64,000 bases of DNA from a virus. The stretch lies in IMG/VR virus record IMGVR_UViG_3300042454_000021, positions 48,926-112,925 of that record; one strand, given 5' to 3'. The position numbers were made by a program, and so were the translations under genes. This document shows positions 1-64,000 of the stretch, one piece after another (position 1 is the stretch's first letter; each line of letters starts with the position of its first letter). The notes beneath the pieces were generated by a model. It searched no databases, was not told the DNA's origin, and saw only the letters and a list, made by a program, of their open reading frames with translations.

Positions 1-1
1 A

Positions 2-568
2 CCAGATGGTGTGATTGCACAGATCCCTGATACAGCTGCACGTTTTGGTATTACAAACAACTTACGTCTTGCGCACTTCTTATCACAATGTGGTCATGAG
101 AGTGGAGGCTTTAAAGCTGTACGTGAGAACTTAAACTATTCAGTTAAAGGATTAGTAGGTATCTTTAAGAAATACTTTAGTCCTACATTAGCTGTAGCAT
201 ATGAAAGACAACCTGATAAGATAGCTAACAGAGTTTATGCTGGTCGTATGGGTAATGGTGATGAGAATTCAGGTGATGGATATAAGTTTAGAGGCAGAGG
301 ATATATACAATTAACAGGTAAAGAGAACTACACAAGGTTCGACGCCACAGTTCCTGAGAACATAATTGCAGATCCAGATTTAGTTGCTACTAAATACCCA
401 CTGGCATCAGCAGCTTTTTTCTTTAATAGTAATAAGTTGTGGTCTATATGTGATAGAGGTGCTACGCCTGAAGTAGTAACAGCAGTGACTAAGAGAGTTA
501 ATGGAGGAACTATTGGTCTTGCAGATAGAAATAAACATTTCAATGAATATTATAACCTCCTAAAATAA
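2..568 (+). CDS. Endolysin, GH19 chitinase/lysozyme-like (5' end cut by window)
   Basis: Cell-wall hydrolase expected to cleave peptidoglycan glycan strands at lysis. The frame is open to the first base, so the true start lies upstream; GTG at 11 is only an internal codon. Visible GH19-type signatures are FLSQCGHESGGF (the Glu in HESGG matches the family's catalytic acid) and, about 70 residues on, the substrate-cleft stretch FRGRGYIQLTGKENY. The C-terminal part is helical with no extra wall-binding domain. It heads a run of small membrane-protein genes, as lysis cassettes usually do. The stop overlaps the next start (TAATG). Confidence 0.85.
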   Translation, partial: PDGVIAQIPDTAARFGITNNLRLAHFLSQCGHESGGFKAVRENLNYSVKGLVGIFKKYFSPTLAVAYERQPDKIANRVYAGRMGNGDENSGDGYKFRGRGYIQLTGKENYTRFDATVPENIIADPDLVATKYPLASAAFFFNSNKLWSICDRGATPEVVTAVTKRVNGGTIGLADRNKHFNEYYNLLK

Positions 569-699
569 TGGCTAAACCATCAAAAAACGCTGAGAACAGA
601 AAGATTGTCTTTGGTGTAAGACGTAAAGGCAAACATCAAAAGAACTTTGGACCTAAAGCTTCTCCTAGAAAAAAGAAGTATAGAGGACAAGGTAGATAA
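568..699 (+). CDS. Small Lys/Arg-rich protein, 43 aa
   Basis: Starts at the ATG overlapping the endolysin stop (TAATG) and encodes MAKPSKNAENRKIVFGV followed by a tail with about one third Lys/Arg. No membrane segment or Cys. It resembles the basic small proteins at 7.3-10 kb more than the lysis proteins around it. Function unknown; a nucleic-acid-binding or virion-internal role is a guess from charge alone. Confidence 0.6.
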   Translation: MAKPSKNAENRKIVFGVRRKGKHQKNFGPKASPRKKKYRGQGR

Positions 700-710
700 A
701 TAACCAACCA

Positions 711-809
711 ATGAAAACATTTAAACTAACTTTGTGGATTGTATCTACAATCGTTGCAGTATCATTAATGATTCAACTATTGTACATATACAAACATTTT
801 ATAATGTAA
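711..809 (+). CDS. Single-pass membrane peptide, 32 aa (holin-like candidate)
   Basis: Encodes MKTFKLTLWIVSTIVAVSLM and a short tail ending HFIM. Nearly the whole peptide is one hydrophobic helix after a Lys-containing N-terminus. It is followed after one base by the next gene and lies directly behind the endolysin region, so a holin, antiholin or holin-accessory role is plausible. Very short; no family recognised. Confidence 0.5.
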   Translation: MKTFKLTLWIVSTIVAVSLMIQLLYIYKHFIM

Positions 810-810
810 A

Positions 811-1212
811 ATGATGCATACACAAGAAGAAAAAACAGCAGAGCTAGAAAAAATAATTGCAGTAGATAGAGGCAAGTCTGACTTAGTTGAGAAGCTAGTG
901 TATATATTGTTTCCTATTTGTGTTTCTGCAATTGGATGGTTGTTAACGCAGGTTAGTGAGCTTGATTCAAAGGTGAGCGTGTTAGAAAATAAAATGGCTG
1001 TTGTTGTCAACGCTGAGAACAAAGCTATACCTCCACAAGGAACAACTATTGAACTAGAAGAACTAAGAGCTGCTGCTATGCAAGCAAGATCTGATTTAAA
1101 GTTTGAGATAAGTGATAAGATAAATAACATTAAAGAAGGTGCTATGACTGAAAGAGCTGATATAAAAGCAAGACTATCAGTTATAGAAGATAGATTAAAT
1201 CGTAGAAGATAA
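811..1212 (+). CDS. Membrane-anchored coiled-coil protein (lysis module)
   Basis: 133 aa. A charged N-terminus (about 25 residues) precedes one membrane segment (LVYILFPICVSAIGWLL), then long charged helices with heptad-like spacing to the C-terminus. This suits a holin or inner-membrane spanin component, but no family motif is present. Tandem ATGs at 811 and 814 both fit the start. Confidence 0.6.
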   Translation: MMHTQEEKTAELEKIIAVDRGKSDLVEKLVYILFPICVSAIGWLLTQVSELDSKVSVLENKMAVVVNAENKAIPPQGTTIELEELRAAAMQARSDLKFEISDKINNIKEGAMTERADIKARLSVIEDRLNRRR

Positions 1213-1215
1213 AAA

Positions 1216-1500
1216 ATGACAGCTAGAAAAATATCCACAAACCCTTTACCTATTTCGTTTAAAGATTTTTCTAAAAATCCTATAGTGGGTACGTTATTTG
1301 TTGTTCTTATAGGAATATCTTATTTGTATATTGATGTACGTAATACATTCACTGATCAAATCTCTCGTCAGAATGAGAAGATAGATAAGATGGAGGTTAA
1401 AGTGGATGCTTGTACAAATCAATTAAGAAAGTCTGATAGTTTACTTTCAGCAAGTGCTAGTAAAATAATGGTGTTACAACAACTAGGGAAGATAAAATGA
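1216..1500 (+). CDS. Single-pass membrane, coiled-coil protein, i-spanin-like
   Basis: 94 aa. A Pro/Phe-containing cytoplasmic-type N-terminus leads to a membrane segment around residues 25-42 (IVGTLFVVLIGISYLYI) and then a periplasmic-type coiled coil with one Cys. This is the layout of inner-membrane spanins (Rz type). Its stop TGA overlaps the ATG of the following lipoprotein gene (ATGA), a typical Rz/Rz1-like arrangement. Confidence 0.55.
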   Translation: MTARKISTNPLPISFKDFSKNPIVGTLFVVLIGISYLYIDVRNTFTDQISRQNEKIDKMEVKVDACTNQLRKSDSLLSASASKIMVLQQLGKIK

Positions 1501-1853
1501 GACTCTTAATTATTTTTTCAATTTTCTTGTATGGTTGTTCTACAACTATTGCAGAAACAAATACATCAATAAATGATAAACCTAGAAATATACAAAAAGA
1601 AGATTTTGAAGCTATTATGGCCCAATCTCAGAAGACTGGAATCCAAGCTGATGCTGCTTCTAGAAAAGCTGATCAAGCAGTAGAGAAGAAAGTGGATGTT
1701 ACGATCAATAAGATAGAAACATTAAAGGAAGAAATTAAAGACTTAGTTAAAGAAAATGAAACCTTACAAAAAACTATTAATGTTAGTGGTGAGCCTTTTG
1801 TTATTTTCTCAATCAGCGATAGCACAATATCCAACAAAGAAAATAATAGGTAA
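1497..1853 (+). CDS. Lipoprotein, o-spanin-like
   Basis: 118 aa. Lipoprotein signal peptide MRLLIIFSIFLYGC with the lipobox Cys at residue 14, then a hydrophilic helical region of heptad-like Lys/Glu repeats. By family logic it would be lipidated and sit in the outer membrane, pairing with the upstream inner-membrane protein to fuse membranes at lysis. Its last 98 bases overlap the start of the next gene in another frame. Confidence 0.6.
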   Translation: MRLLIIFSIFLYGCSTTIAETNTSINDKPRNIQKEDFEAIMAQSQKTGIQADAASRKADQAVEKKVDVTINKIETLKEEIKDLVKENETLQKTINVSGEPFVIFSISDSTISNKENNR

Positions 1854-2181
1854 TGATACAGTGGTTATCATTACAGAGAAGCAAGCTAACGATATAAATA
1901 ATATTTTTAAAAATATAAAGGGCGATAGGATTAAGTTTGATAGCTTAGTGGTTTCATTTGATAAAGCAAAAAAACTAAATAAAGAACTAGACGCTAAGCA
2001 AGCTAACTATTATTCATTACTTGCTGAATCCAATAACAGGACTTCTGTTGTAGAAGAAAAAAATAAAAATTTAACACTAATAAATACATCATTAGGTAAA
2101 GCTAAGTTGTCAATTGATTTGTCAACACTTTCACTTATGTTTGCACTTGTTAGTATTTTAGCGATATCATTTAAACCATAA
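1756..2181 (+). CDS. Secreted/membrane protein overlapping the lipoprotein gene
   Basis: 141 aa. N-terminal signal peptide MKPYKKLLMLVVSLLLFSQS with a probable AIA-Q cleavage site, a periplasmic coiled-coil middle, and a C-terminal membrane helix (LSTLSLMFALVSILAI). The start lies 98 bases inside the upstream lipoprotein gene in the +1 frame. The signal peptide makes that start credible. Possibly a third spanin or lysis-inhibition component; function not established. Confidence 0.6.
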   Translation: MKPYKKLLMLVVSLLLFSQSAIAQYPTKKIIGNDTVVIITEKQANDINNIFKNIKGDRIKFDSLVVSFDKAKKLNKELDAKQANYYSLLAESNNRTSVVEEKNKNLTLINTSLGKAKLSIDLSTLSLMFALVSILAISFKP

Positions 2182-2185
2182 ATAT

Positions 2186-2524
2186 ATGTTAGAGAAAATA
2201 GCCATCTATGCAGGAATAGCAATAATGTTATCTGTATACCCAGCAATTAAGATTAGAAAAGCCAACGCACTATCTAGATACCAAAATAGAGTTAGTGTAT
2301 TAGAACACAAGATTGATGAAATCAAAATCATAGAGCAAGATCCTGCTACAAGGTTTGTAAAGATTGGTAAGATAGAAGCCAAGATTGTAAAGGTGAGAGA
2401 GAAAGCTGATGAAACTATGAAGGTTTTAAAGCTACGTGCTAAGTGGGACTATCAGAAAGACCTAATAAAACTTAAGCGTAAACAGGTTTATCTTGATTCT
2501 ACAATTGTATTACCTGCTAAATAA
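2186..2524 (+). CDS. Small membrane protein with coiled coil
   Basis: 112 aa. Starts MLEKIAIYAGIAIMLSVYPA, a membrane helix or uncleaved signal anchor, followed by a Lys-rich coiled-coil region. Last gene of the lysis cluster; downstream lies a 110-base AT-rich gap with a promoter-like sequence. Function unknown. Confidence 0.6.
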   Translation: MLEKIAIYAGIAIMLSVYPAIKIRKANALSRYQNRVSVLEHKIDEIKIIEQDPATRFVKIGKIEAKIVKVREKADETMKVLKLRAKWDYQKDLIKLKRKQVYLDSTIVLPAK

Positions 2525-2601
2525 TCAATTTGATTAGAGTTGCTAATACAAATCATTAAAGTAAATTTTAATACTAATAATATATATTGTTTAAACTAAT
2601 A

Positions 2602-2609
2602 TATATTTG
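2602..2609 (+). promoter_or_regulatory. Bacteroidetes-type -7 element (TATATTTG)
   Basis: Exact match to TAnnTTTG, 27 bases ahead of the fibre gene start at 2636. No convincing -33 TTTG at the usual spacing, so this is a partial promoter call. Confidence 0.4.
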
Positions 2610-2635
2610 TAACATTCTATAAAAATATTCATACA

Positions 2636-3847
2636 ATGGCTATACCATCTAGACAAATAGGTTGGGGAACAGAGGAAAATCTGTTATGGCAAATCTCTAA
2701 GCAATTAGAGTATTTGTCAGGCATTACATACAATAGTGGTGGAGGATCAGGTTCAGGAACAAGTGGTTCCTCAGGAACTAGTGGTGGATCAGGTACTTCA
2801 GGATCAGCAGGTACTGCTGGATTAAGTGGATCTTCAGGAAGCTCAGGCGTAGCAGGTACATCTGGTTTATCTGGTGATAGATATAAAACAGAATCTGTTA
2901 CAGAGTTTACATTAGGAACTGGTGGAACTATAACTGTAGGTACAGGTTTATCATACACTACAGCCCAAGACATCATTATATCATATGATTCTACTCATCA
3001 TCAAGTATCGATGGTTACATCATATGATTCTGGTACAGGTATATTAGTATTTGGTGCACCTTCAGAAACTACAGGAACAGGAGCATACAGTGACTGGACA
3101 GTTAACCTTAATGGTGCTGCAGGTGGTAATGGAACTAATGGAACGTCTGGATCTGCTGGAACAAGTGGACTATCAGGAACATCAGGTGTTGCTGGTACGT
3201 CAGGCTCTGCTGGTACTTCAGGTGCTACAGGAACTAATGGGTCCTCAGGAACTTCTGCATCTAGTGGCACAGCTGGTACAGCTGGTGTAGCTGGAACTGC
3301 AGGTACGTCTGGCACAAGTAGTGGTCCTACTACATCTTATGGTTTATTTGCTCAAACAGCTGATAGTACACCTGTAACTGCTACTACTGTAGAAACAACA
3401 ATAGTAGGACCAGGAGTGGGTGGATTATCTGTTCCTGCAAATGGATTCTCTATTGGAGATTCTTTTACTTGTTTATTAGATGGTCAGATGTCTTGTACAA
3501 GTTCATCAACAGTACATATTCGTGTTAAAACATTATCAGGAGCACTTCTTGCTGATACTGGTATAATTGACTTGGCTGCTGCAACTAATAAAGCTTGGAT
3601 AATGAATTTGTATTTTACAATTAGAACATTAGGAGGAGCTGGTACTGCATCACTTTCATCTGGAGGATTGTTTTCTTACATTAGAAATGGAGGAACTCAG
3701 TTTGAAGGATATAATTTAAGTACAGTTAATACCACTACGTTTGACACTACAATAAGTAACACATTGGTAATCACTGCACAATGGGATAGTAATAGTGTAG
3801 ATAATTCAATAATTTCTCGAAACTTTACATTAACTAAAGTTTACTAA
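2636..3847 (+). CDS. Collagen-like virion fibre protein
   Basis: 403 aa. Three parts: an N-terminal module MAIPSRQIGWGTEENLLWQI (about 35 residues, repeated in the next gene, probably a virion-attachment motif); two blocks of Gly-Thr-Ser/Gly-Ser-Ala triplet repeats (about 38-80 and 170-230) around a globular insert that starts GLSGDRY; and a C-terminal beta-rich domain (about 235-403) that could bind receptor or trimerise. Collagen-like triplets are known in phage fibres. The insert recurs in the fibre at 56540. Confidence 0.75.
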   Translation: MAIPSRQIGWGTEENLLWQISKQLEYLSGITYNSGGGSGSGTSGSSGTSGGSGTSGSAGTAGLSGSSGSSGVAGTSGLSGDRYKTESVTEFTLGTGGTITVGTGLSYTTAQDIIISYDSTHHQVSMVTSYDSGTGILVFGAPSETTGTGAYSDWTVNLNGAAGGNGTNGTSGSAGTSGLSGTSGVAGTSGSAGTSGATGTNGSSGTSASSGTAGTAGVAGTAGTSGTSSGPTTSYGLFAQTADSTPVTATTVETTIVGPGVGGLSVPANGFSIGDSFTCLLDGQMSCTSSSTVHIRVKTLSGALLADTGIIDLAAATNKAWIMNLYFTIRTLGGAGTASLSSGGLFSYIRNGGTQFEGYNLSTVNTTTFDTTISNTLVITAQWDSNSVDNSIISRNFTLTKVY

Positions 3848-3848
3848 C

Positions 3849-4262
3849 ATGGCAATTCCATCAAGACAGATAGGCTGGAGTACAAAGAGTAATTTGCTTT
3901 GGCAGATTTCTAAGCAATTAGAAGCTTTATCAGGCATTATGTATGCTAGAGGTAATCCATCAGTTACTTACTATAATGTAGCTGGTTGTGAAAGAATGGA
4001 ATACCATGTAATTAAATACACTGGTGCTGGCACATTAGCAGAAGGTACCATTGTTAATAATGCTACTCCTGAATGTTGGACTATAATAGATGCAGCAACA
4101 GGTCCTGAAGATGTAGGAACTATTGCCTATGTGTGGAACACTCCTAGTGATTGTCAACCTTGTATAGATTCTCATACAACTACTACTACATCTACTAGCA
4201 CATCGACTACAACATCCACCAGTACGTCGACAACAACAACTACGACTACTGCTGCACCTTAA
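3849..4262 (+). CDS. Virion-associated protein with Thr/Ser-rich tail
   Basis: 137 aa. The N-terminus MAIPSRQIGWSTKSNLLWQI is nearly identical to the previous protein. A small middle domain ends in a Cys pair (CQPC), then comes a C-terminal run of about 30 Thr/Ser residues ending AAP. The shared N-terminus suggests both proteins dock to the same virion site. The Thr-rich tail could be an O-glycosylated stalk (inference). Confidence 0.65.
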   Translation: MAIPSRQIGWSTKSNLLWQISKQLEALSGIMYARGNPSVTYYNVAGCERMEYHVIKYTGAGTLAEGTIVNNATPECWTIIDAATGPEDVGTIAYVWNTPSDCQPCIDSHTTTTTSTSTSTTTSTSTSTTTTTTTAAP

Positions 4263-4286
4263 GAATTAAATTAAACCAACAACTAC

Positions 4287-5303
4287 ATGAAGGAATTAAA
4301 ATTTATCTGTGCCCAACCAGATGACACCTACTACACTTGGCAGGTACATCTATGGTTAGAAAGCTTAAGAAACATTGGACATTCAGATAAGGCTATTGTC
4401 CTCATCTTTATCCCATCGTTTAGAGATAAGAATGAGAAATGGCAACAGGTCGTAGACCTCTATCCAGAAGCAGAGTTTGCTTTCTATAAGGATCAAGATG
4501 GCGTAAGTGAAAAGTTAGGAATCTATATTCCTGTATTACGACCTTACTCATTGATGCGCTACTGGCAGGATCATCCAGACATGAAAGACAAAGCAGTGTT
4601 CTACTGCGACTCTGATGTCTTGTTTACAGATAAATTTAATGTTGATGCATATATTGATGACGATATAAACTATTTATCAGACACCAATAGCTACATTAAC
4701 GCTTCATACTTCGATAGTAAGATACACCAAGTGCTTCCTGAAAGGTTGCATGGATATAAAAAAATAGATGTTCTAGCTCAGGCTACAGAGATGTGTGGTA
4801 TCACACGTAAAATAGCAGAGGAGAACAACGACCACTCAGGAGGCGCTCAATATTTGTTAAAGAATATTGATGTTATGTTCTGGGAGAAGGTACTAAGAGA
4901 TTGCATTACAATACGTAGTTATTTATTAAACATAAACAGACTATATTTCAAGGATGAATCTGCAGGCTTTCAAAGTTGGTGTGCTGACATGTGGGCTGTC
5001 CTCTGGGCTATTTGGTTTAGAGGTGGGGTCACTAAGAATTTACCTGAAATGGAATTCTCTTGGTCGTCAGATCCTATTGACAAGGTCCACAGGTTAGGTA
5101 TATTACATAACGCTGGTATTGTCAATAAAGATATGGGTGACTACCCAGCATTTTACAAAGGTGAGTATCATATGGGTAAAGATCCATTTCAAGATCCTCA
5201 TTTAGAATTAGTATTCAATGATCCAAGAGCTCAACAAAAAGGTACACACTACTACGTTGAGCAAATGATGAAGTTAAAATATAAGTATAAATTAAATTAT
5301 TAA
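4287..5303 (+). CDS. Glycosyltransferase-like protein, GT-A fold
   Basis: 338 aa. A nucleotide-sugar-binding DxD-type motif is seen in KAVFYCDSDVLFTD near residue 110, in the context typical of GT-A enzymes that hold the sugar donor through a metal. It sits between genes for Thr/Ser-rich proteins, so it may sugar those tails, or act on host surface glycans. Upstream leader AATTAAATTAAACC resembles the leaders of the late structural genes. Exact family not determined. Confidence 0.65.
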   Translation: MKELKFICAQPDDTYYTWQVHLWLESLRNIGHSDKAIVLIFIPSFRDKNEKWQQVVDLYPEAEFAFYKDQDGVSEKLGIYIPVLRPYSLMRYWQDHPDMKDKAVFYCDSDVLFTDKFNVDAYIDDDINYLSDTNSYINASYFDSKIHQVLPERLHGYKKIDVLAQATEMCGITRKIAEENNDHSGGAQYLLKNIDVMFWEKVLRDCITIRSYLLNINRLYFKDESAGFQSWCADMWAVLWAIWFRGGVTKNLPEMEFSWSSDPIDKVHRLGILHNAGIVNKDMGDYPAFYKGEYHMGKDPFQDPHLELVFNDPRAQQKGTHYYVEQMMKLKYKYKLNY

Positions 5304-5307
5304 TAAC

Positions 5308-5580
5308 ATGGCAATTCAGAGAGATTTAAAAGCATTTGTTCGCTACGATGGTAGTGGAAGGGTTGTTGCAGGCAGCCTTATTCTGAGAAAGAACAAGCCA
5401 AAAGTGGGAAGATGGCAAGAGATTCCAGCATATGAGTGCTGTAATTACATTCCTACAACTACGACTACTACTACAGCTAGTCCAACAACAACGACTACTT
5501 CTACTAGCACGTCTACTTCTACGACTACGTCAACTAGTACATCTACGTCTACAACTACTACAACGACAACTATTGTATAA
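5308..5580 (+). CDS. Thr/Ser-rich-tail virion protein, paralogue A
   Basis: 90 aa. About 50 residues of folded N-terminal domain (LKAFVRYDGSGRVV...GRWQEIPAYECCNYIP) followed by a pure Thr/Ser tail ending TTTTTTTIV. Clear paralogue of the next gene (shared KAFVRYDG/KAYVRFDG, WQEI, ECCN). Thr codons vary between ACT, ACA and ACG, so the run is kept at protein level rather than being a simple DNA microsatellite. Confidence 0.65.
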   Translation: MAIQRDLKAFVRYDGSGRVVAGSLILRKNKPKVGRWQEIPAYECCNYIPTTTTTTTASPTTTTTSTSTSTSTTTSTSTSTSTTTTTTTIV

Positions 5581-5582
5581 TC

Positions 5583-5885
5583 ATGGCAAATAGCAATAAT
5601 CAATTAAAAGCATACGTTCGTTTCGATGGAACAGGACGTATAGTACCAAGCAGCTTAATCTTACAAAGATTCAAGCCTAAGGATGGTAACTGGCAAGAGA
5701 TAGATGCAAAAGAATGTTGTAATTTTGTTCCAACAACTACAACAACTACCACTGCAACTCCTACTACTACAACTACGTCGTCTTCAACAAGTACGTCAAC
5801 ATCTACTAGTACTTCAACTAGTACAAGTACTTCAACGTCAACGTCTACTAGTACAACTACAACCACTACAACAGCAGCACCATAA
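5583..5885 (+). CDS. Thr/Ser-rich-tail virion protein, paralogue B
   Basis: 100 aa. Same design as the preceding gene: N-terminal domain with AYVRFDGTGRIVPSSLIL and ECCNFVP, then a Ser-Thr alternating tail about 50 residues long ending TAAP. Tandem duplication with tail-length divergence. Stop overlaps the next gene's ATG region. Confidence 0.65.
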   Translation: MANSNNQLKAYVRFDGTGRIVPSSLILQRFKPKDGNWQEIDAKECCNFVPTTTTTTTATPTTTTTSSSTSTSTSTSTSTSTSTSTSTSTSTTTTTTTAAP

Positions 5886-6298
5886 TGGCTAAATCATTAT
5901 TTCCACAAGAAATGTTAAGTAAAGCAAGTGATAGCGAGCTCTCGTTAGAGAGCATCGCTGCTAAGCTTACTTATTTTCATGAGCAATTACATTTGACTCA
6001 TTGGCAAACAAAAAGTTATGCAGAACATCAAGCCACAGGGGCATTGTACGATTATGTACATGATTTCAAAGATGGATTGATTGAGAAGCTTATGGGCTAT
6101 ACAGGTAAAAGACCTGGAGTTTATAAAATAGAACCTCTTACAGATTGTACAGCTGAAAAATGTGTAGCAGATATAATGTCATTTGCATCATCATTAAAGA
6201 TGTATGGAGAAAAGAATGCTTATCATGATGTATGTAACTTAGCTGATGCATTGTCTGGAGAGGCAGCAAAAACTAAATATCTATTAACCTTGTCTTAA
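5885..6298 (+). CDS. DUF5856-like helical protein
   Basis: 137 aa, all-helical. Contains YFHEQLHLTHWQTKSYAEH and a following long helix, the look of the DUF5856 family found in several large phages. The HWQT-type helix recalls Dps/ferritin-like bundles, but no metal site is confirmed. Ends in TAATG overlap with the next gene. Function unknown. Confidence 0.6.
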   Translation: MAKSLFPQEMLSKASDSELSLESIAAKLTYFHEQLHLTHWQTKSYAEHQATGALYDYVHDFKDGLIEKLMGYTGKRPGVYKIEPLTDCTAEKCVADIMSFASSLKMYGEKNAYHDVCNLADALSGEAAKTKYLLTLS

Positions 6299-6582
6299 TG
6301 CAAGTAGAGAAGAGATTCTTTCCCAAAATAATGGCTGACAATGATGCAATATATTTCTCGCATCTAGAAGGCATTATAGATTCAGTTGATGAATTATCTA
6401 GTATGGAAGTTGTAAAACATCCTAAGCACTATTCATTCAGGATTGCACCTTCTCTTCCTATGTATACAAACATGTTAATAGAGGAACTATTTAAGTTCCA
6501 CAACAGATTCCAGATCAAACTAAATATGAGTAAAAGCATTAAAACAAATGCAGTTATTTCTTTTGAAATTGATTTGGGATGA
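6298..6582 (+). CDS. Hypothetical protein, 94 aa
   Basis: Overlaps the preceding stop by one base. Soluble mixed alpha/beta protein with no recognised motif. Its 3' end carries the promoter for the next gene. Confidence 0.6.
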   Translation: MQVEKRFFPKIMADNDAIYFSHLEGIIDSVDELSSMEVVKHPKHYSFRIAPSLPMYTNMLIEELFKFHNRFQIKLNMSKSIKTNAVISFEIDLG

Positions 6583-6591
6583 TTATATTTG
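6562..6591 (+). promoter_or_regulatory. Bacteroidetes-type promoter (TTTG-N18-TATATTTG)
   Basis: TTTG at 6562-6565, an 18-base spacer, then TATATTTG at 6584-6591, matching the TTTG/TAnnTTTG consensus at normal spacing. The start codon at 6614 follows closely, giving a very short A-rich leader. Confidence 0.65.
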
Positions 6592-6613
6592 TTCAAACTA
6601 AACCAAAAATAAA

Positions 6614-6874
6614 ATGCAAATAGTAAAAGACGATGAGACAGGCGCTTCAGAAGTTCCTGCATACGATCCTTCAAAGAAATACACTTGGCATCAAGATGCT
6701 CAATTCATTCTTTCAGGTAACGAATTTGGAATGCTTTTAAACTCATTACGTGGAATTGTTTCTACGCCAGAGGCTAGAGTTATATTACGTGCTGCTGATG
6801 CAGCTGACGCTATTGAAAGTATAATGGCTAGGGCTGTTGAATCAGGATTAGTTATTGAATATCAAGAACAATAA
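6614..6874 (+). CDS. Hypothetical protein, 86 aa
   Basis: First gene after the promoter at 6562-6591. Acidic helical protein with NEFGMLLNSLRGIVSTPEAR and a C-terminal helix. Such short proteins are common in Bacteroidetes phage structural regions, but I do not recognise a function. The stop is followed at once by the next ATG. Confidence 0.6.
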   Translation: MQIVKDDETGASEVPAYDPSKKYTWHQDAQFILSGNEFGMLLNSLRGIVSTPEARVILRAADAADAIESIMARAVESGLVIEYQEQ

Positions 6875-7300
6875 ATGAACATTAAAGAATTCGATATGGG
6901 CAAGTACATCTTACTGATTGGTAAGGATGCTACTGACATATTCAATTACTATAAAGTTAAAGAAATGCATGGGCTAAATCTTAAAGATGCCCAAGCAGAA
7001 GAGGTTGATAAGACAAAAGGTAATGGTGTATACATCTATGGATTGACAAACTACGATCCTGCAGATAAAAAGCTAGTAGCTAAAGCTCCTTATAAACCTT
7101 TTCTTTTTTTAAACATGGGCACTTTTAAAAGATATAGTGCTGATGAACAGAAAACAGCTATAATGCATGAAACAATGCACATGGCTCTTCTCCTATACAA
7201 ATGGGATGCTGAGAAAAAATCAGAAGAAATAGTAACAATGGCTGAAGATGAGGCTAATAAAATCATCAAAAAACTCAAAGGTATTAAAGTTATAAAATAA
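6875..7300 (+). CDS. Putative zinc metallopeptidase-like protein (HETMH)
   Basis: 141 aa. Contains IMHETMHMALLLYKW, a HExxH motif preceded by a hydrophobic residue, as in zincin metallopeptidases; a later EDEA could give the third ligand. A role in virion maturation or cell-wall/protein processing is possible. The motif is short, so catalytic function is an inference. Confidence 0.5.
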   Translation: MNIKEFDMGKYILLIGKDATDIFNYYKVKEMHGLNLKDAQAEEVDKTKGNGVYIYGLTNYDPADKKLVAKAPYKPFLFLNMGTFKRYSADEQKTAIMHETMHMALLLYKWDAEKKSEEIVTMAEDEANKIIKKLKGIKVIK

Positions 7301-7497
7301 TGGCAAAGGCAAACAAATCATTAGGTAGTCTTTCAGGACTAAAGGCTTCTAACAAACGTGTAGGACCTGTAGATCCTAAAGGTGCTTGGACAAAGGTTCA
7401 AGAGAAAACTTTAGCAGGAGCTAAAAGTGGTAAACCTTCATTGAAAAAAGATAAAGAACTTGGTGCTACCAAGATGGGTGCTAAAAAGAAGAAGTAA
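7300..7497 (+). CDS. Small Lys-rich protein, 65 aa
   Basis: Basic (about a quarter Lys), Gly/Ser-containing, ends GAKKKK. One-base overlap with both neighbours (TAATG). First of the cluster of small basic proteins running to 9976. Likely DNA- or RNA-associated, possibly packaged in the virion; no family recognised. Confidence 0.6.
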   Translation: MAKANKSLGSLSGLKASNKRVGPVDPKGAWTKVQEKTLAGAKSGKPSLKKDKELGATKMGAKKKK

Positions 7498-7733
7498 TGA
7501 TCTTTGAACCTGTTAACAGAATAGATGTATCTACACCTAAAGGTGATGGAGTCATCTGGCTTGTTACAGAATATGGTCATGAAACTGATACAATGTATAC
7601 AGTTATTATTAACGCCACAGGGGAGCTCTGGCAATTTATTCATAGAGATATTAGGGTAAAACCTAATGTAACATTTAGAAGATATGGCAAAGGCGAAAGA
7701 CAAGAATTGGATTCAGAAGGCAGTAAATCCTAA
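7497..7733 (+). CDS. Hypothetical protein, 78 aa
   Basis: Not Lys-rich like its neighbours. Beta-rich sequence with GDGVIWLVTEYGHETDTMYT and INATGELWQF, suggesting a small beta-barrel. Its last 50 bases overlap the next gene in another frame. Function unknown. Confidence 0.6.
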   Translation: MIFEPVNRIDVSTPKGDGVIWLVTEYGHETDTMYTVIINATGELWQFIHRDIRVKPNVTFRRYGKGERQELDSEGSKS

Positions 7734-7839
7734 ACATAAAGGTTTCTGCACCCCTATGACAAAAGCTACATGCACTCCCAAGCGCAAAGCATTAGCTATG
7801 ACATTTAAGAAAATGGCTGCAAAGCGTAAGGGTAAATAA
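7684..7839 (+). CDS. Small basic protein with two Cys, 51 aa
   Basis: Encodes MAKAKDKNWIQKAVNPKHKG then FCTPMTKATCTPKRKALA and a Lys-rich end. The NPKHKGxCTPxTKxTCTPxRKALA pattern looks familiar from small virion-cluster proteins of large aquatic phages (memory, not a search). Start overlaps the end of the 7497 gene by 50 bases. Two Cys in similar CTP contexts may form a metal or disulfide pair. Confidence 0.65.
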   Translation: MAKAKDKNWIQKAVNPKHKGFCTPMTKATCTPKRKALAMTFKKMAAKRKGK

Positions 7840-7841
7840 CT

Positions 7842-8165
7842 ATGGCTAAGTCATCACTAAAATCTATGGTGAAGTCTGGTCTTAGAGCTGGATTACGTAA
7901 CACACAACCTCAGAATGTCACTAGAGGTAATGGTGTTAAGAATCCACAGAAGGCTACAGCTTATGTAGGTAAGGGTGTCCTTAGAAATGGTGATAGTATA
8001 CCAGCAATCAAAGGAGCCATAACACCTGTACCTAATGGTCATCTTATAAAGAAAGATGGCACATCATTAAAGAATGGTGGTAAGATAAAGTGCTGGACTG
8101 GCTATGTGAAGAAAGGTACCAAGAAGAAAGGTGGTAGAACAGTTAATAACTGCGTTAAGAAATAA
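7842..8165 (+). CDS. Basic protein with C-terminal CWxGYxxKGTKKKGG motif, 107 aa
   Basis: Lys/Gly-rich. The C-terminus (about 80-107) reads CWTGYVKKGTKKKGGRTVNN followed by CVKK. This Cys-terminated module recurs at the ends of head-related proteins in marine T4-like and pelagic phages, as I remember them. Suggests a virion-internal or prohead role. Stop overlaps next start (TAATG). Confidence 0.6.
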   Translation: MAKSSLKSMVKSGLRAGLRNTQPQNVTRGNGVKNPQKATAYVGKGVLRNGDSIPAIKGAITPVPNGHLIKKDGTSLKNGGKIKCWTGYVKKGTKKKGGRTVNNCVKK

Positions 8166-8293
8166 TGAGAAAGACTACTAAACTAGATGCTTTCAGCAAG
8201 GTTAAGAAAGCCATGAAGCCTAAAAAAGAAAAGATGTGGATGGATAAGGTTAAGAAAAATTTATCTAAAGTTCAATCTATTAAGAAAAGATAA
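8165..8293 (+). CDS. Small Lys-rich protein, 42 aa
   Basis: Encodes MRKTTKLDAFSKVKKAMKPK followed by more basic sequence ending SIKKR. Linked to both neighbours by one-base TAATG overlaps, which supports it despite its size. About 40 percent Lys/Arg. Function unknown. Confidence 0.6.
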   Translation: MRKTTKLDAFSKVKKAMKPKKEKMWMDKVKKNLSKVQSIKKR

Positions 8294-8553
8294 TGGCAAA
8301 TAAAGCTATTGTTAAAGCTGGTGGTCAAACTCATAAAGTTTTCAAAAAGAAAACTGATAAGGGTATAGGTGATAAGGGAGACATCGTTGTAGATCATACA
8401 GCTGGAATACCAGCAGGTAAATGGGATAAGATTAATCTCACTGCTAAATCTAGAGCTAAAACTGTTAAACAAGGTGTTGCTTCAGTTAAGAAGTGGCACA
8501 AAGACAATCCTGACTATGGCAAAAAGCGAAGCATGGCAAAGAAAGGAAGGTAA
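8293..8553 (+). CDS. Small basic protein, 86 aa
   Basis: Lys-rich and Gly-rich, with KWDKINLTAKSRAKTVKQG and VKKWHKDNPDYGKKRSMAKK near the end. Overlaps the following gene by 38 bases in another frame. Likely same functional class as neighbouring basic proteins. Confidence 0.6.
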   Translation: MANKAIVKAGGQTHKVFKKKTDKGIGDKGDIVVDHTAGIPAGKWDKINLTAKSRAKTVKQGVASVKKWHKDNPDYGKKRSMAKKGR

Positions 8554-8770
8554 GAATCCTTCTGGTGGCCTAAATGCAAAAGGTAGGGCTTCCTACAACA
8601 GAGCTAACCCAGGTAAACCTGGTCTTAAAGCTCCACAACCTGAAGGTGGTCCTCGCAAGAAATCATTCTGTGCTAGGATGTCAGGCATGAAAAAGAAACT
8701 AACGTCTGCAAAAACTGCAAACGATCCTAATTCTCGTATCAATAAATCTCTACGTAAGTGGAAGTGTTAA
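8516..8770 (+). CDS. DUF6321-like virion-cluster protein, 84 aa
   Basis: Start chosen at ATG 8516 (MAKSEAWQRKEGKNPSGGLN) because the family begins at this motif; a longer frame from 8474 adds an unrelated N-terminus. Continues AKGRASYNRANPG, then KKSFCARMSGMKKKLTSAK and NDPNSRINKSLRKWKC. This closely matches the DUF6321 pattern known from many aquatic phages. Two conserved Cys. Molecular role unknown; location suggests a virion-internal protein. Confidence 0.75.
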   Translation: MAKSEAWQRKEGKNPSGGLNAKGRASYNRANPGKPGLKAPQPEGGPRKKSFCARMSGMKKKLTSAKTANDPNSRINKSLRKWKC

Positions 8771-8771
8771 C

Positions 8772-9227
8772 ATGAAAAAATTAAAGAAAGCTCAAGTTGG
8801 AAGTTTAGTAAAAGGACTATTTAAAGGTGCAATTAAAGGCACTGGAAAAGCTGCAGCTAAAACAGCTCCTAAAGTATTAACTTTAGCTGAAAAAGTAGAG
8901 GCTAAAAAATTTGCACAAACACCATTAGAAAAGAAAATAGGAAAAGATGCAGATAAAACTTTAAAAAAGTTAAACATTAATAAGTACAATGAAACTCCTC
9001 CACCAGCATTCAAATTAACAGCAGAACAAAAAGCTAATAATGATAGAATTCTTAAGAATGCTAACAATAATATGAAGTCTGGTGGTATGATTAAACGTGC
9101 TGATGGTTCTATGTCTAAGCGTGGTTTATGGGACAACATTCGTGCTAACAAAGGCTCAGGTAAGAAACCTACAGCTGCTATGTTAAAGCAGGAGAAAAAA
9201 ATTAAAGCTCAAACTAAAAAGAAATAA
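8772..9227 (+). CDS. Lys-rich KKAQxG-family protein, 151 aa
   Basis: Begins MKKLKKAQVGSLVKGL, sharing the KKAQxG start with the next two genes, and contains MKSGGMIKRADGSMSKRGLW plus a Lys-rich end. The middle is Ala/Lys-rich and helical. One of three adjacent paralogues. High basicity suggests DNA binding or packaging with the genome (inference). Confidence 0.6.
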   Translation: MKKLKKAQVGSLVKGLFKGAIKGTGKAAAKTAPKVLTLAEKVEAKKFAQTPLEKKIGKDADKTLKKLNINKYNETPPPAFKLTAEQKANNDRILKNANNNMKSGGMIKRADGSMSKRGLWDNIRANKGSGKKPTAAMLKQEKKIKAQTKKK

Positions 9228-9229
9228 CA

Positions 9230-9625
9230 ATGAAAACAATGAAAAAAGCACAAGCTGGTGCATCTGTTAAAATTAAAGTTAAAGCTAAACCATTACCTAA
9301 AGCAGGTAAACAAACTCCTGCAGACTTCCTTCCAGGATCTTATGATAAGTTACCACGTACAAAAAGTGGTGGAGCTAATTATGATGGACCTAAAGCTGGA
9401 CCTCGTGAGATGAATCCTAAAGGTATGTCTAAAAATGGTAGTATGATGAAAAAAGCTAAAGTTGGTGGAGAATTTGGTATGTTATCAGTGAAAGCTGGTA
9501 TCGATAAGAACCCTAATCCTACAGCTGCTGATCGTATTGCAGGTGCTACTAAAGGTAAGGCTAAATCAGGAGCTATGATGAAAAAAGGTGGTGCTATGAA
9601 AAAATGTAAATATGGCTGTAAATAA
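9230..9625 (+). CDS. Lys-rich KKAQxG-family protein, 131 aa
   Basis: Begins MKTMKKAQAGASVKIKVKAK. Repeated Met-Met-Lys-Lys/Gly-Gly segments (GSMMKKAKVGGEFG, GAMMKKGGAMKK) and two Cys at the very end (KKCKYGCK). Paralogue of the genes on both sides; conserved N-terminus with variable body. Confidence 0.6.
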   Translation: MKTMKKAQAGASVKIKVKAKPLPKAGKQTPADFLPGSYDKLPRTKSGGANYDGPKAGPREMNPKGMSKNGSMMKKAKVGGEFGMLSVKAGIDKNPNPTAADRIAGATKGKAKSGAMMKKGGAMKKCKYGCK

Positions 9626-9626
9626 T

Positions 9627-9809
9627 ATGAAAAAGAAAGCTCAATCAGGTGCAGCTGTTTCTAACAAGTTCACCATCACTGCAAAACAAGCTCCAGATAA
9701 ATTAGGTAAAAAACCTTCTAAGGTTGATACTACAAAATCATTTGAGAGTAATAAATTCACTATACCTAAGAAGACTATGAAGTCTGGAGGTAAAATGAAA
9801 AAGAAATAA
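9627..9809 (+). CDS. Lys-rich KKAQxG-family protein, 60 aa
   Basis: Start placed at ATG 9627 (MKKKAQSGAAVSNKFTI) rather than 9612, because MKKKAQSG lines up with the starts of the two upstream paralogues and abuts the previous stop. Ends MKSGGKMKKK, the MKSGG motif shared with the 8772 protein. Contains two similar NKFTI segments. Confidence 0.6.
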   Translation: MKKKAQSGAAVSNKFTITAKQAPDKLGKKPSKVDTTKSFESNKFTIPKKTMKSGGKMKKK

Positions 9810-9976
9810 TGATTAAGAAAAAAACAAAGCCTGTGCTTAAAATGCACAAGCCTGCAAAGGCTCCTAAAGTGGCACCTCCTAAACCAGTTGATGCTAACTA
9901 TATGAAGGAGGCTGATACGCCATCACGTCTTAAGAGTAAGATGTGGCCTTTGAAACAAAAAAGACTTTCTAAATAG
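9809..9976 (+). CDS. Small basic protein, 55 aa
   Basis: Starts in a TAATG overlap; MIKKKTKPVLKMHKPAKAPK, then a Pro/Ala-rich stretch and a Lys-rich end. Last gene of the basic-protein cluster, followed by the convergent terminator. Function unknown. Confidence 0.6.
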   Translation: MIKKKTKPVLKMHKPAKAPKVAPPKPVDANYMKEADTPSRLKSKMWPLKQKRLSK

Positions 9977-10017
9977 ATTTTTGTTCGTTTCGATTAAATT
10001 TGTGATTTTGGGTTAAG

Positions 10018-10050
10018 TAAAAAGGGAACCATTTGGCTCCCTTTTTCTTT
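10018..10050. terminator. Bidirectional intrinsic terminator
   Basis: AAAGGGAACC - ATTT - GGCTCCCTTT hairpin (one mismatch) with T-runs on both strands. It separates the converging plus-strand basic-protein operon from the minus-strand early operon, whose last gene ends at 10050. Confidence 0.8.
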
Positions 10051-10586
10051 TATGGTTGTAGTGAATTATAGGTAGATAGCACTTTATTAATGTAATATTT
10101 GTTCTTTGCTTTATTATAACAGTTTTCAGCAAATATACCATCTGCATCTCTTCTACTTAAAACAAATCTTTCATTACCTACTAATGATGTATGTAAAATA
10201 AAGTTATGACTATCTACATAGCTTAATTTAACTATGTTTCCATACAATCTATGTACACCACTGGTCCATACTTGATCAAATGATATAAAGTCATTATCTA
10301 AATCTTTGATATTATCCCATAAGTCTGGATGCATAGTTGTATCATCATCATTAAAGTATATCCAACCTTCTGTTACTAGATCGATTGCTAAGTTTCTTTG
10401 TGCATTTCCACACACGCTGTTTATATCTTTAATGCAATAAGCTTCACATTCTGGGATGTTTTCTGGAATAGTCTCTGAATCAAAAACAACAATCCACCTG
10501 TAGTTATCTTTAGGGATATTGATGCTTTTTGAAACAGCATCTAAAAACTCTGGTCTACTACAAGGGGTGATAATATTTAAGAACAT
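10050..10586 (-). CDS. GT-A-fold glycosyltransferase-like protein, 178 aa
   Basis: Starts MFLNIITPCSRPEFL, the usual GT2 N-terminal strand and loop. The donor/metal motif lies in EGWIYFNDDDTTMHPDLW near residue 95. Short for the family (core domain only). Last gene of the minus-strand unit, overlapping the methyltransferase gene by 10 bases, so the two products probably act together on one glycan. Confidence 0.7.
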   Translation of the reverse strand: MFLNIITPCSRPEFLDAVSKSINIPKDNYRWIVVFDSETIPENIPECEAYCIKDINSVCGNAQRNLAIDLVTEGWIYFNDDDTTMHPDLWDNIKDLDNDFISFDQVWTSGVHRLYGNIVKLSYVDSHNFILHTSLVGNERFVLSRRDADGIFAENCYNKAKNKYYINKVLSTYNSLQP

Positions 10587-11230
10587 TCTTTATCATTTCT
10601 ATGTAACACCAATAACTTATCATTATCCCATCCTGGAGAAAACTTTAACTCATGATCAGCCATAATAAATGTAGCTGATGAGAAGTATTCTTTAATACCA
10701 TCTATAGCTTCTATATATCTATTCTCATCTTCCTTAAGGAAAATGTCTTCGATAACAATTATACCTCCTGGTTTAACACACTTATATGCTACGTTTAGAA
10801 ATCTAATCTGATCCTCAAATACATGTGTAGAGTCTTCTATGATTATATCAAAGAAATCATTCTTGTTAAATACGCTCTTAATAGATTCTTCATTGGTAAC
10901 ATCTATATGAATGTATGTAGCATTTCTCAGATTATCACGTATTCCTTTTTGCAATTTATCATCATGATATTCATATCCAAATAAAGCTGCATTAGGAAAG
11001 TATTCTCTCCAACATAACATTGAATGGTTGTCCAATATTCCCACTTCACCTATTGTAATTTCCTTATAACGAAGTTGCGAGAACAATAGGTTATATATAG
11101 ATGTATAAGCATGTCTATGCAAATGAGATTCATTGTGATAAGGACACTTATCTGTAGGATACTTAACAGCAAGTTTACACAAATCTGTATTAGCATGTGT
11201 AGAGTCAATACTTATTCTATTTATTTGCAT
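10577..11230 (-). CDS. Class I SAM-dependent methyltransferase-like protein
   Basis: 217 aa. Shows EVGVLDNHSMLCWREYFPNA followed by FGYEYHD (motif I and the acidic residue after strand 2), DIIIEDSTH (motif II) and KPGGIIVIEDI (motif III). Layout resembles O-methyltransferases acting on sugars of antibiotics or cell-surface glycans. It lies between two glycosyltransferase genes with overlaps on both sides, suggesting methyl-capping of a sugar. Confidence 0.65.
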   Translation of the reverse strand: MQINRISIDSTHANTDLCKLAVKYPTDKCPYHNESHLHRHAYTSIYNLLFSQLRYKEITIGEVGILDNHSMLCWREYFPNAALFGYEYHDDKLQKGIRDNLRNATYIHIDVTNEESIKSVFNKNDFFDIIIEDSTHVFEDQIRFLNVAYKCVKPGGIIVIEDIFLKEDENRYIEAIDGIKEYFSSATFIMADHELKFSPGWDNDKLLVLHRNDKECS

Positions 11231-11969
11231 TGATGAAATCTTTTAACATTTGATTATAATCTTTATCCCAATGAGGATTAAGTGTGACTTCGCCTACAGG
11301 AACATTTCCTTTGCGTCTTTCTCTTTCTATATGAGCACTATGTCTTTGTATAGCGTTGAGTTTTCCAGAATGATCTGTACCCTCACCACTCATATGATAT
11401 CCTCTACCACCCCACATATAGAACCAACTAGCTTCTTCTTTAGGTGGCTTAGCAAACAGCCTTCCCCCATAAGCATTGATGTTTTCAATAAAAGTCATAT
11501 CATATCCAGCATTCTCAAGAGGATGCCCTCCTATAGCTTTCCAAGCTGACTTTCTAAAAACAATACCAGAGTTACCTATCCAACCAACTTGTTCAATACC
11601 TGTAATGTGACATAGTACACCTACTTCCCAATGAATAATGTTTACATCATTAGTCATGTATTTAACTACATTCTGTAAATGATTTGGTAGGGCTACATCA
11701 TCATCATCCCATTGACATATAATTTCTCCTTGACACATCTCTGTTGCATAGTTTTCTTTTTCTCCTATGGTATCAAAAGTTTTGTCTAGGTTAACTATCT
11801 TAACTTGTGGATGATCAAATACAAGAGTTTGTAAAGGATAATCATTAACTATGATAAGCTCACACTTGTCAGCAGGATAGTCCTGCTTGAGGAAAGATTC
11901 TACACTCTCCTCAAGCGTGGACACTCTACCATAAGTTATACACTTACATGAAATGAAAGGTAGTTCCAT
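11217..11969 (-). CDS. GT2 family glycosyltransferase
   Basis: 250 aa. MELPFISCKCITYGRVSTLE, SFLKQDYPADKCELIIVND (typical GT2 strand-loop), and the DxD region CQGEIICQWDDDDVALPNHL near residue 95. Complete GT-A core. Groups with the methyltransferase and second glycosyltransferase; targets could be virion proteins, host envelope or phage DNA. Confidence 0.75.
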   Translation of the reverse strand: MELPFISCKCITYGRVSTLEESVESFLKQDYPADKCELIIVNDYPLQTLVFDHPQVKIVNLDKTFDTIGEKENYATEMCQGEIICQWDDDDVALPNHLQNVVKYMTNDVNIIHWEVGVLCHITGIEQVGWIGNSGIVFRKSAWKAIGGHPLENAGYDMTFIENINAYGGRLFAKPPKEEASWFYMWGGRGYHMSGEGTDHSGKLNAIQRHSAHIERERRKGNVPVGEVTLNPHWDKDYNQMLKDFINANK

Positions 11970-11970
11970 A

Positions 11971-12258
11971 TTACCAAACTAAAATCACATCAAATGGTGT
12001 AACTAATAACTTATTCTCATCACCAATAGGAATCACTGGGGCTTTACCTAATGCTCCTGGATCAACTAAGATCTTATCACCTATGTTAATGCTAGTAACA
12101 AGATCACCTACAGCATGTACTGTAAGCTTATTAAGTTTCTGCATCATCTCTCTTTCAAGAGCTTCTTTTGTGTTCTCGTCCACAATAAGTTTACCTTCAT
12201 CTTTCTTAGGAAGGTCTAAAAGGATTCTATTTCCTAGTAATTTTTTAAAATCTGCCAT
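11971..12258 (-). CDS. Co-chaperonin, GroES/gp31-like
   Basis: 95 aa, the usual Cpn10 length. Beta-strand pattern fits GroES: GNRILLDLP at the start, a mobile-loop-length insert (about 20-45), AVGDLVTSINIGDKILVDPG, and the terminal strand NKLLVTPFDVILVW. GroES-like proteins cap host GroEL; T4 gp31 does this so that the capsid protein can fold. Identity in the mobile loop is weak, as expected for phage versions. Confidence 0.7.
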   Translation of the reverse strand: MADFKKLLGNRILLDLPKKDEGKLIVDENTKEALEREMMQKLNKLTVHAVGDLVTSINIGDKILVDPGALGKAPVIPIGDENKLLVTPFDVILVW

Positions 12259-12533
12259 TATGCTTCAATGTTTGTTAGTTTTTTAAATCTTATAATGTCA
12301 TCACCTTTCAAATGAATATCTGATTGGAAGATGTCACGCTTACGTTGTACACCTATCACCTTATTAGTCTTAGGATTAAGTGTAGGAACCTCTTCAACAC
12401 GCTCATGGATATCATCTAGTAATACTACTAGCTCATCATCAAATGCAATGCTGCGAATTACTTTATTCACATTGAAAGAGTCTGTAAACTCTTTGTCACC
12501 CTCTTTACGAGTGTAGAAAAATTGATTTGTCAT
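12258..12533 (-). CDS. Hypothetical protein, 91 aa
   Basis: Acidic mixed alpha/beta protein (MTNQFFYTRKEGDKEFTDSF). Overlaps both neighbours by one to a few bases. No motif recognised. Confidence 0.6.
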   Translation of the reverse strand: MTNQFFYTRKEGDKEFTDSFNVNKVIRSIAFDDELVVLLDDIHERVEEVPTLNPKTNKVIGVQRKRDIFQSDIHLKGDDIIRFKKLTNIEA

Positions 12534-12943
12534 TGGTTTATTTTGTTTAAAATTGCAATACGTCTTCTGTTAACTTCTTCAAATCTGTACATATCATTCT
12601 CTACAGATTCATGTTCTGGTAAAGTTAATAAAATAATATTAGATTTATCATATTGTAGTTCAGGATATTTACTCTTAGGGAGGATGTGATGAAAGAATGT
12701 TGATAATGCTTCTCCTCCTAGATAATCTCCACTCACTTCTGAGTAATGTTTGCGTTCTTTCCAGATTTCTAAGAACAAGTTTCTCATTGTCTCTATCTTA
12801 GTCTTCTGCACAAACATGTCACGCTTAGCTGCTATCAGCCCACCTCGTTTAGGAGTGATGGGTTTACGCTTGATGTGACTCAAACATAAACCCTTACTCC
12901 ATACAGGCTTATCACAATTTTCTACAGAACATGATTTTGCCAT
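12530..12943 (-). CDS. Zinc-finger HNH-type endonuclease-like protein
   Basis: 137 aa. N-terminal zinc-binding segment CSVENCDKPVWSKGLCLSH, then an HNH-like core: HYSEVSGDYLGG, FFHHILPKSKYPEL, NIILLTLPEHESVEND. The HH...N...H pattern fits HNH nucleases of the NinG/structure-specific type used in phage recombination as well as homing types. Lies between dUTPase/DUF3310 genes and the chaperonin. Confidence 0.65.
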   Translation of the reverse strand: MAKSCSVENCDKPVWSKGLCLSHIKRKPITPKRGGLIAAKRDMFVQKTKIETMRNLFLEIWKERKHYSEVSGDYLGGEALSTFFHHILPKSKYPELQYDKSNIILLTLPEHESVENDMYRFEEVNRRRIAILNKINQ

Positions 12944-13217
12944 CTTGTTTTTCTATTAGAAGATTGAGATAAGTTTGGGCCTTCTTTAAATCTTCCAGCC
13001 CATTCTTACGTCTCCATCTCAGTAAATACTTTAACACATTACCTTCCAGAAAGTCTAATCCATACTCATTAGCTATATCGATTACATCAAAGGCATATCC
13101 TTTGTAATGATCTGGATGTACAGGTCTTTCCATCTGACCTATTTCATCCATTTCTAGTCTATTTTTTAATGTATTACCTTGTAGCCTATGCTCAATTTCC
13201 TGTTGATCCATGTCCAT
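12912..13217 (-). CDS. DUF3310-family protein
   Basis: 101 aa. Core HPDHYKGYAFDVIDIANEYG then LEGNVLKYLLRWRRKNGLED and LKKAQTYLNLLIEK matches DUF3310 (PF11753), common in phages next to nucleotide metabolism genes; some annotate it as a nucleotide kinase without proof. Overlaps dut by 26 bases. Confidence 0.8.
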   Translation of the reverse strand: MDMDQQEIEHRLQGNTLKNRLEMDEIGQMERPVHPDHYKGYAFDVIDIANEYGLDFLEGNVLKYLLRWRRKNGLEDLKKAQTYLNLLIEKQDGKIMFCRKL

Positions 13218-13617
13218 CTGTTCCTCTTTGTGTTTCTGATAGTTCTTCTACTTCTACATATTTTGCTAATGGTACTGGTATAATTACTAGCTGAGCAATA
13301 CGATCACCTATTTTATATAGTTCTCTAGTATTGTGGTTAGTTTTAATATTAAATGTTACCATTATCTCACCTCTATATCCACTATCTATTACACCTACAG
13401 AGTTAGCCATACTTAGTGCGTAGTTACGTACAGAGGAACGTGGGAACACAAGTCCCACCATTCCTTCTGGTATCTCTACAGCAAGTCCTGTACCATATAC
13501 TATTTGAGACTCTGTTGCCCAAGCAACTGTAGCTACAAGATCTGCACCTGCATCTCCTGGTTTGCCAAACTTAGGCTTCTGTGCCTCTGGATTCAACTTC
13601 TTGAAGTGTATCTTCAT
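13192..13617 (-). CDS. dut: dUTPase
   Basis: 141 aa, normal length for the trimeric enzyme. All five motifs are visible: GDAGADLVA, FPRSSVRN, GVIDSGYRGEIMV, KIGDRIAQLVI, and RGTDGHGSTG at the C-terminus. Converts dUTP to dUMP + PPi, keeping uracil out of DNA and feeding thymidylate synthesis. Its start overlaps the recA 3' end by 47 bases. Confidence 0.95.
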   Translation of the reverse strand: MKIHFKKLNPEAQKPKFGKPGDAGADLVATVAWATESQIVYGTGLAVEIPEGMVGLVFPRSSVRNYALSMANSVGVIDSGYRGEIMVTFNIKTNHNTRELYKIGDRIAQLVIIPVPLAKYVEVEELSETQRGTDGHGSTGN

Positions 13618-14638
13618 CTTCTGTTTCGTTTATTTCGTTTACGTTATTAATTTTATCCACAATATCCTGACGCAGTTTGTCAAAGAATTCTTCATTGTCT
13701 GTTAGTAGAGTTCTAAACTCGTCAAGCTCATACTTGATCTCATTGTATGTAATAGTCTTACCATACTTACGTAAGATTGCAAGGTCACTAGCCATGTCCA
13801 TGATCTCTAACATACGATCAATACCTACGCCAAACAATATCTCAAACTCTACACCCTTGAAAGGAGGAGCCATCTTGTTCTTGATAGTCTTAATCTTAGT
13901 TAGATTACCATAAGCTTCTGTACCTTCCTTAGCAAGAGTCTTACTAACTTCTACGCGCACATCACTATAGAACTTTAATGCATGACCACCTTGAGTTGTT
14001 CTAGGATCACCAAACATTACACCAATCTTCTCACGATATTGACTTACTACAATAACACATGTCTGGTGCTTAGATAGAATACCCTTTAACTTAGGATAGA
14101 CATCACTGTTAAGCTTAGCTTTTCTACCAATAGAACTATCACCCACCTCACCATCTAAGACTTTCTTAGGGATTAAAGATGAATCTGAGTCAATGATAAC
14201 AAGATCAATCTCTCCAGTGTTAATCATATCCATAGCAATTTGGAAACCCTCCTCGCCACAAGTTGGCTGAGAGATTAGCATACTTGCAATATCTACACCT
14301 AGAGCAGTGAAGTAGTTAGGATCAACAGCATGCTCGCCATCGATGTACAACACCTTACCACCATTAGATTGACAGTTAGCTACAGCATGTCCACAGATAG
14401 TAGATTTACCACTACCCTCCCAACCTACAAGTTCATAAAGTTTCCCTTTAACGAAACCTCCCACACCTAGAGCGATGTGGTCAAATGCAATAGATCCTGT
14501 AGAAATAAGATCATATTCATTGTGGTTTTTATCACCTAAGGATAAGATAGTACCCACGCCATACTTTTTGTTGAGCGCATCTAATGCGTCATCCAGCTTA
14601 GATTTACCTGAAGCTGCTTCTGTTTGCTTTTTTGCCAT
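13571..14638 (-). CDS. recA: RecA-family recombinase
   Basis: 355 aa. Start set at ATG 14638 (MAKKQTEAASGKSKLDDALD); an in-frame extension to 14734 would read through the terminator hairpin. Features: Walker A GWEGSGKST, Walker B-type LVIIDSDSSLIPK, and GDPRTTQGGHALKFYSDVRV as in RecA L2/core. Forms filaments on ssDNA for strand exchange and repair. An Asp/Glu-rich C-terminal tail is also RecA-like. Confidence 0.9.
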   Translation of the reverse strand: MAKKQTEAASGKSKLDDALDALNKKYGVGTILSLGDKNHNEYDLISTGSIAFDHIALGVGGFVKGKLYELVGWEGSGKSTICGHAVANCQSNGGKVLYIDGEHAVDPNYFTALGVDIASMLISQPTCGEEGFQIAMDMINTGEIDLVIIDSDSSLIPKKVLDGEVGDSSIGRKAKLNSDVYPKLKGILSKHQTCVIVVSQYREKIGVMFGDPRTTQGGHALKFYSDVRVEVSKTLAKEGTEAYGNLTKIKTIKNKMAPPFKGVEFEILFGVGIDRMLEIMDMASDLAILRKYGKTITYNEIKYELDEFRTLLTDNEEFFDKLRQDIVDKINNVNEINETEDEDTLQEVESRGTEA

Positions 14639-14687
14639 TTCGTTTATTTTTTTGTTATATAAAGTTACAAATAATTCATTAAAAAAG

Positions 14688-14720
14688 AAATAGCCTAGAA
14701 GCAAAACCTCTAGGCTATTT
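14688..14720 (-). terminator. Intrinsic terminator upstream of recA
   Basis: Perfect 12-bp stem AAATAGCCTAGA/TCTAGGCTATTT with a 9-base loop, followed on the minus strand by TTTCTTTTTT-like sequence. Ends transcription from the ribonucleotide reductase gene and its small downstream frame. Confidence 0.8.
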
Positions 14721-14742
14721 GGAACTCTACACAATCTAAATA

Positions 14743-14841
14743 CTAATCTTTAGAGCCCTTCACCCACTTAGGAGTGTAAGGACAATTTGAACATTTACTG
14801 CCACAGCAGGAGCCTCTACTTGCTAAGAACTCCTTAGACAA
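14743..14841 (-). CDS. Small Cys-rich protein (CCGSxCxxCPY), 32 aa or slightly longer
   Basis: Reading from TTG 14841 (or in-frame GTGs a few codons upstream) gives LSKEFLASRGSCCGSKCSNC then PYTPKWVKGSKD and a stop. The CCGxxCxxCPY signature resembles the DUF5522-type small proteins common in Bacteroidetes. It overlaps the last bases of the reductase gene and precedes the terminator. No ATG is available, so start and expression are uncertain. Confidence 0.5.
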   Translation of the reverse strand: MSKEFLASRGSCCGSKCSNCPYTPKWVKGSKD

Positions 14842-16759
14842 GCTCGCAGGCACCTCCACCACAGGCAACTGATTCGTTGAAGTTAACTGTATCATCTATC
14901 TCTTTGATTTTAGTGATATCGATTTCTTTAAGTTCACCAATAAGTGAATTATATTTCTCTTCAGTGATGTCCTCAAAAGGAGCTTGCTGATAAGACCCAC
15001 CCCAATAAGGTAGTACAGACAAACCATTATAGAACTCACGATTCTCCCACATCCAATCACCTACAGCTTCCCACTCATCCATATATCCACCTTCTGCTGG
15101 ATTATACTGAGTGCCTTCACCATCATTCATATTAACTGCAATATACTTTCTAGTGCTATCAATAGAAATAGTAGCTGATACGTTGTGTGTATTGTCACCA
15201 TGTACATGTCCTGCATTAATCCAATCAGTAGAGAAATGTTTAACTCTTTCTAATGTATCAAGAGCAGTTTCTGTACGAAGGATAGAATCCTCTGGTGCCT
15301 TAACAGGAATGCGTACACAGATGGTATCTTGTGGGCGTAACACATCATCTTCTACTAACTCTGGATGATTAGTCATTAGATACTGTGCAATGTCTTCGTT
15401 CTTGTTAAAACGCATTGTACGTAAATAATAATCGTTATGCCAAGCATGAATACCAGATGCTGTTCCCAATACCAATGACGTTGTACCTGAAGGTTTAACA
15501 CAACTAATACGAGCTGCTTCATTAATACCAGTCTTCTCAGAAATCATTTGATTAACTTTCTTAGCTACATTAGCTGCCATCTTTAAGTCATACTTCATAA
15601 TCTCTCCACTTCCTATACCAGTCATACCAATACCTAATAAGGCATCGTGTTGAGTTGTTTTAGCCCAGATAGGACGAAGGTAGTGGAAGTCAGTAAAGCC
15701 TGCCTGTAATGTACCAAAGAACGCAGCTGCACCTACACGATTGTTAAGATCATACTGGTCTTCTATATCACTTACATTAACCTCACATAAGTTACAGAAC
15801 TGATAAGGACGTAGAGCAATCTCACAACATGGGTTGGTTCCCCAATCTTTGTTGTTACTCCAATACAATCCTGGTTCTCCACTTCCTGATGCTTCTATAC
15901 GTTTCCATAAAGCAAAGAACTCTTCTTGACTAACTTCTCCACGCTTTAATACAGCAGAGTTGTTAGCACGTCCACGTTGTTCGTTAGTCTCCCACCAGTT
16001 GCCATACTTACATGTAATCATTTCTTCTTCATCATGATCAAATAAAGAGATCATAGCTGAACGACGAATACCACCTGCAAGAACAGAGTTAGCGATATGA
16101 CATAAGATATCATGGCAGTCTAGTGGAGATAACTTCTCACCTTCAGCCTTTCTATCTAACATAGCCTGAACATGTGTAAGACATAACTTCAATGGCTCTG
16201 GTCCTGGTGCCTTACCACCAGCTGTAACTAGACGCGCACCTTTCTCACGAACAGCACGATAGTCAAACTTTGGTAAGAATGATCCTTCAAGATAGGCTTT
16301 CATTAACACCTTTACAGCATCAGCCCATCCCATGATAGAATCTTCAACTAGATAGGTACGACCTTTACCTGGTTTCTTGATAGCTGGTAGCTCAGCTACG
16401 TGATGACGTTGTACACTATATCCTACACCTGTACCACCTAATAATAAGAACATACTTTCAGAGAAACTATGTAAGCTATCAATAGGTAGGTAACAACAGT
16501 TGTAAATACGTGCGTTGTTTACTTCAGCAGCAGCACCAGCAAATTGTAGTGCTCTCATAGAAGGCAAGATCTTCTTGTCTCTAATCATTGGAATAGACTC
16601 CTTGATTGACTCCTCTAAATAAGGATACTTCTTGATCATCATTGCCTCATAACGACTAATGATTTCATCCCATGTCTCTCTCCTGTTCAGCTCAGGAATA
16701 AACTTTGCATACTTGCTGAATACTGTTATTTTACTCAAGGCTTCTAATCCTAAATCCAT
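14834..16759 (-). CDS. nrdJ: Adenosylcobalamin-dependent (class II) ribonucleotide reductase
   Basis: 641 aa, somewhat shorter than the Lactobacillus-type monomeric enzyme. Signatures: RIYNCCYLPIDS, FLLLGGTGVGYSVQRHHV (substrate site), WGTNPCCEIALRPYQFCNLC (active-site Cys loop, with NPCCE in place of the usual NPCGE), and a C-terminal redox pair CGGGACELV. Reduces ribonucleotides using a B12 radical, independent of oxygen. Likely expressed from the promoter nested in the upstream terminator. Confidence 0.9.
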   Translation of the reverse strand: MDLGLEALSKITVFSKYAKFIPELNRRETWDEIISRYEAMMIKKYPYLEESIKESIPMIRDKKILPSMRALQFAGAAAEVNNARIYNCCYLPIDSLHSFSESMFLLLGGTGVGYSVQRHHVAELPAIKKPGKGRTYLVEDSIMGWADAVKVLMKAYLEGSFLPKFDYRAVREKGARLVTAGGKAPGPEPLKLCLTHVQAMLDRKAEGEKLSPLDCHDILCHIANSVLAGGIRRSAMISLFDHDEEEMITCKYGNWWETNEQRGRANNSAVLKRGEVSQEEFFALWKRIEASGSGEPGLYWSNNKDWGTNPCCEIALRPYQFCNLCEVNVSDIEDQYDLNNRVGAAAFFGTLQAGFTDFHYLRPIWAKTTQHDALLGIGMTGIGSGEIMKYDLKMAANVAKKVNQMISEKTGINEAARISCVKPSGTTSLVLGTASGIHAWHNDYYLRTMRFNKNEDIAQYLMTNHPELVEDDVLRPQDTICVRIPVKAPEDSILRTETALDTLERVKHFSTDWINAGHVHGDNTHNVSATISIDSTRKYIAVNMNDGEGTQYNPAEGGYMDEWEAVGDWMWENREFYNGLSVLPYWGGSYQQAPFEDITEEKYNSLIGELKEIDITKIKEIDDTVNFNESVACGGGACELV

Positions 16760-16782
16760 ACATTTAATTGTTTATGTGTTGT

Positions 16783-16821
16783 TAAAAAAATAAGGGCTAC
16801 AAATGTAACTTTGTAACCCTT
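16783..16821 (-). terminator. Intrinsic terminator
   Basis: AAGGGnTACAAA/TTTGTAnCCCTT stem with a 6-base loop; on the minus strand it is followed by TTATTTTTTTAAC. Ends the operon that reads down to 16850. Confidence 0.7.
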
Positions 16822-16827
16822 ACCAAA
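16800..16827 (-). promoter_or_regulatory. Promoter for nrdJ inside the terminator hairpin
   Basis: On the minus strand TTTG (16824-16827), 16 bases, TACATTTG (16800-16807), a fit to TTTG/TAnnTTTG. The -7 element lies in the loop and 3' arm of the terminator, so termination of the upstream operon and initiation of nrdJ share the same bases. Confidence 0.5.
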
Positions 16828-16849
16828 CAACCACTTTTGAAAATTAACT

Positions 16850-17251
16850 TTAACCATTTTCCTTATCACTAACTGATTTAGTTAATGTTGATTCAAGTTG
16901 CTTAATTGCAGTTTCTACAGCAATTTTATCAGCTTCTTTTCTAGTCTTATAAACTTCACTTGACCCACTAGTACCTATATTAGCTATTATAGAATAGCTA
17001 AATGATCCATCAGAAAAAGGTGTAACATTTATATACATATTATGACTATCAAAGAAATCAAATAGGTTTCTAGGATTACCATCTATGATAGCGCCAACAT
17101 TATTATTGTCTATTCCTTCTTCTCTGATGCTTTCCTTAAAGTCTTCAGGTAATCCTTCATGCTTTAAAGATTCAATCATAATTTCCAAATAATAGCTACA
17201 TATAAGCTTAGCAGATTCTGGGTTCTGCTCTAATAATTCTTTTCCTTTCAT
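16850..17251 (-). CDS. Hypothetical protein, 133 aa
   Basis: Helical N-terminal half, then GSFSYSIIANIGTSGSSEVY and a helix with YKTRKEADKIAVETAIKQLE. The strand-strand-helix end faintly recalls double-stranded-RNA-binding domains, but I would not assign it. Overlaps the next gene upstream by 4 bases. Confidence 0.6.
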   Translation of the reverse strand: MKGKELLEQNPESAKLICSYYLEIMIESLKHEGLPEDFKESIREEGIDNNNVGAIIDGNPRNLFDFFDSHNMYINVTPFSDGSFSYSIIANIGTSGSSEVYKTRKEADKIAVETAIKQLESTLTKSVSDKENG

Positions 17252-17805
17252 ACTAATTCTTCTTGTTTAATTTTATCTAAATCTAAAACTTCATTATCTA
17301 TATCAAAGCCATTCCATACCTCCATATCTTCTGTAAACTGCATGTCGAGTCTATCTTCCCAATATGTACGTAAGTCATCTGTCTTTTTAAAGATTCTATA
17401 TTGTAAAGATATTTCATCTTTATGTAAACCACTTTTTATAATCTTAATAACTTTTGGAAAATCATCTTGAAACTCTTGAGATGTTTGAGAATACAAACCT
17501 TCTTTAACAAGTGCAAAATCTTTCTTCCATTTCTTATCTAATGTATACACTACCACTACAAAACCATCTTCATAATCATAATCATCGATGATTTGCTTTG
17601 TACGCTCAGCTTCACTGTCTAAGAATTCTCTAAATTGATCAATATTACGTGGTTGAAATAAGAGATATACAGCATTTTGATACTGTATGTCTCTTCTAAC
17701 GTCGCTCATATAACCATTTAGATAGCCATTTTCTTTCAGCTTATCTCTATTGATTTTAAGAGTGGGCACTATAAATATACTTGTGATTGTTTTCTTTAAC
17801 TCCAT
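17248..17805 (-). CDS. Hypothetical protein, 185 aa
   Basis: Starts MELKKTITSIFIVPTLKINR; contains NAVYLLFQPRNIDQFREFLD and YDYEDGFVVVVYTLDKKWK. Looks like a conserved Bacteroidetes-phage protein of unknown function, and directly abuts the nuclease gene. Acidic C-terminus. Confidence 0.6.
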   Translation of the reverse strand: MELKKTITSIFIVPTLKINRDKLKENGYLNGYMSDVRRDIQYQNAVYLLFQPRNIDQFREFLDSEAERTKQIIDDYDYEDGFVVVVYTLDKKWKKDFALVKEGLYSQTSQEFQDDFPKVIKIIKSGLHKDEISLQYRIFKKTDDLRTYWEDRLDMQFTEDMEVWNGFDIDNEVLDLDKIKQEELV

Positions 17806-18852
17806 TTATCCTTTTATGTTTACAATGCCACCATTTGAATAATTCTTACGAGATATATTCCATACGTCATTTTCAATAGCCCACTTAAGATCGTCTATTG
17901 TTTCTAATACGCCTGGATATTTATATCCTTTTAGATCAAATCCATCTCTAGCATTTGTCATGTCTTCTGTATCTAGTGTATAGATGAGAGGACTAAAATA
18001 GTTAGTGCTATCACAGACAATGAAGCTAGGATATTTAACTTTATATCCTGCATCTACTAAGTCTTGGAAATGAAAATGACCTGCATGCCAATACAAGAAT
18101 GCTTGGATGTAAGCTCTTCTATAAAGATAATATTCTTTATAGAAACCTTCAACACTCCAAGTACATTTTAAATCATAAATTTGTATTGTTTGTGTATGAT
18201 GATCTACAATAACTTTATCCATCATACTTTTAAATTTATGACCATGCACTTGATAGTTTTCTACCTGGAGCTGATTATGCACATCATATCTAGCTGTTTG
18301 ATCTTGATTAACTATAGATGCAGTGATAGGATTAGTCCTTAATTCTGTCACAATTCTTTCACAATTTGTGACATCATTAATGCTAACAACTGTCATGCCT
18401 TTTCTCCTAACCAACATAATCTCATCAAAATACGCCTCTGCTTCAGAGTCTATGAACTTCTTCATGACAGCTTCATACGTAATCTTGAATCCTGAATCTT
18501 TATACGCATCTTGTGCCACATCACTGAATTCACGAGTTATCTCTCCTGATTCATTTGTAGCTTCCTTCATATATTTATATAAAGCTTCTACAAAATCTAA
18601 CATTAATCCTGTTGGTACACTTTGACATGTAGATAGATAGAACTTCTCATCAAACAACTCTGGTTCCATAAGCTTAGTTTCTACTAACCTACCCATAGTT
18701 GCTGCCTTACTGTCCTCATCCTCCACTTTATCACCAAGTACATACTTACGATAATACTTCTTTCTGTCTTGTGAAAACTCTTTTAGACTAGAAGAGCTAT
18801 CCATTACGATAGCTCTATAACTTGCTTCTGTTTTAACTGATCCTTTAATCAT
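17806..18852 (-). CDS. PD-(D/E)XK nuclease, RecE/Cas4-like
   Basis: 348 aa. The core shows AATMGRLVETKL (N-terminal helix), then GHKFKSMMDKVIVDHHTQTI followed by QIYDLKCTW, i.e. the D...(D/E)xK active-site arrangement (D in the MMDKV strand, DLK), then a Tyr/Gln helix (YKEYYLYRRAYIQAFLYW) as in RecE/RecB-type exonucleases. Likely processes DNA ends for RecA or annealing recombination. Confidence 0.75.
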   Translation of the reverse strand: MIKGSVKTEASYRAIVMDSSSSLKEFSQDRKKYYRKYVLGDKVEDEDSKAATMGRLVETKLMEPELFDEKFYLSTCQSVPTGLMLDFVEALYKYMKEATNESGEITREFSDVAQDAYKDSGFKITYEAVMKKFIDSEAEAYFDEIMLVRRKGMTVVSINDVTNCERIVTELRTNPITASIVNQDQTARYDVHNQLQVENYQVHGHKFKSMMDKVIVDHHTQTIQIYDLKCTWSVEGFYKEYYLYRRAYIQAFLYWHAGHFHFQDLVDAGYKVKYPSFIVCDSTNYFSPLIYTLDTEDMTNARDGFDLKGYKYPGVLETIDDLKWAIENDVWNISRKNYSNGGIVNIKG

Positions 18853-19102
18853 TTTGTTTTTTGTTTTGTGATTCGTAATATGCTTCTACTATTTGGTCAT
18901 GCATTCCTCGTACCTCTACAGGAACACGTTTAAACCACCACTTAACTTCTACTTCGTATTCTCTACCCTGCTCATCTAATCCTCTAGGATTAACTAGCCA
19001 GAAGTTATACGTTTTACCATTAAACTCTACAGATCCTTCATACCATATCTCTGTGAATGAAGAATTCTTATTGATCGATACTGTTGCTTGTATTTCTCCC
19101 AT
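18845..19102 (-). CDS. Hypothetical protein, 85 aa
   Basis: Beta-rich small protein (ATVSINKNSSFTEIWYEGSV, YEVEVKWWFKRVPVEV). Overlaps neighbours by 8 and 1 bases. No family recognised. Confidence 0.6.
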   Translation of the reverse strand: MGEIQATVSINKNSSFTEIWYEGSVEFNGKTYNFWLVNPRGLDEQGREYEVEVKWWFKRVPVEVRGMHDQIVEAYYESQNKKQND

Positions 19103-19320
19103 TATAGTTCGCTTATCTTTTTAGTTGGATTCCATAGGTAAGCAAACAATTCATACTGACGTCCTGAATCTGTCTTACCAACTATTTCATTTTGTAACTG
19201 ATGTGGTGTCAAGATCATAACATCTTCTTTATGAATAATTATAAAGTCTTCACCTAACTTATAACATTTCCTAACCTCATCTGAAGTTAAGTCTGCCCAT
19301 TGTACTTTAGAGTCCATTTC
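19102..19320 (-). CDS. Hypothetical protein, 72 aa
   Basis: Start set at ATG 19320 (MDSKVQWADLTSDEVRKCYK), which overlaps the HNH gene end by 14 bases; an upstream start at 19392 would add a Lys/Gln-rich tail and a longer overlap. Contains EDFIIIHKEDVMILTPHQLQ. Function unknown. Confidence 0.55.
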   Translation of the reverse strand, partial: EMDSKVQWADLTSDEVRKCYKLGEDFIIIHKEDVMILTPHQLQNEIVGKTDSGRQYELFAYLWNPTKKISEL

Positions 19321-19747
19321 TGGCTTGTACAACTTTTGTAGCTCCTTTTGCATCTTTTTCTGATTTTGTTTTAGCATTGTGACATGTTTCACATAATACC
19401 TGTAGATTATCTACTTCACAAAACAGCCTCTCAATAAAATCAGGCAGGTCTTGTGCAGAATTAAGACTTCCTGCTGGGCAAATATGATCCACATTAATCT
19501 TCTTATCAGGAAACCAATTCTTACATTGATTACACTGGTATTCAAACTTCTGTCTCTTCAAAGGCCCTTTGTATAGGCGCTTTGCTTTAGCTTTAGCTTC
19601 AGAGATAGGTTTCCACCATCTTGACTTCTGTCTTAGTGCACTTCTAATGAAGGACCAAAACGCTGATTCTGTCAAAGTACCAGAGTTCCTTGTTTTAGGA
19701 ACCCTGGATCTTTTTACTGGTATCTTTTTTACTATTCTCTTAGCCAT
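19307..19747 (-). CDS. HNH endonuclease
   Basis: 146 aa. Basic N-terminus, then a classic HNH core: YQCNQCKNWFPDKKINVDHI, CPAGSL, FCEVDNLQVLCETCHNAKTK. CxxC pairs hold a structural zinc; the DH...N...H residues would bind the catalytic metal. Could be a processing nuclease or a homing endonuclease. It has its own promoter, which overlaps the rIIB-like gene's end. Confidence 0.85.
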   Translation of the reverse strand: MAKRIVKKIPVKRSRVPKTRNSGTLTESAFWSFIRSALRQKSRWWKPISEAKAKAKRLYKGPLKRQKFEYQCNQCKNWFPDKKINVDHICPAGSLNSAQDLPDFIERLFCEVDNLQVLCETCHNAKTKSEKDAKGATKVVQARNGL

Positions 19748-19766
19748 GTTATTGTGTTGTAAGTTA

Positions 19767-19797
19767 CAAAGCTACACAATAACTACTCTTCCTCCAA
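19767..19797 (-). promoter_or_regulatory. Bacteroidetes-type promoter for the HNH operon
   Basis: Minus-strand TTG (19795-19797), 20 bases, TAGCTTTG (19767-19774). The TAG is also the stop codon of the rIIB-like gene. The HNH start follows at 19747. Confidence 0.55.
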
Positions 19798-21304
19798 TAA
19801 CTTGCTTCATTTCATCAAGACTAGCAATGATGTTATCTACAGTTTTAGGATTGATAGTAGGGAAATTAAAGTTGTACTTCTTAGCCTCAGCTGCGAATCC
19901 TTCTTTAACTTTCTCTGCTAAGTTATCAAGCTCCTGGATAGCATAGGCGTCATCCAACTGCATAGTATCAAAGTCTAGATCATGCAATATAGATGTAGCC
20001 TCCTCACGTGGTACAGTCATGATTGGTAGATACTCATAACATCTACCTTTGTGCTCACCAATGCCCACAACCTTCATAGGATTGATTAACACTAACATAG
20101 ACTGATCACCACATCCTACATAGTGAATCTGATCTGCTGTAAAGTGTAAACCTGCTGCTGCACAATCTTGTGTAGACCAGTTACACTCTTCCATAGGCAT
20201 CTTTACAGGAACGCCTACACGAATGTCAAACGTCTTAGTCCAGTCGTCTGTGAAACGATTCTCTGCACGATTAGGGAGATCAAGATATAAATCTGTCAAG
20301 TTACCAATTCTCTCACCATGATCTACAGTCCATGTATTAGTGTGCTCATACTCATCTACCTCTCCTGATCCACCACATTGCTCACATTCTAGCCATCTGT
20401 CATCATCAAAATCATAGAATTCACGATCTTCATCATCAGCATCCCAACCACCTTCTCCTAGACAATCTGGACATGTTGTAGTTTTATGAGTTTCCTCTTT
20501 AAAATAGTCATCATGATGTACAAGTTTGTACTCACCATTTTGTAAGAATACGCCATAATTATCAGGGCTCTTCTTCCACACAGCTTTCACCTTGTTGTAG
20601 CTATTGCTAATAAAGTGTACAAGCTCTGCACCACCATGCAATGTAACTACATTACGTAATGCAACAAAGAAACCTTGCTTAGTGATTCTAAAGCTGTTGT
20701 CTTTTAAGAATCGAAATAACTCATCAGCTACCTCAGCACGTGGATTTAAACAACACCACATCCAGAAACGCTTTAAGCCTTCCCAACGCTCATTAACTTC
20801 GTCATCATTCCAATCTTCTTGAAACAAGATGATGAATTCCTCAATCAATAACTGAGGCATGCTGCGATCAATACCTGTCATATACAAAGCACCATCACGC
20901 TCTTCAAACTCATCTTCTGCAAAATCGATTAAACTCTTGATACCTGCTGATAATGATTCATTGCGCTTAACTTCTTCTTCAAACTTACGTTTCTCTTCTA
21001 GTCCTTCTTTAGAACTACATACAGTGAATAGCTCCATTTCAGTTTTTGAGTTACGAGCACGATTGAAATCATCAATTGTAGCAGGATATTTACTAACGAT
21101 GTTACCATCATTAAGAATAATAGTTAATACGTCATTTACAAACTTGATGTTTGAATATGGCTTAAGAAGAATTGTACTACTAGTATCGCTAGATGTAGTA
21201 GTAAGAGTGTACCCAGGAGCTGTTGTTTCTTTCAACAACATCTCTGCTAATTTTGTGTCTCTATCAATAAGAGACTTGAAAAACTCTAAACTTGCATTGT
21301 TCAT
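19772..21304 (-). CDS. rIIB-like protein with inserted DnaJ-type zinc motif
   Basis: 510 aa versus about 310 in T4 rIIB. Residues about 125-230 match the rIIB core (GALYMTGIDRSMPQLLIEEF; DNSFRITKQGFFVALRNV), and about 360-430 match its C-terminus (VPVKMPMEECNW, AAGLHFTADQ, VLINPMKVVGI, GRCYEYLPIM). Between them lies an insert with Cys278-x2-Cys281-x-Gly and Cys307-x2-Cys310-x-Gly-x-Gly, the repeat form of DnaJ zinc centres. rIIA/rIIB affect lysis timing and exclusion in T4; the mechanism is not known here. Confidence 0.75.
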   Translation of the reverse strand: MNNASLEFFKSLIDRDTKLAEMLLKETTAPGYTLTTTSSDTSSTILLKPYSNIKFVNDVLTIILNDGNIVSKYPATIDDFNRARNSKTEMELFTVCSSKEGLEEKRKFEEEVKRNESLSAGIKSLIDFAEDEFEERDGALYMTGIDRSMPQLLIEEFIILFQEDWNDDEVNERWEGLKRFWMWCCLNPRAEVADELFRFLKDNSFRITKQGFFVALRNVVTLHGGAELVHFISNSYNKVKAVWKKSPDNYGVFLQNGEYKLVHHDDYFKEETHKTTTCPDCLGEGGWDADDEDREFYDFDDDRWLECEQCGGSGEVDEYEHTNTWTVDHGERIGNLTDLYLDLPNRAENRFTDDWTKTFDIRVGVPVKMPMEECNWSTQDCAAAGLHFTADQIHYVGCGDQSMLVLINPMKVVGIGEHKGRCYEYLPIMTVPREEATSILHDLDFDTMQLDDAYAIQELDNLAEKVKEGFAAEAKKYNFNFPTINPKTVDNIIASLDEMKQVIGGRVVIV

Positions 21305-21330
21305 TTTGTGATTGTTTTAGTGTAGAATCT

Positions 21331-21357
21331 GTCACAAATATACAACATATTTGTGAC
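21331..21357. promoter_or_regulatory. Perfect 11-bp inverted repeat, candidate operator/promoter of rIIB-like gene
   Basis: Arms GTCACAAATAT and ATATTTGTGAC around a 5-base spacer, 27 bases before the rIIB-like start. On the minus strand the dyad contains TATATTTG (-7 form) and a second TAGATTTG lies just upstream; a -33 at normal spacing is missing. Fits a repressor or activator site. Confidence 0.6.
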
Positions 21358-21400
21358 AAATCTACGTGAAATTTTTGATATAACTAATTGATAATCAAGT

Positions 21401-23752
21401 TCATGCAGCCTCTTCTAGCTCGCTAACCTCTTTTTTTTCAACAAGACGATAGTTAGATAGATTCATTCGCATATTCTTGTAACGACACATGTCTTTCATG
21501 ACATCTAATAAACCTTTATAATCAAAAGCATTTCCATAACTACCATGCATTTTGTTACATAACTTCTTCATGAAAGGATGTTTAGAAAAGAGTTTATCTG
21601 TACGATTGAGTTTAGTAAACATCTCTAAGTCATAAAGATTATGCTTAGAGGCATATTCATCAAGCTTAAGATCAGTATTAGTTTCTTTAGCCCATGTATG
21701 AATCATCTTCTCTTGATAATTATATAGATCATCAAGATCTTTCTTTAAACCTGAGTTAACTTCATCTAATACATTACGAACATCAAACACTCTAGTGTAT
21801 AATCCTTTAAACATGAAGATTAACTTAGCTGTCATCATTCTCTTGAATGGTTTGTTATGACCTTTTAAGAATGTAGCTAGAGGCATAAAGTTGTGAAGAT
21901 TGTATATCTCTAACACTTTAATCTCTCTATCAGACATGATGACAAACTTTACCTCATTCTCTACTTTCTTAAACATTCCAAATAGATGATCAAGAGATGA
22001 GCGCTCTTCTTCTTTAGCATAAACAGTGAGCATCTTTCTTTTATGAAGAGTTTTACCATCATACACTGTAGGAACAAACTTAGCATTAGTTCCTGTCTCT
22101 CTTTCTGGAGCTGTTGCTTGCTTAACATTAACGTCACCCTTCTCCTTTATTCTACCATTCTTGGCAGCTTTAGGTTTAGGCTTGTGGTTCTTAGCTTTGT
22201 CAGCAACAATCCATGCTTCAGGAATATCAATAGTATCAAGATCTATAAAGTTATCTGTAACCTTCTTAATACAGGTTTGGAATTCAGTTATCACCTCTCT
22301 CCATTGTGACTTAGGATAGTTATATAACTTTAACAAGTCATGATAACAACGCATGTCTGGATTAGAATAATGAGTAGTTGTTGCCCAACCTTTATCTTTA
22401 GAAAACAATGTAAAAGGATGAGACTTCTTAAGAAACTTTGCAGACTTCTTAGCCCATAGTTCTTTGATGTAACGACGTTTGCGATCACCAAATATTCCTG
22501 TGAATATAACAATCTTATCAGCTCTATGTAAAGATGTGAAAGTTACATCTGAATCCCATCTACTACGAGACTCAGATATTCTAGCCCTGTAATTACTTAG
22601 CTCATATTTACATTCATATTCATTAAGCATATAGTCTCTTATTTTATAAAGACTTTCTGCTGTAAAATACTTACATCCTATTAATGTAGGCGTACGTGCT
22701 GGTATTGTAGCATGCTTTAGTATTTCAGATATCTCCCACTTATCACCATTGTGATCTGTAATGTGTCTAAATCCAGTAGAGAAATGATCCACCACTGCAC
22801 GTACGTCATCTGTATCAGCAATAGTTTCATTATACTTAGTCATGAACTCATTAGCCAGGGTTGTAATCTTACTCTTGATGAGTTGCTTAGCTTCCTGAGT
22901 GTATCTTAACGATTCTCTATTTGGCGTAGGAAACAATCCATCTGTAAGACTAAACCTTAATCCTATTCTAGAATGATAAATTCTACTAATACCAAGCTTA
23001 TCAAAGTCTAATGGATAATATACATTGTCTAGACATACGTGCATTTCATGATCAGGACATACGTCTGAGATTTGATAGTGCTCACTTCTATAGATGTTGA
23101 ATGTATTGCTCATATCAGGAACATCAAAATAAACATTCTCAAAATAAGCAAGCTGTTCCTTAATCTTCTTCTTGAATTCATAGGCATCAGTCCACTTAAC
23201 AGGAATGATAATCTTAACACCATTACCTTCAGAAGTTGCACTATCAGACAACAAGTCAATCGAGTTGACTTCTTCTCCTTCATACATCATATACTTACGC
23301 TCTCTTCCATCTTTACGTGCAATGAAATAGAAGCTAGAAGCATATGCAAGAGGGGCTTTGAAACCAAGGCCCATCATACCAAGCTCTGTGGTAGAGTTAC
23401 GCTTTGTGCTCTTACCATACTTGCTAATGATGTTCTCTACATCATCAGCATCTAAACCAATACCAAAATCCTCAACAGAGAATTCATAGCTATTATTAGT
23501 AGACTTAAAGCTAACAATAATAGGATGATTGTCCTTACCTGCTCTACGATGAGAGTCTAGTGCATTACTAGCACACTCTCTAACAGTTGAACCAATTGCG
23601 TCTGCATATAGGTTCTTACTTAACATCTGCATCAAAACCTGTGCACTGTCAAGATCTAACGACATACCAATAGTACCTTGTGTACTACCAACTTCTTGTA
23701 TTAACGATTGTGTTTGTTTTTCTAAGATCATATCTCTACTTTTTCTAGCCAA
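21401..23752 (-). CDS. rIIA-like protein with GHKL ATPase domain
   Basis: 783 aa, near the size of T4 rIIA (about 725). N-terminal GHKL ATPase: N-box VRECASNALDSHRRAG, G1 box EDFGIGLDADD, G2 box GMMGLGFKAPLAYA, and the GNGVKIIIPV strand. The rest is long, helical and Lys-rich, with no other motif. Adjacent to the rIIB-like gene as in T4. Probable membrane- or DNA-associated ATPase with exclusion/lysis roles by analogy. Confidence 0.8.
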   Translation of the reverse strand: MARKSRDMILEKQTQSLIQEVGSTQGTIGMSLDLDSAQVLMQMLSKNLYADAIGSTVRECASNALDSHRRAGKDNHPIIVSFKSTNNSYEFSVEDFGIGLDADDVENIISKYGKSTKRNSTTELGMMGLGFKAPLAYASSFYFIARKDGRERKYMMYEGEEVNSIDLLSDSATSEGNGVKIIIPVKWTDAYEFKKKIKEQLAYFENVYFDVPDMSNTFNIYRSEHYQISDVCPDHEMHVCLDNVYYPLDFDKLGISRIYHSRIGLRFSLTDGLFPTPNRESLRYTQEAKQLIKSKITTLANEFMTKYNETIADTDDVRAVVDHFSTGFRHITDHNGDKWEISEILKHATIPARTPTLIGCKYFTAESLYKIRDYMLNEYECKYELSNYRARISESRSRWDSDVTFTSLHRADKIVIFTGIFGDRKRRYIKELWAKKSAKFLKKSHPFTLFSKDKGWATTTHYSNPDMRCYHDLLKLYNYPKSQWREVITEFQTCIKKVTDNFIDLDTIDIPEAWIVADKAKNHKPKPKAAKNGRIKEKGDVNVKQATAPERETGTNAKFVPTVYDGKTLHKRKMLTVYAKEEERSSLDHLFGMFKKVENEVKFVIMSDREIKVLEIYNLHNFMPLATFLKGHNKPFKRMMTAKLIFMFKGLYTRVFDVRNVLDEVNSGLKKDLDDLYNYQEKMIHTWAKETNTDLKLDEYASKHNLYDLEMFTKLNRTDKLFSKHPFMKKLCNKMHGSYGNAFDYKGLLDVMKDMCRYKNMRMNLSNYRLVEKKEVSELEEAA

Positions 23753-24444
23753 TCAATTTTATACCCATTGGTTTCTTTGATTAGCGTGTTGATTTTTGTG
23801 AATACTCCTTCTGTGTCCCAATGACTATTCCTGTAAGAAGCTGATGCTGGATGACTCACCTCAAAATGAAATGTAAATGGTGAGACATATCTTTTAAGCT
23901 TACCTGCTTCTTTACCAAAGAACACTATTGGTATACCTGTAAATGAAAACACTTCCTCTAACAGATATTGCATAAATGGTTCCCATATCTTTAGATGAGA
24001 TCCTGCTTTATGAATTTCTGTAGTGAGAGCTGCGTTACATAATAACACTCCTTGCTTAGCTAGGAATGTTAAATCTGGGTTTCTATCTCTATCCATACGA
24101 AACCCACCATACACTTCTCTTTCTATGCCTTGATATAATTGAAACAAGCTTGGTTGTAACGAATTAGTTACAGAACAACTCATCATCAATCCATCAGCCA
24201 CTGGTTGTCCACTTACCATTGTGTGATAAGGACATAAACCTATGAGAATAACTTTAACATCTTGAAAGCGTGTTTCTTTAAAACATCTCCAAACATTCTG
24301 AGAGAGAGGAGCAATCATCTTGCCCCTCTTACTATCAGCTTTTAGTTGTTCGTAGATTTTATCACACGCCTCGCTCTCTATGAAAGGCTTCATCTTAGGA
24401 TGCCAGCTTTCATGAAATAAATCTTTAAACTTTTCCCAATTCAT
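23728..24444 (-). CDS. Uracil-DNA glycosylase-like protein (family 1 fold, altered active site)
   Basis: 238 aa. Family-1 pattern: VILIGLCPYHTMVSGQPVAD (normally GQDPYH), PSLFQLYQGIEREVYGGF, QGVLLCNAALTTEIHKAGSH, PIVFFGKEAGKL, and SHPASASYRNSHW (normally HPSPLS). The Gln-Asp of GQDPYH is replaced by Leu-Cys, removing the water-activating Asp. It may be slow, altered in specificity, or only a uracil reader or inhibitor-type protein. Overlaps rIIA-like gene by 25 bases. Confidence 0.8.
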   Translation of the reverse strand: MNWEKFKDLFHESWHPKMKPFIESEACDKIYEQLKADSKRGKMIAPLSQNVWRCFKETRFQDVKVILIGLCPYHTMVSGQPVADGLMMSCSVTNSLQPSLFQLYQGIEREVYGGFRMDRDRNPDLTFLAKQGVLLCNAALTTEIHKAGSHLKIWEPFMQYLLEEVFSFTGIPIVFFGKEAGKLKRYVSPFTFHFEVSHPASASYRNSHWDTEGVFTKINTLIKETNGYKIDWLEKVEI

Positions 24445-25229
24445 TATAATGATAGTTCTAATTGTCTATATTCTACTTGTGGTACACTGATGATAGCTGG
24501 TCTCTGACTAGCTACTAGTTCACCTTGAGCGTTTACAAAGAAATCATGAGCACTCATATGATCACTCATCCATGTTGCTGGATGTAGTTCTTTCATTGAA
24601 TGCGTTGTGTGTTGATACAAATCCCACAGTGTGCCTTCTACACCATAATCATAAGAAGGTTTAACTATCTCCTTACGAATGATGTTAAGCTGCATTGTGC
24701 TAATGATTTGTTCTTCTACCACCATACGTCCTAATAGCTCACCTTGCTGACGCTTAGTAAGTTCTACTTGTTTCATCATCTCACGTTGAATCTGAATCTC
24801 TCTAAAAGCATCACCTGCGCTCTTGATGTATTCAGTGATGGCTGATGGTGTAAACTCTTGAATAGAGCCCTTATGAGCTTTCTTGAATGTACCCATGTCA
24901 CCAGACACTACACCATTAGAACATATCATGATGTTTACACCAATAGCAAACTTCAAACTAACCTGACGATTATAACTGTTCTGCCATCCAATCTGGATTT
25001 GCATCTCACTATCCATAATATTAGATAGTGTAAACTTACCTGTGGCCACTTGGCCATCAGCTGCAAGCGTATATGCTTCCTTACCTAATGTAAAGCCTGC
25101 ACCATCAATAGCTGCTAGTGTAAGATCAATTAATTGTGCATTGCTTACAGGTTTGTAAGTTGCTGTTTGTGCTGGCACTGGTACATCTGTTACTAAGTGC
25201 TTCAAGCTTGTGTAATCTGTTCTTTTCAT
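24444..25229 (-). CDS. DUF932-like phage protein
   Basis: 261 aa. Middle region with a beta pattern leading to LKFAIGVNIMICSNGVVSGD resembles DUF932 (CxNG motif), then helices and a C-terminal stretch YGVEGTLWDLYQHTTHSMKE. DUF932 proteins are widespread in phages and plasmids near recombination genes; role unknown. One-base overlap with the glycosylase-like gene. Confidence 0.6.
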   Translation of the reverse strand: MKRTDYTSLKHLVTDVPVPAQTATYKPVSNAQLIDLTLAAIDGAGFTLGKEAYTLAADGQVATGKFTLSNIMDSEMQIQIGWQNSYNRQVSLKFAIGVNIMICSNGVVSGDMGTFKKAHKGSIQEFTPSAITEYIKSAGDAFREIQIQREMMKQVELTKRQQGELLGRMVVEEQIISTMQLNIIRKEIVKPSYDYGVEGTLWDLYQHTTHSMKELHPATWMSDHMSAHDFFVNAQGELVASQRPAIISVPQVEYRQLELSL

Positions 25230-25408
25230 GATTGTGATATCTTAAGTTTAAATCCAAAAAATCTGTTTAATATTCCTTCTAGGTTTTCTATACCTATACA
25301 TTCTATAGAGTCTCCTTCTGTAGTCTCTAACCATTCTGTCTCTTGTTGTATCTCATACACAAGATCTTCTACAGCTGCTGCTAATTCTTCTACGTCTTCT
25401 ACGTTCAT
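25226..25408 (-). CDS. Small acidic protein, 60 aa
   Basis: MNVEDVEELAAAVEDLVYEI followed by a second acidic helix and a basic end. Strongly negative N-terminal half. Overlaps both neighbours by 4 bases (translation coupling). Could be a small replication accessory or DNA mimic; no evidence beyond charge. Confidence 0.55.
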   Translation of the reverse strand: MNVEDVEELAAAVEDLVYEIQQETEWLETTEGDSIECIGIENLEGILNRFFGFKLKISQS

Positions 25409-26418
25409 AGTAGTTGTTTTTCTTTTAGATAATTTTCGATTGTTTGCATACCATGGACTCTTGCTAGATCAGCCCAATCCTTAATGCCCTCAGATAAATA
25501 CTTCCTAGGTACATTACAATAATCAAAGTCAAATATCTTGGTGATCTGTTGTGAATTCTCTACGCCTGTTACGTCGCTATCAAAACTAAGAATCTGACTA
25601 GCAGAATTACTCTTGATATATTCAACGTTCTCAGGAGAGAAACAACCTAGTCCCTCGTTCTGTACAGCACAGCTACATGGAAAGAGTTTCTTCATCACCA
25701 TATAATCCTTCTTTGATTTGTTGATAAATGCTACATCGCATTGTTTGATGTCATCTTTACCATCCATCGCAGTTATGGGTACATTGTTTGGTACCCATTT
25801 ACTCTTCTTATCCTTAGCGTGTGGACGATATATCTTCCATTTATCATCATACAAATAACCAAACCTTAGCTCACTAAGAGGAGCTGGGAATAGTTGTTTG
25901 TTAAGATAAACCTTAGATATACTATAAACATTATTTGCTTTCAGGTCATCAAGACTTTGATGATACTGATTCCAATAGGCCAATTCATCATTAGTGAATG
26001 CTTTTACAACCACTTGAATGTTAGAATATGCTTTGACAGCACGTACTGGTTGGATGTATTGTGAGACAATACGTTTGTATTGTTCTGTATTGGTTTCTCT
26101 GGAGAATCCTAGTCCAAAGTCTCTATCAATTAGTGCTAAGACTTCTTTTAAATCTTTAAGATTAAAAGACATTTTAACAAAATCAAAACAAGAACCTCTC
26201 TTACTAGTATCTGCAAAATCAATAAACGTTAATCTTCCTTGCTTATTTCCAATCATGAATGATGGATTACGCTCGTTTCTAAATGGAGAAAACGTCACAA
26301 CATTTGGCTCCCAATCAGTATTGGGCATATAATATTTAAATATGTCATACTCTGTTATCTTCTCGAGTATCTTTTCTGGCGTAAGGAAAGAAGGTTTTAA
26401 TCTTCCTGTTATTCCCAT
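25405..26418 (-). CDS. DnaG-type (TOPRIM) primase
   Basis: 337 aa. The N-terminus has the layout of the primase zinc domain (VTFSPFRNERNPSFMIGNKQ ... SCFDFVKMSF) but lacks the Cys/His ligands. TOPRIM: QNEGLGCFS, then ILSFDSDVTGVENSQQI (DxD metal site) and EGIKDWADL. Makes RNA primers for the adjacent DnaB helicase and PolB. Has its own leader after the upstream terminator. Confidence 0.8.
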   Translation of the reverse strand: MGITGRLKPSFLTPEKILEKITEYDIFKYYMPNTDWEPNVVTFSPFRNERNPSFMIGNKQGRLTFIDFADTSKRGSCFDFVKMSFNLKDLKEVLALIDRDFGLGFSRETNTEQYKRIVSQYIQPVRAVKAYSNIQVVVKAFTNDELAYWNQYHQSLDDLKANNVYSISKVYLNKQLFPAPLSELRFGYLYDDKWKIYRPHAKDKKSKWVPNNVPITAMDGKDDIKQCDVAFINKSKKDYMVMKKLFPCSCAVQNEGLGCFSPENVEYIKSNSASQILSFDSDVTGVENSQQITKIFDFDYCNVPRKYLSEGIKDWADLARVHGMQTIENYLKEKQLL

Positions 26419-26433
26419 TTAATTTGTTTAGTT

Positions 26434-26470
26434 TAGAAAAGAAAGCCCAATCTAAGATAGACTGGGCTTT
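26434..26470 (-). terminator. Intrinsic terminator between putative SSB and primase
   Basis: AAAGCCCA...TGGGCTTT stem extended by TCTA/TAGA across one wobble pair (13 bp), 3-base loop, minus-strand tail CTTTTCT. Ends the 26499 gene unit. Confidence 0.8.
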
Positions 26471-26498
26471 ACTATAAAAATTATGTATAAAATGAATC

Positions 26499-27356
26499 TT
26501 AATAATCTGCATCATCAGTTGCAATCACTTTGTCTGACTCTACTAAATTTGAATCAGGGTCATAATCATGTAACTCTTTGAATGTATAATAGTCTTTACA
26601 ACCATACTCACCTGTTACATTAACAACGAAACGCTCATGCATCTTTAACTCAGCAGACTTTCTGAATGCTAGTCCACGCACTACATCAGGATTGTTGTAA
26701 TCAATCAAACGCATGCTTCTAATAGAATAGCCTGGAAAGAATGATTTAACAAAGATGTTTTGAAATGATTTAGGACCATCTCCTTTATCACTAGTTTTAA
26801 CTGTAGCTAATGCACCAACAGTTTGTGTAAACTCACCATCAATTTGATCTTTCAAATCAGATAGATTATTTTTCATAACCTTATCCCAATTCAAGAATAT
26901 CTCAGTTTCTGGATCAGAAAAGTCAAGACCACCTAACCATATACGTACAAATCCTAAAAATTCTTCCTCACCTATATGTGCTACGCGTTTATCACGCTTA
27001 ACAAACCAACTAGGAAGAGTTTCTTCACTACTAGCCCAGCTACACACACCAATGTTATTGATGTATTGTTTCTTTGTGCCATCCTTATTAACTTTCTCAC
27101 CATGTTCTAACCAGAACGTAGCATTGGTTTTAAAGTCACTGTTTACATCTTGTAACCATACATTAACGCGTAACTTCTTTGCAACGTCATCATAATAATT
27201 AGTTGCCTTACTGTCCTCTTTCAAATCAATCCCTAAGATTTCTTTGTACTCTTGTGCAGTTGGATTGATAGCGATTACTTTCGCTTCAAATATACCAACC
27301 TTCTTTACAAAATCTCCACCTTGTGGGATTTCTCTCTTTGATCCACCTATTGCCAT
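26499..27356 (-). CDS. Putative ssDNA-binding protein
   Basis: 285 aa. Beta-rich, soluble, acidic C-terminal tail (DSNLVESDKVIATDDADY), as in gp32-like and SSB proteins that recruit partners by the tail. Lies between a Sak4-like ATPase and the primase, where phage SSBs usually sit. Trp- and Phe-rich strands (YINNIGVCSWASSEE, FLGFVRIWLGGLDF). Call rests on context and tail, not on a family motif. Confidence 0.5.
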   Translation of the reverse strand: MAIGGSKREIPQGGDFVKKVGIFEAKVIAINPTAQEYKEILGIDLKEDSKATNYYDDVAKKLRVNVWLQDVNSDFKTNATFWLEHGEKVNKDGTKKQYINNIGVCSWASSEETLPSWFVKRDKRVAHIGEEEFLGFVRIWLGGLDFSDPETEIFLNWDKVMKNNLSDLKDQIDGEFTQTVGALATVKTSDKGDGPKSFQNIFVKSFFPGYSIRSMRLIDYNNPDVVRGLAFRKSAELKMHERFVVNVTGEYGCKDYYTFKELHDYDPDSNLVESDKVIATDDADY

Positions 27357-27364
27357 GTTTCTAG

Positions 27365-28036
27365 TTATTTATAATATTCGTCAATTGTATCTGCAACTTG
27401 TTGTAAATTATTAGGAATCTTGATGTCTGCAAACATACCATCAGGAGTCTTGGCAGGGAACTTTCTAAACCTATTGGTTACAAAGTTATACGTACAAGTG
27501 CCATCTTTGTTCTCTTCTACATAAGTGTAGAGACACATAGTTAATAGGCCCTCTAATAAGATTTGATTGTCAATCAGCTTGCCTGCTGTCTTGATTTTGT
27601 ATCCTATAATCTCTCCACCTTCTTCAATAGTTTCTGGGTGAGTGAAATAGAACACTTTCAAATCGTCACGTAGTTTACGAGCTTCTTGAAACAAGGCCAC
27701 CATATCTCTAGCCATGATGCTAAATTTAGTGAACCCAACTTCTGTTGCTCGTGACACAATGTTAAAACCCATGATGTAGTTTGAATCCTCAATCACGATG
27801 TTCTTAATGTGTGGTGCTTTCTGAGAAATGTTTTGTAACAATCGAGTGATCTCAACTGCGTCATCAACTTCTCTGTAGTTCTTCTTCTCTGCATTATACA
27901 AAGATTCAGAACCTTTAAAAGGTAATTCCTTTTTCGCTACATTGATAATGTAGGTTTCTTCTGGATTTAGGTGCTTAATCGATGTCGATTTGCCAGTTCC
28001 AGTGGATCCAACGATCCCAATCAGTTTACTTGCCAT
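27365..28036 (-). CDS. P-loop ATPase, Sak4/AAA_24-like
   Basis: 223 aa. Walker A GIVGSTGTGKSTS at the N-terminus, Walker B-type IKNIVIEDSNYIM near residue 80, then VFYFTHPETIEEGGEIIG, the layout of AAA_24 phage ATPases (RecA-core Sak4 group) that pair with SSB in strand annealing. Close to the putative SSB gene, which supports that pairing. Confidence 0.75.
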   Translation of the reverse strand: MASKLIGIVGSTGTGKSTSIKHLNPEETYIINVAKKELPFKGSESLYNAEKKNYREVDDAVEITRLLQNISQKAPHIKNIVIEDSNYIMGFNIVSRATEVGFTKFSIMARDMVALFQEARKLRDDLKVFYFTHPETIEEGGEIIGYKIKTAGKLIDNQILLEGLLTMCLYTYVEENKDGTCTYNFVTNRFRKFPAKTPDGMFADIKIPNNLQQVADTIDEYYK

Positions 28037-28073
28037 GTTTAATTTATTTAGTTAATTTACTTACTCTAAGTTA

Positions 28074-29165
28074 CTAAATTCCAGGAACATTAACAACTTT
28101 AATCTTGTCTTTGTCAAAGAATTCTAGTGCCTTATTCAACCACTTTTCCTCTACTGCTTCATTGGTGGAAATGATATAAATCTGTGCTTTCTTGTCTGGA
28201 TTATTGTATTCCATAGCCATGCACCTATTCACCTTTTGAGCTAGATTCTCAGCGTTACTGTCAAAGTAATTCAAGATCACTTTGTTTAAAGGTTTGTATG
28301 TAACACCTGTATTACCAATCTTTACAACAGCCATGTGGCTTCCTTCTCCTTCTGCAAACCTTTTGAAGCCCTCTTTGTCAGGCGATTTGCTATGGTGTGA
28401 AGGTATACCTAAACTATCTGCAGCATCAGTAGTACCACAAAATACAAGTATGCGCTCATTGCTATACTTGTTTAATATTGCCTTAGTCATGTTTAACTTA
28501 GCAATACTTCCTTGGACGATTCTCATTCTCTTTAGGCGTAACATCATTGTGTCTTTACCTTGAGAGCTGAGCTGTTCAATCACCCAACTACACGCGTCAA
28601 AATGTTTCTTCTCTGTCCTGGCTTTACCCTTAACAGTTGTAACAATTTTATTATCCAAAGGTACTTTAATCACTGTGATTTGATAATCAACAATAACGCC
28701 TTCTTGGATAGCTTGTTCAATAGGATAGTGTGCCAATACAGGAAGATCTAATCTCATGTCAAGCTCAGACTCTGTTGAGGTTGATAGAGTGCCTGTCAGT
28801 CCTAGCACTTGATGATTAAGTAATGTTAAATCTTGTAAAGCATCAATCTGTGCATCACTTAACAAATGTATCTCATCAATGATCACCACATCATACTCAT
28901 TGTTTACATGTTTATGTAAAGATAGGTGTGTTGTATAGGTGATGTTTGAATTGTTGTATCCACGTTCTTTGAAATCCTCCTCCCAAGAATCCTTGATCTT
29001 AACATCAGGATAGGCGATTAGTATAGATATATCATCATTCATCTTTTCCAAGATGTTAATTGTTGTATATATCTTACCAAATCTTGGACACAGATTTAGG
29101 ATACCCCATTTCTTATCAAGCCATATCTGTGCAAACTCTTGTTGCCTTTGATCTCTTAAACTCAT
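28074..29165 (-). CDS. SF2 helicase with degenerate Walker A
   Basis: 363 aa. Motif I region GILNLCPRFGKIYTTINIL, where the usual GK-T/S reads GK-Ile; motif II DVVIIDEIHLL (DEIH); motif III LGLTGTLS; motif VI AENLAQKVNRCMAM with one Arg finger. Both RecA lobes present but short. ATP binding may be weakened. In an operon with DnaB and the Sak4-like ATPase, so probably a remodelling or recombination helicase. Confidence 0.75.
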   Translation of the reverse strand: MSLRDQRQQEFAQIWLDKKWGILNLCPRFGKIYTTINILEKMNDDISILIAYPDVKIKDSWEEDFKERGYNNSNITYTTHLSLHKHVNNEYDVVIIDEIHLLSDAQIDALQDLTLLNHQVLGLTGTLSTSTESELDMRLDLPVLAHYPIEQAIQEGVIVDYQITVIKVPLDNKIVTTVKGKARTEKKHFDACSWVIEQLSSQGKDTMMLRLKRMRIVQGSIAKLNMTKAILNKYSNERILVFCGTTDAADSLGIPSHHSKSPDKEGFKRFAEGEGSHMAVVKIGNTGVTYKPLNKVILNYFDSNAENLAQKVNRCMAMEYNNPDKKAQIYIISTNEAVEEKWLNKALEFFDKDKIKVVNVPGI

Positions 29166-30232
29166 GGTTCTAAAAAGAATGTTTTATTTACTATTGATTG
29201 ATAATCATACTCTGATATATTCTTAACTCTTGGTAGTTCTTTGAACATACCCACTTGACCTAGGAAACCTAGACCAATACGAATATCATCTTCACCATAA
29301 CTATTTTTGATTAGTCTTAGTGAACGATAATACTTACCACCAAATTCATCTTTAAGCCTATCAAGATCATAACCACTAGGGTCTGTAACTTTATAACGCA
29401 TAGGATCAAATAGTGCTAACACAACATCAGCATCGTCCTGTGTAGATGAGCTGTCCTTGAAATCTTCTAGCTGTGGTTCTACGTCACCATTCTTAATCCT
29501 CATAGGATTAGCAATGTCACGATTGAACTGACTTACAACTATTGGTGAATATCCATACATGTCACGAGCATATCTCAGCTCTTCAGACATCTTATCGATG
29601 GCTGCCTTCTTTGTATTATAATCCTTGGTAACTTTTAATAGACCAATGTGATCGATAACAACCAGGGTCACTGTGTTATCTTCATCAGGAATATAAACTC
29701 TGTTATACTTATCGATTTCTTCTATTCTACCATTAGCTTCAGCATGATCTTTCAAATGCTTAGCTACGCCTATTGGATTATCTGGACCATCAATGATTGT
29801 AATGATTTCTGACATGCTGCCAATATAATCTCTCTGTGCTAGAAATAAATCATGCTCATCATGCGTCATCTTCTCCTTCTGCCAACCCAATAGTTTACTA
29901 ACAGGAATGATTATACCAGAATCTAAGAATATCTTCCTAGCTACCCATTTAGCCATCTTGTATGTCTTACTACGCTCCATGGATCTATATATAATCTTTA
30001 GCTTGATATCAGAGTTCTGACCATACTTAGATATATACCAATCAAATGGATTAAGGACATATGCATCATCTATAAAAGATGTCTTACCAGAACCTGTTAG
30101 ACCACCCACAAGAGTATATATAGACTTCCTGATACCAATGTATCTGTTAAGTCTATCAAACCCCATAGGTATACCACTGTTCTTACCATCAATACCATCT
30201 TGTACTGCCTTGGCTAAATCTTGAAATATCAT
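29162..30232 (-). CDS. Replicative DNA helicase, DnaB-like
   Basis: 356 aa. RecA-like motor: MGFDRLNRYIGI, Walker A VGGLTGSGKTS, Walker B TLVVIDHIGLL, H3/H4 VVSQFNRD, and ALFDPMRY. It lacks the long N-terminal domain of bacterial DnaB. Unwinds duplex ahead of PolB. 4-base overlaps with both neighbours indicate a coupled replication operon. Confidence 0.85.
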   Translation of the reverse strand: MIFQDLAKAVQDGIDGKNSGIPMGFDRLNRYIGIRKSIYTLVGGLTGSGKTSFIDDAYVLNPFDWYISKYGQNSDIKLKIIYRSMERSKTYKMAKWVARKIFLDSGIIIPVSKLLGWQKEKMTHDEHDLFLAQRDYIGSMSEIITIIDGPDNPIGVAKHLKDHAEANGRIEEIDKYNRVYIPDEDNTVTLVVIDHIGLLKVTKDYNTKKAAIDKMSEELRYARDMYGYSPIVVSQFNRDIANPMRIKNGDVEPQLEDFKDSSSTQDDADVVLALFDPMRYKVTDPSGYDLDRLKDEFGGKYYRSLRLIKNSYGEDDIRIGLGFLGQVGMFKELPRVKNISEYDYQSIVNKTFFLEP

Positions 30233-30438
30233 AGTTTCTCTATTTCTTGTTTAACTTCTTGCCAATATATTTTTTCTAATTCATAATCGTAACTTCCAAT
30301 TATAACATTTAATATTTCATCTACTGCAATTAATGCACATTGTTTAGCAAATTGTTGTCTACTTTCAACATGATGTGGATGAGTAGATGTATTGTAGAAA
30401 TTATTATAGAGTTCTATTGCTTTTTCTTTTGGTGTCAT
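30229..30438 (-). CDS. Hypothetical protein, 69 aa
   Basis: Helical; KAIELYNNFYNTSTHPHHVE and CALIAVDEILNVI. The pattern (YNNF...ALIAVDEIL) is common among small early phage proteins of unknown role. Coupled to the helicase gene. Confidence 0.6.
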   Translation of the reverse strand: MTPKEKAIELYNNFYNTSTHPHHVESRQQFAKQCALIAVDEILNVIIGSYDYELEKIYWQEVKQEIEKL

Positions 30439-31061
30439 ATATCTGTTGTTCCTACTGGTTTGGGTTTTTCTTCAATTGTGATTCCTTGCTTAACAAGCTC
30501 GATGAATGGTTCAAAGCTTCTCTGTGTTAGATATGTAAGACTATTCTGCATGTATTTAAGTTTATTCTCTCCTGATTTGTATGAGTTCTCTTTCTTTTGA
30601 AGAACATCAAACTCAACAGCAGCGACTAAATCATCTGCAGTGTATTCTCCTTCTGACAAAATGGCATTGAATTTAAGCCTACAGTTCTCTACATCTCTAC
30701 GTAAAGATCTAGAGCCTGAGAAGCTTTTATCTTTATGCTTGAATGTATCAGTTCCTGGGAATGCTTTCCACCATCTTTGAAAATCTTCAGTGGCAGGCTT
30801 CTTCTTGATAATCTTATCTTTAGGAGCTTCCTCTTTAAGAAACTTAAGAACATTCTTACCTGTTAGTGTGATTTTGTTATCTCCTGATATCAGTCCTTTA
30901 CGATAAATACCTTGAGCAAGGATCTCCAGTTTAGGATCTCCATTACATGCGTCTTTTAGATCATGGCCCTCCTCCACTAGTTTGAGGAGAAAGACCATGT
31001 CTAATGTAAAACCATTCTTGAGTAGCTCTTTAAAATGATAGAGCGTCAATTTTACGTTCAT
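30435..31061 (-). CDS. Putative replication initiation/helicase-loading protein
   Basis: 208 aa. Likely winged-helix N-terminal part (residues 1-75: ALTGKN-like wing LISGDNKITLTGKNVLKFLK), a Lys/Pro linker, then FQRWWKAFPGTDTFKHK and a helical C-terminus. This two-domain form and a place directly upstream of DnaB fits an initiator or loader. No diagnostic motif, so tentative. Confidence 0.4.
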   Translation of the reverse strand: MNVKLTLYHFKELLKNGFTLDMVFLLKLVEEGHDLKDACNGDPKLEILAQGIYRKGLISGDNKITLTGKNVLKFLKEEAPKDKIIKKKPATEDFQRWWKAFPGTDTFKHKDKSFSGSRSLRRDVENCRLKFNAILSEGEYTADDLVAAVEFDVLQKKENSYKSGENKLKYMQNSLTYLTQRSFEPFIELVKQGITIEEKPKPVGTTDI

Positions 31062-31296
31062 AATTTCTAATTATTCTGTGATCTATTTTAGCAATTAAAC
31101 TTTGAGGAATGCACACATTAATCTTAGCCCTCTCTTGTAGAGATTCTAGATCTTTTAAATGAACTTTATCGCTCATAAAAGCTTCAATTTGAGCGATACC
31201 TGGGTCATTTAGTGAGCGATAAAATAGCTCCTTCTCCTCTTGCAAATATACTAAATCTTTCTGAGCTTCACGCTCGTAGTCTTCTATATGTATCAT
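31030..31296 (-). CDS. Hypothetical protein, 88 aa
   Basis: Helical, charged, with YEREAQKDLVYLQEEKELFY. Overlaps the 30435 gene by 32 bases. No motif recognised. Confidence 0.55.
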   Translation of the reverse strand: MIHIEDYEREAQKDLVYLQEEKELFYRSLNDPGIAQIEAFMSDKVHLKDLESLQERAKINVCIPQSLIAKIDHRIIRNYERKIDALSF

Positions 31297-31300
31297 AATT

Positions 31301-31489
31301 TTACATTGAATTTGTGTTTAAACCATATATTATTCTAGGCTTGGGCTTTTTAATAACTTTACGTTTAGGCTTAGGTTTATTCATCTCAGCCATCATTTCT
31401 TCTTTTGTTATATAACCCTTTTCAACAGCCAATTTTAATGCTTGTCCTTTAGTAGGATAAGGATTATCAATGATTTTTTTCTTACTCAT
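31301..31489 (-). CDS. Small basic protein, 62 aa
   Basis: Start set at ATG 31489 (MSKKKIIDNPYPTKGQALKL), which overlaps the upstream stop as ATGAGTAA; the longer frame to 31591 runs deep into the neighbour. Lys/Pro-rich C-terminus (KPKPKRKVIKKPKPR). Function unknown. Confidence 0.55.
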   Translation of the reverse strand: MSKKKIIDNPYPTKGQALKLAVEKGYITKEEMMAEMNKPKPKRKVIKKPKPRIIYGLNTNSM

Positions 31490-31688
31490 TATCATTATAG
31501 TTCTCATACTCTCTAAACTTTGGGTCCAAGGTACGTCCTTCGTTATCCCAATAACTTTCACATTTATCCCCCTTACGAGGTGATTCAGCAAAGACAGATT
31601 GTCTAAACTGATTCCATGGTGCTGTGTGCCTGTAGCACTTAAATTTCACAGGACATTCCATGTCCCTACACATTGCTATATCAGCCAT
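31482..31688 (-). CDS. Cys-containing small protein, 68 aa
   Basis: MADIAMCRDMECPVKFKCYR, then GDKCESYW: four Cys spaced as a likely zinc or disulfide knot. Seen as a type in many phages; role unknown. Overlaps neighbours by 8 bases on each side. Confidence 0.6.
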   Translation of the reverse strand: MADIAMCRDMECPVKFKCYRHTAPWNQFRQSVFAESPRKGDKCESYWDNEGRTLDPKFREYENYNDNE

Positions 31689-32061
31689 TGTCTTGTTGTT
31701 TAGATAGTTTAATTAACTCATCAATACACGCTTGCTCTGCTTGCTCATAGCTATCAATATATAATTGAAAATGAGTGTGACCTTTTATCAAATCATTAAT
31801 GTGATAAGAGTATTCAATGCCATATTCTTGCGTATCAGAATCAACATATCCTAATAGGTTATGTTTCTCTCTAAACCATCTAAATACTTGTTGTTTAAGT
31901 GGAGCTTTGAGTTCAAAGGATGAGTAGTACTGACTATCCTCAATAGATACATAGGATACATACATAGATTTGTTCAAATCATATCCAGCTAAACAGGGTT
32001 CATCAAACCCTAATTCCTTTAAGGCTAATGCTTGTTCGTATGTTACAAATTCTTTATTCAT
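31681..32061 (-). CDS. Hypothetical protein, 126 aa
   Basis: Start chosen at ATG 32061 (MNKEFVTYEQALALKELGFD) because this motif, followed by EPCLAGYD, is the usual N-terminus of a widespread phage family of unknown function, and the ATG overlaps the upstream stop. C-terminal half carries HINDLIKGHTHFQLYIDSYE. Confidence 0.6.
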   Translation of the reverse strand: MNKEFVTYEQALALKELGFDEPCLAGYDLNKSMYVSYVSIEDSQYYSSFELKAPLKQQVFRWFREKHNLLGYVDSDTQEYGIEYSYHINDLIKGHTHFQLYIDSYEQAEQACIDELIKLSKQQDNG

Positions 32062-32299
32062 TGTCTTTGCCATAAGTTTCGTTGTAATATTTTTCTTTTG
32101 GCTCATAAGCATCAGGAGTACAAATAGTTGCTCCATTAGTTTGTCCACATAACCAAGCATCTTTTATCTGCTCTTTCTCCATTTCTTTAGTTTTATTGTA
32201 CACCATCTCTAGATAGTCAAACAAGTTATCAGGCAGGAATGATTTACTTTCTTTTATTTCTTGAAATAGAATGTCTAATGCTGTTCGTTTATTTGCCAT
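32054..32299 (-). CDS. Hypothetical protein, 81 aa
   Basis: Helical N-terminus (LDILFQEIKESKSFLPDNLF) and CGQTNGATICTPDAYEPKEKYYN near the end. Familiar small early protein type. Coupled by overlaps on both sides. Confidence 0.6.
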   Translation of the reverse strand: MANKRTALDILFQEIKESKSFLPDNLFDYLEMVYNKTKEMEKEQIKDAWLCGQTNGATICTPDAYEPKEKYYNETYGKDNE

Positions 32300-32534
32300 T
32301 TTTATGTTTTAGATTATAATTTATTTTCCACTCTGGTTTGAACTGATTAAATGAATAAAATCCACTAGGAGAGAAACGTGCTATTAGTTTCTTATTACAT
32401 GCTTTACAATAATATGTTACAGCAGAAGAGTTGCCTGTTTTATCAAACAACTCTTCTATTATTGATACATTTTGTATATCTCCACAATAAAGACAGTGCA
32501 TCTTATCTTCCAATAATTTAGGTTTCTTTGGCAT
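32289..32534 (-). CDS. Zinc-ribbon-like protein, 81 aa
   Basis: Two CxxC knuckles, MHCLYCGD and YYCKACNKK, about 33 residues apart, forming a probable zinc ribbon; the remainder is short and basic. Nucleic-acid binding or anti-host transcription role is possible. Confidence 0.6.
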   Translation of the reverse strand: MPKKPKLLEDKMHCLYCGDIQNVSIIEELFDKTGNSSAVTYYCKACNKKLIARFSPSGFYSFNQFKPEWKINYNLKHKNGK

Positions 32535-32535
32535 A

Positions 32536-32763
32536 TTAATACAGTTCTGATTCGTTCTTAGTTACAGGTGTTACATTATTTACATAATCATAATGTAATA
32601 ATGTGTAGGCCAGCTTATCTGGCCACACATAAAATACTCTCATTTTAAGAGAGTCAGGCTTTGTATACACAATATCATTCTTCTTGTATTTGTGTACAAT
32701 AATAGGAGCCATCTCTTTAGATGTACATCCCATCAATAACAATAAACAAACTATTCTTAACAT
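32536..32763 (-). CDS. Small lipoprotein (superinfection-exclusion candidate)
   Basis: 75 aa. Signal peptide with lipobox: MLRIVCLLLLMGCTSKEMAP, lipidated Cys at residue 13. The mature part is short (KNDIVYTKPDSLKMRVFYVW). An early-region phage lipoprotein is typical of exclusion proteins that block receptor or injection; that role is inferred from location and form only. Confidence 0.65.
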   Translation of the reverse strand: MLRIVCLLLLMGCTSKEMAPIIVHKYKKNDIVYTKPDSLKMRVFYVWPDKLAYTLLHYDYVNNVTPVTKNESELY

Positions 32764-33308
32764 GCTGCGTAGCCAAAGAATATATACGTTCCTTCTCTTT
32801 CTTGTGTAGATTTCTTGTATTTAATACAAGCTACATTAGCATCTTGATTAGTAAGAATCTTCTCCATACGTACAAACGTGGTGTTCTGTGATTTCTCTGT
32901 ATACTCACGAGCATACTTCACAGCATCAGTCTTGGTCTTGAAAGACTTCAACTGTCTGTCATCCCAACCTGTATATACATTGTAACGAAGCTCCCATTTA
33001 CTGGTGCCTTTAACAACAGTGTGATCAACAACAGATTTAATCTTGTTGTTATTCTTTACTGGTGATTCTTCTTCAATGACATAACATTCACGCTTACCTG
33101 CATTCTCTAACATGTCATCAATAAACTGACGTCTTTCTTTCTTACTCTTACGAAATTCAGCAGTTACATCTCTAAAGCTAGTTGTTGTACTGATTGTACC
33201 ATTGTAGAGATTTCTACCATGTTCTGATTCTGCTGCTTCTACAGCGTGTGTGTACGCTTCGCTAGCATTCATTCCTCTTTGTCTTGTAATAAAAGCTTGT
33301 GCTCCCAT
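32757..33308 (-). CDS. Hypothetical protein, 183 aa
   Basis: N-terminal MGAQAFITRQRGMNASEAYT and SEHGRNLYNGTISTTTSF, central charged helices, and a C-terminal beta part with NVACIKYKKSTQEREGTYIF. A recurring early-region phage protein in my memory; function unknown. Overlaps the lipoprotein gene by 7 bases. Confidence 0.6.
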   Translation of the reverse strand: MGAQAFITRQRGMNASEAYTHAVEAAESEHGRNLYNGTISTTTSFRDVTAEFRKSKKERRQFIDDMLENAGKRECYVIEEESPVKNNNKIKSVVDHTVVKGTSKWELRYNVYTGWDDRQLKSFKTKTDAVKYAREYTEKSQNTTFVRMEKILTNQDANVACIKYKKSTQEREGTYIFFGYAAC

Positions 33309-33310
33309 GA

Positions 33311-33607
33311 TTATTTGATTAATGTGTAAATTAATGATGTAAGTGCTACCAATAATGTTAATGTTGCCATAATTCCTAGCATAATCAATGCTCCAATATT
33401 TTCATCAACAAAATCATAATATACATCTTTTTTAAACAGTTGTCTAATAGATGTAAATACAATCCATAATAATGATAGAATAATTATTGATAATCCTACA
33501 GCTAATAGCTGTGTTCCTTCATCAGGACTATGCTGATGGTGATGATGATTGTTTGCATTGTTCATTGCGTTCATTGTTGCAATTGTCATTGCTGTTGATG
33601 CTCCCAT
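33311..33607 (-). CDS. Two-pass membrane protein, 98 aa
   Basis: His-rich N-terminal patch (NNANNHHHHQHSPDEG) then two membrane helices (LAVGLSIIILSLLWIVFTSI and ALIMLGIMATLTLLVALTSL). Together with the lipoprotein two genes away it suggests an envelope-directed early cluster. The His cluster might bind metal. Confidence 0.6.
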   Translation of the reverse strand: MGASTAMTIATMNAMNNANNHHHHQHSPDEGTQLLAVGLSIIILSLLWIVFTSIRQLFKKDVYYDFVDENIGALIMLGIMATLTLLVALTSLIYTLIK

Positions 33608-33609
33608 GA

Positions 33610-33834
33610 TTATTTTACCTTTTCTAAGTTATACGATACTTTATACTTGCCTAATAGTTTAATCTCATACAGATAAATTTCTGTCATGTATGGTTCATTC
33701 TCCTTAACATAATTGATAGCAGCGTCTGCTGTCAGTTCTGGATATAATTCCATCTCTGGCTCAATAGGTGAAGTTGATGCAACATAATACATTTGCTCTT
33801 CTGTTGATTCTTGTTGTTTTTTAGGACGTCCCAT
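33610..33834 (-). CDS. Hypothetical protein, 74 aa
   Basis: MGRPKKQQESTEEQMYYVAS, then a short alpha/beta domain (ADAAINYVKENEPYMTEIYL). The first gene downstream of the 330-base non-coding gap. No function seen. Confidence 0.55.
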   Translation of the reverse strand: MGRPKKQQESTEEQMYYVASTSPIEPEMELYPELTADAAINYVKENEPYMTEIYLYEIKLLGKYKVSYNLEKVK

Positions 33835-34164
33835 GTTTTTGTGATTTAAAATGTGTAAAAATTATAATATGTAAAACTATAAATTACCAATAAACACCTA
33901 AAAGTGGTAAAATTGAGTAATAGAAAAGCCCCAGATTTCTCTGAGGCTAAAAGCGTTACAAATTGTAACAGTTTAGATAATTAATAAAAGTAGTAGTAAT
34001 ACTACTGATTTACAATGTTAAATTACATCGTCTAATTCGACGATAATTCGAATTATCGTGTATTTTATGACACTTTTTGTCAAATTTTATACCCTTTCAC
34101 GTATAAATTTTGGAAATAGTGCAATATTATACCCTTTCGCATATAATTTAACTAACATCAAGTG
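33835..34164. other. AT-rich non-coding gap, replication-origin candidate
   Basis: Holds no credible gene. Contains a terminator (33919-33948), GTTACAA-A-TTGTAAC dyad (33955-33969), a perfect 20-bp palindrome ACGATAATTCGAATTATCGT (34040-34059), a TGACA/TGTCA hairpin (34068-34082), and two direct repeats of the form TATACCCTTTCnCnTATAA about 41 bases apart (near 34090 and 34130). It lies between the helicase-side operon and the polymerase gene. Iteron-like repeats plus a palindrome suit an origin or initiator-binding region; this is inference. Confidence 0.4.
33919..33948 (-). terminator. Intrinsic terminator with GAAA tetraloop
   Basis: On the minus strand, AGCCTCAGA-GAAA-TCTGGGGCT (9 bp, one wobble) followed by TTTTCTA. 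Ends the polB operon. Confidence 0.85.
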
Positions 34165-34545
34165 TCAATCATAATACCCTCTAAAGAACTTCTTCATCTT
34201 TTGTAAGAATGTAGGCTGTTGATCTTTAAGAATATGTGCTTCAGGTGGTATTGTTGTGTGGATGTGTGTTGTATCAACCTCTTCTGGATTATACTCACGC
34301 AATCCTAAATTAAGCTCGAACCAACTCATTGTTGACTGTGCTCTTGTCTTATTACACTTAAAAGTTTTCTTAATAAGTGGAAGAGCAGCCTTACGCCATT
34401 CTAATGTTTGTTCTGTTGTCAATGTATACACTCTCCAGAATTCTGGTGTGTCCACTGCGTCCTGATAGGTTAGTCCTATCATTTCCATTTGCATAGTGAC
34501 TAACTTTCTGTTAATCTCTTCTCGTTGTTTATCTGATCCTGCCAT
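34165..34545 (-). CDS. Hypothetical protein, 126 aa
   Basis: Helical; MAGSDKQREEINRKLVTMQM, WRVYTLTTEQTLEWRKAALP, CNKTRAQSTMSWFELNLGLR. One-base overlap with the polymerase gene, suggesting a polymerase-associated role, but no motif supports one. Confidence 0.6.
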   Translation of the reverse strand: MAGSDKQREEINRKLVTMQMEMIGLTYQDAVDTPEFWRVYTLTTEQTLEWRKAALPLIKKTFKCNKTRAQSTMSWFELNLGLREYNPEEVDTTHIHTTIPPEAHILKDQQPTFLQKMKKFFRGYYD

Positions 34546-36494
34546 TAAAATAAATTTAGTTGGTTCGCGATTATTACAGGTCTTTTCTTACCATTGTAAT
34601 TAATCTTGTTAATAATTCTTTCTGCTTTCTCTATGTAATAAGAATGATTAATATTATCTAGAGAATGATCCTTAGATAGCTTATTACACACTGTCATTAG
34701 CCACTCACCTGCTTCCACTTGTGATATTGGTGCAGCGTTGGATAGACATTCTGGGTTCTTCACTTTCAATAGCTTCTCACCAGTGTTAGATACATAATAT
34801 CTAATTAGTTTATTATACACAGTAGTCTTGCCATTGAACTTGCCTTCATAATGAAAGTCTCTGCTAGCCTTCTGTCTGAGACAAAAATCAAAGATGTTAC
34901 TATGATTACTGATACTATCAGCAACAGGAATACCATCGCAATAATAACGCTCAAGAGCAATAGGCACCACTCTAGCAGATTTGTTTTTATGTAATTCAAA
35001 ATCTGTAAGGAAATCACCTTTCTTCTTAACTTCTCCATTGGTCTTAACTGCTAGATAATCATTAACTGTTGAGAATATAATCTTACTGTAATCTGTACGC
35101 TCAAGCTCATATTTCGTTAAGTTAGACCACCATGCATTAATCTCATGCATCTCATCAAGATGTGTCTTTTCTATTCTAATTGTAACACCATCTGTATTAG
35201 CTGATATAACATGTATACCTGCTAGTTCATAAGCTTCAATAAGCATAAGCAAGCTAAGCTCTCCAGTAATAGTAGTGAACATAGTAAGCTGTCTATCGTA
35301 GATCCACGACTGCATATCAGAAGACTTACCATATACAGAATTGACAGCAAGCTTAAGGGCACCAACAATGCCTGCAATGCGTTTGCTCTTTTTAGCCTGT
35401 GGCTTGAGTTCAAGACGCCTTTCAAACATGCGCTTATAACCAGTAAGAAACTCTTTACCAAGGTGGCTAGGATAGCGACCATTATTGATAATAATAGCAG
35501 GATAGTAACTAGAGACATCCCAATCAATAATTTCAAAATGCTCATCAGTTTCGAATACCTCTGGTTTGTTCTCTGTGTGTAAGCCACCTTTAGCGAACGT
35601 ATAAGTGTTGCCATAAAAATGTATACTTTCTTTAAAGTCATCATTAAGTCCTAATACTAGTTTATCTATGTACTTTTTAAACTCAATGAGCTGGTTAGTT
35701 TGAAACTTTAGATAATCAGGTCTACATTGTGATACAGTTATCTTCTTTCTAAAGAATCCTGTGCGAGGTAGATTAGCATATGTAATTTTCTTCTCTTCAC
35801 AATAATACTTTTTAATCATCTCATCACCAATCTTACTATCAGAATAATTAATACAGTTAATACCAAACTCTTCTTGTATGTCTAGTCTTAATTGTAATTG
35901 ATTATTTCCTTTATACAAGGGATGTTCTGTATCACCTGTTGTAACCTTAAAGAACTCATAGGTTGCCATTACATCATTCACACAATAGTTCATTGTAACA
36001 TCTATCTCTTCTTGAGTCATGTTACGCTTTGTGTGATGTATAGGCATTTCCTCAATGTTCTCAAGGTCCATCTCAAACTCTAGACGTTTAAGGCTAACCA
36101 TACGATTCTTATTATCATAATGATTAACCTTAAACAAATCTATCTGTTTGAACGACAAATCCTCTTCTCGATATTCTGGGAACTGTTCGTAATTAGCATC
36201 TTCAATCACATCTTGAGCCTTCTGTGCAATTTTAGCACATATTTCTAGCCCTCCAAGTTCATGCCAATTATCATGATTACGTAACACCCATTCTACCACT
36301 TGAGCATCAAAACGAAGATTATTATAACCCACCCAATAATAGTCTGGCTTATCATGCATTAGTTTTGTAAATGCATCAAAGTTATTCTGCCATTGGCTAA
36401 TCAGGAAATCATAATGCTCATCTTCTTTTGGATCGTAGACATGTATCAGGAATAACTCCTGCATTGTCTCGATATCATAAATTAATACGTCCAT
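34545..36494 (-). CDS. polB: DNA polymerase, family B
   Basis: 649 aa, short for the family. Proofreading exonuclease: Exo I VLIYDIETMQ, Exo II YNNLRFDAQVV, Exo III YCVNDVMATYEF. Polymerase: motif A WDVSSYYPAII near residue 330, motif B KLAVNSVYGKSSD, motif C ISANTDGVTIRI, where the usual DTDS reads NTDG (the second, catalytic Asp is kept). No terminal-protein insert is obvious. Main replicative polymerase of the phage. Confidence 0.9.
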   Translation of the reverse strand: MDVLIYDIETMQELFLIHVYDPKEDEHYDFLISQWQNNFDAFTKLMHDKPDYYWVGYNNLRFDAQVVEWVLRNHDNWHELGGLEICAKIAQKAQDVIEDANYEQFPEYREEDLSFKQIDLFKVNHYDNKNRMVSLKRLEFEMDLENIEEMPIHHTKRNMTQEEIDVTMNYCVNDVMATYEFFKVTTGDTEHPLYKGNNQLQLRLDIQEEFGINCINYSDSKIGDEMIKKYYCEEKKITYANLPRTGFFRKKITVSQCRPDYLKFQTNQLIEFKKYIDKLVLGLNDDFKESIHFYGNTYTFAKGGLHTENKPEVFETDEHFEIIDWDVSSYYPAIIINNGRYPSHLGKEFLTGYKRMFERRLELKPQAKKSKRIAGIVGALKLAVNSVYGKSSDMQSWIYDRQLTMFTTITGELSLLMLIEAYELAGIHVISANTDGVTIRIEKTHLDEMHEINAWWSNLTKYELERTDYSKIIFSTVNDYLAVKTNGEVKKKGDFLTDFELHKNKSARVVPIALERYYCDGIPVADSISNHSNIFDFCLRQKASRDFHYEGKFNGKTTVYNKLIRYYVSNTGEKLLKVKNPECLSNAAPISQVEAGEWLMTVCNKLSKDHSLDNINHSYYIEKAERIINKINYNGKKRPVIIANQLNLF

Positions 36495-36652
36495 TTATCT
36501 TCTATTATATCAATTAAATCTTTCATATTGGTTGAAAATAAACAGTTGTCTTTATTACCATTCCAATAGTCATTACAACTCTCTCTTGGAATAGCCCACC
36601 ACAATCCCTCATGGTGATTGTAATGGAATACATAGTTATATATTAATTCCAT
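36482..36652 (-). CDS. Small Trp-rich protein, 56 aa
   Basis: Starts at ATG 36652, overlapping the end of the next upstream gene, and ends inside the polB start. Encodes MELIYNYVFHYNHHEGLWWA then IPRESCNDYWNGNKDN and a helical end. Unusually many Trp/Tyr/His for 56 residues. Function unknown. Confidence 0.6.
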   Translation of the reverse strand: MELIYNYVFHYNHHEGLWWAIPRESCNDYWNGNKDNCLFSTNMKDLIDIIEDKWTY

Positions 36653-36918
36653 TGTTCTAAAGCTGTTCTGCTTTTATTAACTTTAATCTCACGTAAGCCA
36701 TATTTCTCAAGATATTGTTTCTTGCTACGCATATGCTCAATTTGTAATTCATTATCAACAGATTTAAATACATTGACAATTGCTTTAATCACCTCTGGTG
36801 ATTCTATTTCTGGTGCTTTGTTGTTCATAGTTCGATTAATTATAGCAGACACCACCACGATGCCTGCAAAGGTTAAAACATAAAATACTGGATGTAGGTT
36901 AATCTTCATCGTCTCCAT
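36643..36918 (-). CDS. Single-pass membrane protein, 91 aa
   Basis: One N-terminal membrane helix (VFYVLTFAGIVVVSAII) followed by a cytoplasmic-type basic helix. Overlaps both neighbours. One of several small membrane proteins in 36.6-37.9 kb. Confidence 0.6.
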   Translation of the reverse strand: METMKINLHPVFYVLTFAGIVVVSAIINRTMNNKAPEIESPEVIKAIVNVFKSVDNELQIEHMRSKKQYLEKYGLREIKVNKSRTALEQWN

Positions 36919-37168
36919 AATAATCCATTGGGTCTATTGCTTCATATATATCATCAAGACTCACCCAATCAGGCACCTCCATCTTGTTGACATATTCACC
37001 ACAATATGTGATTAGTTTAGTATCCTCAATGACCAAATCATCATCACCTGGCTGTTCTAATGTAGCTTGTGATGTATGATGAGCCCATTTAATTTCTACA
37101 CTACAAAATATATCATCCTGTGTTGGATGATAGAAATCTGCAAGTGTTCTGCCTCTTGTTGTGCTCAT
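36899..37168 (-). CDS. Acidic small protein, 89 aa
   Basis: MSTTRGRTLADFYHPTQDDI, then an Asp/Glu-rich C-terminus ending YYGDDED. No motif. Overlaps the membrane-protein gene by 20 bases. Confidence 0.55.
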   Translation of the reverse strand: MSTTRGRTLADFYHPTQDDIFCSVEIKWAHHTSQATLEQPGDDDLVIEDTKLITYCGEYVNKMEVPDWVSLDDIYEAIDPMDYYGDDED

Positions 37169-37581
37169 AATACTATAATTGCTTTATCGTTTAAAATTAC
37201 TGGTTTACCTGCTGAGTCTATTTGAACATTAACTTTTTCACCTATAAACTCTGCAAGTGTTGAAGGTCTTACATTTTTTATTGCGCCTTCTTTATTAACT
37301 ACCCATGCCATACGATGGGATGGTACAATAACATTGTTTTCATCATCTACTAAGACTGGATTACTATTATCTAGCACTATCAACTTTAATTTGATTGTTT
37401 TCATAGCTTTTAAATCTATAGGTTTATCTAATTCTGAATAATTGTGATGAATAGTTTCAGCAGGAATAAATTTAGAAGCAGTCATTATTTTAACTGTTCC
37501 ATATATCACTGCAAATACTCTTATAGTAAAATACAATATTACAATTGTAAATATTCCTGCTGTTACCCTATCCTTTATCAT
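37165..37581 (-). CDS. Membrane-anchored protein, 138 aa
   Basis: N-terminal membrane helix (AGIFTIVILYFTIRVFAVIY), then a periplasmic-type beta domain with KLIVLDNSNPVLVDDENNVI and KVNVQIDSAGKPVIL. Small anchored OB-like domain is possible. Function unknown. Confidence 0.6.
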   Translation of the reverse strand: MIKDRVTAGIFTIVILYFTIRVFAVIYGTVKIMTASKFIPAETIHHNYSELDKPIDLKAMKTIKLKLIVLDNSNPVLVDDENNVIVPSHRMAWVVNKEGAIKNVRPSTLAEFIGEKVNVQIDSAGKPVILNDKAIIVL

Positions 37582-37582
37582 T

Positions 37583-37852
37583 CTATTCAGATTTTGTTAT
37601 TAACCTACCATACTTAGTATACTTACCCTTTTCCATGTTATCTATATAGATGTCTTCTTGTGTTACTATTCCAAACCTTTCTGTTTTATTTTGCATAAAC
37701 CTACTTTTATTTGGAACTCCCTCATTGTGTGAGTTATAACTAACAAAAATCATAAGTATAAATATTGATAAGGTCACTAAGATAACAATAAATGTTAGAA
37801 AAAATGATAATAGTTTTCTTTCTACTCTATCTTCTCTATTTTCTGGCTCCAT
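37583..37852 (-). CDS. Single-pass membrane protein, 89 aa
   Basis: Charged N-terminus, one strong membrane helix (LLSFFLTFIVILVTLSIFIL), basic tail. Fits the small envelope-protein group around it. Confidence 0.6.
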   Translation of the reverse strand: MEPENREDRVERKLLSFFLTFIVILVTLSIFILMIFVSYNSHNEGVPNKSRFMQNKTERFGIVTQEDIYIDNMEKGKYTKYGRLITKSE

Positions 37853-38070
37853 TAGTCCAAGATTTTAGATATTACACTACGTTCCACTTGATCTTCAGTG
37901 TTCTTACGAGCTCTCTCGTATGCTACAGTAATCTCTACATCTGTAAACAGATAAGGATTATACTGTCCATTGCTATTTAAAATTACAGCTTGATAAGTAT
38001 TATTAGCTGCTTTTTTCTTGTCCTGGTTCTTAACCTTTACAAGTTTACCCACTCTAGTTTTAATCGACAT
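37852..38070 (-). CDS. Hypothetical protein, 72 aa
   Basis: Start set at ATG 38070 (MSIKTRVGKLVKVKNQDKKK) inside the upstream gene's last codons; MNI three codons earlier is an alternative. Basic, with NPYLFTDVEITVAYERARKN. Unknown. Confidence 0.55.
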   Translation of the reverse strand: MSIKTRVGKLVKVKNQDKKKAANNTYQAVILNSNGQYNPYLFTDVEITVAYERARKNTEDQVERSVISKILD

Positions 38071-38668
38071 AATATTCATTTATATTTATTGGTTTAATTG
38101 TACTTCTAAATGTTAAAAACCATCTATCATCTTTTACATCCATTTTGGATAAAGAGTTTTCTATATGGCTAGGAAATAATAATATTTCATTATTAGAAAC
38201 AAGAATAATCTCTTTAGTTTGAGCATAAGGATTATTTACTAATAATTCAGAATTAATAAATGGCTTTGTGGATTTTATATTAGGCTTATAAAAGTTAACA
38301 ATTGCTCTATTATCTGGTATATCCATATAATACACACCTGACACTAAATAACCATCATTATAATCTATATTTGTTTCACCACCATTCATATTTCTATTAA
38401 TTCTACTCTCTGTAATCATGATATCTCTATCAATAGCTAATGCATTTACATAGAAATCCTTAAGTTGTTTCTCTATGTATGCTTTAAGCTTCTCCATACC
38501 TGGTAAATCTAAACAATATGATTCAACTGATTCAAAATGATTACCATTTTTATATCTAGGTTGACTATCAAGCTGTTTTAATTGTAACAGCTCATCTTCA
38601 AAATACTCCTGCACTCTAACTCTTTGCACTGGTGTAGGAAATAAACTTATGATTTCTAAATTCTGCAT
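38060..38668 (-). CDS. 2OG-Fe(II) oxygenase-like protein with lost metal ligands
   Basis: 202 aa. Fold pattern of PF13759-type phage oxygenases: ISLFPTPVQRVRV at the start, SRINRNMNGGETNIDYNDGY where the family has HxH/D ligands, then LVSGVYYMDIPDNRAIVNFY and ILLFPSHIENSLSKM, normally carrying the distal His. The first His pair is replaced by Asp-Tyr-Asn, so catalysis is doubtful. Confidence 0.55.
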   Translation of the reverse strand: MQNLEIISLFPTPVQRVRVQEYFEDELLQLKQLDSQPRYKNGNHFESVESYCLDLPGMEKLKAYIEKQLKDFYVNALAIDRDIMITESRINRNMNGGETNIDYNDGYLVSGVYYMDIPDNRAIVNFYKPNIKSTKPFINSELLVNNPYAQTKEIILVSNNEILLFPSHIENSLSKMDVKDDRWFLTFRSTIKPININEYYVD

Positions 38669-38669
38669 A

Positions 38670-39113
38670 TTAAATCATTTCTTCATTATTAAACTTTGAT
38701 GATTCATCTTCGTAGTCATCTTCATAATCATCATACTCTTGATCAATATAAAATACTACACTGTCATCCTTTTCTAAAACTAATTCACCATCGCTATATG
38801 CAAGCACCTCAACATAACCTCTAGCAGAACAAAAATTCATTTGTTCTACAGATAGATTTATCTGATCTGGATATGCTACAATGATTGGTGCTACATCAGG
38901 ATTGCTACTTGTTCTCATGATGAGATGAGGCTGGACAGGAAGTCCATGCTTTTGAATATATGCTCCTTGATCTCTTGGTATTTTATCAAGTTCATATATA
39001 TGAACATATGGATGCTCTTGAACGAGTCCATCCATTGATACAAAATACATACCTTTCTCTAATTGGTCAGGATGGTACTCTGGGAATATTAGTTGTACGT
39101 TTACGTATTTCAT
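38670..39113 (-). CDS. Hypothetical protein with acidic tail, 147 aa
   Basis: Alpha/beta N-terminal domain (VNVQLIFPEYHPDQLEKGMY), then a C-terminus rich in Asp/Glu/Tyr (DQEYDDYEDDYEDES). Acidic tails often mediate protein recruitment or DNA mimicry. No family seen. Confidence 0.55.
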   Translation of the reverse strand: MKYVNVQLIFPEYHPDQLEKGMYFVSMDGLVQEHPYVHIYELDKIPRDQGAYIQKHGLPVQPHLIMRTSSNPDVAPIIVAYPDQINLSVEQMNFCSARGYVEVLAYSDGELVLEKDDSVVFYIDQEYDDYEDDYEDESSKFNNEEMI

Positions 39114-39381
39114 TTGATTTCAAAGTTAATGATTTTTTCTTTTTCTTCACCTTTTGTATCACAAAATGTTTATTGAATATGGTTTTGTTGATATTATATG
39201 ACAACAAATCATTAACATACACTTTATAATATATACCATGAACACCACGTGGATGATATTCACAGATGTACGTACTGTCCTTACGATAGTATGTATCACA
39301 GTTGTATACATTACAATCTTCAATACATTTACATCTATCTATCTTTAATCCTTTTATCTTGATTGGCCTCTCTACACGCAT
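39067..39381 (-). CDS. Cys-rich basic protein, 104 aa
   Basis: N-terminal Cys cluster DRCKCIEDCNVYNCDTYY, plus CEYHPRG, and a Lys-rich end (IQKVKKKKKSLTLKS). Overlaps the next gene by 47 bases in another frame. Possible zinc-binding regulator. Confidence 0.5.
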   Translation of the reverse strand: MRVERPIKIKGLKIDRCKCIEDCNVYNCDTYYRKDSTYICEYHPRGVHGIYYKVYVNDLLSYNINKTIFNKHFVIQKVKKKKKSLTLKSNEIRKRTTNIPRVPS

Positions 39382-39389
39382 ATCTGATT

Positions 39390-39773
39390 TTATCTACTAT
39401 CTTTTTGTAGCTCTTGTAGTTGATTTTGAAGCTCTGCAATCTTATTTAGTCTTCGTTGCTCACTAGACTCATCTGATTTTGCAATAAAGTCAATGATATC
39501 CTGTTTAGTACGCAAAATGATTTGATCTAATTCAGCATCACTGAGGTTTTCTACATCAATACTAACACCATTACTGATATAATCACCCTTTTGATAAAGA
39601 GTTATTTCCAGCTTTTTATTATTCATGAATGAAATAGCATAATATTCTATACCACTTCTTCTTACAGTTATCCAAGTGGACACGTCAATATATTGGTCAT
39701 CTATATTGTTGACCTGAATTGTACTACGTAATTGCTTAGCTAGTTTTAATAGCTCATTTAATTGATCTCTCAT
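39390..39773 (-). CDS. Coiled-coil protein, 127 aa
   Basis: Helical N-terminus, a short beta middle (WITVRRSGIEYYAISFMNNK), and a C-terminal coiled coil (RRLNKIAELQNQLQELQKDS). Function unknown; first gene downstream of the 39797-39834 terminator. Confidence 0.55.
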   Translation of the reverse strand: MRDQLNELLKLAKQLRSTIQVNNIDDQYIDVSTWITVRRSGIEYYAISFMNNKKLEITLYQKGDYISNGVSIDVENLSDAELDQIILRTKQDIIDFIAKSDESSEQRRLNKIAELQNQLQELQKDSR

Positions 39774-39796
39774 GTCTATGCATGTTTAAAATGTGA

Positions 39797-39834
39797 AAAA
39801 ATAAAAGAGCTCAAGGACAATGTCCAAGAGCTCT
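39797..39834 (-). terminator. Intrinsic terminator
   Basis: AGAGCTC...GAGCTCT outer stem and GGAC/GTCC inner stem with an AA/AA internal loop; minus-strand tail TTTTATTTTTT. Separates the 40-kb small genes from those below. Confidence 0.75.
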
Positions 39835-39854
39835 ATGCATTCAACCTTTTAACC

Positions 39855-40016
39855 CTAATTCATAACTTTATAGCCTGTTGTTAATAGTTGTTTTAATAGG
39901 CTAATTTTAATCTTTACTACCACATAGTTATTGGCATAAACATAGTCATGCATCACTAATGGATAGTTCTTACACCAACACATATATTGTTGTAAGGGTA
40001 CGTTAAATGTTTTCAT
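39855..40016 (-). CDS. Small protein, 53 aa
   Basis: MKTFNVPLQQYMCWCKNYPL, then VMHDYVYANNYVVVKIKISL and a basic end. Fills a gap that otherwise looks empty; ATG start, convincing length and coding-type composition. Function unknown. Confidence 0.5.
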   Translation of the reverse strand: MKTFNVPLQQYMCWCKNYPLVMHDYVYANNYVVVKIKISLLKQLLTTGYKVMN

Positions 40017-40063
40017 CTTTTTGATGATTTAGAATGTGTGAATAATTTATGTATTAGTGGCAG

Positions 40064-40216
40064 TTATTTCTTTGAACGTTCAAGTATGGCTATGGATATA
40101 CATACAAATGATATAAACATACATAACATTGTCATCCATATACTTCTTTGTTGTAATGATGCACCAAATGATAGCACTCCCACTGCCATTGGTAATATAT
40201 AATCTAATTTCTGCAT
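40064..40216 (-). CDS. Two-helix membrane peptide, 50 aa
   Basis: MQKLDYILPMAVGVLSFGAS then RSIWMTMLCMFISFVCISIA. Two hydrophobic stretches and a charged end. ATG is just below the neighbouring gene's stop. Belongs with the small membrane proteins of the early region. Confidence 0.5.
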   Translation of the reverse strand: MQKLDYILPMAVGVLSFGASLQQRSIWMTMLCMFISFVCISIAILERSKK

Positions 40217-40218
40217 AA

Positions 40219-40479
40219 CTAATTAGTTTCAAAGAATTCTATTTTACTAGGAGTACTAGTCATCTTCTTATAAATCAATTGAGCTTTAACAGCATTGATA
40301 GCTGTAGCATAAGCACTAACAGCAGCTTGTGCAGCTTTGATGTCTGCTGTCTTGTTGTATGTCTTGGTTAACTTGTCACCAATCTTCTGACATGCAATAC
40401 GTACATCATCCACTGTTACTGTTTCAGTATTGATTATTACTAACTCTAATACTTCTTGTTTTTTTACTTGCTTTTTCAT
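40219..40479 (-). CDS. Hypothetical protein, 86 aa
   Basis: Helical; Lys-rich start (MKKQVKKQEVLELVIINTET), then Ala-rich helices (TADIKAAQAAVSAYATAINA). No motif. Confidence 0.6.
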   Translation of the reverse strand: MKKQVKKQEVLELVIINTETVTVDDVRIACQKIGDKLTKTYNKTADIKAAQAAVSAYATAINAVKAQLIYKKMTSTPSKIEFFETN

Positions 40480-40487
40480 AATTGTTT

Positions 40488-41207
40488 TTATTTTTTAATT
40501 TGACGTGATAATAAAACTTGTTTTCTTTTAATTTCAATTAACTCTGGTGGTATATCTGCTCTTTTAATAGTTGTATTACCAGTTAACAAACCTTTAATAT
40601 AACTATCACCTACATTCTCTCTTATTTTATTCCTATGAGTACGATAACGATTATTAACTTTTTCTTTATTCTCGTTATAATATACTCTTGATCTTATTTT
40701 ATTATACTCATTATAAACTTCTTTTCTACGTTTTATTATAGGTTCCATGTGACATTTTTTACAGTGATGCATACCTTTGAGATATTCTATAACTGGTTTA
40801 TCAATAAAACATTTTGAACATTTTTTTATACCATCTATAATAGGAAACTTATAATTTTTCTTCATTCCCATCACTCTTCGATTTTTTTCATGATACTCAA
40901 GTGTACATAAAGAACAGTTAGCATATATTTTTCCATCTGCTTTCATATAATACTCAGAAACATGTTTATTTATATTACAAGCTGTACATTTTTTGTGATC
41001 ATCTATAATTGGATATCTTTTATTAACTTTTGCTCCTCTTGATCTACGTAAGTTATTAATATATTCAGCTTTACATTTTCTACAATTAGCCTCTGGTGTA
41101 GAAGATCCATTTTTATTATTTCTAATTTGATAGTCACAAACAGGTTTTATAATATGACACTTAGTACATTCTTTGTGACCATCAATAACTGCATATAATA
41201 GTTTCAT
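40488..41207 (-). CDS. Triple zinc-knuckle protein
   Basis: 239 aa. Three tandem CxxC...CxxC units: ECTKCHIIKPVCDYQI/NCRKCKAEY, KCTACNINKHVSEYY/NCSLCTLEYH, and KCSKCFIDKPVIEYL/HCKKCHMEP. Each begins with a (I/V)IDxxKxC strand, so the unit is about 55 residues long and repeated. Basic helical region and a C-terminal IKRADIPPELIEIKRKQVLL segment common in phage zinc-finger/HNH-type proteins. Likely nucleic-acid binding; no nuclease core seen. Confidence 0.7.
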   Translation of the reverse strand: MKLLYAVIDGHKECTKCHIIKPVCDYQIRNNKNGSSTPEANCRKCKAEYINNLRRSRGAKVNKRYPIIDDHKKCTACNINKHVSEYYMKADGKIYANCSLCTLEYHEKNRRVMGMKKNYKFPIIDGIKKCSKCFIDKPVIEYLKGMHHCKKCHMEPIIKRRKEVYNEYNKIRSRVYYNENKEKVNNRYRTHRNKIRENVGDSYIKGLLTGNTTIKRADIPPELIEIKRKQVLLSRQIKK

Positions 41208-41286
41208 AATGCTATATATTTACAAGGTTAAAAAAATTGATAGTTTTAAAAAGCCAGGTCTATCAACTGAGCACAATGATACAGAT

Positions 41287-41326
41287 GGTGATGAAATACT
41301 TGTTAGTAAGACTTTCTTTCATCACC
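41287..41326. other. 10-bp perfect hairpin in non-coding stretch
   Basis: GGTGATGAAA / TTTCATCACC with a 20-base loop that itself can form TACT/AGTA. Part of the structured 41208-41692 stretch, which holds no convincing gene apart from the RNA elements listed here. Confidence 0.5.
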
Positions 41327-41435
41327 CTTCTTGTATTAACTTTTAGTTTTGGACACTACTGGTGGAAAGTTATTAAACCACCTCACGCATAGTACACTCA
41401 TCTAAGAACTACCAAAGACTTATGTCTAACTGTCG

Positions 41436-41535
41436 TAGTCAGGACAGGATTCGAACCTGTATGATGGTTGCTTTAAGATTACGTTTTCACCCTTCTTTCC
41501 ATCTAAGCTAGCGTCTACCATTTCGCCACCTGACT
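41436..41535 (-). tRNA. tRNA-like gene, Leu-type D arm, anticodon unresolved
   Basis: On the minus strand: 7-bp acceptor AGTCAGG/CCTGACT; class-II-style D arm GCG-AAATGGTAGA-CGC, as in tRNA-Leu; canonical T arm ACAGG-TTCGAAT-CCTGT; discriminator A, no encoded CCA. The 50 bases between D and T arms, however, give no 5-bp anticodon stem with a 7-base loop. The best internal helix is GATGG/CCATC around 31 bases. Total 100 bases is 10-15 longer than a normal Leu or Ser tRNA. Could carry an intron-like insert or be decayed. Confidence 0.6.
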
Positions 41536-41555
41536 ATATAATATCCCTCTGCATT

Positions 41556-41637
41556 CAATTGTAATATAATAAGCTACCTCTAACATTTAGTCTTTTGAAC
41601 TAAACAGTCACTGTCCTGACCTATTACATTACAATTG
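41556..41637. ncRNA. Structured element with tRNA-anticodon-like hairpin
   Basis: Outer helix CAATTGTAAT/ATTACAATTG (10 bp), continuing as TAATA/TATTA after one mismatch. It encloses a 6-bp hairpin TTTAGT-CTTTTGA-ACTAAA whose 7-base loop looks like an anticodon loop with UUU, and a small GTCA/TGAC hairpin. Neither a D arm nor a T arm is present, so it is not a normal tRNA. No gene overlaps it. Confidence 0.4.
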
Positions 41638-41663
41638 CTATCCCTTGGGAAGATAGAATGATG

Positions 41664-41693
41664 CATTAAATAAAAGGGAGAACAAGTCTCCCT
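41664..41693 (-). terminator. Intrinsic terminator
   Basis: AGGGAGA-CTTGT-TCTCCCT on the minus strand, followed by TTTATTTAA. Ends the 41693-41896 gene. Confidence 0.8.
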
Positions 41694-41896
41694 CAATAAT
41701 ACTCCTCGTCTTGGTCAACATAACCAACTTCAGGAGACACATACCTCAATCCTTCTTGATTAGGCATATCATCAGAAACTAATCTCCAATGAAATGAACC
41801 AAGAGGAGATGAATTAATTATATGTTGAGCTTCTTCTATTGAATAGACAAACATTATATGTCTACCCATGTAATCATATATTTGATAAGTACTCAT
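41693..41896 (-). CDS. Hypothetical protein, 67 aa
   Basis: MSTYQIYDYMGRHIMFVYSI, EEAQHIINSSPLGSFHWRLV, acidic end (DQDEEYY). Small alpha/beta protein between two structured non-coding stretches. A 15-base sequence upstream (TAATGCTATATATTT) is repeated at the start of the 41207 gene. Confidence 0.6.
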   Translation of the reverse strand: MSTYQIYDYMGRHIMFVYSIEEAQHIINSSPLGSFHWRLVSDDMPNQEGLRYVSPEVGYVDQDEEYY

Positions 41897-42222
41897 GTCT
41901 TTATTATTTAAAAGGTTAATGCTATATATTTTCAGTGTTCGTCACTATTATAGCGTTGGTTAAAAGGATATTATTACCTGTGATGGGTTACACTGCACTA
42001 TTTTTACACACAGATATATATAATTCTGATGCTATTTTACCATAAAAGTTTATTTCTCCCTAGGGACAAAGTGCAAAATAGCATTAGTTTATATACATCA
42101 GTGTAAATCCCACCCAACGTGCTACACTTCGTTCTTCACCCACCCTTATATATAAGGACTGTAATGGTAGGAGAGAGAACTTTCCCTCGAAGGTGCATTC
42201 CTTCTCTCTCCTATTATTCCAA
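41897..42222. other. Non-coding stretch with strong hairpins
   Basis: No credible gene. Contains TGCTATTTT/AAAATAGCA (42030-42038 with 42075-42083) enclosing the palindrome TCCCTAGGGA (42057-42066), and a 12-bp perfect stem TAGGAGAGAGAA/TTCTCTCTCCTA (42168-42213), just past the stop of the 42223 gene. The latter lacks a T-run, so it is more likely an RNA-stability or processing element than a simple terminator. Confidence 0.5.
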
Positions 42223-42603
42223 TTACAATGTCACTGCAAGTAAACTGTCGATTGCTGATTGGCTTAATCCTGACTTACTTGCTTGCTCAGCTACTGCTTG
42301 CTTGATCTCGATGTCTAAGAATGCAGAATCAGCGTGAGCTTGCTTAATCTCATCACGAGTTTTGAATACTGACAATGCTGTTAAGCGTGAGCTTGTTGCA
42401 GTGATAGCACCATTAGCATCGATAGTGTCAATGTCCTTCTCTGTTGCAATAGCAAAGATTGGGAATTTAACATCAGCATCAGCTGTTGCTCCAATGGCTT
42501 CCATCTGACGTCCAAAAATGTGAACTCTTTCTCCTAATGCTGTGTAGCCTGAGAAATTGCCTGCTGTTGAGAACTTGCCATTGTTGATTACGTAATTTTT
42601 CAT
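42223..42603 (-). CDS. Hypothetical protein, 126 aa
   Basis: Beta-rich N-terminal half (YTALGERVHIFGRQMEAIGA, VKFPIFAIATEKDIDTID) and Ala-rich helical C-terminus (IKQAVAEQASKSGLSQSAID). Codon usage is relatively GC-rich and the gene stands alone with hairpins both in its leader (GTGTGC/GCACAC) and after its stop, as highly expressed phage genes often do. Not recognised; an abundant early or nucleic-acid-binding (OB-like) protein is a possibility. Confidence 0.6.
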   Translation of the reverse strand: MKNYVINNGKFSTAGNFSGYTALGERVHIFGRQMEAIGATADADVKFPIFAIATEKDIDTIDANGAITATSSRLTALSVFKTRDEIKQAHADSAFLDIEIKQAVAEQASKSGLSQSAIDSLLAVTL

Positions 42604-42811
42604 TTTTAATTATTTAGATTGTTTTCGTGTGCACTTTAACATGGGGGGCACACTCCATTCCCTAAAATCTCCTAGGGGTTGTGATATGATGTAACCTACC
42701 CTCTCACAGACACGAGGGGTGTGGGGGCTATAAAAAATTTTGGGTGGGAGTTAGCCAATGAAAAATTTCCTCTTGACAAATTTTTTATTTCAAAAAAGTT
42801 TCCTCATCTTT

Positions 42812-42828
42812 GGGGGGGAAAGGGGGGG
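42812..42828 (+). other. Purine tract GGGGGGGAAAGGGGGGG at the divergence region
   Basis: Two runs of seven G separated by AAA on the plus strand, in an otherwise AT-rich genome; further G-runs lie 90-190 bases upstream (GGGGGG near 42643, GGGG and GGGGG near 42715-42727). Four or more G-runs could form a G-quadruplex. It sits between the divergent early and late units, just ahead of the packaging genes. Confidence 0.6.
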
Positions 42829-42855
42829 CCTTCCTTTCACGTAAACAGAAACATC

Positions 42856-43005
42856 ATGATAGATATTCGTTTTAATAATATTTCTAAGTTTGGACTAGGG
42901 TTTGAATATAGAGCTAAGGAGTTACATTATTATTCTATGAAGAGACTTGACATTCATCTTTTAATAATCACTATTTCATTTGTAATTACAAAATTTAATA
43001 TATAA
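42856..43005 (+). CDS. Possible small protein, 49 aa
   Basis: ATG 42856 gives MIDIRFNNISKFGLGFEYRA, then KELHYYSMKRLDIHLLIITI and a hydrophobic end. Beta-type alternation (IDIRFN, LDIHLLIITISFVI) looks like a real small protein; the same frame is open upstream to a GTG at 42721 but there runs through the G-tract. No ribosome-binding evidence. Uncertain. Confidence 0.4.
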   Translation: MIDIRFNNISKFGLGFEYRAKELHYYSMKRLDIHLLIITISFVITKFNI

Positions 43006-43032
43006 TATAGCAATGGAGATTATTCTCAGTGA

Positions 43033-43062
43033 TTGAGATTCCAAGAATAATACATATATTTG
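43033..43062 (+). promoter_or_regulatory. Bacteroidetes-type promoter of the packaging/late operon
   Basis: TTG (43033-43035), 19 bases, TATATTTG (43055-43062), the expected form and spacing. The ATG at 43076 leaves a leader of only a few bases. Confidence 0.7.
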
Positions 43063-43075
43063 CCACAAACTAAAT

Positions 43076-43438
43076 ATGGAAAACAGTAGCAAGAAGATTA
43101 TTGTCCAGAAGTTTCTTAGGAAAATAGAAGATAATTATGCTATGGCTGAAAAGTATTATAGTGTATTGTCTACAATTAATAATTTGAAGCTTACACAGAG
43201 AGAGGTGCAGCTTGTAGCATTCACAGCTATACGAGGGAACATTTCTTATTCTTCTATCAGAGAGGATTTCTGTAAGAAATACAATAGCACATCTCCTACA
43301 ATTAACAACATTATATCAAAGCTGAAGAGAATTGGTGTGTTTGTTAAGGATGGCTCGAAGATAAAGGTGAACCCAGTTATAATTCTTAATTTCTCTAATG
43401 ATATAACGTTAGAGGTAAAGATGGAGCATAATGAATAA
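43076..43438 (+). CDS. Winged-helix/HTH regulator-like protein
   Basis: 120 aa. Helices NLKLTQREVQLVAFTAIRGN, then SSIREDFCKKYNSTSPTINN and IISKLKRIGVFVKDGSKIKV form a recognisable HTH plus wing. First gene after the promoter at the head of the packaging operon: probably a late-transcription regulator; a DNA-recognition subunit for packaging is the alternative. Confidence 0.6.
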   Translation: MENSSKKIIVQKFLRKIEDNYAMAEKYYSVLSTINNLKLTQREVQLVAFTAIRGNISYSSIREDFCKKYNSTSPTINNIISKLKRIGVFVKDGSKIKVNPVIILNFSNDITLEVKMEHNE

Positions 43439-43784
43439 GCCACAGAGTATGTCACATAAGGAGTTTCTCATAAGGACATTAGCTGTAAAGCTGTCTGTAA
43501 ATGAGAAGGTGATAGAGGCTGTTGTTAATCATCAATTCCAGAGTGCTAATGAGGCTATGGATTTGAATCATTCTATAGAGCTTTCAGGATTTGGTAAGTT
43601 TATGCTGAATGTAAAGAAGGCACACAGAAAGATGGCTAAGCTTATAGGGAAAAGAGACACGTTTCAAGCTACAGTGGATGATGAAACGAAGACAGAAGCT
43701 GAAAGACTGAAAGCAAGTGTTGTAGTTAGTAAAACAATTGATCAAATAAATCTATTAAAACCAACAATAGACGCTCATGATTAA
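43431..43784 (+). CDS. HU/IHF-like DNA-bending protein
   Basis: 117 aa. Residues about 8-62 follow the HU/IHF N-terminal body: HKEFLIRTLAVKLSVNEKVI, EAVVNHQFQSANEAMDLNHS, IELSGFGKFMLNVKKAHRKM. The C-terminal part is a charged helix instead of the usual DNA-embracing arm repeat. IHF-like genes sit next to terminase in other Bacteroidetes phages, suggesting a role in packaging or late control. Overlaps the regulator by 8 bases. Confidence 0.6.
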   Translation: MNKPQSMSHKEFLIRTLAVKLSVNEKVIEAVVNHQFQSANEAMDLNHSIELSGFGKFMLNVKKAHRKMAKLIGKRDTFQATVDDETKTEAERLKASVVVSKTIDQINLLKPTIDAHD

Positions 43785-44070
43785 CTTTAAACAAGTTTAT
43801 GAGGGATATAAAAACCTCATTATTCCATCTGCTGATATGAAGGTGGCAATTAGTCAAGTGAGACAGGAAAGATTAAACCAATGTTTTGATTGTCCCTTTC
43901 ATTCTAAGTTCCATAAAACGCCTTTAAGGCCAGATGATCATTGCACAGAATGTGGATGTAATTTAGATGCAAAAACGTCATGTTTAACATGTGAATGCCC
44001 TAAGCAAAAATGGTTAGCTGTGGTTAGTACGATTGAAGAAGAAGCAGAGTTAAAAAAACAAACCATATAG
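43777..44070 (+). CDS. Zinc-binding Cys-rich protein, 97 aa
   Basis: NQCFDCPFHSKFH, DDHCTECGCNLDAKTSCLTC and ECPKQKW give seven Cys and several His, room for two zinc sites. Helical N-terminus and acidic C-terminus. Located in the packaging operon; role unknown. Confidence 0.65.
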   Translation: MINFKQVYEGYKNLIIPSADMKVAISQVRQERLNQCFDCPFHSKFHKTPLRPDDHCTECGCNLDAKTSCLTCECPKQKWLAVVSTIEEEAELKKQTI

Positions 44071-44071
44071 G

Positions 44072-44305
44072 ATGGCTATTATAAAGAAGGTTCCTCTTGA
44101 TGAAATTATAGATGTCTTTATGGACTTATATAATAAGGGTGTAGATTTTATTGATTTAATAGCCTCTGAAAAAGACAATAGAATCTCTGTCATATTCACA
44201 GAAGAATACATCAATCAAGAAGCTAAAGATGATTTCGAATTAGACAACAATGAAATCGATATAAACACTAAGCTGACAGATGAGGATTTTAACCAACTTA
44301 TATAA
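44072..44305 (+). CDS. Hypothetical acidic protein, 77 aa
   Basis: DEIIDVFMDLYNKGVDFIDL followed by an acidic C-terminus. One-base overlap with the next gene. No motif. Confidence 0.6.
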   Translation: MAIIKKVPLDEIIDVFMDLYNKGVDFIDLIASEKDNRISVIFTEEYINQEAKDDFELDNNEIDINTKLTDEDFNQLI

Positions 44306-44583
44306 TGAAACCAAACTACTATGAAAAAATTCTTGCAGTTCTTACAGAATTAAAAGAAACATTCCCAACGTATAACCTAGGCAGACACATAGAAACAGCT
44401 CTAGATGGATATAAAGATGTGTGGGGAATGACAGATAAAGAGATGCATTGGGCACTCATCAAATACAAAGCACAAATCACGATGGATGTTCCTCATCCAG
44501 ATGAATCAGAGATAGATAAGATTATAAAGGATGGAATGCAGTTACACAATATACTGCATGAAGACGAAGAAGACCTAGACTAA
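44305..44583 (+). CDS. Hypothetical helical protein, 92 aa
   Basis: YEKILAVLTELKETFPTYNL, GRHIETALDGYKDVWGMTDK, ending in acidic residues (HEDEEDLD). A phage family seen next to terminase genes, function unknown; the GxHIxxALDxY pattern is shared by many. Confidence 0.6.
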   Translation: MKPNYYEKILAVLTELKETFPTYNLGRHIETALDGYKDVWGMTDKEMHWALIKYKAQITMDVPHPDESEIDKIIKDGMQLHNILHEDEEDLD

Positions 44584-44584
44584 C

Positions 44585-44926
44585 ATGGCAGCACCAAAGA
44601 AAACTACATATATTAATACAGAGCTCGAATGGGCTGAAGAACAATTAAAATCTTGGAGACAGTATGTGGATGCAAATCCCATGCATGAGCTAAAAGATAG
44701 AATTGAGTGGAAACCAACAGCAAAAGGTGGTGTAATGCCCATGGTTATTGCCTCTATTGAGGCTCAGGGCAAGTTCATCCAAGAGACAATGAAGAACTAT
44801 TTAGCTCTTCTCGAAGTGGTGGATAAACTACGTGAGAAAGAAGAGGCTAAAGTGGAAGTGAGGGGTGGTGTAAGTATGAGCTCTAAAGCTGAGAAATGGT
44901 TAAAGCAACGTAATGAAACTACATAA
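44585..44926 (+). CDS. Terminase small subunit candidate
   Basis: 113 aa. Helical, TELEWAEEQLKSWRQYVDAN, IEAQGKFIQETMKNYLALLE, Lys-rich end. Overlaps the large terminase start by 14 bases, the usual position for the DNA-recognition subunit. No HTH motif is clear by eye. Confidence 0.45.
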   Translation: MAAPKKTTYINTELEWAEEQLKSWRQYVDANPMHELKDRIEWKPTAKGGVMPMVIASIEAQGKFIQETMKNYLALLEVVDKLREKEEAKVEVRGGVSMSSKAEKWLKQRNETT

Positions 44927-46937
44927 GGTTGATTATAAAGATTGGTTGATGAATCAGAAGCGTCTACCCACACCTGGCAGTGTTGAGTATGATGCTTTTT
45001 ATGCATTTCATGAGGAGCTTTGTAAGAATGGTTGTATGATGGGAGACACCTACATTAACCCATTCCTCTACTGGCATCTTAATGCATGGCATACAGAGAT
45101 TGACGTTATAGATGATTATGGTAGAATAGCACAGAAATATGCTAACCCATCCTTAAGAGATAATGAGTGGATAGTGAGCTCTGAGATTGATAGAGCACAG
45201 AAGGAGAAAAAGGGCTTAGTTATCCTTGGTATTCGACGTTTTGCTAAGTCTGTTCTAGAGGCATCGTATGTGTCACATGGGGCAACGTTTGATGAGAACT
45301 CACAGAACATTATAGCTGGCCTAAATGCAGCTGATATAAAGCTAATTACAGACAAGATTGACAAAGGATTAAACTATCTACCAGAGGCATGGAAATGGCA
45401 ACGTGTAGAGGATAATTGGAAGAACCAAGTGACGCTTGGTATAAAGACAAGAGGAGGAGAACGTATTCCCTTCTCACAAATATTAATACGTAACTTAGAC
45501 GAAGGTAATAACGAAGAAGCTATTGCTGGTACAAAACCTAGAAGATTAATTATAGATGAAATTGGTAAAGGAAATTTCCTACGAGGCTTTCAAGCAGCTG
45601 TCCCTGGCTTCACAACACCCTTTGGTTGGGGCTGCTCACCAATTCTTACTGGCACTGGTGGGGATATGAAGAAATTTATGGATGCCAAGAGCTTAATGTT
45701 CGATGTTGGCAACTATAACTTCTTAGAGTATAATAATGCTAAAGATGAAAAACGTATACATGGACTATTCATCTCTCACAAGTTTAGAATGGAAGCCAAG
45801 TATGAAAGTTCTCTTGGTGCATATTTAAATCTACCAAAGAAGAACGATTTACACAATGTAAAGATGATGGTGAGTGATGAAGAACTTGCCACAAAGATAA
45901 CTAATGACAATCTCGAAAGGCTTAAGAAAGCTGGAGATAGACTTGCATATTTAAAAGAGAAGATGTACTATCCACAAGAAGTGGATGATATATTCTTAAA
46001 CGAGGATAGTAACATATTTGATATAGAGGGAGCAAAACGACAAAAGGCCAGACTTCTAGCTAATGAACGTACTGGTACGCCTGTTGTGCTATATGATGAT
46101 GGTGATGGTATAAAGCATGAGTTTACAGACAAAATGCCCATCACCAACTTCCCTCTTAAGAATACAGATCATAAGGATGCTCCTATAGTTATATATGAGT
46201 TTCCTGTAGAAAATCCTCCTTATGGGTTATATGTAGCTGGAGTCGATCCATATCGTCAAGGTAAAGCTGCTTATTCAACATCATTAGGAGCTGTATACAT
46301 CTATAAGAGGATGCATGCAATCACAGGTGAGAAGTATCAAGATATGTTTGTAGCTTCGTATTGTGCTCGTCCTGATAAGAAGGAAGTTTGGGAAGAACAA
46401 GCTAGACTCTTGATTAAATATTATAATGCTAGAGCATTGTGTGAGAATGATGAGGTTTCGTTTATTGATTACATGATTTCTAAGAACGATGCTCACTATT
46501 TAGAGAAGCAGCCTGAGTGGTTGAAAGAAGTGGTACCTAACACTACTGTGAGACGTGACTATGGTATACATCGTTCAGCAGAGAAGATTAGAGACTTCTT
46601 ACATGGATGTCTTAAGAAGTATACAGAACAAACTCTCCTTGTTGAAAAGAATGAAGCAGGGGAAATAACTAATGAGAAGAAAGGTATGGTGAAGATATTC
46701 GATCCTGTCCTTTTGGAAGAAATGATTCAGTATAATGAAGATGGTAACTTTGATAGAATCATCGCAGCTGAATTAGCAGTAGCATTAGCTATGAAAATGG
46801 ATCCTATTATGGGAAGAGTGGGATCTTCAGGAGATGCTAGAATAATGGCTATGCATCCAAGAATTAAGAAAAATAAATTGTTTGATGAGTCCAGAGGGCT
46901 TTTCAATAATAGACCTAAACAAAAACTGTTTACATAA
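44913..46937 (+). CDS. terL: Terminase large subunit
   Basis: 674 aa. ATPase: Walker A-like GLVILGIRRFAKSVLEAS (about residues 101-118), Walker B RRLIIDEIGKG near 215, and TGTGGD coupling motif near 245. RNase-H-like nuclease: YVAGVDPYRQGKAAYSTS near 440, further acidic residues in ARALCENDEVSF and near the C-terminus. Packages DNA through the portal. Starts inside the previous gene. Confidence 0.9.
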   Translation: MKLHKVDYKDWLMNQKRLPTPGSVEYDAFYAFHEELCKNGCMMGDTYINPFLYWHLNAWHTEIDVIDDYGRIAQKYANPSLRDNEWIVSSEIDRAQKEKKGLVILGIRRFAKSVLEASYVSHGATFDENSQNIIAGLNAADIKLITDKIDKGLNYLPEAWKWQRVEDNWKNQVTLGIKTRGGERIPFSQILIRNLDEGNNEEAIAGTKPRRLIIDEIGKGNFLRGFQAAVPGFTTPFGWGCSPILTGTGGDMKKFMDAKSLMFDVGNYNFLEYNNAKDEKRIHGLFISHKFRMEAKYESSLGAYLNLPKKNDLHNVKMMVSDEELATKITNDNLERLKKAGDRLAYLKEKMYYPQEVDDIFLNEDSNIFDIEGAKRQKARLLANERTGTPVVLYDDGDGIKHEFTDKMPITNFPLKNTDHKDAPIVIYEFPVENPPYGLYVAGVDPYRQGKAAYSTSLGAVYIYKRMHAITGEKYQDMFVASYCARPDKKEVWEEQARLLIKYYNARALCENDEVSFIDYMISKNDAHYLEKQPEWLKEVVPNTTVRRDYGIHRSAEKIRDFLHGCLKKYTEQTLLVEKNEAGEITNEKKGMVKIFDPVLLEEMIQYNEDGNFDRIIAAELAVALAMKMDPIMGRVGSSGDARIMAMHPRIKKNKLFDESRGLFNNRPKQKLFT

Positions 46938-49522
46938 TGGCAATTATTAGATATACCAAAGATGCGACTATTAGGTATGCGTACCTAAACATCTTCCCTG
47001 ATCAGTTCAAAACTGAGAAGGAGAAAATGGATGAGAGTTGGATCAAGAATACAATGGACTATTTTGCTAATAAGTCCTATGCTGAGTACGTAAAGAATAG
47101 AGATACGTTTGTTAAGAACTATGATCTTGTTAAAGGCATCCTTCGTATGGAGGACTTTTATCAGTCAGCTCCTCAGGTGAAAAGCTTCACAGATATGTTG
47201 ACAGCTGATCTAGAATTACCAGCTTATGTAAAGATGTATTCTATCATCACCACTCCTTTAAATGAGTTAGTTGGTGAGATATCAAAACGTCCTGATGCAT
47301 TTAGAGTTAAAGCATTTGATGATGATTCTAAATCAGAAGAACTAGAATTTAAGACAGGTATTCTACAGGAGTTTGTAATCAATCAAGCTAGACAACAAAT
47401 AATTGAGAAAGCTCAATTACAAGGAGCTGAGATAGATGATGAGCAACTACAACAAATGACAATGGAGGAAGTTCAAGATGAACTTGATTCATACACATCT
47501 GTAGCAGAGAAATGGGCTAATCATGTACTTACATGTCAGAAAGCAGACTTCACATTGAAGGAGAAGAGTGAGGATGCATTTAGAGATATGTTAATATCTG
47601 CTCGTGAGTTCTATCATATATATGAGGATAACTCTAAGCTAGGATATAATATAGAAGTAGCCAACCCTAAGAACACTTGGTTCCTATCTACACCAGATCG
47701 TAAATATGTATCAGATCCAACAGGACGTGCTCAAGGTGCGTATGCTGCTGGTACTGTGCAGGTTATGGAACTCTCTGAAATCATTGAGAGTATTCCTGAT
47801 CTTACTAAAGATGAGATTGATCACTTAAGATCATCATTACAAGACTATGGACTTATTAACGTTCGTGAGTCTAACCTTGGTAATCCTAATGCAGGTAATG
47901 GTATTGATTCAATTCAATATGATACATATGATCCTCTTGTTCTTCAGACACGTATGATGATTGAGTCTGAGATGAAGCAGAACGATGATGGCTTACAAGA
48001 CTTCTTAGGACTTACATCAAATGTGTCTTCATTTGGATACAAGTATGTAGTGGTACGTGCTTATTGGATCTCTAAGAAAAAGATTGGTAAGCTCATCTAT
48101 ACAGATGAAATGGGCAATGAGCAATCTATGCTTGTTGATGAGAATTACAAAAGCAACACTATGCCTACTCAGATCTCATTAGAGTGGGGATGGATTAACC
48201 AATGGTATCAAGGCATTAAAATTGGACCAGATATTTATCATATCAAGCCATTCAAGTTATTAAACTACTGCCCTATCATTGGGCTAGTGCATGAGATTAA
48301 GAACACAGAGGCAAAGTCTTTAGTAGACTTAATGAAACCATTCCAGGTTCTTTACAATGTTTGTATGAATCAGCTTTACAAACTTCTTGAGAAAGAAATT
48401 GGTAAGGTGCAATTAATGTCTATTAGACATATTCCTATTCCTAAAGATGGAGATGCACAAGATGCTCTTGATATCTGGGAGATGGAAGCACGTAACAGAG
48501 GTGTTGTATTTATTGATGACTCTCCAGAGAACTTAAAATCCCCAAGCTCATTTAATCAGTTTAGGGATATTGATATGACACGTACGCAAGAGATTCAATC
48601 TCGTTACACGTTAGCTCAACAATTAAAGAATGAATGTTGGGAACTGATTGGTATGTCTAAACAACGTTTAGGGTCTGTCTCAGCCTCTGAATCTGCTACA
48701 GGTACCAATGCTGCAATTACACAAAGTTATTCGCAGACAGAGCCATTGTTTGTAGCACACGAGTATTTATTAGGTCAATTATATCAAGCTATTATAGATG
48801 CATCGTTATATGTAGAAAGTCAAAAACCACAATCTACTATTTCATATATTACTAATGAAGGTGAGAGTGCATTTGTACAAGTTAATGGAACAGATCTTAA
48901 GTTTAGAGATCTTAAAGTGTTCTTAACTAATCGTCCAGAAGATCAGAAAATGTTCCAAGAGGTTCGTGGATTGTCTCAAGCTGTTATTCAAAATGGTGGA
49001 AGCTTACATGACATCATTGAGCTTTATTCTACAAACTCTGTTCGTCAGATGAAGAAGGTGTTTAAGACTCTTAAAGATCGTCAAGAAGAACTTGAAAACC
49101 AGAAGATGCAACAACAGCAACAACAAATTGAACAACAGCAACAAATTGCTCAAGCTCAGATTCAACAAGTTGCTCAATCTCAACAAGAGAAGATTGCTAA
49201 CGATAACTATCAAGCAGAACTAGATCGTATCAATAAGGTACAGATTGCGATGATTGCAGCTGAATCTAAAGCAGGTCCATTGTCAGATGTTGATACATCT
49301 GGAACTGCTGATGTTCTTGAGATGAGTAAGTTAACTACAGAGCAGAACAAAGCAAGTAAAGATTATGAAGCTAAGATGAAAGATATTCAAAGCAAGAACA
49401 ATATTGCTGCTCAAAAACTAGCTATAGATAACAGAAAGATAGATGCTGAGTTAAAGAATCAAGATAATGATTTACAAATAGCAAAGATAAACGCAAGTAA
49501 TAGAGCTTCAAAGAGTAAGTAA
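46937..49522 (+). CDS. Portal protein
   Basis: 861 aa. Follows terminase with a one-base overlap. Body has KMYSIITTPLNELVGEISKR and LMKPFQVLYNVCMNQLYKLL (portal stem-type helices), ETEP-like SQTEPLFVAHEYLLGQLYQA, and a Gln-rich C-terminal barrel region (EELENQKMQQQQQQIEQQQQ). Size and position match crAss-like portals. Forms the dodecameric DNA channel. Confidence 0.85.
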   Translation: MAIIRYTKDATIRYAYLNIFPDQFKTEKEKMDESWIKNTMDYFANKSYAEYVKNRDTFVKNYDLVKGILRMEDFYQSAPQVKSFTDMLTADLELPAYVKMYSIITTPLNELVGEISKRPDAFRVKAFDDDSKSEELEFKTGILQEFVINQARQQIIEKAQLQGAEIDDEQLQQMTMEEVQDELDSYTSVAEKWANHVLTCQKADFTLKEKSEDAFRDMLISAREFYHIYEDNSKLGYNIEVANPKNTWFLSTPDRKYVSDPTGRAQGAYAAGTVQVMELSEIIESIPDLTKDEIDHLRSSLQDYGLINVRESNLGNPNAGNGIDSIQYDTYDPLVLQTRMMIESEMKQNDDGLQDFLGLTSNVSSFGYKYVVVRAYWISKKKIGKLIYTDEMGNEQSMLVDENYKSNTMPTQISLEWGWINQWYQGIKIGPDIYHIKPFKLLNYCPIIGLVHEIKNTEAKSLVDLMKPFQVLYNVCMNQLYKLLEKEIGKVQLMSIRHIPIPKDGDAQDALDIWEMEARNRGVVFIDDSPENLKSPSSFNQFRDIDMTRTQEIQSRYTLAQQLKNECWELIGMSKQRLGSVSASESATGTNAAITQSYSQTEPLFVAHEYLLGQLYQAIIDASLYVESQKPQSTISYITNEGESAFVQVNGTDLKFRDLKVFLTNRPEDQKMFQEVRGLSQAVIQNGGSLHDIIELYSTNSVRQMKKVFKTLKDRQEELENQKMQQQQQQIEQQQQIAQAQIQQVAQSQQEKIANDNYQAELDRINKVQIAMIAAESKAGPLSDVDTSGTADVLEMSKLTTEQNKASKDYEAKMKDIQSKNNIAAQKLAIDNRKIDAELKNQDNDLQIAKINASNRASKSK

Positions 49523-49523
49523 T

Positions 49524-49547
49524 TCTAACCATCTTGGTTAGAGAAGA
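49524..49547 (+). terminator. Hairpin after portal gene, weak terminator
   Basis: TCTAACCA-TCT-TGGTTAGA 8-bp stem followed by GAAGATTTTATT. The T-tract is imperfect; may attenuate rather than stop. Confidence 0.45.
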
Positions 49548-49664
49548 TTTTATTAATGCTATATTATCTAGAATATTCAACCATTTTGGGCATATTCTAT
49601 TTGTTATTAAATTAAAGCAACATATTTTTATATCGAAAAACCAATTCAAAAAAACAAACTACGT

Positions 49665-50903
49665 ATGGCCAATGACTTAGAAACCCCAAATATTGGGAAC
49701 TTCAGCATTCAGGATACCATGGAAATGGGTATGGGGAGTACAGAACTATTAAATGATTTATTAGGTCCTGATACAGCCTCAGCAAGTCCTGATGATATTA
49801 AAGATATTAAAGCTGAAGAAGCTCAAGCTCCTAAAGCAACTAAAGCTTCTGCTAAAGTTGAAGAAGAAGAAGAAAAGAAAGAAGATACTTCTCGATCAAT
49901 CACAGACTTTTTATTAGGAGGTGATGAAGAAGAAGAGGAAGAAGAAGCAGCTCCAGCAGCAAAAGCTAAAGAAGCTCCAGTAGCAGAAGCATCTGATGAA
50001 GAAGAAGATGATGATGCTATTAATCCTTTCGCAGCATTTTCTAGAGACCTTTTTAAATTAGGAGGTTTCACAAAGGATGAAGACGAAGAAGATGTACAAA
50101 TCAACACAGCAGAAGAGTTCTTAGAACGATTTGAATCTGAGAAGAAGAAAGGTGCATCTGAGATTGTAGAAAACTTTATAGGACGTTTTGGTGAAGATTA
50201 TCAAAATGCCTTCACTGCAATATTTGTAAATGGAGTTGATCCTAAAGATTACTTTGGCACATACAACGCTATTCAATCATTCACTGATCTAGATTTATCA
50301 GACGAAGGAAACCAAATAGCAATTATTAAACAGACTTTAGCAGATCAAGATTATGATCCTGAAGATATAACAACAGAGATCGAAAGACTCAAAAATTATG
50401 GTGATCTAGAAAGCGTTGCTGCTAAACATCATAAAGTGTTGGTTAAAAAAGAAGCTGTAAAGCTTCAAAAACTGGAGCAAGAGAAAGCTGCCCAATTACA
50501 ACAACAAAGTGCTTACAAGCAACAATATTCAAACAATGTCAATGCGATATTGCAAGATAAGCTTAAAGCAAAGGAGTTTGATGGCATCCCTCTTAATCCA
50601 AAGTTAGCAACTGAACTACAAGATTTTTTAATAACAGAAAAGTGGAAAACAAACTCTGGTGAAAATTTAACAGATTTTGATCGCACTGTTCTGGAACTTA
50701 AGCGTCCTGAGAACCACGAAATGAAAGTGAAGGTTGCTCTACTTCTAAAGATTTTAGAAAAAGATCCAACACTATCAACCATTCAGAAATCAGGAGTTAC
50801 CAAGAAGACAGATAGTCTGTTTGGTGAAGTCGCAAGACAAGCTACTAAAAGTTCAGTAAAATCTTCCAAGTCAGATAAGCCTAACTCATGGTGGAGTAAT
50901 TAA
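49665..50903 (+). CDS. Scaffold-like acidic protein
   Basis: 412 aa. Residues about 35-135 are dominated by Glu/Ala/Lys (KVEEEEEKKEDTS, GGDEEEEEEEAAPAAKAKEA), then a helical, Gln-rich region (KLEQEKAAQLQQQSAYKQQY) and a basic tail ending SWWSN. Position between portal and major capsid, charge and coiled coils fit a head scaffolding protein. Leader (AAAAACCAATT...AAACTACGTATGG) resembles the leader of the 52664 gene. Confidence 0.7.
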   Translation: MANDLETPNIGNFSIQDTMEMGMGSTELLNDLLGPDTASASPDDIKDIKAEEAQAPKATKASAKVEEEEEKKEDTSRSITDFLLGGDEEEEEEEAAPAAKAKEAPVAEASDEEEDDDAINPFAAFSRDLFKLGGFTKDEDEEDVQINTAEEFLERFESEKKKGASEIVENFIGRFGEDYQNAFTAIFVNGVDPKDYFGTYNAIQSFTDLDLSDEGNQIAIIKQTLADQDYDPEDITTEIERLKNYGDLESVAAKHHKVLVKKEAVKLQKLEQEKAAQLQQQSAYKQQYSNNVNAILQDKLKAKEFDGIPLNPKLATELQDFLITEKWKTNSGENLTDFDRTVLELKRPENHEMKVKVALLLKILEKDPTLSTIQKSGVTKKTDSLFGEVARQATKSSVKSSKSDKPNSWWSN

Positions 50904-50920
50904 CAATTATTAAATTAAAC
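50904..50920 (+). promoter_or_regulatory. Late leader motif CAATTATTAAATTAAAC (copy 1)
   Basis: 17 bases identical to a copy at 52642-52658. Ends 11 bases before the capsid gene start. Candidate late promoter or A/T-rich translation leader. Confidence 0.45.
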
Positions 50921-50931
50921 ATAAACAAAAA

Positions 50932-52485
50932 ATGGCAATTCAAACTATCCCTGGTTTAACTGGCTTTACTTATGCTCGTGTAGCGTCTATGGACAAACGT
51001 GCAGTAGGTAAATTAACAGACTCTAACCACTTGGAAAGCTTTCACTCAACTGAGCCAGCAGACTACGATAAGAAGATTATCAGTTTGTACACTCAGAGCT
51101 CGTTGTACAGCAATGACTTCTTGGACATGATCAACAAGTCAACTCCTTACTACATCGACAACAATAGTGATGCTTGGAAGTGGCAAGTACAAGTTCCTTA
51201 CAAATTCCCTAAAATCATTGACATTCCTGATTCCACTTTAGCGTTGGATAAGCCAGGTATCGATGGTCAAGAATTTCAAGTGATTATTGACACTAACGAA
51301 TTCTCTAAGAACGCAATCGTTTCTGTAGGTACTCGTCAGTATGGTCCTCGTTGGTATGCGATCAAAGATCCTCAACCATGGAACATGGGTTATTTATACA
51401 CTTTCACATTAGTAACTGACAACCCTCAAGTTGACTTCGTATCACCTGTATTCTTACAGATTGGTTTAGAGTTAGAATTGGTTGATGCTGCTATTGGTGA
51501 ATTTGATCAAGACCTTTTAGGATTGCCACGTTTAGGTGAGCAAATCACTATGTTTGAATCATTGAGTTCTGCATATGGATATGAGCACAAAATTACTGAA
51601 TGGGCTGATGACAAGATGTTAGTTAATGCTGATGGTTCAGCTTTAGATATCTTAGTATATGCTCCACAACGTCGTAACCAACTTCCTTTAACTCGTAATG
51701 ATGTTAAGTGGGAGCCATTCGTTGAGTTCTGGATGCGTAAGTCTATGTTAGAATTAAAGGTTAAGCGTATGATCTGGGCTCGTCCAGGTACTGTTAAATC
51801 TAATGGTTCTAAGCAAGAATTAAAGCGTACATCTGCTGGTGTTTATCACAGAATGCGTAACAATGGTAACTTAGTTCAATACAATCGTGGAGAATTCACT
51901 GCTAACTTGATTCGTTCAGTATTTGGTGATTTATTCTATCGTCGTGTGGATGTTAAGGATCGTCGTGTTAAAATGTACACTAACGAAGCTGGCTTCGACG
52001 TGTTCCAACAAGCACTTAAAACTGATGCATTAAATTCTGGTTTAACTTTCATGGCTGATTCAGGTAATCGCTACATGCAAGGAGAAGGACAACACATCAC
52101 TTACAACTTTGCATTCGATGCAATGGTTACTCGTGAGACTGGTCGTGTTGAGTTAATTCACTTAAAAGAATTAGACCTTCCTCAAACTAACTTAGAATTT
52201 GGACAAAACAAGAAATCAACTCCAGTATTTATGGTGTTTGACGTTTCTCCAATGTCTGATGGATCTATGGTTAATAACATTCGTGAGGTACGTATGAAGG
52301 GTGCTCCTTCTATGACTTGGGGTTATATCGATGGTACTCGTCATCACTTAGGATTTGCAAAATCTCAAGGTATGTCAAGTGCTAACAAATTCCCAGGATA
52401 CGAAATCTGGATGAAGGATCGTTGTGATGTGTTCATTGAAGACTTGTCTCGTACAGTCTTGATCGAAGAAATCCCTCAGTTCTAA
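50932..52485 (+). CDS. Major capsid protein
   Basis: 517 aa. Located after portal and scaffold; codon choice is visibly more regular and GC-richer than neighbours, as expected for the most abundant protein. Contains a long helix region and HK97-type length, with GFTYARVASMDKRAVGKLTD, a basic segment RRNQLPLTRND, and NYN-type beta regions. Not confirmed by a fold search, but the position and composition are persuasive. Forms the icosahedral shell. Confidence 0.8.
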   Translation: MAIQTIPGLTGFTYARVASMDKRAVGKLTDSNHLESFHSTEPADYDKKIISLYTQSSLYSNDFLDMINKSTPYYIDNNSDAWKWQVQVPYKFPKIIDIPDSTLALDKPGIDGQEFQVIIDTNEFSKNAIVSVGTRQYGPRWYAIKDPQPWNMGYLYTFTLVTDNPQVDFVSPVFLQIGLELELVDAAIGEFDQDLLGLPRLGEQITMFESLSSAYGYEHKITEWADDKMLVNADGSALDILVYAPQRRNQLPLTRNDVKWEPFVEFWMRKSMLELKVKRMIWARPGTVKSNGSKQELKRTSAGVYHRMRNNGNLVQYNRGEFTANLIRSVFGDLFYRRVDVKDRRVKMYTNEAGFDVFQQALKTDALNSGLTFMADSGNRYMQGEGQHITYNFAFDAMVTRETGRVELIHLKELDLPQTNLEFGQNKKSTPVFMVFDVSPMSDGSMVNNIREVRMKGAPSMTWGYIDGTRHHLGFAKSQGMSSANKFPGYEIWMKDRCDVFIEDLSRTVLIEEIPQF

Positions 52486-52489
52486 TACA

Positions 52490-52633
52490 TGGGACTTTGT
52501 CCCACGCTTATCAATCGATAAGCACAAGAAGACCTCCTCATTCCTCCCTCCTAAAATGGGGAGGCTCTTCTTGACACAGAGTGCTTGGATTGGGGTGTCC
52601 CTGGTCGCTATTCCTTCGATGGATAGCACTCTG
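52490..52633 (+). ncRNA. Four-hairpin cassette after the capsid gene
   Basis: No gene. Hairpins in order: TGGGAC-TTT-GTCCCA (52490-52504); GCTTATC-AATC-GATAAGC (52506-52523); AAGAAGACCTCC/GGAGGCTCTTCTT with one bulge (52526-52572); CAGAGTGCT/AGCACTCTG (52577-52633, with further pairing inside). All helices are near perfect and fill 144 bases; no T-run follows, so it is not a standard terminator. Likely protects or processes the capsid mRNA. Confidence 0.65.
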
Positions 52634-52641
52634 CTAAAAAC

Positions 52642-52658
52642 CAATTATTAAATTAAAC
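52642..52658 (+). promoter_or_regulatory. Late leader motif CAATTATTAAATTAAAC (copy 2)
   Basis: Identical to the copy at 50904-50920. ATG of the next gene is 6 bases downstream. Confidence 0.45.
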
Positions 52659-52663
52659 TACAT

Positions 52664-53632
52664 ATGGGTAAGATAGGCAAAATTTCTACTATTAAGAAAG
52701 ATTACAACAATTCGCAATTGCAGACAATGCAAGGTGGACTTTCACGTGAAGGTTTGACACGAGTTCCAGGTACAGGTGTTTTTAAATATCCTTACAAGGA
52801 AATGGATGGTCAGTATCGTACAGGATTAAATGCTGAAGCTGCATACATCAGACGTATAGCTGATCCTACAGAACGTGAATTAGAAATCGAACGTGTAACA
52901 TCTTTACGTCAACGTTTAGAATATGCATTAGGTGATGTTGATTTAGGTCCTCGTTCTAAGTTTTGGAACTATGGATTATCTCAAGGCATTGATGATATGA
53001 TGCACGTGCAACCAGTGAAACTATTAGATGGTGATAACTTTTTTGATTTCACTAATCCAATGCAAGAATTAGCATTTTCTTGGTTGAGAGTTCATCCAAC
53101 AATTGCAAGTTCATATCAAGCTTGGGAGCGTGGAGAGTTTCCAGCAGATACACAATTCTATGTTGTAGATGATGAAATTGAAAACGCAGTTCTTTACAAG
53201 AAGAAGCAAGTGATAAACAAGGCAATTGTCAAGTTTGATTCTATGTCTCCTGATAAGAAGAAGAAAGTAGCAAGGATGTTAGGCTTACCTGTAACAGAAG
53301 AAACTAAAGAAGAAGTTGTTTATAACCAAGTGGATAACTTGTTAAAACAAACAGAATTCAAAGATGGAAAATACCAAGGGTTATCTCCAATTGAAGTCTT
53401 CAATAGATTCGCAGATATGAAAGACCAATTGCTTGCAATTAAAGATTTGGTTAAACAAGCAATTACACATTCTATTTATCGTATAAAACCTAATGGTAAG
53501 GTTTATATGGGAGAACTAGAAATGGCAGTTGATGAAGAAGAATTAGTTAAATACCTTGCAGATGAAGATCATCAAGATGATTTACTAATCTTAGAACAAA
53601 AGTTAAAAGGTAAAAAATTAGCAACAGTATGA
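52664..53632 (+). CDS. Virion structural protein, 322 aa
   Basis: Follows the capsid gene. LTRVPGTGVFKYPYKEMDGQ, ALGDVDLGPRSKFWNYGLSQ, and a helical C-terminal half ending KGKKLATV. Probably a head-vertex or head-completion protein conserved in this phage group; no specific family named. Overlaps the next gene by 4 bases. Confidence 0.6.
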   Translation: MGKIGKISTIKKDYNNSQLQTMQGGLSREGLTRVPGTGVFKYPYKEMDGQYRTGLNAEAAYIRRIADPTERELEIERVTSLRQRLEYALGDVDLGPRSKFWNYGLSQGIDDMMHVQPVKLLDGDNFFDFTNPMQELAFSWLRVHPTIASSYQAWERGEFPADTQFYVVDDEIENAVLYKKKQVINKAIVKFDSMSPDKKKKVARMLGLPVTEETKEEVVYNQVDNLLKQTEFKDGKYQGLSPIEVFNRFADMKDQLLAIKDLVKQAITHSIYRIKPNGKVYMGELEMAVDEEELVKYLADEDHQDDLLILEQKLKGKKLATV

Positions 53633-54360
53633 TCCCAGTAGATAGTTTATTATATAAGATTGATCAGAAACTAAATAAACTATCTACTAACGAGCATCAA
53701 CAAATTGCATTAGAAGACAAGATCCTTGCACTCAATGAGGCACAGATTAAGTTAATTAAACAGAAAGTAGATGGCTTTAGCACTACTTCTGGTCTTGGTC
53801 TTGATGCGTTTAAGAAACGTTACGAAGACCTTCAAAGTTTAGTGGTAAGTTATAATGATGGTGTCTTACCACTAACCTTAGAGAATGCCCAACTAAATCA
53901 ATGGAAAGCATCTATCCATGATCTAGATCCTCAATACATGTTCTATATTGATAGTTATTTTATAGCTAACAAAGGAAGATGTGTAGGTAGAACAATCTGG
54001 ATTAATAGAGATCTTACAAAACATGGTGACCTATCGTTGTTATTAAACAACGTTCATTTTAGACCATCTTTTGAATATCAAGAATCTTTCAATTCTTTAT
54101 CTACAGATGAGATTAGTGTATTTACAGATGGTACATTTACACCAACTAATATATACATTTCTTACATGCGATATCCAGTTTACATAAATAAGACTGGATA
54201 TATAATGCTAGATGGAGATCCTTCCTTTGATCAAGATTGCGAATTAGAATTATATCTAGAAGACGAACTTTTAGATTTAACAGTTCAAAACCTCGCAATG
54301 TATACTGAGAACCAATCTGCTGTAGAAAGTTCCATATACAGAATTAAAACAAACGAGTAA
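53629..54360 (+). CDS. Head-tail adaptor-like protein
   Basis: 243 aa. An N-terminal helical part, then a beta domain with QYMFYIDSYFIANKGRCVGR, ISYMRYPVYINKTGYIMLDG and DCELELYLEDELLDLTVQNL, AMYTENQSA at the end. The last segment resembles head-tail connector proteins of podoviruses. Position between head and fibre genes supports this. Confidence 0.55.
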   Translation: MIPVDSLLYKIDQKLNKLSTNEHQQIALEDKILALNEAQIKLIKQKVDGFSTTSGLGLDAFKKRYEDLQSLVVSYNDGVLPLTLENAQLNQWKASIHDLDPQYMFYIDSYFIANKGRCVGRTIWINRDLTKHGDLSLLLNNVHFRPSFEYQESFNSLSTDEISVFTDGTFTPTNIYISYMRYPVYINKTGYIMLDGDPSFDQDCELELYLEDELLDLTVQNLAMYTENQSAVESSIYRIKTNE

Positions 54361-54381
54361 ACAATTAAACAATATATATAA

Positions 54382-55521
54382 ATGGCTGATTTTTCATTAA
54401 CCACCCTGTTCGTAGTTCCTGTAGGCAACACATTGCCTAGCTCTGGATCTACGCAAAACTTAACTGCTGGTCAGTTTGGTTTATTCTTGAACACGTATGC
54501 TGTTGCAACCACTGGTAACATTGCTGCTGCTCCATACTTCTATGCTGCTCAAGGACGTACTAATACGTATTTACAAGGCTCGAAGCGTTCTGACAAGATC
54601 TCTTCTGCTAATGTAACTGAATGGTACAAAGTTGTTGGTAACCCTGTTGCTGCTAACCAAGTAACTGACATTTCTGACTTCACTGTAAAACCAGGTGAAA
54701 TTGTAACTTTAACGTTACGTGGATTCTCTTCTTACATCAACACATTGTACTTCAATGGTTTCACTCGTAGTGTAACTGTTAATGCTCCTTGTTTAGCTTG
54801 TGGTGGAGATCCTTGTACTGATGTTGACGTTCCTGCATTGATCGATGATTTGATCTATCACTTAGAATTGAAAGCTCCAGGTAACAACCCTGACAACATT
54901 TCATTCTCTACGTTTTATCAATTCCAACGTATTGGTAATAATCAAAATGCAATCTTACGTATCTCTGGTAAGCCATTAACTGTTTATGGACAGCCATGTG
55001 ATATCGCTGCATTCCCTTGGGAGTATGATCGTATGTACTTTAGAACTTTCATCTTCTCTGGTCCAGCTACTACTGCTGACTTTATTGTAGCAGATCCTTG
55101 TAACAATGTGGCTCTAGTGGAAGTTACTCAACGTGCAACTTATCCATCTGGAACTTCTGCTGAGATTCAACAATTAGAGAAGAACTTCTATAGCTACCAA
55201 GCTGGATATTTGAAGCATCTATACAGAATGAATGGTTACAATGAGAACTTTGAGTCTTGGGTAACTGATGGTACTGTGTATGATACTTACTATATCAAGT
55301 TCAACGAATATGATAAGTCTGCTTATCAGTGGGGTGATTATATCCACGAAGATTCAACTGTTATCATTGCTGCTCCTCAAGCTTTAGCTGAAGACATCGA
55401 AGATATCTTAGTTGCTGCTTTAGGATTGCCAACTGATGATAGTGGTCCAATCACTTCAACTACTAGTACAACTACTACTATTTGGCCTTCAACTAGTACA
55501 ACTACTACCTTGCTTCCTTAA
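54382..55521 (+). CDS. Virion structural protein with Thr-rich end
   Basis: 379 aa. LTTLFVVPVGNTLPSSGSTQ, a beta-rich body, CLACGGDPCTDVDVPALIDD (Cys-rich loop) and a C-terminal Thr/Ser run (TSTTSTTTTIWPSTSTTTTL). Leader ACAATTAAAC resembles the late motif. Candidate tail or neck protein. Terminated downstream by the 55544 hairpin. Confidence 0.6.
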   Translation: MADFSLTTLFVVPVGNTLPSSGSTQNLTAGQFGLFLNTYAVATTGNIAAAPYFYAAQGRTNTYLQGSKRSDKISSANVTEWYKVVGNPVAANQVTDISDFTVKPGEIVTLTLRGFSSYINTLYFNGFTRSVTVNAPCLACGGDPCTDVDVPALIDDLIYHLELKAPGNNPDNISFSTFYQFQRIGNNQNAILRISGKPLTVYGQPCDIAAFPWEYDRMYFRTFIFSGPATTADFIVADPCNNVALVEVTQRATYPSGTSAEIQQLEKNFYSYQAGYLKHLYRMNGYNENFESWVTDGTVYDTYYIKFNEYDKSAYQWGDYIHEDSTVIIAAPQALAEDIEDILVAALGLPTDDSGPITSTTSTTTTIWPSTSTTTTLLP

Positions 55522-55543
55522 TAAAAAGCGAGTCATATAACCT

Positions 55544-55590
55544 ATGCCAGAGGGTAAGAGGATAATCTCTGTCCTCTGGCATTATTTTTT
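55544..55590 (+). terminator. Intrinsic terminator
   Basis: ATGCCAGAGG...CCTCTGGCAT 10-bp stem followed by TATTTTTT. Ends the capsid-to-54382 unit. Confidence 0.85.
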
Positions 55591-55596
55591 AACAGC

Positions 55597-56154
55597 ATGG
55601 CAACAACTTTAGATTTTCTAGTAATAAATACCTACAACACCTTAACATTAGGTGTTGCTGATATATCAGTATATGATAGTACGCCAGTGGCTCCAACTAT
55701 TGAAATAACCATACCTAATACTACAAGTGTAGTAAGTTTACCTTTTACTCCTAATGATTTCAACGTATTTAATTCTACATCATTAGGATTAACAGGTGTG
55801 GGTCAACCATTAGCTCCTTTGCCAGATGGTGTATATTTTATTGAATACTCGATATCTCCTGCTGAGACTTATCATGTAGAGCATAACATAATGCGTACTG
55901 CTAAGATTCAAGAGAAGTTTGATAATGCATTTATGAAACTTGATATGATGGAATGTGATGGTCCTATTAGAACACAAGCAAAGGTTACATTGAATAGTAT
56001 CTATTACATGATTCAAGGATCGATTGCAGCTGCTAATAACTCTGCTATTGCTACAGCTAATAAGCTATATACACAAGCAGACATGATGTTAAATAATTTC
56101 ATTAGAGCTAACTGTGGTTGTTCAGGAAATAACTACATAAATAACTTTGTATAA
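55597..56154 (+). CDS. Virion-associated protein, 185 aa
   Basis: Beta-rich N-terminal half ending at LPDGVYFIEYSISPAETYHV, then a long helix (KIQEKFDNAFMKLDMMECDG) and a C-terminus with CGCSG. This type is common in Bacteroidetes phages just before a small CxxC protein. Function unknown. Confidence 0.6.
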   Translation: MATTLDFLVINTYNTLTLGVADISVYDSTPVAPTIEITIPNTTSVVSLPFTPNDFNVFNSTSLGLTGVGQPLAPLPDGVYFIEYSISPAETYHVEHNIMRTAKIQEKFDNAFMKLDMMECDGPIRTQAKVTLNSIYYMIQGSIAAANNSAIATANKLYTQADMMLNNFIRANCGCSGNNYINNFV

Positions 56155-56291
56155 TGGCTAATTGTAAAAGATGTCACACTAAGGTGGGATGTGGATGTCA
56201 ACTAACAAATGGATATTGCTCAGCATGTAATTATGCTGTTAAGCAAGAAGAAATAAAACAACAACAAGATGCTAACACCAAGGCTAACTAA
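56154..56291 (+). CDS. Small zinc-knuckle protein, 45 aa
   Basis: MANCKRCHTKVGCGCQLTNG then YCSACNYAVKQEEIKQQQ. Seven Cys within 27 residues; a CxxC...CxC...CxxC arrangement. Starts in a TAATG overlap. A recurring small component of virion operons in this phage group. Confidence 0.65.
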   Translation: MANCKRCHTKVGCGCQLTNGYCSACNYAVKQEEIKQQQDANTKAN

Positions 56292-56535
56292 CTCCTTATA
56301 TTATGGAAGCATCCCTGTGTTGCTTCAAGATATTAATAATAAACTAGCAGAGCTAGCTAATTACGAATATAATAATATTGTATATTCCTTAAATCATTAT
56401 ATCTCTGGAGAGGTGGTTCAAGACTTATTGAACTATCAAAGAATACTAGAGTATAAGCAGTGTAACCCTGACTATTGTGTACACTTCACTGTAGAGATGA
56501 TTGGAAGTAAAGTAATAATCTTAATAAACAAATAA
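56269..56535 (+). CDS. Hypothetical protein, 88 aa
   Basis: Starts 23 bases inside the zinc-knuckle gene. LLQDINNKLAELANYEYNNI, YSLNHYISGEVVQDLLNYQR, CNPDYCVHFTVEMIGSKVII. Helical and beta; unknown. Confidence 0.55.
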   Translation: MLTPRLTNSLYYGSIPVLLQDINNKLAELANYEYNNIVYSLNHYISGEVVQDLLNYQRILEYKQCNPDYCVHFTVEMIGSKVIILINK

Positions 56536-56539
56536 TAAT

Positions 56540-58423
56540 ATGTCTTGTTTACCAGGAATGCCATGTTACAATGAAGTGATATACACTAACTCGCAGCAAG
56601 GTTGTGGGTGTTGTGGTGTATCTACTTGCAGTGGTCAATGTGGTTGTGACACCAACATAAATTGTGGAGTGAGTTCTAATGATGTAACTTACGTAGGGCC
56701 TAACCTTCCACACACAGGAGTACAAAATCTTACAGATCTAACCACTGCTCTTGAGCAGATGGATACTGCCATTGGCGATATACAACAATACAATGGTTCT
56801 AGTGGTACCTCTGGAGCTAATGGCTCTAGTGGTAGAAATGGTACTAGTGGTAGAGATGGCACAAATGGTAATGATGGAGATAGAGGATCAGCAGGTACAT
56901 CAGGTATAAATGGAACTAGTGGATCCTCAGGTGTTTCTGGTGCTACAGGTACTTCAGGTTCATCAGGAACCAATGGCTCTTCTGGCTCATCAGGATCTTC
57001 AGGATCATCTGGTACAAGCGCATCTTCTGGAACATCAGGTACAAATGGTACCTCTGGTACATCAGGATCTAATGGTATATCTGGAACTGATGGCTCATCA
57101 GGAACAGATGGATCAAATGGTACATCAGGAACTTCAGGAACTTCTGCAACATCTGGAACATCAGGACTAACTGGTACTGCTGGTACAAGTGGTCTATCAG
57201 GAGATAGATATGCTACAATATCATTAACACCATTAACTATTGGTACAGGTCTTGCAGTATTTGATGTTGAATCTGGTCTTGCTTATACAATTGGTCAAGA
57301 GGTTATAATAAGTTATGGTGTAGGAAATACTATGATTGGTACTGTTTCATTATATGAAGCTGATTGTGGTGAAATGATTGTAGATGTTGACACAATTACA
57401 GGATCAGGATCATATGAACCATGGTCAGTTAACTTAAATGGTATAGCTGCAGTTAATGGTACTTCTGGAACTTCAGGAATAACAGGAACTTCAGGAACAA
57501 GTGGTATTACAGGTACTTCAGGAACGTCAGGTACATCAGGATTATCAGGAACAGGTGGTACTTCAGGTACAAGTGGTTTAACAGGAACTTCAGGTACATC
57601 AGCTACGTCTGGTTTAACAGGTACAAATGGTACAACAGGTACAAATGGATCTTCAGGAACTTCAGGTGCTTCTGGATCAAGTGGTGTAAATGGAACATCA
57701 GGTTCTTCAGGTACAAGTGCTACTAGTGGTGCCAATGGTTCTGCAGGTACAACTGGTACAAGTGGAGCAAATGGTGCTCCAGGAGGCGTAGGTCCTACAG
57801 GTCCAACAGGTCCTACAGGTGGTGCAGGAGGTCCTGGTCCAACAGGTCCTATTGGTCCTCCAGGTACTGGAGGTGCTGCTGCTACAATTGCTGTTGGTCC
57901 AACTACTACAGGTCCTGCAGGTACACCTGCAAATGTTTCGAATAGTGGAACAAGTTCTGCAGCAGTGTTTAACTTTACAATACCTCAAGGTCCTACAGGT
58001 CCTCCAGGTACAGGATTTACAACGATTACAGGTAACCCTGGAGCATTAGGTACATATCAAGTATTAATGTCTACAGGTGCATCTAATACAGCATTTGCTG
58101 CTACCAACGTATATATAAGTGGTGGTTCTTACAATCAATTAAATGCTGATTCATTTTATCAAACGTCTTTAAGGGCTGCTAAAACTAATATTGAAACATA
58201 TGAAGGAGATGCTTTAGATTTAATATCTCGTACAACCATTGTTAGTTTTGCATACAAGAACGATCCTAGTGTAATTCATTATGGATTTATTGCAGACGAC
58301 ACTCCTGTAGAGATGGCCACTGTTGAACAAAACAGAATGGACACAAACTCTACAATTGGTATATTGATAAAGGCTGTACAAGAATTAGAAGCTAGAGTTA
58401 AAAAAGTAGAAGGCAATGACTAA
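56540..58423 (+). CDS. Collagen-like tail fibre with C-terminal S74 chaperone domain
   Basis: 627 aa. Cys-rich N-terminus (CCGVSTCSGQCGCDTNINCG), then long Gly-Thr-Ser triplet repeats, a globular insert starting GLSGDRY like the fibre at 2636, more triplets and a Gly-Pro-Thr/Gly-Pro-Pro stretch (about 415-450). Residues about 525-627 match the self-cleaving Peptidase_S74 intramolecular chaperone: SLRAAKTNIETYEGDALDLI, HYGFIADDTP, IGILIKAVQELEARVKKVE. Trimeric fibre, chaperone released after folding. Confidence 0.8.
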   Translation: MSCLPGMPCYNEVIYTNSQQGCGCCGVSTCSGQCGCDTNINCGVSSNDVTYVGPNLPHTGVQNLTDLTTALEQMDTAIGDIQQYNGSSGTSGANGSSGRNGTSGRDGTNGNDGDRGSAGTSGINGTSGSSGVSGATGTSGSSGTNGSSGSSGSSGSSGTSASSGTSGTNGTSGTSGSNGISGTDGSSGTDGSNGTSGTSGTSATSGTSGLTGTAGTSGLSGDRYATISLTPLTIGTGLAVFDVESGLAYTIGQEVIISYGVGNTMIGTVSLYEADCGEMIVDVDTITGSGSYEPWSVNLNGIAAVNGTSGTSGITGTSGTSGITGTSGTSGTSGLSGTGGTSGTSGLTGTSGTSATSGLTGTNGTTGTNGSSGTSGASGSSGVNGTSGSSGTSATSGANGSAGTTGTSGANGAPGGVGPTGPTGPTGGAGGPGPTGPIGPPGTGGAAATIAVGPTTTGPAGTPANVSNSGTSSAAVFNFTIPQGPTGPPGTGFTTITGNPGALGTYQVLMSTGASNTAFAATNVYISGGSYNQLNADSFYQTSLRAAKTNIETYEGDALDLISRTTIVSFAYKNDPSVIHYGFIADDTPVEMATVEQNRMDTNSTIGILIKAVQELEARVKKVEGND

Positions 58424-59321
58424 ACAAACCAATTATGTAGCTACTGTTACTGATGCGAATAGTGCATTCCCTTCTAAGCCAGGGGAAGCTGTTCCAAATA
58501 GTGATAGAGGAATAATTACAGATGAAACTGGTCAAACTCAAGGATCTGTTGGTGCAAAGAACACTTGGTATATTAAAACTGATATTGAACCAATTGCTTC
58601 CTATCCTAATAATAGACTTCCTAGATGGCAAGACTTAGTTCCATTAAGTTGTAATTTTACATTTAGTACAGTACAAGTTCCATATACAAGTCCACCAGTT
58701 TTAGATAGTAGTACAGGAATAACAATATTTTTTGATAGCTCAGGCAGTATGGCAGGAGTTCTTCCAGCACTAGAAACTATGAAAAATAGTGTATTAAAGC
58801 CTTGTTTACTTCCATTTTATAATAATAATAGTGCATTGTATGATGAAAGAGTTCAAATACTAAGTCTTAATAACGAACGTGCAATTGAGTGGTTAGGAAC
58901 ACTTCCTTTAGGTAGTGCAACAAAAACTATCAATTTAACTTTTTGTAATGAAGTTGAGCCTGTATATACTAATACATCAAATACTAATAGTAGTGTTAGT
59001 CCTTGGGTTTTTCTTCCAAATTCTCCTGTTACACTTTATTATACACAAGATATTAATTTTACAAATTCTAATTTGTCAGCTAACGTAAGAGCTATTGCAT
59101 ATAGAGTTATTATTAGTAATGCAAGTGCTAATTCTGTTACAAAAGGATTTTATAATGCAGTATTTAGTGGTACAGGTAATTATAGTGGAGCATCTGGATT
59201 ATCAACAAATGGTTATGCATATTTAATTGATGATGTATCTGACACTGGAACTGCTCAATATTATACAAATAAAGTTATTGAAGGAATGAACTTACTAGGA
59301 TATAATTTATCTCCCTGTTAA
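58416..59321 (+). CDS. Virion protein with von Willebrand A-like MIDAS motif
   Basis: 301 aa. GITIFFDSSGSMAGVLPALE (about residue 105) is a DxSxS MIDAS loop after a hydrophobic strand, then the expected amphipathic helix (METMKNSVLKP). The first 100 residues and the last 100 look beta-rich. Suggests metal-dependent binding to a ligand such as the host surface. Overlaps the fibre gene by 8 bases. Confidence 0.55.
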   Translation: MTKQTNYVATVTDANSAFPSKPGEAVPNSDRGIITDETGQTQGSVGAKNTWYIKTDIEPIASYPNNRLPRWQDLVPLSCNFTFSTVQVPYTSPPVLDSSTGITIFFDSSGSMAGVLPALETMKNSVLKPCLLPFYNNNSALYDERVQILSLNNERAIEWLGTLPLGSATKTINLTFCNEVEPVYTNTSNTNSSVSPWVFLPNSPVTLYYTQDINFTNSNLSANVRAIAYRVIISNASANSVTKGFYNAVFSGTGNYSGASGLSTNGYAYLIDDVSDTGTAQYYTNKVIEGMNLLGYNLSPC

Positions 59322-59323
59322 TT

Positions 59324-61141
59324 ATGGCTAATATAAAAGTAAAACTAACGTTACTTACTACTGGAGGAAACTCTGGACCATTGTATAATGCTTATTATAC
59401 TACAGATGGTACTAACTATATAATAGCTGTAGATGGATCTAATGTGACATTAGCTTCAATAGGGTCTGAAGTAATTTTGACAGTGCCTGATAATTCAACC
59501 AATATTAAATTAGTAAATTTAACTGCAGGTTGTCAAGATAATTATTATGTTGTTCCTGTAGTTACAACAACAACTACTACTACACTAATTCCATTATCAG
59601 GAAATGGTACATACACTTGTGCAACAGCAGGTTCAAATAATGGAACATTTACAATATACAGTCTTTCAGGAGGAATTGGACCACCTTATCAAACAGCTTT
59701 TTTTTCTACACAGTTAGGAGAAACTGCTGTATGGAATAATTATCCACAGGTAAGTGCTTATGGTAATCTTTTTGCTGGTTATAGTCCAACAGTATATACA
59801 TTTGGTGTAAGAACAAGTAATGGATATACAGTTTATCTAGATAGTACTTTATGTACTACTACTACGCAACCTCCATCAACTGTAACAATAACTACATTAA
59901 ATGGATTAGATGTTAATTCATTTACAGTTTATATTAATGGAACTGCAGATACAGGTTGGAAATCAGGGAGTAGAACATATGCATCAGGAACAGTTATTAA
60001 TGTTACGTATAACTCTAATGCTTGTGGTGTAACAAAGAATGGTTCTGCTTATACATCAAATACTAATGTTACATTAAGTGGTGGAAGTGCTCAAAGCTTT
60101 TCTTTAAACAATGCAAATAGTTGGACAAATACAGGATTTGTTTGTATAGGAAATGTTTATTACACAAATCAAGTAAATCCTTGTGGGGGAACTCAACAAG
60201 TTCAAACATATCCAGGATCTACTTGTGATTGTGTATGTAATCAAAACTGTAATGGTACATATTATGGACCTAATGTTTGTGGAGGTGGAGTAGGTCTTGG
60301 TAATGCTCTTATTCAATATCAATATTATTCTTGTAATAATAATCCTACAGGAAATTATCAAGTAATTGAAAACTGTAGTTGTTCTTGTAATCAAGCATGT
60401 AATGGAACATACCAAGGACAGTCTTATTGTTCAGGTAATGAACTTCGAGTAGATAATTATTTTTCCTGTAACAATGCTTATGAAAGCACCACTATAATTA
60501 GTGCATGTAGTTGTGATTGTAATCAAGCTTGTTCTGGAGAATATTGGGGAGATCCTTATTGTGATGGAACTGGTATTCAAAAAAGAAATAGAAAATATGT
60601 TTGTAACAATGCTAATACAGGACAAGTTGAAACAATATCTACTTGTAGTCAAGCCTGTGGTGCATTTGTAGCTCCTATTTGGACTCCTGTAGGAAATCCT
60701 TATTGTGAGGGATGTTATCAAAAACAAGATGAGGTACAGTCTAATGTATGTTGTCCAGATCCTCCACAAGGAACTCCACGTACTATAGAATTAGGAGTTA
60801 ACTCTGCATGTGGAACTTGGGATCTTGAATACTATTGCGTAGGTTATGATAAGTGGAGTAGACAAAGAAACTCATGTACAAGTGCTACATGTTGCGATAC
60901 ACTAGTAGAAGTTAATAGTGCTTATTGTGGATATGTACCACCTCCAGCTTGTAGAACTTATCAAATAGTAGGAGATTATACAGATGAATCTGTAACTGGT
61001 ATTTATACTAATTGTTCTGGAGGTAGTGATAGCTTCTCATTCTTTGGTGGTCCAGGTACAGTGGGATATATATGTGCTCTAGCAGGTAGTGTATATGTTA
61101 CAAGTGGTAATGGATCTGCGAACGATGTAGGAGGATGTTAA
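59324..61141 (+). CDS. Cys-rich multi-repeat virion protein
   Basis: 605 aa. An N-terminal domain (about 1-80) shared with the 61160 protein, a Thr run (VVTTTTTTTLIP), a second beta domain, another Thr linker, then Cys repeats from about 300: units of the form C-x-C-x-CNQxCxGxYxG...YCxG...CNNA, seen three times, and a C-terminal Cys-dense region (residues about 430-605). About 45 Cys overall. Looks like a disulfide-built receptor-binding or decoration stalk. Confidence 0.65.
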   Translation: MANIKVKLTLLTTGGNSGPLYNAYYTTDGTNYIIAVDGSNVTLASIGSEVILTVPDNSTNIKLVNLTAGCQDNYYVVPVVTTTTTTTLIPLSGNGTYTCATAGSNNGTFTIYSLSGGIGPPYQTAFFSTQLGETAVWNNYPQVSAYGNLFAGYSPTVYTFGVRTSNGYTVYLDSTLCTTTTQPPSTVTITTLNGLDVNSFTVYINGTADTGWKSGSRTYASGTVINVTYNSNACGVTKNGSAYTSNTNVTLSGGSAQSFSLNNANSWTNTGFVCIGNVYYTNQVNPCGGTQQVQTYPGSTCDCVCNQNCNGTYYGPNVCGGGVGLGNALIQYQYYSCNNNPTGNYQVIENCSCSCNQACNGTYQGQSYCSGNELRVDNYFSCNNAYESTTIISACSCDCNQACSGEYWGDPYCDGTGIQKRNRKYVCNNANTGQVETISTCSQACGAFVAPIWTPVGNPYCEGCYQKQDEVQSNVCCPDPPQGTPRTIELGVNSACGTWDLEYYCVGYDKWSRQRNSCTSATCCDTLVEVNSAYCGYVPPPACRTYQIVGDYTDESVTGIYTNCSGGSDSFSFFGGPGTVGYICALAGSVYVTSGNGSANDVGGC

Positions 61142-61159
61142 ACCAATAAATAAAATAAT

Positions 61160-61987
61160 ATGAATGTTTTAATAACTTTAACAACAGCTGGTGTGGATAC
61201 AGGTCCTTTTGACCTGTTTTCAAACAGCAATAATTATACAGTTCCTTTTGCTTCAACAATAGCTAGAGGTGTACTAGAGAATGGATATTTATCTAGTGTT
61301 GTACCAAACGATGCTACAATAATTCGTGTACAATCATTAGATGTATGTACTAATTACATTGACTTAACTATCAATACAACTACTACAACCACTAGTACAT
61401 CAACAGCTGTTCCTCAACAATGGTATAGAATAGTTAACTGTAATACATTAGTAACATTAAATAGTATTGCATACTCTCCTGGAACTTATGGATTAAATGC
61501 TAGGGTGACATATCAAAACTATCCTTATGTAGTTAATCAGATATACAATAATAATCCAGGTGGTAGTCAAGTTGCTTTAATTTCTACAGGTCAAATAGGA
61601 TGTCCTCCTCTTGGAGAATATTATTTATTGTTTAAATGCTCAGACGCTACTACTACTACTTCTCAAAAATATCCAGTGGGTACATTTGTTGTTGATGATC
61701 GTGTAGTTGATGATTCTGATATTTACACTTATACAATTGTATCAGCTAGTGGTAATGATCCAGGAGGAGCACAGATTTCAATATCAGCAACTGGTCAAAG
61801 AGAATGTCCTACAACTGTATACACTCAATATACAAAATGTACTGATGTAACTATTAAGTATTACATATTAGGATCTGGTTATCAATCGAGTATATTGATT
61901 GGAGATGATTGTTTTACAACTGCTGGAACTACACTTAATCCAGAAGGAACAGAGTTCTACTCTTACAGTGAAGGCTGTGAGTGTTAA
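61160..61987 (+). CDS. Virion protein with Thr-rich linker
   Basis: 275 aa. N-terminal domain (VLITLTTAGVDTGPFDLFSN ... ATIIRVQSLDVCTNYIDLTI) parallels the N-terminus of the 59324 protein, followed by NTTTTTTSTSTAVP and a C-terminal part containing two similar units: NNNPGGSQVALISTGQIGCP and GNDPGGAQISISATGQRECP. Modular decoration or fibre protein. Confidence 0.6.
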   Translation: MNVLITLTTAGVDTGPFDLFSNSNNYTVPFASTIARGVLENGYLSSVVPNDATIIRVQSLDVCTNYIDLTINTTTTTTSTSTAVPQQWYRIVNCNTLVTLNSIAYSPGTYGLNARVTYQNYPYVVNQIYNNNPGGSQVALISTGQIGCPPLGEYYLLFKCSDATTTTSQKYPVGTFVVDDRVVDDSDIYTYTIVSASGNDPGGAQISISATGQRECPTTVYTQYTKCTDVTIKYYILGSGYQSSILIGDDCFTTAGTTLNPEGTEFYSYSEGCEC

Positions 61988-61995
61988 GATATAAA

Positions 61996-62059
61996 AAATC
62001 CTGTTTGTTGGTTTACAGGATTTCTCCCAGAGTGTAAAATCTCTGGGAGTTTTCATTTT
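61996..62059 (+). terminator. Double hairpin terminator
   Basis: AAATCCTGT/ACAGGATTT (61996-62023), then CTCCCAGAG-TGTAAAAT-CTCTGGGAG followed by TTTTCATTTTT (62024-62059). The second hairpin is a classic intrinsic terminator. Confidence 0.85.
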
Positions 62060-62104
62060 TATAACCAATTTGATTAAACTATATAATTAACTCAGTTACA
62101 ATTA

Positions 62105-62137
62105 TTTGGTAAATACAAAAATTAATTTATATATTTA
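62105..62137 (+). promoter_or_regulatory. Near-consensus promoter and late-type leader
   Basis: TTTG (62105-62108), 21 bases, TATATTTA (62130-62137; one mismatch to TAnnTTTG). Followed by CAATTTAACTAAACTAC, which resembles the late leader motif, before the gene at 62165. Confidence 0.45.
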
Positions 62138-62164
62138 GGACAATTTAACTAAACTACAACTAGA

Positions 62165-63394
62165 ATGACTGAGAATCAGGATATGCTTTCTCGTCTTGGA
62201 GCACTTCTAAGAATGAAGAAAAGCAAAACATTCTATGCTGAAAGGCTTGGAATCACTGAACAAGAAGTAGATGAATTGTTAAAAGAGATAAGAGAAAGAG
62301 ATCAAGAACCTAACAATACGTTGAAAACAACTGCATCTAATTATGATACAGTAAGGAAAGTTAATAATGAAAAAGGAACAATTGAGAGCACATTAATACT
62401 TGATTTTGAACCAAAGGATGATCTAGAGCTGGCTAAGTTACATAAGATTAATCTAGATAAATATGTAATCACTAACTACTGGTCTAAACTATTACCTAAT
62501 GGTAAGTTTACATCATCAGTCTTCTCTAAGAAAAAAGAGGCTAAAGATTACACAGCTGAAGACTTTGCAAAGTTTTTAGTTAATTATAAATCCAACTACA
62601 TACCCCATCCAGAACCTAAGCAAGAACGTGCTAAGACTGTAGATGTTGAATTATCATTGTCTGATTATCACTTAGCTAAGAGACATATTGATGGAGATAA
62701 TTCACCATATGAAAGATGTAAAAGATACTTTACTACAGCAGCAACTCTTATTTATAATGTGAAATCATTATACGATATTGATACTATTGTATTTCCAATA
62801 TCAAATGATTTCTTTCATACAGATAACTATCAGCATCAAACAACAAATGGTACTCCACAAGATACTATTGTTGATTATGCTCATGAATATGAACTAGGAT
62901 TTGAACTACTTGTAGACACGATTACAATGATGAAAAAGCTTTGTAATAACATACAAGTTGTATTAGTTCAAGGTAATCATGACAGAACAAAGTCTTATTA
63001 TCTTGCTCACGCTCTTGATGTTTATTTCAAAGCAGATCCTAATATCTTTTTTGAAAGAGAACATTCTACAGTGAAAGGGGTAATGTTAGGAGAAACATTT
63101 ATTGGTTATCATCATGGTAACTGCAAGATTGAGGATCTTCCTTTATTATTTGCAACCCATCCTGAGTATAGCCAACTGTTTGGATATGCTAAATACAGAG
63201 AGGTGCATACAGGAGATAAGCATCACTACATGGCTAAGGAAGTGAAAGGGGTAAGAATACAACAAATGCCTAGCTTGTCTGGTACAGATAGATGGCATCA
63301 AGATAACAACTTTGTTCATAGTGTTAGAGCAGCACTTGCTTTAGTTTATGACAAAGAGTTAGGTAAGATTTGTGAATTTGAAGAAAGAATATAA
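62165..63394 (+). CDS. Calcineurin-like metallophosphoesterase with N-terminal HTH
   Basis: 409 aa. N-terminal helical segment (KSKTFYAERLGITEQEVDEL, about 20-40) reads as an HTH. Phosphoesterase motifs: LSLSDYHLAKR, FPISNDFFHTDN, QVVLVQGNHDRTKSY (GNHD), FIGYHHGN, EVHTGDKHHYMAKE. A two-metal enzyme acting on phosphodiesters; in this virion-gene context possibly a packaged DNA/RNA-processing enzyme. Confidence 0.75.
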   Translation: MTENQDMLSRLGALLRMKKSKTFYAERLGITEQEVDELLKEIRERDQEPNNTLKTTASNYDTVRKVNNEKGTIESTLILDFEPKDDLELAKLHKINLDKYVITNYWSKLLPNGKFTSSVFSKKKEAKDYTAEDFAKFLVNYKSNYIPHPEPKQERAKTVDVELSLSDYHLAKRHIDGDNSPYERCKRYFTTAATLIYNVKSLYDIDTIVFPISNDFFHTDNYQHQTTNGTPQDTIVDYAHEYELGFELLVDTITMMKKLCNNIQVVLVQGNHDRTKSYYLAHALDVYFKADPNIFFEREHSTVKGVMLGETFIGYHHGNCKIEDLPLLFATHPEYSQLFGYAKYREVHTGDKHHYMAKEVKGVRIQQMPSLSGTDRWHQDNNFVHSVRAALALVYDKELGKICEFEERI

Positions 63395-63396
63395 CA

Positions 63397-64000
63397 ATGG
63401 CAACAGTAAGAAAATTGGTTTCAGATGTACGTGCAATGCACAGATTATTATCAACAGATGCGATGATAACAGATAGGGCTATTGCTTCTGAATTAAAAAA
63501 CAATACAATCTTACTAGTTAAACGTGAAACAAATCTTCGTAGACTTTGGTCTACAGATACGTTATTTACAACAATCCCTTGTTTGGAATTAGAACAAGTG
63601 CCTATCACTGAATGTTGTGATTTTACAGATGATTGTACCATTGCTAGAACTAAATTAAAACTTCCACGTATATCAGAAGGTAACTATCAATATCTTATCC
63701 AAGGTGTTTGGTCTATCAATGCTATGGGTGGTATGGGTAAGAAGTTTAAAGATATATCAATAAACAGATATCTTAATTTACTTAAGTTACCAATCATCAA
63801 GAATGAGAGCTACTATTGGATTGTGAACGATTATCTCTACCTAACTGACCCATTGGTTCAGAAGGTTAGAATTGCTGCCTTATTCGAAGAGGATATCCCT
63901 AACGAAGTGAGATATTCAGGAGAGTGTGGTGCACAAGTTACTGATGCAGAGTGGTGCTTAAATCCTTTAGATAGAGAATCGTTTTGCCCAGGGTATTTAG
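63397..64000 (+). CDS. Virion structural/connector protein (3' end cut by window)
   Basis: 201 codons visible, no stop. Starts MATVRKLVSDVRAMHRLLST; ITDRAIASELKNNTILLVKR; WSTDTLFTTIPCLELEQVPI; then a Cys-rich stretch (ITECCDFTDDCTIARTKLKL) and NAMGGMGKKFKDISINRYLN. This type occurs in many Bacteroidetes phages near the end of head-tail genes, as I recall; ring or stopper role is inferred. Confidence 0.65.
   Translation, partial: MATVRKLVSDVRAMHRLLSTDAMITDRAIASELKNNTILLVKRETNLRRLWSTDTLFTTIPCLELEQVPITECCDFTDDCTIARTKLKLPRISEGNYQYLIQGVWSINAMGGMGKKFKDISINRYLNLLKLPIIKNESYYWIVNDYLYLTDPLVQKVRIAALFEEDIPNEVRYSGECGAQVTDAEWCLNPLDRESFCPGYL

What the first reader, a model, noticed from the sequence alone, without database searches (positions are those of the whole stretch)
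52490..52633. Dense four-hairpin cassette directly after the capsid gene
Almost all bases in 144 nt pair in four consecutive near-perfect stems and no T-run follows, unlike the four intrinsic terminators nearby. A structured element placed only after the most abundant mRNA suggests RNase protection, processing or a non-coding RNA cut from the transcript.
Basis: seen in the sequence. Interest (0 to 1): 0.65.

Follow-up and report, generated by a model that had tools for sequence, protein, structure and literature searches.

The report
Conserved structured RNA after phage capsid gene
A large group of crAss-like, mostly metagenomic phages keeps a folded RNA (two small hairpins, one long hairpin and a three-way junction) directly after the capsid gene, where other crAss-like phages have an ordinary transcription terminator; it probably acts as an RNA boundary that separates capsid mRNA from the rest of the operon.

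Summary
Window 52490-52633, between the crAss-type major capsid gene (MCP) and the next gene, folds far better than chance and is the most structured of 22 gaps of 90 nt or more in the window. No U-run follows. About 70% of the bases pair, and the fourth "stem" is a three-way junction (M3). M3 has a near-invariant bulged G and a UUCRNU hairpin loop.

Of 132 distinct intergenic sequences from relatives with near-identical MCPs, all but one keep a stem-bounded M3 there (several identified by eye). Covariation is strong: 21 of 22 pairs show double changes, and parsimony needs at least 178 pair-to-pair switches. G·U outnumbers A·C 126:35 and the plus strand folds better, so this is an RNA on the mRNA strand. 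It is single-copy where detected and matches no Rfam family.

Four named crAss-like phages and several distant relatives have a hairpin right after MCP, usually an intrinsic terminator. Here that place is taken by long hairpin M2 without a U-run, then an A-rich, G-free linker, then M3.

Best reading, inferred: an intercistronic RNA boundary giving capsid mRNA its own protected 3' end by processing or weak termination, with M3 shielding the downstream 5' end. A trans-acting RNA or protein-binding element is not excluded. No transcript data were available.

The parts
50932..52485 (+). Major capsid protein gene (517 aa), Pfam Crass_capsid PF23898, PHROG 11589 major head protein
52490..52504 (+). 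M1a: hairpin TGGGA-CTTTG-TCCCA just after the MCP stop codon
   Evidence: replaced by other hairpins in relatives
52506..52523 (+). M1b: hairpin GCTTATC-AATC-GATAAGC
   Evidence: kept in near relatives, replaced in others
52525..52573 (+). M2: long hairpin CAAGAAGACCTCCTC...GGGGAGGCTCTTCTTG (18 bp, one bulge). Purine-rich lower 5' arm, pyrimidine-rich lower 3' arm, GC-rich upper stem, C-rich apical loop
   Evidence: covariation of the internal-loop type in relatives
52574..52576 (+). Single-stranded linker ACA between M2 and M3 (2-8 nt, 65% A, no G in 78 distinct M2 contexts); proposed cut or release site
   Evidence: function inferred
52577..52634 (+). M3: three-way junction, 58 nt including the conserved C that follows P1. 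P1 52577-52584/52626-52633, P2 52585-52610, P3 52611-52624
   Evidence: CM R1 50.8 bits; covariation
52607..52607 (+). Bulged G in the 3' strand of P2, conserved in 88 of 92 distinct rows
52615..52620 (+). P3 hexaloop UUCGAU (consensus UUCRNU)
52635..52663 (+). AT-rich leader with AAACCAA...ACTACAT before the next start codon; present even in L051, which lacks M3
   Evidence: M3 end to start codon usually 27 nt
52664..53632 (+). Next gene (322 aa, PHROG 16383, unknown function), separated from MCP by the element

Best explanation
The element is a conserved, multi-domain RNA in the late mRNA of this crAss-like phage group, and it marks the border between the capsid coding sequence and the rest of the head/tail operon. 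Shown: conserved position, RNA-level (plus strand) covariation of M2 and M3, modular make-up, single copy where detected, no U-run, and replacement of a site that carries a terminator or strong hairpin in other crAss-like phages. Inferred: the MCP mRNA receives its own 3' end here, either by endonucleolytic cutting in M2 or in the A-rich, G-free linker behind it, or by weak termination at M2. The M1 and M2 hairpins then block 3'-to-5' exonucleases so the capsid mRNA outlives the rest. M3 forms the protected 5' end of the downstream mRNA, so the minor structural genes are still made, but at a lower level. The near-invariant bulged G and UUCRNU loop suggest that M3 is recognised by a specific, unidentified partner.
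For: Same place in all relatives with the MCP-next gene junction. M3 covariation: 89.6% of cells paired, 21/22 pairs with double changes, 181 double-change cells against 57.5 shuffled, slid controls 31-43% paired; at least 178 pair-to-pair switches on an MCP nucleotide tree. M2 covariation: 97.1% paired, 68 double-change cells against 23 shuffled. RNA strand: G-U 126 against A-C 35; plus strand more stable in 57 of 60. M2 to M3 spacing 2-8 nt, linker 65% A and 0% G; longest T-run near the M2 3' end is 2 or less in 70 of 78. Post-MCP hairpins in crAss001 (CTCCTTTTTCTTTTTT), phi17:2 (CTGCTTTTTAATT), csAssE-Sib (CCGCAAATTTTGTTTTC), and cr130_1 without a U-run, and U-run hairpins in distant relatives. 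A sub-clade (L178, L195, L244, L246) has a U-run hairpin at the M2 place and keeps a P1 stem. HNH genes, a tRNA-Met and extra hairpins are inserted downstream of M3, leaving MCP-M1-M2-M3 intact.
Against: No transcript data, so neither cutting nor termination is shown. M2 (13-18 bp) is short for a classical RNase III substrate. Hosts and their RNases are unknown. M3 sits a nearly fixed 27 nt from the next start codon, which would also suit a translational or regulatory leader. A purely mechanical protector would not need a conserved bulge and loop. One contig (L051) lacks M3 altogether.
Confidence: 0.5

Rival explanations
1. M3 (with or without M2) is a cis-regulatory 5' leader: a phage or host protein, or a ligand, binds the junction and controls translation or transcription of the next gene, for example as assembly feedback.
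For: M3 lies a near-constant 27 nt upstream of the next start codon. Conserved unpaired bulged G and UUCRNU loop look like a binding site.
Against: HNH genes, a tRNA or extra hairpins inserted between M3 and the next gene separate them. L051 lacks M3 but keeps the leader and gene. No alternative terminator or sequestering structure was seen.
Confidence: 0.2
2. The element, mainly M3, is processed out of the late mRNA as a stable small RNA that acts in trans on host or phage mRNAs or binds a virion or packaging protein.
For: Compact, independently folding, strongly conserved domain. M2 and M3 are separated by short unpaired linkers. C-rich M2 loops in one M2 type could pair with G-rich sites.
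Against: Except for the bulge and the P3 loop, M3 has no conserved single-stranded stretch that could serve as a seed. M1 and M2 sequences are swapped freely.
Confidence: 0.15
3. M2 is a leaky intrinsic terminator that lowers transcription downstream of the capsid gene, as terminators after capsid genes do in other phages; M3 is a minor accessory.
For: Other crAss-like phages carry U-run terminators in the same place, as does one sub-clade. The window M2 passes a loose terminator scan with 5 T in 8.
Against: The M2 3' arm is interrupted by C and has almost no T-run longer than 2, as if termination were avoided. It does not explain the strong conservation of M3.
Confidence: 0.12
4. DNA-level palindromes (recombination, packaging or homing-endonuclease site) rather than RNA.
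For: HNH genes insert just downstream in several relatives.
Against: G-U exceeds A-C 126:35; plus strand more stable in 57/60; the HNH insertion point is the start codon after M3, not the hairpins.
Confidence: 0.03

Closest known systems
Intrinsic terminator directly after MCP in other crAss-like phages (crAss001, Cellulophaga phi17:2, csAssE-Sib)
   Same: Same position between MCP and the next head gene; GC-rich stem, purine-rich 5' and pyrimidine-rich 3' lower arm
   Different: Here no U-run, a longer and often internally looped stem, extra M1 hairpins, and a conserved three-way junction behind it
Intercistronic hairpin of the Rhodobacter puf operon (differential mRNA stability; cited in PMC6238624, details from general knowledge)
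   Same: A structured intercistronic region that, in puf, lets the upstream, highly needed product's mRNA outlive the downstream part
   Different: puf is a bacterial photosynthesis operon without a conserved three-way junction; mRNA decay was not measured here
Phage T7 RNase III sites and terminator T-phi after gene 10 (from general knowledge)
   Same: Hairpins between late genes that cut or partly terminate transcripts near the capsid gene
   Different: T7 T-phi has a U-run; M2 is shorter than most RNase III sites; no link to RNase III shown
L17 downstream element and similar 3'-UTR RNA motifs (PMC2864571); Mu-gpT downstream element (recalled, not tested by name)
   Same: Conserved structured RNA located downstream of one particular gene
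   Different: Different sequence, structure and hosts; no Rfam family matches this element

Membership tests
Intrinsic (Rho-independent) terminator | GC-rich hairpin | tested here: met
   M2 upper stem
Intrinsic (Rho-independent) terminator | Uninterrupted U-run right after the stem | tested here: not met
   Window: CTCTTCTTGACA; in 70 of 78 distinct M2 contexts the longest T-run is 2 or less
Any Rfam 15 family | Covariance-model match at gathering score | tested here: not met
   No match in the window region or in 10 relatives
tRNA or tRNA-like RNase P substrate | ARAGORN/Rfam tRNA call, 5-bp T-arm with 7-nt loop stacked on a 7-bp acceptor | tested here: not met
   No call at the element; P3 is 4 bp with a 6-nt loop and an unpaired A before P1
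RNase III processing site (T7 type) | Stem of about two helical turns or a stem with an asymmetric internal loop | tested here: inconclusive
   M2 has 13-18 bp; one M2 type has a conserved 5x2 internal loop; cleavage not testable
Dispersed palindromic DNA repeat (REP/MITE-like) | Several copies per genome | tested here: not met
   One match in the own record and in 15 of the 18 related long records searched, never more than one; the other three had none: L051, L057 (below threshold) and L096, which was a chance pattern hit
Intercistronic mRNA-stability element (puf type) | Different half-lives of mRNA on its two sides | not testable with these tools
   Needs RNA decay data

The most novel reading that the evidence does not exclude
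M3 is the first member of a new phage RNA class: a compact three-way-junction RNA cut from the capsid mRNA that binds a virion, packaging or host ribosome/RNase component through its bulged G and UUCRNU loop, so that capsid synthesis is tied to assembly or to host takeover in a very widespread phage group.
Probability: 0.18. Interest if true: 0.8.

Novelty: new variant of a known kind. Interest (0 to 1): 0.55.

Why it matters
crAss-like phages are among the most abundant phages known, and how they make hundreds of capsid subunits but few copies of neighbouring head proteins from one operon is not understood. This gives a sharply defined RNA element, conserved across at least a hundred distinct sequences where related phages have a plain terminator. 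It makes the capsid-dosage question directly testable and adds a new structured-RNA family with a specific conserved core.

Tried and rejected
Rfam matches with loose thresholds: only chance-level hits. tRNA-like reading of M3: the T-loop geometry fails and there is no ARAGORN call. Alternative pairing of the C-rich M2 loop with the 3' arm: no better than shuffled loops (mean 5.4 against 5.1 bp), so it is compositional. DNA-level palindrome: strand asymmetry argues against it. Repeats elsewhere in the genome: none. A shared 16-mer in the leaders of MCP and the next gene as a promoter: exact twice in the window, but 3-mismatch matches occur about as often as chance, so not pursued. Blastn against named phages found nothing. 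Literature searches for an earlier description returned none. RNAalifold of the long-loop M2 type failed because lengths vary too much. M3 in distant crAss-like phages: no model hit.

Full report
WHAT IS THERE. The window is part of a 112,925-base virus record. Its late operon runs TerL (44913-46937), portal (46937-49522), a 412-aa protein, MCP (50932-52485), a 322-aa protein, a 243-aa protein and so on. This is the crAss-like order seen in phi17:2, cr130_1, csAssE-Sib and crAss001. The MCP matches Pfam Crass_capsid, and the terminase is 33% identical to Cellulophaga phi17:2 and 40% to Leptolyngbya phage Lbo-JY46. Between MCP and the next gene lie 178 nt (52486-52663) that hold the reported element.

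STRUCTURE. The plus strand of 52470-52660 folds at -67.5 kcal/mol (z = -5.9, 0 of 200 shuffles as stable). Among all 22 gaps of at least 90 nt between called ORFs in the window, this one is the most structured (z = -7.8; next -4.9). Four units can be read: M1a (52490-52504) and M1b (52506-52523), small hairpins; M2 (52525-52573), an 18-bp hairpin with one bulge; and M3 (52577-52634), which is not a fourth hairpin but a three-way junction (P1, P2 with a bulged G, P3 with loop UUCGAU). No T-run follows.

CONSERVATION. Every complete locus has a structured intergenic region of about 120-250 nt in this place, longer only where a gene is inserted. A covariance model of M3 (R1) hits once per locus, always here. 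Of 75 contigs found by an M3 sequence pattern, 69 carry M3, all next to the MCP and/or the next gene where the contig reaches them; the other six have neither gene nor a model hit. The own record and 15 of 18 related long records searched hold exactly one match; the exceptions are L051 (no M3), L057 (below threshold) and L096 (a chance pattern hit). In all I collected 132 distinct intergenic sequences from 218 loci. Only one, L051 (re-fetched as L168), lacks M3 altogether. About six of the 100 representatives are not found by the model but show the P1 stem by eye; in the L178 type the inner topology is uncertain. L248, with an 87% identical MCP on a contig in a Tissierellales MAG (possibly a binning artefact), folds into the same topology with an entirely different P1 and the same UUCGAU loop, but the model does not detect it.

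COVARIATION. On 44 distinct M3 rows, 89.6% of cells pair, 21 of 22 pairs show changes on both sides, and there are 181 double-change cells against 57.5 in shuffles. Sliding the partners by 1-3 columns drops pairing to 31-43%. On an MCP nucleotide tree of 72 taxa, parsimony needs at least 178 Watson-Crick to Watson-Crick switches over these pairs (recombination between capsid gene and element would inflate this). M2 of the internal-loop type gives 97.1% paired cells and 68 double changes against 23. The alignments used were fitted to, or chosen for, the structure, which favours it somewhat, but the size of the effect is far beyond the controls.

WHICH STRAND. In 92 distinct M3 rows G·U pairs number 126 and A·C 35. 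For 60 intergenic regions the plus strand has mean z = -5.6 (none above -3.2) against -3.6 for the minus strand, and the plus strand is the more extreme in 57. The element therefore works as RNA in the sense of the MCP mRNA.

ANATOMY ACROSS RELATIVES. M1 is a set of interchangeable hairpins after the stop codon. M2 has two designs: a lower purine/pyrimidine stem, a 5x2 internal loop and a C/G upper stem, or an uninterrupted 13-18 bp stem with a 12-17 nt C-rich loop. M2 is followed by a linker of 2-8 nt, 65% A and without a single G in 78 distinct contexts. The longest T-run near the M2 3' end is two or less in 70 of 78. Then comes M3, whose conserved unpaired positions are the bulged G (88/92), the loop UUCRNU and an A before the P1 3' strand. 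The distance from M3 to the next start codon is 22-35 nt in 185 or more of 206 loci (mode 27), while the distance from the MCP stop to M3 varies from 54 to 156 nt. In 17 of these loci the next gene starts about 350 nt away; where the extra ORF was translated (8 loci) it is a small HNH-endonuclease gene starting just after M3 and its leader, and the two tested against PHROGs match family 2255. L052 has a tRNA-Met there.

COMPARISON WITH OTHER CRASS-LIKE PHAGES. In crAss001 the MCP is followed by AAAAGGGGAGGG...CTCCCTCTCCTTTTTCTTTTTT, in phi17:2 by AAAAGCAGAG...CTCTGCTTTTTAATT, and in csAssE-Sib by a 10-bp hairpin with a T-rich tail; cr130_1 has a strong hairpin without a U-run. Several relatives of Lbo-JY46 (MCP about 25% identical to the window's) also have hairpins with U-runs there. 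M3 is absent in all these. Within the window's own group, L178, L195, L244 and L246 carry a U-run hairpin at the M2 place while keeping a P1 stem. The position after the capsid gene is therefore generally a 3'-end-forming place, and in this group the simple terminator has been replaced by an elaborate RNA without a U-run. That the terminator is ancestral is an inference.

MECHANISM. I think the likeliest function is an intercistronic boundary: cutting or weak release at M2 or the A-rich linker, protection of the capsid mRNA's 3' end by M1/M2, and M3 as the structured 5' end of the downstream mRNA. The known analogue in effect is the puf intercistronic hairpin (cited in PMC6238624; details from general knowledge). 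The conserved bulge and loop of M3 indicate a specific binding partner that I cannot name. A protein- or ligand-responsive leader, a released ncRNA and a leaky terminator are live rivals. None of these steps is shown; all need transcript data.

NOVELTY. No Rfam family matches in the window or in ten relatives, and literature searches found no description (the library is incomplete). As a kind it belongs with conserved intergenic or 3'-UTR RNA elements (for example the L17 downstream element, PMC2864571), so I call it a new variant of a known kind. The three-way-junction domain is a new RNA family as far as Rfam goes.

Noticed in passing
window 50905-50920 and 52643-52658: An identical 16-mer AATTATTAAATTAAAC lies in the leaders of the MCP gene and of the gene after it; possible shared translation or transcription signal.
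   Followed up: partly
L017, L018, L025, L058, L062, L067, L068, L093 (after M3); longer gaps of similar size in other loci: Small free-standing HNH endonuclease genes (PHROG 2255 in the two tested) inserted at the start-codon position right after M3 and its leader.
   Followed up: partly
L052 4728-4802: tRNA-Met (CAT) inserted between M3 and the next gene.
   Followed up: partly
window 41436-41535 (-): Rfam tRNA match of 100 nt (38.4 bits) that ARAGORN does not call; tRNA ends are clear but the middle is odd: degenerate, or carrying an insert.
   Followed up: no
window 33835-34164 and 9626-10049: Two other gaps with more structure than shuffled sequence (z = -4.9 and -3.6).
   Followed up: no
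M2 apical loops in L043, L101, L111, L157, L190 and others: The C-rich loop of the uninterrupted M2 type carries a recurrent UCCYWCC motif that resembles the 16S anti-Shine-Dalgarno sequence.
   Followed up: partly
M1 region of L055, L062, L181, L197, L202, L242: A recurring GCUUACCnUAAGAnCAGC-like motif inside the M1 hairpin of several relatives, possibly a pseudoknot.
   Followed up: no
window 56540-58423: Large tail-fibre gene with collagen-like GTSG repeats and a chaperone-like C-terminus (PHROG tail-fibre hits).
   Followed up: no
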